Numbered from the stretch's first letter, positions 1 through 32,971 are shown. The stretch: 32,971 bases of DNA from Flavobacteriaceae bacterium ASP10-09a (GCA_000981625.1 LAQA01000047.1:22442-55412), one strand, 5' to 3'. The notes: generated by a model from the sequence alone, not told the origin. Numbers and translations: made by a program.

Positions 1-307
1 CTTTACCAACATCGCCTTGTACACGTTCATGATCGGAATCATAACCTCTATGTGTTGCTAAATCAAAAGCAACAGACAATCCTTTTTGACCTGCTTCTAA
101 ATTTCTTCTGTAAAAAGCATTGCTTTCTTCAGCAGTAGAAAAACCAGCATATTGTCTAATTGTCCAAGGTCTTCTTACATACATTGTTGTATAAGGCCCT
201 CTTAAGTTTGGCGCAATTCCTGCAGCAAAATCTTCATGTTTAAAGTTTTGTAGCCGCTCTGATTTAGAACTTTTTAGTTTGATATGTTCAAATGATTTTC
301 TAGACAT
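1..307 (-). CDS. Methylmalonyl-CoA mutase large subunit, N-terminal part (runs off the window start)
   Basis: Minus-strand translation from ATG at 307: [102 protein letters not shown], typical mutase N-terminus. Not in the ORF track because it is truncated; overlaps the upstream gene stop by 8 nt. Confidence 0.93.
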
Positions 308-1655
308 TTTCTTTTGCTAATCTTTCTTTTTCTATCGTTTCAGAAAGACGCTTTCTGATAATTGGTGTAATTATTGTTCTTATATTTCGTTGTTTTACAA
401 AGGGGTACAATTCTAAATCAGATTTCATTCTATCCTCTTTATTTTGCAGCATATTTGTACCTAATAAAATAATGTTTTTAGCATTTAAATTCACTTCTTC
501 TTTTAAAGCACTTTCGTTTATTTTCTTTTGGATTATTCCTGCTTTTAACAAATATAAAAATCCACCCGCTTTTTCTAATTGTTTAAAAAGAGTTAATGCG
601 TTTTCTGTTAATTGCTGTGTTAATGATTCTATATAATAAGAACCATCAGCAAAATTTTGAGCTTCGTCTAAGTAACTTTCTTGTTGTAGAATTAATAATT
701 GATTTCTAGAAATCCGTTCACCAAATTCATTGGATTTATGATATATAGAATCATATGCTACATTAGAAATGGTATTTGATCCACCCAAAATAGCACCCAT
801 ACATTCTGATGTTGTTCTTAACATATTTATATTGTAATCATACAATGTTTTGTTGCGCAAACTTGGTTGTGTGAAAATTTGTGCTGTTATGTTCTTTACA
901 TCATATTCTTGCAAAAGAGTTTCCCAAAGAACCCTGAAAGCTCTTAATTTTGAAATTTCAAAAAAGTAATTACTACCTACAGAAAAATTAAAATGAATTT
1001 TAGATGCAATATCTTTTCCGAAATAATTTAAATATTCATTTGCGTGTGCAAGTGTATATGCCAATTGCTGCGTAATTGTTGCACCAGCATTTTGATATAA
1101 ATCACTAGAAACTGAAAGGCAATTATCTGTTGTTGAAATTATATTTTCTAGTTTTCGATGGTCTTCTTTTAGGTTGATAAACCAATTCCCGTTTTCTGCT
1201 AAATTACCAATGATGTCGGTTTGAAAATAAGCGTTTTCTGAATTACAAAAATTTGAAAGCTCTATTTGAAAATCATCATCTAAAAAAGAAAATTGAAAAT
1301 AAATTGTTAAAGAGTCTAGATTGATTTTTTTTAAAACTTTTCGATAATCAAATTTTTTTGATGTTTTAAACTGGATGGCATTTGCCCCTCTTTTTAAGGC
1401 ATCTAATGCTAGAGAGTTTGCTATTTTTTCATCATCAATAAAAATAGTTTGACAAATAGTACAGCCCTTTTTTGGTAAGTTTATTTTGGCATTTGTGCTG
1501 TCTTCTTTTGTGTAAAAAGGCTTTACAACAATACCTTCGTTAGTTTTCCAAAGCAAAGTTTCATTATAATCTTCCCCTTTTAAATCCACTTGAATTTTTT
1601 GTTTCCAAGCAGTTGTAGATACCGGTTTAAATTGATCAAATAAAAACTTGCTCAT
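300..1655 (-). CDS. Methylmalonyl-CoA mutase small subunit
   Basis: 451 aa, N-terminus [42 protein letters not shown]; directly upstream of and overlapping the large-subunit gene. Confidence 0.88.
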
Positions 1656-1975
1656 TATTTTTTTATAGTGTCAAATTCAATAATATAAATATCTTCGTTT
1701 TCTTTTTTCATTAAATACTGTTCTCTTGCAAAACGTTCTAATTCCAATGAATCTTGTAGCTTCTTTATTGTCTCTTTGTCTTTTGTGATTTTATCTTCAT
1801 AAAATGAAATAGTACTTTCTAAATCTTCAATTTCTTTGTCATATTTTCCATGTATAAGATATGAATTTTCATCAACAAAAAGCATCCAAATAATAAACGG
1901 CACTAAAATAACTACAAATACATTTGTAATAATTTTAAAAATAGGACTCTCTTTTAAGTTTAGAAAGAAACTCAT
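1655..1975 (-). CDS. Septum formation initiator family protein (DivIC/FtsB-like)
   Basis: 106 aa, one N-terminal TM segment followed by a coiled coil, EREQYLMKKENEDIYIIE-type C-terminus. Confidence 0.75.
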   Translation of the reverse strand: MSFFLNLKESPIFKIITNVFVVILVPFIIWMLFVDENSYLIHGKYDKEIEDLESTISFYEDKITKDKETIKKLQDSLELERFAREQYLMKKENEDIYIIEFDTIKK

Positions 1976-2581
1976 TTACAGACGTTCATTGATTACACTT
2001 CTAACGATATCAATTGCAACAGTATTGTATCTATCGTTTGGTATTATAATATCAGCAAAGTTTTTTGTTGGCTCTATAAATTGCTGATGCATAGGCTTTA
2101 AAGTTGTTTGATAGCGATTTAATACCTCATCAATATTTCTTCCTCTCTCTGTAATATCTCGACGAACTCTGCGTATTAAACGTTCATCAGTTTCTGCATG
2201 CACAAAGATCTTCATGTCAAATAAATTACGTAATTCTTCGCTATTAAAGATTAGAATTCCCTCAACAATTATAACTTTCCTAGGATGTGTTATTACAGAA
2301 TCTTCAGTTCTATTGTGTGTCACAAAAGAATAAACAGGTTGTTTTATTGTTTTTCCTTTTTTAAGCTCTCTTAAGTGTGTGATTAATAACTCAAAATCGA
2401 TAGCTCTTGGATGATCAAAATTTATTTTTGTTCTTTCTTCGTAAGACAGATTAGTCGTTTCTTTATAATAAGAATCTTGCGATATTACACACACTTCGTT
2501 TGTTGGAAGCTGTTTGATAATTTGATTTACAACTGTCGTTTTTCCACTTCCAGTTCCACCTGCAATTCCAATAATTAACAT
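1976..2581 (-). CDS. udk: Uridine kinase
   Basis: 201 aa, Walker A GIAGGTGSGKTTV, SQDSYYK, NFDHPRAID, GRNIDEVLNRYQTTLKPMHQQFIEPTK. Confidence 0.95.
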   Translation of the reverse strand: MLIIGIAGGTGSGKTTVVNQIIKQLPTNEVCVISQDSYYKETTNLSYEERTKINFDHPRAIDFELLITHLRELKKGKTIKQPVYSFVTHNRTEDSVITHPRKVIIVEGILIFNSEELRNLFDMKIFVHAETDERLIRRVRRDITERGRNIDEVLNRYQTTLKPMHQQFIEPTKNFADIIIPNDRYNTVAIDIVRSVINERL

Positions 2582-2630
2582 ATAGGTTTATTGATTTATT
2601 GATAATTATACTGCTAAAATAATAAAGATT

Positions 2631-3941
2631 TTACAAAGTAGTGAAATTATTAATTTTTATGTCTTTTGCTTTTAAATCGAACATTAAATTATACAAGCCA
2701 AAAAATGTTCTATTCATGTATATAAAATGTTTAGAACCTCTACTTGCATTGTACGATCTTAACTCTGCATTCTTTGAGTATCGTTCACCAAATTCGGTGA
2801 TTTTTCCAAAGAATTTTTCGTCAGAAAAATCAAATATTTCTTCGTGAAAGGGTTGGGTGAAAATAGATAACATTTCATGAAACATAGCACTAAAGAATTC
2901 TGACTCATCTTTACTGTCATCTTTCAATAAAATCTCTAATTCATACATTTTTTCTTCGAAAAGAACTTTATTGGAAAGTGTTTCTTCTTTTGCCAATACA
3001 AAATACGGATTGTAAAATTCTAAAGGAATAGTTTTCATACATCCAAAATCTAATGCAATTAATTTTCCTTCTTCAGAAATTAAAAAATTTCCAGGATGAG
3101 GATCTGCATGTACTTTTTTTAAATTATGAATCTGAAACATATAAAAATCCCATAAAGCTTGACCTATTTTATTAGATTTTTCTTGGTCGGTAGCTGCGTT
3201 TGTATATTCCGATAAATGCACTCCTTTCATCCAATCCATCGTAATGATTTGTTTGGATGATAATTCTGGATAATAATTTGGAAAAGAAAGATTAGGAATA
3301 TTTTGACAAGCAGATACAATTTCCTGACTTTGTTTTACCTCTAAAATATAATCAGTTTCCTCTAATAATTTATCTTGAACTTCAAAGAAATATTCATCAG
3401 AAGTTTTACCTTTCATGTTAAACATTCTTATCACAAAAGGTTTTAGTAATGCTAAATCTGACTTTATACTATCTGAAATCCCTGGATATTGAATTTTCAC
3501 GGCCAAACTTTTACCTTCTTTTTCAGCTTTATGAACCTGACCTATACTTGCAGCATTGTAAGCCTTAACATCAAATTTATCATAAATTTCTGAGGGAAAT
3601 TTTCCAAAACTCTTTTTAAAGGTTTTTATAACTAATGCTTCAGAAAGTGGTGGGACAGAAAATTGTGCCAAAGAAAATTTTTCTACATATGCTCTTGGCA
3701 TAATGCTTTTGTCCATACTTAACATTTGTGCCACTTTTAAAGGACTTCCTTTCAAATCCTTTAGACTGTCATAAATATCTTCAGCATTGGCTTTGTTTAG
3801 TTTTTCTCTTGCTTCTTCTTCAGTGTTTGTGATTTTATCACCGTAATATTTTAAATAATTAACGCCAACTTTTGCACCAGTTTTTACTAATTTTGATGCA
3901 CGCTGAATTTTCGTAATTGGAATGCTACTTGCTTTTTTCAT
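2631..3941 (-). CDS. ABC1/AarF (UbiB-like) kinase family protein
   Basis: 436 aa with LKGSPLKVAQMLSMD, AAASIGQVHKA-like (NAASIGQVHKAEKEGKSLAVKIQYPG), HADPHPGNF, LDFGCMK. Confidence 0.9.
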   Translation of the reverse strand: MKKASSIPITKIQRASKLVKTGAKVGVNYLKYYGDKITNTEEEAREKLNKANAEDIYDSLKDLKGSPLKVAQMLSMDKSIMPRAYVEKFSLAQFSVPPLSEALVIKTFKKSFGKFPSEIYDKFDVKAYNAASIGQVHKAEKEGKSLAVKIQYPGISDSIKSDLALLKPFVIRMFNMKGKTSDEYFFEVQDKLLEETDYILEVKQSQEIVSACQNIPNLSFPNYYPELSSKQIITMDWMKGVHLSEYTNAATDQEKSNKIGQALWDFYMFQIHNLKKVHADPHPGNFLISEEGKLIALDFGCMKTIPLEFYNPYFVLAKEETLSNKVLFEEKMYELEILLKDDSKDESEFFSAMFHEMLSIFTQPFHEEIFDFSDEKFFGKITEFGERYSKNAELRSYNASRGSKHFIYMNRTFFGLYNLMFDLKAKDIKINNFTTL

Positions 3942-3943
3942 AC

Positions 3944-4606
3944 TTATGTAGTGCTTTTTTGAAATTTTTCTTTGTACACAAATCTCCCAAAGTCAAAAGC
4001 ATTTTTCAGGAATTTGTTTTCTATAAGTTCGAAGCTAGTATTGATTGATTTTTCGATAAAAATATCTGTCTTTTCAAAAGAATCAGAGGTGTCTTCTAGC
4101 CAAAATTGAATGGTTAAAAACATTTGAATCCAAGCAGATTCATTGATGAGTTTTCGTTGAATTTTTTCTAAACCATCTACAGGTAAGATACTTTCTGATA
4201 AATCTAAATTATCGACAAAACTCATAAAACTTTTCTTTAAACTAGAAAAAGTACCTAATGATTTGAATTGATTTTTACATCCTTTTAAGGCAATCAGTAT
4301 GTATTCTCTGTTTAAATTTAAATTTTCAAAAAAAGTAAAATACAAACTAATTAGTTTATTCTTTTTATCAAAAGATGTAAATTCTTCACTTTCGCTTAGT
4401 ACCTCTAAAGAGTTTATGAAAAGTTCTTTAAAAATAGCTTTTTCAACCTTTTTTAAAGATTTGAAATGTATGTAAAAGTCGGTTTCTTCTAAATTTACTC
4501 TTTGACAAAATTCGGCTACATCTAGTGGTTTTGTTTGGTTCTCGATAACAAAATCCATGTACAATGTTAGTATGTCAACTTTAGAATTTTTTTGTTCTTT
4601 TGTCAT
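3944..4606 (-). CDS. TetR-family-like transcriptional regulator
   Basis: 220 aa all-helical, N-terminal HTH-like segment (DVAEFCQRVNLEETDFYIHFKSLKKVEKAIF); abuts the AarF kinase gene. Confidence 0.7.
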   Translation of the reverse strand: MTKEQKNSKVDILTLYMDFVIENQTKPLDVAEFCQRVNLEETDFYIHFKSLKKVEKAIFKELFINSLEVLSESEEFTSFDKKNKLISLYFTFFENLNLNREYILIALKGCKNQFKSLGTFSSLKKSFMSFVDNLDLSESILPVDGLEKIQRKLINESAWIQMFLTIQFWLEDTSDSFEKTDIFIEKSINTSFELIENKFLKNAFDFGRFVYKEKFQKSTT

Positions 4607-4622
4607 GTTCAGATTTATACAA

Positions 4623-4630
4623 CAAAAATA
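4623..4630 (-). promoter_or_regulatory. Candidate Bacteroidota -7 element (TATTTTTG) for the TetR-AarF unit
   Basis: Minus strand TATTTTTG matches TAnnTTTG and lies 16 nt before the ATG at 4606; no clear -33 TTG seen. Confidence 0.45.
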
Positions 4631-4673
4631 CGAAACGTTTTATTGTTAAAATAGAATCGAAGTATATAAAAAC

Positions 4674-4706
4674 AAAAAACCAAGTTAAAGTTTAACTTGG
4701 TTTTTT
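4674..4706. terminator. Bidirectional hairpin terminator
   Basis: AAAAAACCAAGTTAAA-G-TTTAACTTGGTTTTTT perfect inverted repeat with A/T tracts, downstream of the 96-aa phasin-like gene. Confidence 0.85.
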
Positions 4707-4725
4707 AAGGATATGCTCTTTATTT

Positions 4726-5016
4726 TTATGCAAATATTTTGGTAAATCTTTTTTTACCTTTTATAAAGTGATTTTTGTAAGTATCTAATGCATCAAAAAC
4801 TAGGTTTTGTTGATTTTCTAATAATTTAACGCCTCCTTTTAAAGCTTTGTCAGTAACCTTTTGCCATTGACCTGCAACAGTTATAGATTCTATAACTATT
4901 TCTTCTGTTGTGTTCAAAGCATAATCATTTGCTTTTTTTACATTTGATTTCGCTGATGCTATTGCAGTATTTACTTTTTCTGTAAAGTTTACTTTGTTTG
5001 TTTTTTTTGTGCTCAT
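4726..5016 (-). CDS. Small phasin-like helical protein (paralogue A)
   Basis: 96 aa; NTTEEIVIESITVAGQWQKVTDKALKGGVKLLENQQNLVFDALDTYKNHF aligns by eye with the two neighbouring proteins. Confidence 0.55.
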   Translation of the reverse strand: MSTKKTNKVNFTEKVNTAIASAKSNVKKANDYALNTTEEIVIESITVAGQWQKVTDKALKGGVKLLENQQNLVFDALDTYKNHFIKGKKRFTKIFA

Positions 5017-5044
5017 AATATTTTATATAGATAATTTGTTATAA

Positions 5045-5890
5045 CTATAACTCTCCTTTTAAAGCTAATTCTGCTTGTGCTTTCCAACCAGATAAATCAT
5101 AAATTTTAGCATTGATTCCTGCGTCATTTAATAAGTTAGTCAAGTCTTTAATAGTCATTTTTGCAATTTGATCGTACGCTGTAATATTTAATTCATTTAA
5201 GCTTTTCTCTAAAACAGGACCTATTCCTTTGATAACTTTTAAGTCGTTAGTAGTATCTGTTTTTTTAACTATTATTTTTTCTATAGCTTCTTCTTTCTTC
5301 GCTGCAGCTTTCTTTTTTGGAGCTGCTTTTTTTGCTGTAGTTTTTTTAGTTGTAGTTTTTTTTGTTTTTGTATCAGAAACTACTCCTACTTTTCCTTTAA
5401 CATCATCAATGATATCTTCTGTGTAATCTTCAATTTTGCCCTTTACAGTTTCAATAGTTTCAGAAATGTTCTTTTTTAGTTTAGTAGACATTTTTTCTGC
5501 TTTCTGAACCATTTTATTGTTAGTAACTTCTTTCTCAATTTTATCTTTCATCACTTCAGCTTTTTCAACTAAAGGATGTTCAGAAACCATTTTCTTTGCG
5601 TTTTCAACCATCTTTGGATCATATCCAACTAAAGTTTTTAAACGTTCTGTACTGTTTTCTAACTGACCTTTGATGGATTCTGCTGTTTCAACAACCATAT
5701 TAATTTGTTGTTTTGTTAAAGGTTCAGTTTTCTTAATTAATTTTGCGGTTAATTTTTGCCATTTTTCGCCAGTTTTCACTGTAGTTTCAATAGCGTTAAA
5801 AGAAGCGTCTATTAAATCGTTATTTATTCTTTTAACAATTGCTTTCGCTTTTCCTAACTTGTTTTCTTTTTTTGACTTTTTAGTTGCCAT
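5045..5890 (-). CDS. Phasin-like protein with Lys/Ala/Pro-rich linker and C-terminal helix-hairpin-helix (PhaF-like architecture)
   Basis: 281 aa: N-terminal VKTGEKWQKLTAKLIKKTEPLTKQQINMVVETAESIK; linker TKTKKTTTKKTTAKKAAPKKKAAAKKEEA; C-terminal DLKVIKGIGPVLEKSLNELNITAYDQIAKMTIKDLTNLLNDAGI (HhH motif). Confidence 0.6.
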   Translation of the reverse strand: MATKKSKKENKLGKAKAIVKRINNDLIDASFNAIETTVKTGEKWQKLTAKLIKKTEPLTKQQINMVVETAESIKGQLENSTERLKTLVGYDPKMVENAKKMVSEHPLVEKAEVMKDKIEKEVTNNKMVQKAEKMSTKLKKNISETIETVKGKIEDYTEDIIDDVKGKVGVVSDTKTKKTTTKKTTAKKAAPKKKAAAKKEEAIEKIIVKKTDTTNDLKVIKGIGPVLEKSLNELNITAYDQIAKMTIKDLTNLLNDAGINAKIYDLSGWKAQAELALKGEL

Positions 5891-5928
5891 AATATATGTT
5901 TTTTTTCGTTTTATTAATATGTATACTG

Positions 5929-5973
5929 CAAATATAATTTATGCGAGTTGCTAATGAGTTACAACTTAGTTTC
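5929..5973 (-). promoter_or_regulatory. Promoter with SARP-type direct repeats in front of the 281-aa gene
   Basis: Minus strand: GAAACTA-AGTT-GTAACTC-ATTA-GCAACTC-GCATAAAT-TATATTTG. Heptamers start every 11 bp; last heptamer is 8 bp from a perfect TAnnTTTG. Confidence 0.65.
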
Positions 5974-6223
5974 TGCTGAAAAAACCGAAATTTTTATTAA
6001 GGTTTGTCCAAATCATTCCTTTTCCTTTTTCAAGGTTATTGAATAATCTATCTTGTTGTTTTGCTGTAAAGTCAAAAGTGCTTTTTAAATTCTTAGAAGT
6101 GATTTCTTGTAAATTCTCTGCCCTATCAATAGTTTTTAAAACTATATTTTCTGTAGTTTTTAAAGCAAGTTGATTTAATTTTAATGTGTTTTCTTTAATC
6201 CTTATTGTAGAAATTGTTTTCAT
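5966..6223 (-). CDS. Small phasin-like helical protein (paralogue B), start re-assigned
   Basis: 85 aa from MKTISTIRIKENTLK; LALKTTENIVLKTIDRAENLQEITSKNLKSTFDFTAKQQDRLFNNLEKGKG. The ORF-track start (6277) lies inside the promoter; ATG at 6223 has AAAAAAG just upstream. Confidence 0.6.
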   Translation of the reverse strand: MKTISTIRIKENTLKLNQLALKTTENIVLKTIDRAENLQEITSKNLKSTFDFTAKQQDRLFNNLEKGKGMIWTNLNKNFGFFSRN

Positions 6224-6252
6224 CTTTTTTAGTTTTAATACTAATTTTGATG

Positions 6253-6297
6253 CAAACATAAAAAAGGGGAGTTGCAAATGAGTTGCAGTTAAGTTAA
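6253..6297 (-). promoter_or_regulatory. Promoter with SARP-type direct repeats in front of the 85-aa phasin-like gene
   Basis: Minus strand: TTAACTT-AACT-GCAACTC-ATTT-GCAACTC-CCCTTTTT-TATGTTTG. Two identical heptamers, 11-bp period, 8 bp to a perfect TAnnTTTG. Confidence 0.68.
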
Positions 6298-6308
6298 CTT
6301 ATTGGTAA

Positions 6309-7112
6309 TTAGTGTATTTCTTCTATTTCTTTCAATAGTTTCTTTGTTTCAGGAAGTGGAGCGATTCCATATTCTTCTTCTAGAATTACCTCGCATTTCA
6401 TATATGTTTTTATTGCTTGAGGCCTGTTTCCCTTTAAAATATAAGCTTGCATTTGTATTCTGTAAGCATCTTCCCAAGTTGCATCAATCGCCAATGCATT
6501 TTGTGCTAGACGGATGCTTTCTAAAGGGTTTTCTTTAAGTGTTATTTCTGCTAAAGTAATATACGTGCCTAATACTAAAAGTTGCACTTTTTCTCTTTCT
6601 TCAGAGGTCCAATCTTCATAAACTCTGTTAGGTAGATAAGAGCCTTTATATAAATTTAATGCTGCTTTATATGCTTTTTTTGAAATAGCTTTATCTAAGA
6701 TTAATGCCTCATTACCAATAATAATATACTTCTCTAAAGCTTCAACATCAATCCAAACTTTATCTAAATTAATTTGATAACTAACCCCTTGTCTAATAGT
6801 GAACATCGCTTCTGTTCTTGATGGTCTTTCTGGTTCTAAAACCTTATTAATTCCATGGAGTGCTACTTTAAAATCGCGGTCATTCCAATCTTCCCAAAGA
6901 CCATCCATAATTTTTTCTTTGTGAAGTGCATTTCTTTGGCGATTAGAAACTAAATATTGTAATAATTGAATGGTTTTATCTCTTGTCCATTCTTTTGCCT
7001 CAATTTTTTGTTGATTTCTCCATACACCAAAATTGCCTAAAGTTTCAATGCGGATTTGTGCATTTTCTTGAAAGGTTTGTAGTTCTAGTAATTGTTGATG
7101 AAAATCTGACAT
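6309..7112 (-). CDS. Stand-alone BTAD-domain (SARP-like) transcriptional regulator
   Basis: 267 aa: N-terminal OmpR-like winged helix (IRIETLGNFGVWRNQQKIEAKEWTRDKTIQLLQYLVSNRQ...LHKEKIMDGLWED...VALHGINKVLEPERPS) followed by a BTAD/TPR region (DVEALEKYI...ALNLYKGSYLPNRVYEDWTSEEREKVQLL...AYRIQMQAYILKGNRPQAIKTYMKCEVILEEEYGIAPLPETKKLLKEI). Confidence 0.85.
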   Translation of the reverse strand: MSDFHQQLLELQTFQENAQIRIETLGNFGVWRNQQKIEAKEWTRDKTIQLLQYLVSNRQRNALHKEKIMDGLWEDWNDRDFKVALHGINKVLEPERPSRTEAMFTIRQGVSYQINLDKVWIDVEALEKYIIIGNEALILDKAISKKAYKAALNLYKGSYLPNRVYEDWTSEEREKVQLLVLGTYITLAEITLKENPLESIRLAQNALAIDATWEDAYRIQMQAYILKGNRPQAIKTYMKCEVILEEEYGIAPLPETKKLLKEIEEIH

Positions 7113-7119
7113 TGAGCAA

Positions 7120-7635
7120 CTAGTTATTTTTTATAGAGTCAATTTTAGTAGCTACTTTTTTAATTTCTGATGAGAGCATTTCAATCTGTTTTTGAATTGT
7201 ATTGAAGTCAGATCTAGATGCATTTCTCCATTGATCAATTTGCACTTTCTCTGAAATCTCTTCACCAATTGTCATTATTTTACCTTGAATCTCACCCTGC
7301 AGATTGGTGAATTGTTTTTTAGGGTCTTTTAAGGTGTCTCTAATAACTTTTGGACCAACATCTTTGATGGTTTTCCACATAGAAAGACTTTTATTGATGA
7401 TGCTTTCTTGTTCTTCAGAAGTTTGATGTTTGGTAGCTTCTTCTGTTAATTCCCCTAATCTTATTTGCATAAAAGTAAGTGCATCATTAAAATCAGAAAA
7501 ACGTTTTTCATCACCATTCTGAACGTGTGATATTTTTCCTTTCCACTGGATTTTAGATTCTCCATTTTCCTCAAAAATTTGCTGGTTAAAACGAACCATA
7601 AAAGAGGCAGTTTGTTCTTGTTTTTTTTTCATCAC
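7120..7635 (-). CDS. Uncharacterised coiled-coil protein, possible granule-associated (PhaE-like) protein
   Basis: 171 aa; N-terminal small domain FMVRFNQQIFEENGESKIQWKGKISHVQNGDEKRFSDFNDALTFM, C-terminal coiled coil QIEMLSSEIKKVATKIDSI. Confidence 0.5.
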   Translation of the reverse strand: MMKKKQEQTASFMVRFNQQIFEENGESKIQWKGKISHVQNGDEKRFSDFNDALTFMQIRLGELTEEATKHQTSEEQESIINKSLSMWKTIKDVGPKVIRDTLKDPKKQFTNLQGEIQGKIMTIGEEISEKVQIDQWRNASRSDFNTIQKQIEMLSSEIKKVATKIDSIKNN

Positions 7636-7644
7636 TTTAAAATT

Positions 7645-8646
7645 TTATCCTGGTTCTTTTTCAGAACCAATTTCATATTGTATTAATCCTTTAAAAGCAT
7701 CATTTACTTTATTTCCCTCATATAAAACCTTATATATTTCTTCAGCTATTGGCATGTCAATATTATATTCTTTAGCAAGTTCTTTTACTACTTTTGCAGT
7801 TTTCACCCCTTCTGCAACTTCATTCATTTCACCAATAATTTGTTCTAAACTTTTACCTTGTCCGATTTGAAAGCCAACATGGTGATTTCTACTTTTTGTG
7901 CTAGAACAAGTTGCCACCAAATCGCCCATTCCTGCCAAGCCAGAAAACGTACTTTTTTTTCCGCCCATTGCAATTCCTAATCTTGTTAGCTCTGCCAAAC
8001 CTCTTGTAATTAATGCGGAACGTGTATTATCTCCTGCATTTGCTCCATCCCCCATACCTGTAGCAATTGCATAAATGTTTTTTAAAGCACCTCCTAATTC
8101 GCAACCAATTACATCGTTATTTGTATACACACGAAATAATCCAGAACTAAAAATAGACTGTAACCTTTTAGCAATCGAATCATCAACCATGGCTATAACT
8201 GCAGCTGCAGCTTTACCAAAATGAATTTCTTTAGCTAAATTAGGGCCTGTTAAAACGCCTATTGGATGTCCAGGCATTAACTCTTCAATAATCTCAGTCA
8301 TTCGCATTTTAGTGCTAATTTCTAAGCCTTTTGCAAGATTTATAATCGGCACCCAAGGCCTTATATGAGGTCTTGCTTCTTCTAAAACTTTTCGTAAACT
8401 TTGAGAAGGAACTCCCATTACTATAACATCTGCTTCTTCAACCGTTTCTTTTATCGAGTTAGATGCAACTAAAGCAGGTGTTAATTTGGCATTTGGTAAA
8501 TACTTTTCATTTGTATGTTGTTCATTAATCTCTTTAACGGTTGTTGGGTTTCTTGCCCAAATTATTGTTGGAACATTTTTTGCAGTCAATGATGCAACTG
8601 TAGTTCCCCAAGAACCACCACCTAATAATCCAACTTTTAGTTTCAT
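7645..8646 (-). CDS. gpsA: NAD(P)H-dependent glycerol-3-phosphate dehydrogenase
   Basis: 333 aa; GLLGGGSWGTTVA, GVPSQSLRKVL, NLAKGLE, GPNLAKEI, ELGGALKNIYAIATGM, AGMGDLVATCSS. Confidence 0.96.
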   Translation of the reverse strand: MKLKVGLLGGGSWGTTVASLTAKNVPTIIWARNPTTVKEINEQHTNEKYLPNAKLTPALVASNSIKETVEEADVIVMGVPSQSLRKVLEEARPHIRPWVPIINLAKGLEISTKMRMTEIIEELMPGHPIGVLTGPNLAKEIHFGKAAAAVIAMVDDSIAKRLQSIFSSGLFRVYTNNDVIGCELGGALKNIYAIATGMGDGANAGDNTRSALITRGLAELTRLGIAMGGKKSTFSGLAGMGDLVATCSSTKSRNHHVGFQIGQGKSLEQIIGEMNEVAEGVKTAKVVKELAKEYNIDMPIAEEIYKVLYEGNKVNDAFKGLIQYEIGSEKEPG

Positions 8647-8657
8647 AAATTAAGCTT

Positions 8658-11600
8658 TTAGTTTTCTAACTCTTTTAAAAATAAATTTCTTACTTCTTCT
8701 ATATACGTGTCTATATGTTTTGGTTTCCATTCAGAAGTGTCAACAGGATCTAAAACAACAACTTCAATATGCGTAGGATTAAACATTTTACTTCCTTTTG
8801 GCATCGCCATATATGCGTTTTTGATAACAATTGGTACAATAGGTACTCCGCCTTTCATCGCTAAGTGAAACGCTCCTTTTTTAAACTTCCCTAAAGTTTT
8901 GCTTCCGCTTCTTGTTCCTTCTGGAGCAATTACAATTGAGGTTCCATTTTTTAATGCTTCAATAGCTGGTTTCATTGCTTCTATAGCTTTGCTTTTATTC
9001 GAACGATCTACAAATATTGCACCCATGGCTTTAAAGATTGGGCCCACAGGTGTATATTCTAATTCTTTTTTTGCAACACCAGCGATGTCTTTTCTTAATA
9101 TTTTTAATAGGATGAAAAAATCTGCAGAACTTTGATGGTTAAAACAAAAAATGGCAGGTCTATGATCTTCCAAATTATGTTTTCCTTTTACAGCAATATC
9201 TAAACCAGCAAACTTAGTTCCTAGGTCTCCAATACTTGCTATTGCTGTGTTTGCACCTTCTTGTCTAGACATAGAAAGCGATCCTTTAAGCAAACCTTTT
9301 ATGGCTGATGGATAAATACTTGCTGCTGCCAAGCCAGTTCTTAGTCCGTTTACAAAAGGCACTCTTTTATTCTCTTTAAAACGAAGAATTTTCCAATCGT
9401 TTTCAAATGCTAATTGTGATAATTTACTATCAGGGTTTGTAGCAATTGGTTTTCCTACAATTTCTAAAAGAGGATAATCATCAATACTATCTGTATAGAA
9501 AAAACTTTTTGACAAGTCAATATTATTTGCTTTCGCAAAAGTTCTTCCAGCTCTAGCTTTTCCTTCTGACCAGCAAGTTTCTGTAATTACACCCGTAAAT
9601 TTTCCTTTTTTAACTTCCATTTCTGTGCAAAAAATATCTTTGATACCCAATTCATTTGCAATAGGAGTTATTTGATAACGAGTTGCAGCAGAAATGATAA
9701 CAACTTGGTGTCCTTTCTTTAAATGTGATGCAATTAATGTCTTTGCTTCAGGATAAATTGTATTTGCTAAATGGTCATGGTAAACTTCTTCACCTAATTC
9801 AATAAATTGATTTTCCTTGATACCTTTTACACCTAATGCAGAAATTTTTGTAAGTGTTTCAAAATCTCTATTTCCAGAAGCATACAATAAAACTGTAGCA
9901 AATTGAGATAGCAATTCTTTTGAGGTAGCTTTTCCACTTAATAAACGTGTTTTTAAAAATTGTTTTGCAGAAAAATCATTGATTAGAGTTCTATCTAAGT
10001 CAAAGAAAGCAGCGATGTGGTTTCCTTCCTCATCTTCAATAATAGTTTCTGTAACACTTTCTAAATCTGCTCCAGGAACAACCTCTTTATTGGTTGTTTC
10101 TTTGTATTTAGATTTTTTGGTGTTTACAATTTCTATTTTTTGTAGAAATTGTAAACGTTCTGTAAGATTATCTAATAAATCCATCCAAACATCTAATTCC
10201 TTGAAATCTATTTTTTTATCAAAAGGAGTGAGTTTACTATTTTTGGCTAACCTTAAGGCACTTATCAAAAAAGGTTTAGAAATACTATCTAACCTACTAA
10301 TTCTATTTTTCCAATGCAACTCTTTCCCTTTAAAAAGGCATAGTTCGATAAACTCTTCATCAGAAAAATCATCTTCTAAATCCCAATTATATATAGTATT
10401 ACAAACTACTTTGTTCGCTTCTAAGTAAATAAGTAATAAACCTTTAGAGACAAACATTTCTTGCCTTGCCAATAGATTTTCTATATCTCCATTTGGATCG
10501 CTAAGTATTGCTCTCCAGTTCTTATCAAACAACGTTAATTCAGCTTCAATTTCACTGCTAAATTTTGGTTTGTTTGTGTAGAAAAATTCAAACTTAAATA
10601 AATTTCGAAGACGCATTATTTCTGCCCAAAAAGAGATAATTCTATTAGGCGACTTTTCATCTTTTACTTTAACTAAAGCCATTTCTATAAATGCTCTGTG
10701 GTACAAATGCGCAGAAGACATATTTGCATAGTATGTAGCTGATAAAAACTCTGAAGAAGCTAAGCTATATTGCGTTTTATAACCTGCCTTATTTTTATGA
10801 ATAATAGCAGAACTTTGTAATAAGTTTAATGCTTTTTGTACGGATGCACTGATACTTTTTCCGCGTTCAATTAATACATCTTTTTTACGTTGTTCAATGT
10901 AATTCATTAATTTAATAACATTGAATTCTATTTCTTTTTTTGTGAGCGAAAAATTGTTCAATAATATATTACAAACCAGCGAAACTGTCGTTACTGGAGT
11001 AATCATATTTGCGTTATGAATCAATTCAAAAGCAAAACGAGGCAACGTGTTTTTATCAGAATAACTATCTTCTTCTTCAATATCTGGAATGATCGCATTT
11101 TGATGAGCGTCAGCCTCAACAGGTTCACCAAAACGAATAGCAGCTTTACCGTATTGATTTCCTAGTTTTTTAAAATAGTTGATAAAGTCGCCAATATTTT
11201 CAGATTTCTTGTCTTTTCCTTTACCCTCCTCAGTCATTTCTTTTACATCAGGAATCAAGTCATACACAATAGAAACAGGTACATACTTTATATTTCTTGT
11301 GCTTTCTTGTGCACCTTCCATGATGTATTTTAAAATACCCATTTGTGGATACACAATTTTACCTGTTCTAGAGCGAGTTCCTTCTATGTTCCAAGTTAAA
11401 TGATCACCGTTTTCGATCATACAAGAAATATAATGTCTTAATGCTGCTTTGTATATTAAATCATCTTTAAAACTTCTTCGGATAAAAATTAAACCAGAGT
11501 TTTTTCCCAATTGTTTAAATCCAGGAATTGCTAAATTAATACCTCCAAAAGTATAAGGAATTGGCATTCCATATCTTGCTAATGTGGTCACTAAAACAAC

Positions 11601-11906
11601 AGTATCTAAGTAGGTTTTGTGTGTTAAAATAAATGCAACAGAATTTTGTCGCATTAATTTCATAAGCTTCTTTATTTCTTTAGGGTCAATGTCTATCTTA
11701 TTATTGTAAGCTTTAGACATCATAAATTGAAATCCTTTTACAGATAACATATTTGCAACAGGATGTTGTTGAGAGTATAACTCTGCAACACAATCTGCAC
11801 CTTTTTTTTGAACTTCTGAAAACTCTATTTTTTGCTCTTTAGCAATTAACTGAAGCTTTTCTTGAAATTTAGTATGATTGATAATGTTCTGTAAGTTGTG
11901 TTCCAT
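8658..11906 (-). CDS. Trifunctional-looking fusion: glycerol-3-phosphate acyltransferase (PlsB-like) - HAD-IB hydrolase - 1-acyl-glycerol-3-phosphate acyltransferase (PlsC)
   Basis: Acyltransferase 1: HKTYLD and EGTRSRTGK; HAD: FFDLDRTLI; acyltransferase 2: HQSSAD and PEGTRSGS. Start moved from 11957 to the ATG at 11906, 2 nt after the upstream stop. Confidence 0.88.
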   Translation of the reverse strand: MEHNLQNIINHTKFQEKLQLIAKEQKIEFSEVQKKGADCVAELYSQQHPVANMLSVKGFQFMMSKAYNNKIDIDPKEIKKLMKLMRQNSVAFILTHKTYLDTVVLVTTLARYGMPIPYTFGGINLAIPGFKQLGKNSGLIFIRRSFKDDLIYKAALRHYISCMIENGDHLTWNIEGTRSRTGKIVYPQMGILKYIMEGAQESTRNIKYVPVSIVYDLIPDVKEMTEEGKGKDKKSENIGDFINYFKKLGNQYGKAAIRFGEPVEADAHQNAIIPDIEEEDSYSDKNTLPRFAFELIHNANMITPVTTVSLVCNILLNNFSLTKKEIEFNVIKLMNYIEQRKKDVLIERGKSISASVQKALNLLQSSAIIHKNKAGYKTQYSLASSEFLSATYYANMSSAHLYHRAFIEMALVKVKDEKSPNRIISFWAEIMRLRNLFKFEFFYTNKPKFSSEIEAELTLFDKNWRAILSDPNGDIENLLARQEMFVSKGLLLIYLEANKVVCNTIYNWDLEDDFSDEEFIELCLFKGKELHWKNRISRLDSISKPFLISALRLAKNSKLTPFDKKIDFKELDVWMDLLDNLTERLQFLQKIEIVNTKKSKYKETTNKEVVPGADLESVTETIIEDEEGNHIAAFFDLDRTLINDFSAKQFLKTRLLSGKATSKELLSQFATVLLYASGNRDFETLTKISALGVKGIKENQFIELGEEVYHDHLANTIYPEAKTLIASHLKKGHQVVIISAATRYQITPIANELGIKDIFCTEMEVKKGKFTGVITETCWSEGKARAGRTFAKANNIDLSKSFFYTDSIDDYPLLEIVGKPIATNPDSKLSQLAFENDWKILRFKENKRVPFVNGLRTGLAAASIYPSAIKGLLKGSLSMSRQEGANTAIASIGDLGTKFAGLDIAVKGKHNLEDHRPAIFCFNHQSSADFFILLKILRKDIAGVAKKELEYTPVGPIFKAMGAIFVDRSNKSKAIEAMKPAIEALKNGTSIVIAPEGTRSGSKTLGKFKKGAFHLAMKGGVPIVPIVIKNAYMAMPKGSKMFNPTHIEVVVLDPVDTSEWKPKHIDTYIEEVRNLFLKELEN

Positions 11907-11908
11907 AA

Positions 11909-13069
11909 TCAATTTAAAAAGAGGTTTGTAAATTTTGAAGTTCCTTTTTGTTTCCAAAATTCAGGAAAAAATAAACTTTCAATTTTAGTCGTTATCCCTT
12001 TTGGCTTCTTGCCAGTAATATTGGTATTTAAAGAATTGGCCACCGTTAATAAAACAGAAGCATTAGCACCCATGCCACAATGACTACCAAAAACTTCTAT
12101 ATTTTTAATATCTTTTCTTAATGTTTCTGCTTCCATACAATGTTTCCAAGGTAAAAGACCATCCGTTTTTGTAAAAATACAAGTAATAGGTACTTCTGGA
12201 ATCTCTTCCAGTTCCTTTATGAATTTGTCATTTCTTTCTTTCAATTTTCGACCTCTTAAAAATTCTAAAGATCTAACTACAGGTGTTTTCATGTTTTTAA
12301 CTCCCCAAACAGGAGAGCCAATTGTAACTAGCTGTTCTACTTTATCTGGATGTCTATTTGCAATTATTTTCGCAAAAATACCACCACCACTCCAGCCAAC
12401 TAAACTTACTTTTTCTTGATGTTTTTCATAAATTTCATCTAATTTTTCTATAAGTTTTGGTAAAGATTTTGAGTTAATCATATTTACACCTAGATCCCAT
12501 TTATAGGTAACAAATCCAACAGATTTTAGATAATTTCTTACAAAAGCTGTTGAATTATCATTGCCCAAATAAGGGGGCATTAACAAAACAGGTTTATTTT
12601 TACTTGCTTTGTGCTTTGGTATTAAAGGGTAAATGCCAAACATCGAAACCCATTCTATAATAGATCTAGTTTCTAATAAAACATTAAATAGCGGAGGAGA
12701 CTCTATTCTCCTATTTATTTCTTCAACTTTCTTTTTAAAAGTTTTTAGTACCTGAATAGCAACTTCATCTGTACCTTTCTTTGATGCTTTTATATTGCTA
12801 ATTCTCTCTAATACAATATTTAAAGTTACATAATCTCTATCAGGACCAAAATCTTCACAAACAGATATACACTCATCCAATAAAGTGTTTGTTTCTTTTT
12901 TTATTATTTTTTTTTCATCAATAAGGCTAATAATCATTTTTTCAAAAGGATGAAGTTCGAACTTTTGGATAACAATTTCTTTGGCTTTTTTCAATGTCAT
13001 TCCTTTCGACATTGCAACTTTTAAAGCCAGTTTTGTGAATGATGTATAGAGTGTTTTGTTGTTTTCCAT
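11909..13069 (-). CDS. Alpha/beta hydrolase with long N-terminal helical region
   Basis: 386 aa; VLLMPPYLGNDNSTAFVRNYLKSVGF, nucleophile elbow GWSGGG, late Asp/His region (FTKTDGLLPW, EVFGSHCGMGAN). Confidence 0.75.
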   Translation of the reverse strand: MENNKTLYTSFTKLALKVAMSKGMTLKKAKEIVIQKFELHPFEKMIISLIDEKKIIKKETNTLLDECISVCEDFGPDRDYVTLNIVLERISNIKASKKGTDEVAIQVLKTFKKKVEEINRRIESPPLFNVLLETRSIIEWVSMFGIYPLIPKHKASKNKPVLLMPPYLGNDNSTAFVRNYLKSVGFVTYKWDLGVNMINSKSLPKLIEKLDEIYEKHQEKVSLVGWSGGGIFAKIIANRHPDKVEQLVTIGSPVWGVKNMKTPVVRSLEFLRGRKLKERNDKFIKELEEIPEVPITCIFTKTDGLLPWKHCMEAETLRKDIKNIEVFGSHCGMGANASVLLTVANSLNTNITGKKPKGITTKIESLFFPEFWKQKGTSKFTNLFLN

Positions 13070-13078
13070 TTTTTTAAT

Positions 13079-14017
13079 TTAGGCTTTTATTTTTTCACTT
13101 AACCAATTAATAACGTCTTGTTCAACTTCATTTTTGTTAACCTCATTAAGCATTTCATGCCTTCCGCCTTTATATAGCTTTAGAGTAATATCATTAATGC
13201 CAGCTTTTTGATATTTATTTGTAACTTTTTCAACCCCTTTTCCCATTTCTCCTACTGGATCTTTATCTCCAGAAAAGATAAAAAGAGGTAAATTTTTTGG
13301 TGTGCTTTTAAAAGTAGAAACTTGGTTTACTTTCTTACTTCCTTTTAAAAGATCTAAAAAAACACTTAAAGAAAAATCTTCAATTCTTAGTGGGTCGGCT
13401 TCAAATAAATCAACTTGATTTTCATCACTACTAATCCAATCTACTTTTGTTCTGTTTGGTTTAAATTTTTTATTAAATTGTGTAAAGAATAAGTTTTTAA
13501 GGAACTCATTACTTCGATGCTTTCCGTTTAATTTACCCAAGAACTTAGCACTTAGAAGTCCGAAAGAACCCAATCCTTTCATAAAATTGGCAGTTCCTGA
13601 TAAAATTAAAGCCTCCAAATCACCACCATATTTTGTCGCATATTCTCTGCTTAATAATGAACCCATACTGTGACCAAACAAAATTATTTTTTTATTTGGA
13701 TGTTCTTTTTTGATGATATCCGTAAGATGTCGCATGTCATTTAAAGCATCAGAAAAATAATCATCACCATCGTAAAAACCTAAAAAGGCATCATTTTTTG
13801 CGGATTTTCCATGAATCCGATGGTCATTTGCATAGACTTCATAACCTTCTTTTTGCAATGTTTTAGCGATTGGTTGATATCTGCCTGCATGTTCACCAAC
13901 TCCATGAGAAATTTGTATAATTCCTTTTAAAGGGATCTTATTGTTGGCGGGCCATTTGTAATAAAAAATGGTGACATCATCAATCGTTTTATATGTATTT
14001 GTTATAAAGCTCATCAA
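13079..14017 (-). CDS. Alpha/beta hydrolase, monoacylglycerol lipase / lysophospholipase family
   Basis: 312 aa; QISHGVGEHAGRY, NDHRIHGKS, LFGHSMGSLLSREYA, GDKDPVG, YKGGRHEMLNE. Confidence 0.88.
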   Translation of the reverse strand: MMSFITNTYKTIDDVTIFYYKWPANNKIPLKGIIQISHGVGEHAGRYQPIAKTLQKEGYEVYANDHRIHGKSAKNDAFLGFYDGDDYFSDALNDMRHLTDIIKKEHPNKKIILFGHSMGSLLSREYATKYGGDLEALILSGTANFMKGLGSFGLLSAKFLGKLNGKHRSNEFLKNLFFTQFNKKFKPNRTKVDWISSDENQVDLFEADPLRIEDFSLSVFLDLLKGSKKVNQVSTFKSTPKNLPLFIFSGDKDPVGEMGKGVEKVTNKYQKAGINDITLKLYKGGRHEMLNEVNKNEVEQDVINWLSEKIKA

Positions 14018-15850
14018 TTATTTTTCTAAAAATTTAGAGAGTAATTGTAGTAATTTGTTCGTATTCTTTTTAGTCCCTGTAAGTTTTATTCTTTCTTGAA
14101 TTAAGAGTTCTTCTATTAGTAAATTCTTTTTATAAAGGTTCGATAAATTAGTATCATCTATTTCTACTTTAACGCAAGGTTTAAGGGTTGCTTTCTTTTT
14201 TACAGAAACAGTATCTTCTAAAATCTCTAGTTGATAGTTTATTTTAGCATCGCCTAAATTCAGTTGAAAATCATACAAACCTATTGTTTGCTTTCTTAAT
14301 TTTTTATCTTCATTTAAAACTTTTTTAATCGCAGTAAAAAAAGGTAAACTTTTAATTTTATCAACTTTTTTAACTGTTTTTTGTTTCCCTTTTGCTAAAA
14401 TTATTTTTTCTAATTCATTGGCAGATTCTCTTATATATCTAGAAAACTTATCTGTATCTGGCATTGTTTTAGCATCAGAAGTTGTGGTTATAGAAACTAA
14501 ACCATTGTAACTAAATGCAGCGATAATTAATCCAAACCCATCTAAAACAGGAGTCAAACCAAAAATCCCAACAATCTTATGACCTTTTAAGTACAGAGGG
14601 TTTTGTGGTCCAGGAACATTAGTAATTGTAACATTAAAAGGAGGCCTGTGAAATTCCTTAATATTATATTTAGTATACAAGCCTGCAGCTAAATTTGCCA
14701 ACCCAAAAGGAACCGCATCTGCCATTTTAGAAAGCGCTTTTGCACCAACAGCTTTATGCTTAGATTTACCTAAATTAGTCTGTTCTTGAATATATTCTAA
14801 ACGTTCAATTGGATCTTTTATATGTGTAGCAATTTTAACTAACATATTAGAAATTTGATTGTTCATTTTTTGGTTATCCCCTTTTACACGGATAGAAATT
14901 GGGACATTTGCAACTAAAGGTTGAGTTGGTAATTTTTCTTTTTCTTCTAAATATCTTCTGATTCCACCTGCACAAATAGCTAAAATTAGGTCGTTAATAC
15001 TAACGTCCATAATCTTACGAAGCGTATTTATTCTGTCAAAATCTAAAATTGCAGTTCCCCAAGTTCTCTTTGGAGAGACCGATTCATTAAAAATAGTTTT
15101 TGGAGTAGAAAATGAATTTTTATGAATTGTTTTTTTGACATTCAATTGATTCTTCATTTTTCCTTTCATTAAAGAAAAAGCAGTTTCACCAATTAATCTT
15201 GGAATTTTTAATGGGTTTTTTAAAAATCCATAAGAACTTTTTAATAATAAGCTAATTTCATCTGGCAAAGGTTCTGGTTCATATGGTTTTGGCGGAGGTG
15301 TTTTTTTGTTTTTATCCTCCTCATTTTTATCAAATAGAATTCCCATAATTCCTACACCAGAACTTCCATCAATCATAACATGATGAATTTTAGAAACAAT
15401 AGCAATGGATCCTTTAGGAACTTGTGAGACTTCATCTAAGCCCTCGATAAAACTAATAGACCACAAAGGTCTTCTTAAATCTAAAGGACTGCTAAAAATT
15501 GACGAAGTCATTTCCCTTAATGTTTTCCAGTTTGCTGGGTCAGGAAGTTTTAATCTATTGATGTGTAAATCAATGTCAAAATTTGGGTCATCAACCCAAT
15601 ATGGATAGTCTAAATTCAGTGGAACATTTAAAAGTTTCTTCCTGAATTTAGGAATTAAATGAAGCTTAGACGCAACTATTTCTTTAAAATCATTAAATGC
15701 GATTGATCCTTCCACAATTGTTAAAGTAGCAATATGCATTGGGCTAGATGGAGATTCTGCGTACAGAAAAGTTGCATCTTGTCCAGATATTTGTTGAATA
15801 GAACTGTCTAGAGCATCTTGCAAAAGATCTTTTATTATCTTTTTTGCCAT
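14018..15850 (-). CDS. Wax ester synthase / diacylglycerol acyltransferase (WS/DGAT) with C-terminal SCP2-like extension
   Basis: 610 aa; catalytic KIHHVMIDGSSG (HHxxxDG), RRPLWSISFIEGL, NVPGPQNPLYL. Residues after ~490 (YDFQLNLGDAKINYQLEILEDTVSVKKK...VEIDDTNLSNLYKKNLLIEELLIQERIKLTGTKKNTNKLLQLLSKF) look SCP2-like. Confidence 0.9.
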   Translation of the reverse strand: MAKKIIKDLLQDALDSSIQQISGQDATFLYAESPSSPMHIATLTIVEGSIAFNDFKEIVASKLHLIPKFRKKLLNVPLNLDYPYWVDDPNFDIDLHINRLKLPDPANWKTLREMTSSIFSSPLDLRRPLWSISFIEGLDEVSQVPKGSIAIVSKIHHVMIDGSSGVGIMGILFDKNEEDKNKKTPPPKPYEPEPLPDEISLLLKSSYGFLKNPLKIPRLIGETAFSLMKGKMKNQLNVKKTIHKNSFSTPKTIFNESVSPKRTWGTAILDFDRINTLRKIMDVSINDLILAICAGGIRRYLEEKEKLPTQPLVANVPISIRVKGDNQKMNNQISNMLVKIATHIKDPIERLEYIQEQTNLGKSKHKAVGAKALSKMADAVPFGLANLAAGLYTKYNIKEFHRPPFNVTITNVPGPQNPLYLKGHKIVGIFGLTPVLDGFGLIIAAFSYNGLVSITTTSDAKTMPDTDKFSRYIRESANELEKIILAKGKQKTVKKVDKIKSLPFFTAIKKVLNEDKKLRKQTIGLYDFQLNLGDAKINYQLEILEDTVSVKKKATLKPCVKVEIDDTNLSNLYKKNLLIEELLIQERIKLTGTKKNTNKLLQLLSKFLEK

Positions 15851-15890
15851 GTATTTCTAAAATTTATGTGTTCGAAGTTGAAAGATAATT

Positions 15891-15916
15891 AAATTAAAGA
15901 TTTTCATCTTAAATTT
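15891..15916. repeat. Imperfect inverted repeat in the WS/DGAT leader
   Basis: AAATTAAAGAT-tttc-ATCTTAAATTT, 11-bp arms with one mismatch, ~40 nt upstream of the ATG at 15850. Confidence 0.35.
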
Positions 15917-15997
15917 CTCAACACTGCAAGATAAATAATTTTAGTTAGATTTTCTAATCTGAAAGTAGTAGAGTTTTGTTTGTGTTTGTATAAAAAG

Positions 15998-16028
15998 AAA
16001 GTCTCAAAAAAATATTTTTTGAGACTTT
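15998..16028 (-). terminator. Hairpin terminator downstream of tRNA-Thr
   Basis: AAAGTCTCAAAAAA...TTTTTTGAGACTTT inverted repeat 10 nt after the tRNA 3' end. Confidence 0.8.
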
Positions 16029-16037
16029 TAAAATTTG

Positions 16038-16111
16038 AGCCGATAGAGGGACTCGAACCCACGACCTGCTGATTACAAATCAGCTGCTCTAGCCAGCTGA
16101 GCTACATCGGC
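16038..16111 (-). tRNA. tRNA-Thr (anticodon TGT)
   Basis: Minus strand GCCGATGTAGCTCAGCTGGCTAGAGCAGCTGATTTGTAATCAGCAGGTCGTGGGTTCGAGTCCCTCTATCGGCT; cloverleaf by eye, loop TTTGTAA. Confidence 0.95.
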
Positions 16112-16318
16112 TTTTAATTTTTCTGACGGCAAATTAAGTGCAAAAATTGATATATAACAAGATAAAAGTGATTTATTTTCAATAAAATAATTTCTAATAA
16201 TCAAGTATTAAGTTTTAGATAATAATTTCACTTATAAAGTAACTATAAATAATTCATATCTGATTTTTATGCCTTTTATTTGATCGCACAAACTTCTTCT
16301 TTGTTATATAAAAAGTCA

Positions 16319-17620
16319 TTATTGAATTGCTTCTTTATATACTTTTAGGCAACGTTCTCTTGCAAATTTATGTTCCACTATTTCGGTGGGGTAGGTGAGT
16401 TCTTGAAAATCAGGTGCCCATTTTTTTATATAATTCAAGTCTTTATCAAATTTTAAAATCTGAGTTGTCGGATTAAATATTCTGAAATATGGAGCCGCAT
16501 CAACTCCAGTTCCTGCTACCCATTGCCAATTACCAATGTTGCTAGATTGCTCGTAATCGTGTAATTTTTCGGCAAAATAAGCTTCTCCCCATCTCCAGTC
16601 AATTAATAAATGTTTGCAAAGAAAACTTCCCACCAACATTCTTACTCTATTGTGCATAAAACCTGTTTGGTTTAATTCCCTCATACCTGCATCCACTAAT
16701 GGATAACCAGTTTCACCTTTACACCAAGCTTTAAATTCTTGTTCATTATTTCGCCAAATAATTCTATCATATTGTGGTTTAAAACTGTCTTTTGCAGTAT
16801 GTGGGAAATGCCACAAAATTTGCATAAAAAACTCACGCCAAATTAATTCTTTTAAAAAAGTAATATTATTGCTTTTGGAGGCCTTATCTACCATTTTTCG
16901 AATACTTACAGTTCCAAAACGTAAATGAGTTCCTAATTTTGATGTACTGTCTTTTGCAGGAAAGTTTCTAGTTTCTTCATAATCATCAATAAGCTTTGTA
17001 GAAACGGTGTAAGATTCAACTTTTATAGAAGATTTTATAAAACCAATTTCACCTAAAGTTAAAAGTGTATTGTTTTTACCTTTAATAAAATTTTCTAAAT
17101 TTTCTTCCGAGGGAAAAAATTCTAATCCCCTAAATTGAAAGGCTTCTATCCATTTTCTTGAAAATGGAGTATATACTTTATAAGCAGTTCCATCTTTTTT
17201 TACAATTTCATTTCTTTCAAAAATTACTTGGTCTTTATAGGTTTTGAAATGTATCTTTTTTGATGTCAGAAACTCTTTAATTTCTAGGTCTCTTTGAATA
17301 GCGTAGGGCTCGTAATCGTGATTTGTGAAAATGGTTTCGATGGTATATTGTTCCGATAACTTTTTAAGAATTTGAGTTGGTTTTCCATGAAAAACCGAGA
17401 TTTCGCTATTTACTTTTAAAAGTTGATTATTGATGTTTTCTAATTCTTGATGAAGAAAAGTAACACGGGCATCATCTTTTGGTAGTTTGCGTAAAATTTC
17501 TTCATCAAAAATAAAAATGGGTAGTATTTTTTTGTCAGATTTTAGAGCGTGAAATAGGCCACAATTATCATCTAAACGTAAGTCTCTTCTAAACCAAAAA
17601 ATATTAATTGTAGTTTTCAT
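16319..17620 (-). CDS. phrB: Deoxyribodipyrimidine photolyase (class I CPD-type)
   Basis: 433 aa; FWFRRDLRLDDNCGL, TGYPLVDAGMRELNQTGFMHNRVRM, SSNIGNWQWVAGTGVDAAPYFRIFNP. Confidence 0.9.
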   Translation of the reverse strand: MKTTINIFWFRRDLRLDDNCGLFHALKSDKKILPIFIFDEEILRKLPKDDARVTFLHQELENINNQLLKVNSEISVFHGKPTQILKKLSEQYTIETIFTNHDYEPYAIQRDLEIKEFLTSKKIHFKTYKDQVIFERNEIVKKDGTAYKVYTPFSRKWIEAFQFRGLEFFPSEENLENFIKGKNNTLLTLGEIGFIKSSIKVESYTVSTKLIDDYEETRNFPAKDSTSKLGTHLRFGTVSIRKMVDKASKSNNITFLKELIWREFFMQILWHFPHTAKDSFKPQYDRIIWRNNEQEFKAWCKGETGYPLVDAGMRELNQTGFMHNRVRMLVGSFLCKHLLIDWRWGEAYFAEKLHDYEQSSNIGNWQWVAGTGVDAAPYFRIFNPTTQILKFDKDLNYIKKWAPDFQELTYPTEIVEHKFARERCLKVYKEAIQ

Positions 17621-17656
17621 TGCTATTGATGTTATTTAGTTTTGATATATATAAAA

Positions 17657-17707
17657 TGCCATTAACTTATGAATTTTTTATATTTAAAAATTCATAAGTT
17701 AATGGCA
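17657..17707. repeat. Long perfect inverted repeat (22-bp arms, 7-nt loop), attenuator/terminator candidate
   Basis: TGCCATTAACTTATGAATTTTT-tatattt-AAAAATTCATAAGTTAATGGCA between the SRPBCC gene and phrB. Confidence 0.8.
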
Positions 17708-17728
17708 AAAGTATTAAAATAGATACAT

Positions 17729-18193
17729 CTATTTGTACTCTCCAAAAAGTTCGAGTAGTTTTTTTTCTCTGTAAGCAAAGATTTCTTCTAATTTAGGTTT
17801 CACTAAAAAAGGGTGTACTATTTGACCTAAAATCCCCATTGGAACCTTGTAATCTATAATATCTTCCATTTCAACGCCACCATCAATTTCATTAATAAAA
17901 TGTTTATGATGCCATAACGCATAGGGGCCATACATTTGTACATCTACAAAATATTTTTTATCTTCTATGTGTGTAATTTCAGAGACCCATTTTGTTTTTA
18001 TACCTAATAGAGGTGTAACTATATATTGAATGATTTGACCTGTATATAAAGGTTTGTCTACGTTAGAAACAATATTAAAACTCATATAATCTGGTGTGAT
18101 TATTTTTAAGTTTTTAGGATTTGATAAAAACTCCCAAGCTTTATCTACTGAAATTGGTAATTTTTGTTTTTTATGAAGCGTATAGATTTTCAT
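17729..18193 (-). CDS. SRPBCC family protein (START/Bet v1-like)
   Basis: 154 aa; LHKKQKLPISVDKAWEFLSNPKNLKIITPDYM, DIIDYKVPMGILGQIVHPFLVKPKLEEIFAYR. Confidence 0.85.
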   Translation of the reverse strand: MKIYTLHKKQKLPISVDKAWEFLSNPKNLKIITPDYMSFNIVSNVDKPLYTGQIIQYIVTPLLGIKTKWVSEITHIEDKKYFVDVQMYGPYALWHHKHFINEIDGGVEMEDIIDYKVPMGILGQIVHPFLVKPKLEEIFAYREKKLLELFGEYK

Positions 18194-18194
18194 A

Positions 18195-18656
18195 TTAATT
18201 ATGAATTAGAATGTAAAGATTTAATGAAGTAGCAATACATAACCATATGATGTAAGGCAATAATAAATATTTATAATTATTCGTTTTTTTACTTAATTTA
18301 AAGAAATAATAAAATAGAAGTGATGTAAGTAAAGTAATGATTACGAAACCAAATAATACTAAATGTTGGTTAAAGAAAAAGTAATTCCAACTAACGTTTA
18401 AAATAAATTGAGTAAAAAAAATGAACGTTAATTTTAAACTATAATTTTTTATAAATAGGTGTCCTAAATAAATTGAAAAACAGATCATGATTACTGTCCA
18501 TGCAACACCAAAAACCCAGCCTGGAGGACTCCAAGGAGCTTGATTTAAATTGGTGTACCAATCTGTCATTGGCCCATTATTCATTAACCAACTACCAATG
18601 GCTAATCCTCCAAAATTAATCACTAAAAAAAGTAATGTTAATTTTACTTGTTTCAT
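18195..18656 (-). CDS. TspO/MBR family protein
   Basis: 153 aa; NQAPWSPPGWVFGVAWTVIMI, NVSWNYFFF, five predicted TM helices, LLPYIIWLCIATSLNLYI. Confidence 0.92.
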   Translation of the reverse strand: MKQVKLTLLFLVINFGGLAIGSWLMNNGPMTDWYTNLNQAPWSPPGWVFGVAWTVIMICFSIYLGHLFIKNYSLKLTFIFFTQFILNVSWNYFFFNQHLVLFGFVIITLLTSLLFYYFFKLSKKTNNYKYLLLPYIIWLCIATSLNLYILIHN

Positions 18657-18826
18657 TCTTTTGATTGAATTTCTTCTATTTTTTTTAGAACATTATCAGC
18701 TTCTAAATATTTTTTATCACTATCAACTCTATTAATCGATTGAAATTTATATGCTTCTTCCATCAATTTCTTATAAGAATCTTGCAATTTTTCTACTTCA
18801 CTTTTCTTTTTAAATAAACCAAACAT
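18653..18826 (-). CDS. Small protein resembling the Lacal_2735 / DUF6435 family
   Basis: 57 aa, MFGLFKKKSEVEKLQDSYKKLMEEAYKFQSINRVDSDKKYLEADNVLKKIEEIQSKE; stop overlaps the TspO start (ATGA). Missed by the ORF track (too short). Confidence 0.72.
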   Translation of the reverse strand: MFGLFKKKSEVEKLQDSYKKLMEEAYKFQSINRVDSDKKYLEADNVLKKIEEIQSKE

Positions 18827-18831
18827 ATGCT

Positions 18832-19305
18832 TTATGATTTTAGGTGTTTTGTGATCTTTGAACTTAATGGTTTTGTGATTGAAAAATAATAATCAATAAG
18901 TTCGCCTTCAGGAGAAATTATATATTTCTGAAAGTTCCACTTTACAGAAGAACTTTTTTTGTTATTTAGTTTTTTTGACGTTAACCAACGATATAGAGGG
19001 TGCTGTTCGTCCCCTTTAACCTCAATTTTTTCAGTTATTAGGAAAGAGACTCCATAGTTTACTTCACAGAATTCTTTTATATCAGAAGAAGAACCGGGCT
19101 CTTGACTTCCAAATTGATTACAGGGAACTCCTATAACAACTAAATTATCTTTATACGTGTTGTGCAATTCTTCTAAACCTTTGTATTGAGGTGTAAAACC
19201 ACACTTAGAAGCTACATTCACAAAAAGGATATACTTTCCTTTAAAATCTGAAAAGAGAATAGGGTTATTCTGGAGACTCTTAATCTCTATGTTATAAATA
19301 TTCAT
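18832..19305 (-). CDS. Glutathione peroxidase family (thiol peroxidase)
   Basis: 157 aa; NVASKCGFTPQYKGLEEL, GVPCNQFGSQEPGS, VKWNFQKYIISPEG. Confidence 0.93.
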   Translation of the reverse strand: MNIYNIEIKSLQNNPILFSDFKGKYILFVNVASKCGFTPQYKGLEELHNTYKDNLVVIGVPCNQFGSQEPGSSSDIKEFCEVNYGVSFLITEKIEVKGDEQHPLYRWLTSKKLNNKKSSSVKWNFQKYIISPEGELIDYYFSITKPLSSKITKHLKS

Positions 19306-19320
19306 TATGTTGAGGTTTTA

Positions 19321-20004
19321 CTATATTTTAAAACTTACAATTCCGCAGTCTAATTCAAAAATTTGACCTGATATTGAACTTGCTTTTTCAGAGATTAAAA
19401 AAGTAGCTAAGTCAGCAACTTCTTTAGGTTCCAAATATTTTTTTAAAGGATGACGTTCAGTAATGTTTTCTATCATTCGCTCATTGCGTAATAATTTTGA
19501 AGCTAAATCTGTATCAGTTACAGTTGGCGCAATTGCATTTACACGAATTAAAGGAGCTAGTTCTGCGCCTAAAGACTTTGTTAGACCCTCTACAGCTGAC
19601 TTGGCAGCAGCAACACTTGCGTGAAAAGGCATTCCTAATTTTGCAGCGACAGTGCTAAAAAGTAAAATAGAAGGTTTGTTTCCTTTTTTTAAAAGAGGTA
19701 AATAATGCTGTATTGTTTTTACAGCGCCAATGACATTAATTTCAAAGTCATTTCTAAAATCGTCTAACTTTAGTCTAGAAATTGGTTTTAAATTAATACT
19801 TCCTGGGCAATAAATTAAGGTATCTATTTCTTCTGCCTCTGGTAAGTCATCTGTAAGAATATCGCAAGTATAGTGTGTGAGGTTATCATGTAAAAGCACA
19901 GGAGCAGTTCTACTGATATTTATTATCAAATTTTCATCAATTAAAGATTTTATAATTGCATTTCCAATTCCTTTACTTCCTCCAATGACTAAAATTTTAT
20001 TCAT
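19321..20004 (-). CDS. SDR family oxidoreductase
   Basis: 227 aa; GGSKGIGNAI, STVAAKLGMPFHASVAAAKSAVEGLTKSLGAELAP, RVNAIAPTVTDT. Confidence 0.9.
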   Translation of the reverse strand: MNKILVIGGSKGIGNAIIKSLIDENLIINISRTAPVLLHDNLTHYTCDILTDDLPEAEEIDTLIYCPGSINLKPISRLKLDDFRNDFEINVIGAVKTIQHYLPLLKKGNKPSILLFSTVAAKLGMPFHASVAAAKSAVEGLTKSLGAELAPLIRVNAIAPTVTDTDLASKLLRNERMIENITERHPLKKYLEPKEVADLATFLISEKASSISGQIFELDCGIVSFKI

Positions 20005-20010
20005 ATCTTT

Positions 20011-20226
20011 TTATCTTCTTCCTTTCAAGCGCTTCTCAATTTTCTGTTTAACTACTGTTAGGCGCTTCATTTGATCCATTATTTCTGGATCTTTTTCTAA
20101 TTTGTATACTTCGTTAAGCTCTAGTACTAAGGCTTTTACTTCTCTTGATGCTAGTATTCTATCACTTGTAGTTTTAAATGAGAATTTTCTATTCTCAAAT
20201 TCTAAAGCTCTTTCTAATAAATTCAT
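20011..20226 (-). CDS. Small uncharacterised protein (tandem paralogue 1)
   Basis: 71 aa; about half identical by eye to the next ORF (ALEFE.RK..F.TTSDRI.A.RE.K.L.L.LNE.YK..KD..IMD.MKRLT..KQ.IEKRLKG). Confidence 0.75.
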   Translation of the reverse strand: MNLLERALEFENRKFSFKTTSDRILASREVKALVLELNEVYKLEKDPEIMDQMKRLTVVKQKIEKRLKGRR

Positions 20227-20303
20227 TCTATGTTTCTCTGTTTTATTCTATAATTTTCGAATATAATTATAAAAGTTAGAAAAGCAAGAGAAATCTGAAC
20301 TTA

Positions 20304-20528
20304 TTATGCAGTTAGCGGTTTACCCTTTAAACGTTTTTCAATTCTTTGCTTAATTGTTGTTAAACGTTTCATAGTATCCATAATTTTCGAATCTTTACTT
20401 TGCTTATAAATTTCATTTAAGCTTAAAATTAATTCCTTTGCTTCTCTAGCTGCCATAATACGATCACTAGTCGTCGGGAATCTCATTTTTCTAGTTTCAA
20501 ATTCTAATGCTTTATTTATTAAATCCAT
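20304..20528 (-). CDS. Small uncharacterised protein (tandem paralogue 2)
   Basis: 74 aa, same pattern as the 71-aa neighbour. Confidence 0.75.
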   Translation of the reverse strand: MDLINKALEFETRKMRFPTTSDRIMAAREAKELILSLNEIYKQSKDSKIMDTMKRLTTIKQRIEKRLKGKPLTA

Positions 20529-20825
20529 AACTTAATAATTTAAGGTGTTTTGTAATTCAACTATTTTTGATTGATTTTGGAATTTACCTCCGAAGTATGA
20601 AGTTATCGTAGAAACGGTCTGGTCTTTAATTCCTCTTGAAGAAACACAAAAGTGTTTAACCTCTAAATATATAGCCAGATTTTCGGTTTTTAAAATAGCT
20701 TTCTATTCGGTTGAAATTTTATTTTTTTAATATTACTTTGCTTTTTAATGCTACTTATGTAATTATTATCGTGTCTTTTTAATTTGCTGTTTTATAGCGA
20801 TTATCTATTAAAAGCAAAGCACAAG

Positions 20826-21098
20826 TCATCTTTTTGATATTGAGTTATTTGATATTGTTTTTTGTCTTGAACATTTAAATCTACCTTTAGCAAATGTTCT
20901 TAATTTTTCATGTTTTGTTTTTCTCCCTTGAACTCTTTTTCTCCACATTTTGAAGCTTTTCGGCTTCATTTCTCTTCGCATCAAATTAATAACTTCTTGT
21001 TCTTTAAGGTTGAATTGAAATTGAATTGATTCAAAAGTGGTTCTATCCTCCCAAGCCATTTCAATTATTCTATCAATTGCTATAACGTCAATATTCAT
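20826..21098 (-). CDS. TIGR03643/DUF2805-like protein
   Basis: 90 aa; IDRIIEMAWEDRTTFESIQFQFNLKEQEVINLMRREMKPKSFKMWRKRVQGRKTKHEK. Confidence 0.82.
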   Translation of the reverse strand: MNIDVIAIDRIIEMAWEDRTTFESIQFQFNLKEQEVINLMRREMKPKSFKMWRKRVQGRKTKHEKLRTFAKGRFKCSRQKTISNNSISKR

Positions 21099-21109
21099 TA
21101 TAATAAGAT

Positions 21110-21544
21110 TTAAGTGATAGCGTTTTGGAAATCATAGTTTGTATTATTTTCTATCTTCATGTCTATTATTTTGTCAAGAAATTTTTTATTTTCTTTTAAT
21201 AGCTTATTGTTTTTAAAGCGAACAAAGTTTCCGCAGGCATGAATACTAAAACCATTCGTTTTATATATATGCAGTTGATAAAAAGGGATTGCCCAGCTAT
21301 AGTTTTTTAGTCCTTTATTAACATGAACTATAATGCCTTTTTCTCGTATCTCTATATTGCCGTAATTGATGTCTGAAATTAAATTCATATATTTTAAGAA
21401 GCCTGGACTTACTTCATCAATAATCATTCTTTTTGAACCGACACCACCCATTTTAACTGCTTGAAAAAAAGAGTATGATTTACTTAATAAATCATCAAAA
21501 ATTGCTTCTGCTTCTTTGTTTCTATTTGTTGTGTTGTATATCAT
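21110..21544 (-). CDS. Uncharacterised protein
   Basis: 144 aa; own promoter-like region with palindrome; no family recognised. Confidence 0.7.
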   Translation of the reverse strand: MIYNTTNRNKEAEAIFDDLLSKSYSFFQAVKMGGVGSKRMIIDEVSPGFLKYMNLISDINYGNIEIREKGIIVHVNKGLKNYSWAIPFYQLHIYKTNGFSIHACGNFVRFKNNKLLKENKKFLDKIIDMKIENNTNYDFQNAIT

Positions 21545-21552
21545 ATCTAAAA

Positions 21553-21595
21553 CAAAGATAATAAATGTTTAACGTATTTTCGTTATGGTTAAACA
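21553..21595 (-). promoter_or_regulatory. Promoter plus 30-bp palindromic operator candidate
   Basis: -7 box TATCTTTG (21553-21560), 5-nt gap, then TGTTTAAC-N14-GTTAAACA (21566-21595). Confidence 0.65.
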
Positions 21596-21635
21596 AAAAT
21601 TAACATAACATTATAATATGTTAATACTCTAAAAA

Positions 21636-23126
21636 TCAATTGCTTTTTAGCATTCTGTTTCCTTCTGAAAGGGTATGTTTTTTTAGGATTCTTTCGCTTT
21701 CTTTTCTTACTTCAGTGTCTTTTTTCATATTCCATAATATATCACTTGCTTTTTTTCTAGCAATTTTAATATCCACAATTGGCTTAGGGTAAACGACACC
21801 AAGTTCAAAATCATTAAATTGTTCATCTAAAGGAGTCATTATATATGGCTCGTGTACAAACGGAGTTGGTAGATTTGCCAATTCTGGTACCCATTTTTTT
21901 ATGAAAGTTCCGTCCTCATCATGTTCTAAGCTGTTTTTTACAGGATTGTAAATTCTTAGGATATTGATTCCAGTTTCACCAGCATTCATTTGTAATTGTG
22001 GAAAATGAATTCCAGGTTCAAAATCTAAAAATAATTTAGATAAATGTTGAGATGATGATTGCCAAGGTTGCCATAAAATATGAGTAAAAAACGATACTAA
22101 CATGGCGCGCATTCTAAAGTTTAAATAACCGGTTTCTTGTAAACAACGCATACACGCGTCAATTAAAGGAAAGCCAGTTTTACCTTCTTCCCAAGCTTTT
22201 TGATATTCTGCAGAAATACTTTTCTTTAATTTTTGATATCCTTTATTTATACTTGCATTTTCCATAGTATGTTCCATTTCAAACTTCTGTATAAAATGGG
22301 CTTGCCATCGCAACCTAGAAATAAAGGCGCCTAAATGCCTTTTGTTTGCATCTGTTTTATGTTTTATTGCTTCCTGAAATATCTGACGAATAGAAACGTT
22401 TCCCCAGGCAATATAGGGCGATAATCTACTGCAACTTTCTCTTGCTAAAGCTGGTTTCGAAATATTAAACATATATTTTTCATGTCGCTTTTCAAAAAAA
22501 GTGTCGGCATATCTCCAGGCTGTTTTTGTGCCTCCTTTTTGAAAATATTCATGTTTTGGTGTTTCTAAATCTACAGATTGAAAGTATTTTTCTAGCTCAG
22601 TAATTTCTTGAATAGAAATAAAATTAGCATCTTTAAACTCATTTTTAATTAGAGGTTTATGCATGTAGTCATCCCATTTTTCAAACCAATCCTCTCTGCT
22701 TAATAATCCTCTTAAAATTCCATTATTATTGCTTTCTTTCCAGTTTACAGAGTTGTTTCTACAATATCTTGTAAATTCTTTATCTCTATTATATGTAATC
22801 AATAAACCAGTTTCTTGATGAGAAAAAACAGTATGAACTGTATATTTGTTAAATAGCTGATTAAAGGCACTTACAACTTCTGTTTGTACGCAAAGAACTT
22901 TACTGTTGTATTTTTTTAAATCAGTATTTAAATCTACTAAAGACTGTCTTATAAAGTTCCAATGGCGAATGTCATAATGAGGATCTTCGACTAATGAATT
23001 TTCAAAAACATATAAAAAAAGTACACGCTTGTTAGACTCTAAAGCATTTTTAATTGCTTCATTATCTTGCAAACGCAAATCACGTTTAAACCAAACAATA
23101 TGTATTTCTTCTTTATTAATATTCAT
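21636..23126 (-). CDS. Cryptochrome/photolyase family protein, divergent FAD-pocket type
   Basis: 496 aa; HIVWFKRDLRLQDNEAI, GKTGFPLIDACMRCLQETGYLNFRMRAMLVSFF, and HFPQLQMNAGETGINILRIYNP in place of the canonical N..NWQWVAG.G. Confidence 0.88.
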   Translation of the reverse strand: MNINKEEIHIVWFKRDLRLQDNEAIKNALESNKRVLFLYVFENSLVEDPHYDIRHWNFIRQSLVDLNTDLKKYNSKVLCVQTEVVSAFNQLFNKYTVHTVFSHQETGLLITYNRDKEFTRYCRNNSVNWKESNNNGILRGLLSREDWFEKWDDYMHKPLIKNEFKDANFISIQEITELEKYFQSVDLETPKHEYFQKGGTKTAWRYADTFFEKRHEKYMFNISKPALARESCSRLSPYIAWGNVSIRQIFQEAIKHKTDANKRHLGAFISRLRWQAHFIQKFEMEHTMENASINKGYQKLKKSISAEYQKAWEEGKTGFPLIDACMRCLQETGYLNFRMRAMLVSFFTHILWQPWQSSSQHLSKLFLDFEPGIHFPQLQMNAGETGINILRIYNPVKNSLEHDEDGTFIKKWVPELANLPTPFVHEPYIMTPLDEQFNDFELGVVYPKPIVDIKIARKKASDILWNMKKDTEVRKESERILKKHTLSEGNRMLKSN

Positions 23127-24648
23127 CTAAATTTTCTATAATATGATTTGCTTTTTCTTTAATCTTCGATCTGTCTTCGGATGACATTTTGTTTAATAAA
23201 CTATACATCATCTTCATTCTAAAATTAGAAGATAATTTTTCTTTCTTTTCATCTAGAAAATTCCAATACAGTGTATTAAAGGGACATGCATCATCTTCGA
23301 ATTTTTTTGCTTTTTTGTATACGCAAGCATCACAATAATTACTCATTTTACTGATGTAACTTCCACTAGAAACATAGGGTTTTGTTGCGATTTTACCGCC
23401 ATCTGCAAACTGACTCATTCCTCGTGTGTTAGGTAATTGAACCCATTCTATTGCATCAACATAAATCCCTAAGTACCAAGCATCAATATCATCTGGATGG
23501 ATTTGTGTTAACAGCGCAAAATTACCCGTAATCATTAATCGCTGAATGTGATGTGCGTAGCCGTTTTCCAGAGAATTATTGATTGCATTTTTTAAGCAAT
23601 TCATTTTCGTTTTACCCGTCCAAAAGAAGTCTGGTAACTTGTTACTATTCTCTAAGAAGTTTTCTTTTTTATAGTCTGGCATTAGCATCCAATACATACC
23701 TCTCATGTATTCTCGCCAACCTAAAATTTGTCTTATAAAACCTTCAACTTGCGAAATATCAATGTCATCTTCTTGCTCTCTATACGTTTTTAAAACAGCC
23801 TCAATAATTTCTTTAGGTGAAATCATCTTGGTGTTCATGGCAAAAGAAATTCTACTATGAAAAAGATAGATTTTATCTGTATGCATTGCATCTTGATAAT
23901 CACCAAAATGAACCAATAGGTGTTCACAGAAATAATCTAATTGTTCTAAAGCTTGACTTCTAGAAATAGGGTATTCAAAATATGTAGGATTGATTTTTCC
24001 AATCGTTTTTATTTCGGCCTTTTCTATGTCTGCAATAATAGTTTCAACATTAGTGTCAAAACTAATTTCTTGAGGAATTAATGCTTCTCCTTTCCATTTT
24101 TTTCGATTGCTGGCATCAAAATTCCATTTGCCTCCTTCTGGCTGGTTGTCAACTACTAAGATTTGATGTTTTTTTCGCATATTACGATAAAAGTTCTCCA
24201 TCAAAAATTGTTTTTTACCTTTAAAAAAGGTTTCTAAATCTTCTCTTTCTGTGTAGAAATGTTCTGTTGAAAAAACTTCAGCTTCAATCTTTAAATTAGA
24301 AGAAAAGTTCTTTAGCTGTTCATCTAGTCTGTATTCATCGGGTGATAAGTATTCAAATTTTTCGATATTATTTTCTTTAATTAATATCGCTAAGTTTTCA
24401 ACTAAACTTTGTGTGTTTATGGTGTCATTTATATTGAAATAGACAACAGTATGGTTTGCTTTTTCTAACGTATTTACAAAATTTCTCATCGCAGCAAAAA
24501 AGCCAACAACTTTTTGAATATGATGTGTTACATAATCTGTTTCTTGCCGCATTTCAAACAAGCAATAGGTAACATTTTTATCAGTTTCTGAAAACCATGA
24601 ATGTTCACTGTTTAATTGATCCCCTAAAATTAATCGTAATTTTCTCAT
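23116..24648 (-). CDS. Cryptochrome/photolyase-related protein of the FeS-BCP/CryPro ((6-4)-type) class
   Basis: 510 aa; LRLILGDQLN, NGYAHHIQRLMITGNFALL, CDACVYKKAKKFEDDACPFNTLYWNFL plus upstream Cys in TKMNCLKN. Confidence 0.9.
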   Translation of the reverse strand: MRKLRLILGDQLNSEHSWFSETDKNVTYCLFEMRQETDYVTHHIQKVVGFFAAMRNFVNTLEKANHTVVYFNINDTINTQSLVENLAILIKENNIEKFEYLSPDEYRLDEQLKNFSSNLKIEAEVFSTEHFYTEREDLETFFKGKKQFLMENFYRNMRKKHQILVVDNQPEGGKWNFDASNRKKWKGEALIPQEISFDTNVETIIADIEKAEIKTIGKINPTYFEYPISRSQALEQLDYFCEHLLVHFGDYQDAMHTDKIYLFHSRISFAMNTKMISPKEIIEAVLKTYREQEDDIDISQVEGFIRQILGWREYMRGMYWMLMPDYKKENFLENSNKLPDFFWTGKTKMNCLKNAINNSLENGYAHHIQRLMITGNFALLTQIHPDDIDAWYLGIYVDAIEWVQLPNTRGMSQFADGGKIATKPYVSSGSYISKMSNYCDACVYKKAKKFEDDACPFNTLYWNFLDEKKEKLSSNFRMKMMYSLLNKMSSEDRSKIKEKANHIIENLDEY

Positions 24649-24649
24649 C

Positions 24650-25960
24650 TTAAAACAATGTTTTTTCTAACCAAATTTTTCTAAACTTATGATTTGCATC
24701 ATAACGCTCAGCTTGTAATTGAGTGTTAAATTTTCGATCTCTTGGATCATTGCCAACACCAGCGACATACATCCAATTTCCATAGTTGCTATGTACATCA
24801 TAATCGATCAACATAGATTCGAAATAAGCAGCACCAATTCTCCAATCTAATAAAAGTTCTTTCGCAAAATAAGAAGCCACATTTTGTCTTCCTCTGTTGC
24901 TCATCCAGCCTGTTTCTTTGAGTTCAATCATATTTGCATTCACAAAATTGTCTTTGGTTTCGCCGTTAATCCATGTTTCAATGTTTTCACGATCAGAATT
25001 CCAATGATAATTTTTATCTAAAATCCCACCAATTTTAAAGATTTTTGAATTGTGTTTTAAAGAAATATATTTAAAATAATCTCTCCAAATCAATTCAAAA
25101 ATCACCCAATAAGTAGATTCATTTGACTCAAATTCAGCTTCGTATCTTTTTATTTCCCAATAAATAGTTTTTGCAGATAAACTACCGTTTGCCAACCAAG
25201 GCGAAAATTTTGTACTGTAATCTATACCAACTAAGCCATTTCTTGTTTTTTTATAAAACCCTACCTTTTTACTTTCAAATAAATAATAGTTTAATCTCTT
25301 CAGTGCTTCGTTTTCTCCTCCTAAGAAAGGAAATGCAGTATTCTTGTGTACTTCAAAATTGTTAAAACCTAGTTCTGAAAGTGTAGGGACTTTTGTATTG
25401 TTTTCAATAGTATTAGATAAAGGTAGTTTTGATATTAAATTTTTATCTTTGATTGTAATATATTTTTCTAACTTCTTTCTGAATTGTGTAAAAACTTCAG
25501 GGATGTTGTTAAAGTTTTTTGAAACCGTTTCGGGGTGATATAAAAATTGATCATAATCTTCCGTAAAATTTATGGTTTCTGAAAGCGTATTTTTTGTGAG
25601 ATTGTTTGTTATAGTTTCTTCTTTCGTCCATTCTTTTTGGGTGTAAATAGAATCTATTGAAAACTCATCACATATTTCATGAATTTTATTCTCAGGGCTT
25701 TCAAAATAGGTGAGAAGCGTGACGTTTAAGTTCGCTAAATTTTGTTTTAAATTGACAATTGTTTCTATTAGAAACTTCGCTCTAAACTTTGCTGTTTTTT
25801 GGAACCCAAATTCATCAATTTTAAATAATTTTGGATCAAAACAATATACAGCAATTATTTTATCGCAATTTTTAACTGCTTTTTCAAGAGAAGCATTGTC
25901 CTCTGTTCGTAAATTATTACGAAACCATATTAAACCTGTGTTATTTTGTTTCTCCTGCAT
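24650..25960 (-). CDS. DASH-family cryptochrome
   Basis: 436 aa; [47 protein letters not shown]. Confidence 0.93.
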
Positions 25961-26070
25961 TTTTCACTACAATATTTAACGTTTTCCCAATTTTTCTCCC
26001 ATTTCTTTCTCCAAGTGAACGGGCGTTTACAAACTGGGCACTCTTTTGTTGGAAGATGTTCTTTTTTCAA
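25930..26070 (-). CDS. DUF2256-type four-cysteine small protein
   Basis: 46 aa from a TTG start: [46 protein letters not shown]; overlaps the CRY-DASH start by 31 nt in another frame. Not in the ORF track. Confidence 0.82.
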
Positions 26071-26072
26071 AA

Positions 26073-27494
26073 TTACTTATTAATATTATTAATCATTCCA
26101 TTAAAAACAAACCAATGAAAAGGCATTACAGCATACCAATACATTCTACCTGCTAAGCCATGAGGTCTAAAAGTTGCTGTTTGATATAAAATTCCTTCTT
26201 CAATTTTAAATTCTAACCAAGCTTCACCGGGTAAAATCATTTCTGCATAAAGTAGGAGTTTGCCTTTTTCTTTATCTGCATAAATTACGCGCCAAAAATC
26301 TAAAGCATCACCAGCATTTAATTCTGATGGATGTCTTCTTCCTCTTCGCAAACCTGCGCCTCCAAAAAACTGATCTACAAACCCTCTAATTTTCCATAGA
26401 AAAGTTCCGTAATACCATCCAGTTTCTCCACCAATAGCCCAAACTCTATTTAAAGCTCGTTCTTTATTTTTAACTTTTCTTTTTTTGAAATCCTTAAAAC
26501 AACCATGTTTTGGTACATTAATAAATTCATGCACATAGTTTTTTAATTTTCCGCTACTGATGTAAGAATCTTTCCAACTAGAAATGATACTGTTTTGTTT
26601 TATTTTTACGAAAGCAAACTCAACAGCTTGCTTATAAGACATTGGTTGTACATCTAACATTTTATTGATGTCACTTTTAATTCCAATAACTTCTACACCC
26701 ATAGAGTTAACTAAAGTACTTGCCAGTTTATAGGAAGTAGATGTTACAAAATATAACCAGTAAGAGGATAATTTTGGTGTCATTACTGGTACAGTAAGAA
26801 TCCATCTTTTTAATTTTCTAACCTCAGAGAATTGCAATAACATTTCTTTGTAAGTCAAAACTTCTGGCCCAAATACATCAAAAGACTTGTTGTACAACTC
26901 TTTTTTGCTAATTGCGCGGTGAAGGAAGGATAAAACATCTCTAATGCCTAGAGGTTGCGTTTTTGTATCTAACCATTTTGGAGCAATCATTGCAGGTAGT
27001 TTTTCAACCAAATCTCTAATAATTTCAAACGATGAGCTTCCAGAGCCAACTATAATTCCTGCTTTAAAGGTTGTTAATGCATATTTTTCTGATGCTAACG
27101 TATTTTCTACATTTTTTCTAGACAATAAATGTTTAGAAAGTTTCGTGTCATTTGTAATTCCGCTTAAATAAATAACTTGCTTTAATGTAGTTTGTTCTGC
27201 AAAACGCTTAAAATTGAAAGCACATTTCTCTTCTAAAATATGGAATTCTTTAGCAGAATTAGACATGGAGTGAATTAAATAATAAGCAACATCAATATCT
27301 TTGGGTATATTTTTTAAACTCGTAAAATCTAAAAAGTCTGCTTCTACTAGCACAATATTTTTTCGATCTCTGAAATAACTTTTTGCTCTGCCTTTATCTC
27401 TTACAGCACAAACTACCGTGTGACCATCATTTAATAATAACGGAATTAAACGTTTACCAATATAGCCTGTTGCACCTGTTACGAGAATTTTCAT
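26073..27494 (-). CDS. NAD(P)-binding SDR / DUF2867 protein (YbjT-like)
   Basis: 473 aa; [33 protein letters not shown]-terminal [23 protein letters not shown]. Confidence 0.87.
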
Positions 27495-28123
27495 GACATT
27501 TTATTTATATCTTTTGGACGCTGGTACGTGAGTTGTTTTTTGAATTTAGGAATAGCATAGGTGTCTAAACCATTAATAGTTGCAATGTTTCCTTTTGATA
27601 AATTGATGAGCCCATCTTCTTGAAGTAACTCATCATTTACATATAATTCTTGAATTTGAGCAACCACCAACATTACGTCATTGGAAGGTACATAAATTTC
27701 TTCTATAAATTTCATGCTCATTTGTACAGGCGCGTTTTTAACAAAAGGTGCCTTGAATTTACCTTTAAATTCAGATTCTAAATTCGTCATATCAAATTCA
27801 GAGATTGCTTCAGGGTATTTTGCTGACGTGTGGTGCGCATCTTCGATTATATCTTCCCAAATATGGTTAATAGTGAAAACACCTAATTCCTTAATATTTT
27901 TGTAAGTATCTCTTGGCACTGTTGTAGGTCTTAAAATAAAGCCTAAAGTTGGTGGACTTGATCCTAAATGAGTAACTGAACTAAAAATAGCAACATTAGG
28001 TTTGCCGTCAACAGAAATTGATCCTAATAAATTTGCAGACTTAAAACCAGAGCAACTATTTATTAAGTTAATTCTATAAATTTTATCGAGATTAAAGATA
28101 TCTTTATTATCAAAAAATTGCAT
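27491..28123 (-). CDS. Flavin reductase family protein
   Basis: 210 aa; INSCSGFKSANLLGSISVDGKPNVAIFSSVTHLGSSPPTLGFILRPTTVPRDTYKNIKELGVFTINH. Confidence 0.9.
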   Translation of the reverse strand: MQFFDNKDIFNLDKIYRINLINSCSGFKSANLLGSISVDGKPNVAIFSSVTHLGSSPPTLGFILRPTTVPRDTYKNIKELGVFTINHIWEDIIEDAHHTSAKYPEAISEFDMTNLESEFKGKFKAPFVKNAPVQMSMKFIEEIYVPSNDVMLVVAQIQELYVNDELLQEDGLINLSKGNIATINGLDTYAIPKFKKQLTYQRPKDINKMS

Positions 28124-28147
28124 TTATTTGTTTTTACAGTATGTAAA

Positions 28148-28190
28148 CAAAGGTACAAATTGTTCAACTTATTTAAGCCTAAGTTAAACA
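28148..28190 (-). promoter_or_regulatory. Promoter plus 30-bp palindromic operator candidate for the flavin reductase-cryptochrome operon
   Basis: -7 box TACCTTTG (28148-28155), 5-nt gap, then TGTTCAAC-N14-GTTAAACA (28161-28190; arms extend to TGTTCAACTTA/TAAGTTAAACA). Confidence 0.65.
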
Positions 28191-28229
28191 TAAGATAAAG
28201 TTAAAAGTTATGGAGTTGTTTTAAATGAA

Positions 28230-28259
28230 AAAACTTCAGAAAAAAAATTCTGAAGTTTT
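28230..28259 (-). terminator. Hairpin terminator downstream of tRNA-Pro
   Basis: AAAACTTCAGAA-aaaaaa-TTCTGAAGTTTT, perfect 12-bp arms. Confidence 0.82.
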
Positions 28260-28261
28260 AG

Positions 28262-28336
28262 TCGGGGTGGCAGGATTCGAACCTGCGACCTCCTCGTCCC
28301 AAACGAGGCGCGATGACCGGGCTACGCTACACCCCG
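28262..28336 (-). tRNA. tRNA-Pro (anticodon TGG)
   Basis: Minus strand CGGGGTGTAGCGTAGCCCGGTCATCGCGCCTCGTTTGGGACGAGGAGGTCGCAGGTTCGAATCCTGCCACCCCGA; loop TTTGGGA. Confidence 0.95.
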
Positions 28337-28361
28337 AAAATGATTGCTCATTTAAGGATTG

Positions 28362-28369
28362 CAAATATA
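28362..28369 (-). promoter_or_regulatory. Candidate -7 element (TATATTTG) for tRNA-Pro
   Basis: Perfect TAnnTTTG 25 nt upstream of the tRNA 5' end. Confidence 0.5.
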
Positions 28370-28419
28370 GAATAATATTTATATATTGTGTTGATTTTTT
28401 TAATTTAATTCACTTAATA

Positions 28420-29505
28420 ATGAGGCAGTATATTCCCTTTTTTGTGCTAGTTTTTTTGTTGTCTTTGTCTTCCAATTCTCAACGTAAAGAGTATGAACTT
28501 GTTGTGTCAGAATTAGACAATCCTTGGGGGTTTACATTCCTTCCAGATAACTCCATTTTAATTACGGAAAAAGAAGGGAAGCTCATTCGTTTTAAAAATG
28601 GAATTAAAAAAGATGTTAGTGGAGTTCCAAAAGTTTATGTTCGAGGCCAAGGTGGGTTTATGGACATTGAATTACATCCTAATTACAAAGAAAATGGTTG
28701 GATTTATTTAACGTATGCTTCTAAAGAAGGAAAAGGGAATGGAGGCAATACAACTTTAATGAGGGCAAGGTTAAAAGGTTTGGAGTTAATTGATCAAGAA
28801 GTTTTGTACAAAGCGAGCCCTAATTCAACAAAAGGACAGCATTTTGGATCTAGAATTGCTTTCGATGTCGATAATCATGTTCTTTTTAGTATTGGTGATA
28901 GAGGAAATAGAGATCAAAATCCGCAAGATATTACTAGAGATTGTGGTAAAATCTATAGATTAAATGATGATGGCTCTATTCCGAACGATAATCCATTTGT
29001 CAATATAAAGAATGCGAAAAAAGCAATTTATAGCTACGGACATAGAAACCCACAAGGAATGGAAATAAACCCATTTACCAATAAAATTTGGTCTCATGAG
29101 CACGGACCAAGAGGTGGGGATGAAATAAATATCATTCAAAAAGGCAAAAATTACGGATGGCCAAAAGCAAGTTACGGTATCAATTATAGTGGAACCAAAT
29201 TTACAAAAAACAGTTCACTTCCTGGGATGGAAAATCCCATATACTACTGGACGCCTTCGATTGCACCAAGTGGAATGGCTTTTATATCAAGCGACAGATA
29301 TGGTAAATGGAAAGGAAGTTTATTGGTAGGTTCTTTAAAATTTCAATATGTAAGCAGATGTATTTTAAAAGGAAATAAGGTTTTTAAAGAAGAAAAATTA
29401 TTGAAAGATATTGGTAGAGTTCGATCTATAGAGCAAGGTTTGGATGGGTTTATTTATGTAGGAATTGAACAATTAGGTATTGTAAGAATACTTCCTAAAG
29501 AATAA
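28420..29505 (+). CDS. PQQ-dependent sugar dehydrogenase (glucose/sorbosone dehydrogenase family)
   Basis: Start corrected to MRQYIPFFVLVFLLSLSSNSQ (signal peptide); NPWGFTFLPDNSILITEKEGKL, GGFMDIELHPNYKENGWIYLTYA, YGHRNPQGMEINPFTNKIWSHEHGPRGGDEINIIQKGKNYGWP. Confidence 0.93.
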   Translation: MRQYIPFFVLVFLLSLSSNSQRKEYELVVSELDNPWGFTFLPDNSILITEKEGKLIRFKNGIKKDVSGVPKVYVRGQGGFMDIELHPNYKENGWIYLTYASKEGKGNGGNTTLMRARLKGLELIDQEVLYKASPNSTKGQHFGSRIAFDVDNHVLFSIGDRGNRDQNPQDITRDCGKIYRLNDDGSIPNDNPFVNIKNAKKAIYSYGHRNPQGMEINPFTNKIWSHEHGPRGGDEINIIQKGKNYGWPKASYGINYSGTKFTKNSSLPGMENPIYYWTPSIAPSGMAFISSDRYGKWKGSLLVGSLKFQYVSRCILKGNKVFKEEKLLKDIGRVRSIEQGLDGFIYVGIEQLGIVRILPKE

Positions 29506-29639
29506 TATGCCTTTCTCGGAGAGCTAATATTTAAATAATTTTATATACTTATTTTGCCATTGTTAAAACTTATAAACAATCCTATTTTATAGGCATAAAA
29601 AATAATATTTTTGCTATCCTTAATCATAGAAATAAAAAA

Positions 29640-30587
29640 ATGTCAGATACAATAGAAAAAATAAAATGTTTAATTATTGGTTCTGGTCCCGCAGGATACA
29701 CAGCAGCAATATATGCTGCAAGAGCAGACATGAGACCAGTCATGTATACAGGGATGCAAATGGGTGGCCAGTTAACAACGACAACTGAAGTTGATAATTT
29801 TCCGGGCTATGCAGAAGGAACTGATGGACCAGCAATGATGGAAGATCTAAAAAAGCAAGCAGAACGTTTTGGTACAGAAGTTCGTTTTGGATTGGTCACT
29901 AAAGTTGAATTAAGTGAAGAAGTTGGAGGAATTCATAAGGTTGTTGTAGATGAAACAAAACATATAGAAGCAGAAACAATTATTATTTCTACAGGAGCTA
30001 CTGCAAAATATTTAGGAATCGAAAGTGAGCAACGTTTAATCGGTGGTGGCGTTTCGGCTTGTGCAACTTGTGATGGTTTTTTCTATAAAGGACAAGATGT
30101 AGTGGTTGTTGGAGCAGGAGATACAGCTGCAGAAGAAGCTACTTACTTAGCAAATATTTGTAAAAAAGTTACAATTTTAGTGCGTAAAGATTTTATGAGA
30201 GCTTCGAAAGCGATGCAACATCGAGTTGAAAAAACAGCAAATATTGAAGTTTTATACAATACTGAGGTTGATGAGGTTTTAGGTTCTAATGTGGTTGAAG
30301 GAGTAAGAGCAATCAACAATCAAACAAAAGAAACACATACTATAGATGTAACAGGTCTTTTTATTGCTATTGGACATACACCAAACTCAGATTTATTTAA
30401 AGGTGTTTTAGAAATGGATGAAACCGGTTATTTAATTACTAAAGGAAAAACTACAAAAACAAATTTACCAGGAGTTTTTGCTGCTGGAGACATACAAGAT
30501 AAAGAATATAGACAAGCCGTAACTGCTGCCGGAACAGGTTGTATGGCTGCTTTAGATGCAGAACGTTATTTAGGAGCTTTAGAGTAA
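29640..30587 (+). CDS. trxB: Thioredoxin-disulfide reductase
   Basis: 315 aa; IIGSGPAGYTAAIYAARA, CATCDGFFYKG, GAGDTAAEEATYLA, GVFAAGDIQDKEYRQAVTAAGTGCMAALDAERYL. Confidence 0.97.
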   Translation: MSDTIEKIKCLIIGSGPAGYTAAIYAARADMRPVMYTGMQMGGQLTTTTEVDNFPGYAEGTDGPAMMEDLKKQAERFGTEVRFGLVTKVELSEEVGGIHKVVVDETKHIEAETIIISTGATAKYLGIESEQRLIGGGVSACATCDGFFYKGQDVVVVGAGDTAAEEATYLANICKKVTILVRKDFMRASKAMQHRVEKTANIEVLYNTEVDEVLGSNVVEGVRAINNQTKETHTIDVTGLFIAIGHTPNSDLFKGVLEMDETGYLITKGKTTKTNLPGVFAAGDIQDKEYRQAVTAAGTGCMAALDAERYLGALE

Positions 30588-30605
30588 AACGTCTACTATC
30601 TTAAC

Positions 30606-30645
30606 AAAAAAAAAGAGATTACATTTAATGTGATCTCTTTTTTTT
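30606..30645. terminator. Bidirectional hairpin terminator
   Basis: AAAAAAAAAGAGATTACA-tttaa-TGTGATCTCTTTTTTTT downstream of trxB. Confidence 0.82.
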
Positions 30646-30648
30646 GTT

Positions 30649-30776
30649 TGTTATTCCTGCGGATGAAGGAATCTTTAAAATATTCTATTTTTAATAGTAG
30701 TAGAAGTCTTCTTGAAATTAAGTGAAAAATCAAGAGATTCCTCGTCGTTTCTTTTATTAGAATGACATTTGGAATG
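30649..30776. repeat. Candidate dispersed intergenic repeat with inverted ends
   Basis: tgttATTCctgcggatgaaggaatc ... aagagattcctcgtcgtttcttttattAGAATgaca; resembles the 'CATTCCTGCG...AGGAATC / GAGATTCCTCGTCGTTC..GAATGACA' intergenic repeats common in flavobacterial genomes (from memory). Confidence 0.4.
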
Positions 30777-30784
30777 ATAATGGT

Positions 30785-31231
30785 TTAAACAACCACAGAA
30801 GCTTTCATTGATTTTCTGTAAGTAAAAGAATTAAAAATATTTCTTTTACCAAAATTATTCATAGATTTTGCATTTACAAACTTTCCAAAAAGTATTTTAC
30901 TAACACCAAAGTACTCGTACTTATTTCCGTCTGTAAAAGTAACTTCTAGCAACATACTTTTGTGATGCCAATCCGCAACCTGAAATTCTGTAATTGTTGT
31001 TTTGTAAGCATCTAAATTAGCTTCCTTTGTTTCGGGAGCAATGCTTACCAAGAAATGATATCCATCTATAATTTGAGTACTTACTGTTTCTGCTTCCTCT
31101 TTTTTAACTTCGTCTTGAAATTTATCTGGATGCCATTCTTTAACCAAGCCTCTGTAAGAAGTTTTTAATTCTTTTAAATTAATAGGGCCTTCTATTTTAA
31201 ATAATTTCTTGTATTCTTTTATACGCTTCAT
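30785..31231 (-). CDS. J-domain-like / KTSC domain protein
   Basis: 148 aa; YRGLVKEWHPDKFQDE (HPD) then VADWHHKSMLLEVTFTDGNKYEYFGVSKILFGKFVNAKSMNNFGKRNIFNSFTYRK. Confidence 0.82.
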   Translation of the reverse strand: MKRIKEYKKLFKIEGPINLKELKTSYRGLVKEWHPDKFQDEVKKEEAETVSTQIIDGYHFLVSIAPETKEANLDAYKTTITEFQVADWHHKSMLLEVTFTDGNKYEYFGVSKILFGKFVNAKSMNNFGKRNIFNSFTYRKSMKASVVV

Positions 31232-31408
31232 TTCAGTGTTTTCAAATTGCGTGCAAAAGTAGTCTTATTTATTTGATTAAATAAGGATGTGTCTAAATTT
31301 AGTTAAAGTATTTTTTAGTTTGGCTATCAGTCTCTTACACTTAAAAGGAAAGCTGAGTTTTCTAAAGAATTATAATAGGAAGATTACAGGTGTAAAATTT
31401 CTTTTTTA

Positions 31409-32386
31409 TCAATCAATTAAGAATTTATCAAAGTTTTCAATGGCCTGAATAATTATTTTTACAGCTTCAATATAAAAATCAGGGTTGATAGAAGCGTAAT
31501 TATCTGTATGTCTATGATAATCTTTATGATCTTCTACACCAAAATAAATAAAAGGTATATTCTCTTTATGAAAAACTTTGTGGTCAGAAGAAAAAGTCCA
31601 ATCAGATTGTTCTTTATTCTTGGGTTCATCATGACCAAATAGTAAATCAATTTGATTAGATTTTATTTTTTCTAATGGTTTTCTCAAATTAGGATTGTGA
31701 AATAATCCACAAACGAATAATTCAGGATCATAATCGCTGTGAGCAATCATATCTAAATTTATATTTAAAATGATATTTTCTTTTTCATTATAATTTTTTA
31801 AAAAAAACTCCGCTCCTAAAGAACCAATTTCTTTAGCATCTAATGCAGCTAAAATTAAATGATGTTTGGTTGGTTTTTTTTTAAAATATTCAGCAATTTC
31901 AAATAAAGCAGCAACACCTGACGCGTTGTCATCAGCACCATTAAATATTTTACCACCTTTTATTCCTAAATGGTCGAAATGAGCAGTAATTACTATAGAT
32001 TTATTGATTTCACCTTTTAATACTCCAATAACATTTCCACCTATTACTGTGGTGTCAGGAACATTTGAAAAATTTCTCTTGGGCTTTCTTATAGGAAAAG
32101 TTTCTTGTCTTTTCTTTCCTTTAAAAGTATAAGGAAATTCTTGAATAAATTTTTGATTCTTTGTAGTTTGTAGCCCAATTTTAGTAAAATTAGCTATAAT
32201 GATTTTTTGAGTTTTATTATTCCCAATTGAAGAAAAAGCTCTTCCTTCTAAAGAATCATTAGAGATGATTTTAATATTTTTTAAAAGTCTTTCACTATTT
32301 ATTTCAATAAGCTTAGGTTTAGTACAACCTCCAGAAAAGATTAAAAAAGCAACAATCCAATAAAAATTAGTTTTAATAGTTTGCAT
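31409..32386 (-). CDS. M28-family peptidase, probable lipoprotein
   Basis: Start moved to MQTIKTNFYWIVAFLIFSGGC (lipobox). IVITAHFDHLG, FNGADDNASGVAALFEIAEYF, LDAKEIGSLGAEFFL, SSDHKVFHKENIPFIYFG. Confidence 0.88.
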   Translation of the reverse strand: MQTIKTNFYWIVAFLIFSGGCTKPKLIEINSERLLKNIKIISNDSLEGRAFSSIGNNKTQKIIIANFTKIGLQTTKNQKFIQEFPYTFKGKKRQETFPIRKPKRNFSNVPDTTVIGGNVIGVLKGEINKSIVITAHFDHLGIKGGKIFNGADDNASGVAALFEIAEYFKKKPTKHHLILAALDAKEIGSLGAEFFLKNYNEKENIILNINLDMIAHSDYDPELFVCGLFHNPNLRKPLEKIKSNQIDLLFGHDEPKNKEQSDWTFSSDHKVFHKENIPFIYFGVEDHKDYHRHTDNYASINPDFYIEAVKIIIQAIENFDKFLID

Positions 32387-32429
32387 TTTTAATGAATGAT
32401 TTTGGGGGTTATACATGCAAGTATACAAA

Positions 32430-32459
32430 AAAGAGACCATTTATTAAAATGGTCTCTTT
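32430..32459. terminator. Hairpin terminator of the acyl-CoA dehydrogenase gene
   Basis: AAAGAGACCATTT-atta-AAATGGTCTCTTT, perfect 13-bp arms. Confidence 0.85.
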
Positions 32460-32507
32460 AAGTATGTTAATGAATTTTAAAACTTTGATAAGTTTTTTTT
32501 AATATTC

Positions 32508-32971
32508 TTAAAAGTAATATTTGTTTTCAGCTTTCAGTTTTTCTGCAATTAGATTACGTAAGTTGATTACATTTGGATAATTAGCATATTTAGTAAAACG
32601 CTTTAATCCCATTAATAACATACGTTGTTCATCACCTTCTGCAAAGGAAATAACACCTTCTCTACCACTTTTGGTAATAATGTCTACAGCATTATATAAA
32701 TATAACCTTGCCATTGCTATTTGGCCTTCTTGTTTATCTTCACCAAAACGTTTTACGTTTTTTTCTGTACGTAATAATGTAGATTCAGCGATATAAACTT
32801 CATTTAAAATATTAGCAGCAGCCATTAATAATTGCTGATGATCTTCTAAATCTGGTCCGTATTTTTGTATTGCAGAACCCGCTACCATTAAGAAAACTTT
32901 TTTTAAATTTGCAATTACCTCTTTTTCTTCAGCAAATAATTCTGAATAATCTGGTGTGTCAAAAGAAGGAA
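32508..32971 (-). CDS. Acyl-CoA dehydrogenase, C-terminal part (runs off the window end)
   Basis: Open frame continues past the track's Met to the window edge: SFDTPDYSELFAEEKEVIANLKKVFLMVAGSAIQKYGPDLEDHQQLLMAAANILNEVYIAESTLLRTEKN. Confidence 0.8.
   Translation of the reverse strand, partial: PSFDTPDYSELFAEEKEVIANLKKVFLMVAGSAIQKYGPDLEDHQQLLMAAANILNEVYIAESTLLRTEKNVKRFGEDKQEGQIAMARLYLYNAVDIITKSGREGVISFAEGDEQRMLLMGLKRFTKYANYPNVINLRNLIAEKLKAENKYYF

Follow-up and report, generated by a model that had tools for sequence, protein, structure and literature searches.

Known neutral-lipid clusters and granule proteins

Characterized bacterial WS/DGATs make neutral lipids, not membrane lipids, and enzymes of this family are often bifunctional. 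We take Rv2482c-Rv2485c of Mycobacterium tuberculosis to be an analogous Kennedy-pathway WS/DGAT cluster. A 2023 paper describes complete Kennedy-pathway clusters in other phyla, atf9-plsB-plsC of Rhodococcus jostii and proteobacterial clusters in which genes for GPAT and an AGPAT-HAD protein accompany WS/DGAT, one gammaproteobacterial scaffold in which GpsA is also part of a WS/DGAT Kennedy cluster, and Bacteroidota WS/DGATs that carry an SCP2 tail and lie near an AGPAT/hydrolase (PMC10351704). Among granule proteins, Rhodococcus MLDS binds droplets through its N terminus and DNA through C-terminal lysine-rich repeats and is encoded beside the regulator MLDSR (PMC5504291), and Pseudomonas PhaF joins a granule-binding amphipathic helix to a basic DNA-binding tail (PMC3574117). 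The ABC1K proteins of plant plastoglobules are ABC1 atypical kinases on a lipid-droplet-like particle (PMC4915526).

The locus described here lies in a 32,971-nucleotide stretch of DNA from Flavobacteriaceae bacterium ASP10-09a (the window). The source organism is a marine relative of Polaribacter, and the block comprises about 12 genes when TetR and ABC1 are counted (Table 1). It shares with the published Bacteroidota loci a WS/DGAT with a neighboring AGPAT/hydrolase; the text on Bacteroidota in that paper does not mention the GPAT part, GpsA, CC, BTAD, the PLP trio, lipases, or TetR-ABC1 (PMC10351704). An earlier reading of the DNA (the sequence-only reading) had taken a dedicated locus of this kind to be undescribed in Bacteroidota, which appears to hold for these remaining parts but not for WS/DGAT with AGPAT/hydrolase. 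A search of the open-access literature turned up no account of such a locus with the PLP trio, CC, BTAD, or ABC1 and none of CC-BTAD in PHA operons. Unlike the Kennedy clusters of M. tuberculosis, R. jostii, and proteobacteria, the window encodes GPAT, HAD, and LPAAT in one polypeptide and has granule-protein and regulator genes built into the module. PLP-B has a layout like that of MLDS, as compared by description only, but is phasin-like and often HHH ended; BTAD and MLDSR are different types of regulators. The layout of PLP-B is also similar to that of PhaF, and some members match PF05597, whereas the window protein falls below the family cutoff; PLP-B is linked to WS/DGAT and PhaF to PHA synthase. 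The window ABC1, unlike plastoglobule ABC1K, is bacterial, and its link to droplets consists of gene neighborhood only, in a pair that is common outside the module.

TABLE 1 Features of the module and its edges in the window
Feature	Position	Strand	Remarks
tRNA-Thr and terminator hairpin, left module edge	15998..16111	-	Same tRNA at the module-free L195 site
WS/DGAT acyltransferase, 610 aa	14018..15850	-	PF03007/PF06974, TIGR02946
Hyd1, monoacylglycerol-lipase-like alpha/beta hydrolase	13079..14017	-	PF12146, 170 bits
Hyd2, alpha/beta hydrolase with GWSGG serine box	11909..13069	-	Weak hydrolase matches
GPAT-HAD phosphatase-LPAAT triple fusion	8658..11957	-	GPAT_C, HAD, and Acyltransferase in one 1,099-aa frame
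GpsA, second glycerol-3-phosphate dehydrogenase, module-specific paralogue	7645..8646	-	PRK12439, 494 bits (cutoff, 436)
CC, unknown family	7120..7635	-	Predicted beta-beta-beta-alpha domain, then long helices
BTAD (SARP-like) regulator	6309..7112	-	PF03704, 48 bits; above the cutoff of 22
PLP-A, small phasin-like helical protein	5966..6223	-	Homologous to PLP-C
PLP-B, phasin-like helix, lysine/alanine-rich stretch, HHH tail	5045..5890	-	Pfam matches in members
PLP-C, small phasin-like helical protein	4726..5016	-	Related to PLP-B
Terminator-like hairpin, PLP-C/TetR interval	4673..4707	-	16 pairs, then T run
TetR-family regulator (TetR_C_23), module-associated subtype	3944..4606	-	PF17931, 119 bits
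ABC1/UbiB atypical kinase-like protein	2631..3941	-	PF03109, 183 bits

Gene content is conserved and gene order is rearranged

All ten genes that the sequence-only reading had placed in a one-strand block from 15850 to 4726 were found on the minus strand, and domain calls upheld its naming of WS/DGAT, the two hydrolases, GPAT-HAD-LPAAT, GpsA, and BTAD. The near-zero gaps ascribed to the block run from WS/DGAT to BTAD only, the PLP genes being spaced by 28 to 85 nt. The base composition of the block was not unusual compared with that of its flanks and gave no sign of recent transfer. Alignment upstream of WS/DGAT revealed a conserved stretch and no clear operator, and Pfam and NCBIfam domain calls found no PHA synthase among the module genes of the window.

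Conservation was assessed in 251 genomes of the family and in a phylum sample of 398. WS/DGAT was present in 7/251 family genomes, CC in exactly the same 7, and PLP-C in the same 7 plus one marginal match (G082), which was rejected for its unrelated gene context. If relatedness is ignored, an identical set of 7 genomes among 251 would arise by chance with a probability of about 1 in 10^13. The co-conservation of phasin-like genes with WS/DGAT, without which the proposed storage function was to be given up, is therefore present. In the phylum sample, 21 genomes had a WS/DGAT domain, and the five genomes with CC (one of them marginal) were all among these.

Neighborhoods were compared in six family genomes and 80 named loci found with a WS/DGAT alignment. 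The Polaribacter order is WS/DGAT-Hyd1-Hyd2-GPAT-GpsA-CC-BTAD-PLP-A-PLP-B-PLP-C-TetR(-ABC1). Most other flavobacteria, in the genera Ulvibacter, Lacinutrix, Dokdonia, Winogradskyella, Patiriisocius, and Croceivirga and in Muricauda-like bacteria, have the order CC-BTAD-PLP-A-PLP-B-PLP-C-TetR-ABC1-WS/DGAT-Hyd1-Hyd2-GPAT-GpsA. The two orders are circular permutations, which places TetR-ABC1 inside the module. WS/DGAT, Hyd1, Hyd2, GPAT, GpsA, CC, BTAD, and PLP-B were present in 36/36 fully flanked flavobacterial loci, so that the gene content of the neighborhood, whose conservation across Flavobacteriaceae had been proposed as a check, is kept. The same loci contained PLP-A in 33 cases, PLP-C in 32, TetR in 27, and ABC1 in 22, the last ones lying partly beyond the 10-kb flank; because WS/DGAT similarity was the basis for including a locus, these counts reflect linkage and not prevalence. 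In metagenome-assembled genomes of Saprospiraceae, Chitinophagales, and Cytophagia, whose WS/DGATs are 45 to 60% identical, WS/DGAT lies amid the same CC-BTAD, PLP-B-PLP-C-Hyd2, and GPAT groups, whose orientations vary. The retention of gene content through this reshuffling argues for a functional unit. Distances between module proteins also track WS/DGAT distances (r, 0.62 to 0.94, with ABC1 lowest). These data establish that the block is not a chance arrangement but a phylum-wide conserved module with a rearranged order.

Module edges and the TetR-ABC1 pair

Both hairpins that had been taken to bound the block are real. However, the one at 16028-15998 (14 pairs) directly follows tRNA-Thr (16037-16111, minus strand) and is therefore best read as the terminator of that tRNA, and the module extends past 4674. 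An edge at 4674 is too narrow, since TetR and ABC1 belong to the module in most relatives.

TetR was found in 161/251 family genomes, and 24/24 module-free cases inspected adjoin ABC1. TetR-ABC1 is therefore a widespread pair that has become an accessory part of the module in many lineages. The frequency of the pair outside the module would also fit a chance neighbor with no part in the module, as would its absence from some module loci (L055, L059, and that of G086, whose TetR lies elsewhere) and the terminator that divides it from PLP-C in the window. We regard that explanation as doubtful, because the pair lies inside the module, between PLP-C and WS/DGAT, in most other Flavobacteriaceae, is missing at the module-free Polaribacter site described below, and includes a TetR of a separate, higher-scoring group (350 to 374 bits for module-linked TetRs versus at most 275 elsewhere, on an alignment built from module-linked copies, which favors them). 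The ABC1 member of this accessory pair reads KxAQ in place of the KxGQ motif in 29/31 homologues.

In a Polaribacter without WS/DGAT (G621, locus L195), photolyase, tRNA-Thr, tRNA-Pro, and module-type gpsA genes are followed by genes for uridine kinase, DivIC, and a mutase, which also flank the window module. Eleven of the twelve module genes, TetR-ABC1 included, are missing at the L195 site, where gpsA alone is left. The simplest reading is loss of the module with gpsA left behind; the alternative is gain of the module around a pre-existing gpsA.

The enzymes point to triacylglycerol

WS/DGAT scored 178 bits against PF03007 and 404 bits against TIGR02946, above the cutoff of 310. Its active-site motif is HHVMIDG, and HHxxxDG was found in 77/77 full-length homologues. 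On the basis of family score and motif, the enzyme is predicted to transfer acyl chains to diacylglycerol or a fatty alcohol. A C-terminal SCP2-like domain (about residues 511 to 594) matched weakly in the window (0.026) and at up to 2.4e-7 in the WS/DGATs of relatives (6/6 members). The Hyd1 serine motif GHSMG is kept in 51/52 homologues. Hyd2 appears to be a weaker member of the alpha/beta hydrolases, remotely like BioH, PHA synthase, and PHA depolymerase; its NCBIfam matches all fall below cutoff (bioH, 8e-9; class III PhaC, 1e-3; PHA depolymerase, 2.6e-3), and GxSxG is present in all full-length homologues.

An internal ATG near 11906 is the most likely start of the GPAT fusion (about 1,080 aa) and fits homologue lengths. 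Its GPAT and LPAAT motifs and HAD DxDxT were kept in 57 to 58 of 58 homologues, and LPAAT, GPAT, and HAD structures in the PDB matched separate parts of the protein. GPAT, LPAAT, and HAD domains with their motifs thus adjoin WS/DGAT, as in a Kennedy-pathway cluster, and all catalytic motifs tested across the module enzymes were kept. In six of the seven module genomes there is a second, lower-scoring GpsA in addition to the module one, and the seventh (G209) has module GpsA only; three module-free relatives have the lower-scoring GpsA and lack the module type. PlsY (PF02660), tried as a marker of redundancy, was found in none of the ten genomes searched, neither those that have the module nor those that lack it, and therefore says nothing on redundancy.

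In the proposed pathway, GpsA would supply glycerol-3-phosphate and the fused protein would acylate it twice, its HAD domain converting phosphatidate to diacylglycerol; this phosphatase role for such fusions is a published, unproven suggestion (PMC10351704). WS/DGAT would attach the third acyl chain, with triacylglycerol as the main product, and Hyd1 and Hyd2 would remobilize the lipid. We favor triacylglycerol because all steps from glycerol-3-phosphate to diacylglycerol are encoded by fused or neighboring genes, their motifs are kept, and six of the seven module genomes have the extra GpsA. Given the bifunctionality of many WS/DGATs, the enzyme could instead esterify another alcohol (a fatty alcohol, in which case wax esters would form, or some other lipid alcohol such as a carotenoid), with GPAT-HAD-LPAAT serving phospholipids or part of the flux. 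This is unlikely: all flavobacterial loci with full flanks encode the complete route from glycerol-3-phosphate to diacylglycerol next to WS/DGAT, and the conserved module includes no alcohol-forming gene, although the SCP2-like domain could present other lipids (PMC10351704). PF07993 was discarded as a fatty-acyl reductase marker, being too unspecific (it matches every control genome).

Phasin-like proteins as a putative droplet coat

PLP-A, PLP-B, and PLP-C are mutually related, with a PLP-C versus PLP-B profile match of 99.2%. The PLP-A open reading frame was listed to 6277 from TTG; homologues are about 83 to 113 aa long, and an internal ATG near 6223 is the most likely start, giving a protein of about 85 aa that fits those lengths. 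Among 41 PLP-B members, 12 matched Phasin PF05597 (best, 1.7e-6), 17 an apolipoprotein domain, and 31 HHH_5. The window PLP-B reached 14.3 bits against PF05597, below the cutoff of 28.8, and PLP-A and PLP-C had almost no matches to Pfam phasins. The name given to the trio at the outset is thus supported by some PLP-B members and not by the window proteins, and we call them phasin-like, not phasins, because the window PLP-B is below the family cutoff. Scattered Pfam matches of PLP-C were set aside as chance, and an NCBIfam PhaH match of PLP-B was rejected as phasin evidence, since it covers the lysine-rich/HHH low-complexity tail common to unrelated L21/NuoE.

The middle of PLP-B is rich in lysine and alanine (40-aa K+R-rich stretch; median, 0.375), and the low-confidence PLP-C model is all helical (pLDDT, 62). 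It is the linkage of their genes to WS/DGAT that suggests a location on granules, where the three proteins would form the droplet coat. By analogy with PhaF and MLDS, PLP-B may in addition tether droplets to the nucleoid, probably through its lysine-rich/HHH tail.

CC and BTAD head a polyhydroxybutyrate operon in other Bacteroidota

The AF2 model of CC, of low confidence overall, has an N-terminal domain with a pLDDT of about 75 to 80 and a low-scoring tail. A fold search gave no significant PDB match and no solved relative; weak matches to WXG100 and coiled-coil families were judged to be coiled-coil noise. A putative N-terminal winged helix of BTAD (OmpR type) scored 15.3 bits against PF00486, below the cutoff of 26.2.

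Three genomes from a different Bacteroidota family (G263, G282, and G376) have adjacent CC (~1e-23) and BTAD (~1e-70) homologues, followed by genes for a small helical protein, PhaE, PhaC, a PhaB-like reductase, an unknown protein, and a PhaA-like thiolase. PHA synthase lies beside CC-BTAD at loci L182, L184, and L185. Operon family scores were taken on L182, with PhaE scored on L184 too (PhaE Pfam, 94 to 95 bits, cutoff 26; class III PhaC, 490 bits, cutoff 365). All three genomes also carry a shorter, divergent WS/DGAT, which in G263 is on a separate contig. The position of CC and BTAD at the head of a polyhydroxybutyrate operon, which is new here, indicates that they go with storage granules and not with one lipid; these homologues tie the predicted pair to storage granules in general, independently of the module. 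CC and BTAD would thus control or organize storage granules. More tentatively, they could be a control pair for chemically different reserves (triacylglycerol droplets and polyhydroxybutyrate granules), with CC as the sensor or marker of the granule surface, BTAD as the part that adjusts transcription, and PLP-B as the anchor of droplets to the nucleoid.

A candidate neutral-lipid storage module

We interpret the locus, with a probability of about 0.8, as a dedicated neutral-lipid storage module in which fat would be made, packaged in coated droplets, and remobilized under CC-BTAD control, with TetR-ABC1 as an added control unit. This interpretation, put forward by the sequence-only reading, is supported by the co-conservation in 7/251 genomes, the gene content kept across the phylum, the intact motifs, and CC-BTAD in PHA operons. 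From the genes alone, we infer the product (triacylglycerol rather than wax ester), coating, remobilization, DNA tethering, and regulation. A role in membrane-lipid remodeling or acyl trafficking, with the small helical proteins as scaffolds for membrane enzymes and not granule coats, is improbable, for although PLP-A and PLP-C lack a convincing family match and amphipathic helices bind membranes too, CC-BTAD homologues lie inside a PHA granule operon, PLP-B members match the Phasin family, and the known products of bacterial WS/DGATs are neutral lipids.

Bacterial lipid-droplet biology has so far rested on a few actinobacteria and proteobacteria. As a storage module of marine bacteria that can be cultured (Polaribacter, Dokdonia, Winogradskyella, and Croceivirga), the locus would provide a second system, one whose synthesis, coating, breakdown, and control steps are separable gene by gene. 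Through the common CC-BTAD pair, sensing of the granule surface, whatever the core, becomes directly testable. The module is also relevant to the question of how marine flavobacteria might live through the intervals from one carbon pulse to the next.

Variation at and around the module

Upstream of WS/DGAT, the Polaribacter loci share a stretch like ATTATTTATCTTGCAGAGTTG, which is possibly a promoter or operator. Additional genes were seen inside some module loci. The 243-aa open reading frame of one genome (G086) has no relatives in the module, and an extra small gene for a phasin-like protein (PLP) brings the PLPs of Ulvibacter antarcticus to four.

TetR and ABC1 are commonly carried as a gene pair in Flavobacteriaceae and were adjoining in all 24 module-free copies inspected. 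Among the ABC1 proteins of modules, 29 of 31 have KxAQ in place of the family motif KxGQ. Three genomes from a different Bacteroidota family also carry the BTAD-CC pair (SARP-like regulator and small beta-plus-helical protein), where it stands at the head of a PHA operon.

PlsY (PF02660) was found in none of 10 genomes (G000 and nine relatives), with or without the module; therefore, their housekeeping first acylation must use a non-PlsY enzyme. The module-free site of Polaribacter G621, which lacks WS/DGAT, is probably a natural deletion that can be used for comparison with the module.

Coordinates and gene order of the features
Feature	Coordinates	Arrangement
ATTATTTATCTTGCAGAGTTG-like stretch	window 15850-16036	5' of WS/DGAT
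243-aa ORF	L145:10652-11383	between BTAD and PLP-A
Fourth PLP	L046:5389-6133	
TetR-ABC1	window 2631-4606; L153-L176	
ABC1, window copy	2631-3941	
PHA operon	L182:7971-14811; L184; L185	BTAD-CC, small helical protein, PhaE, class III PhaC, PhaB-like, 161-aa unknown, PhaA-like
Module-free Polaribacter site	L195:2321-6002	tRNA-Thr, tRNA-Pro, lone module-type gpsA, neighbors found downstream in window
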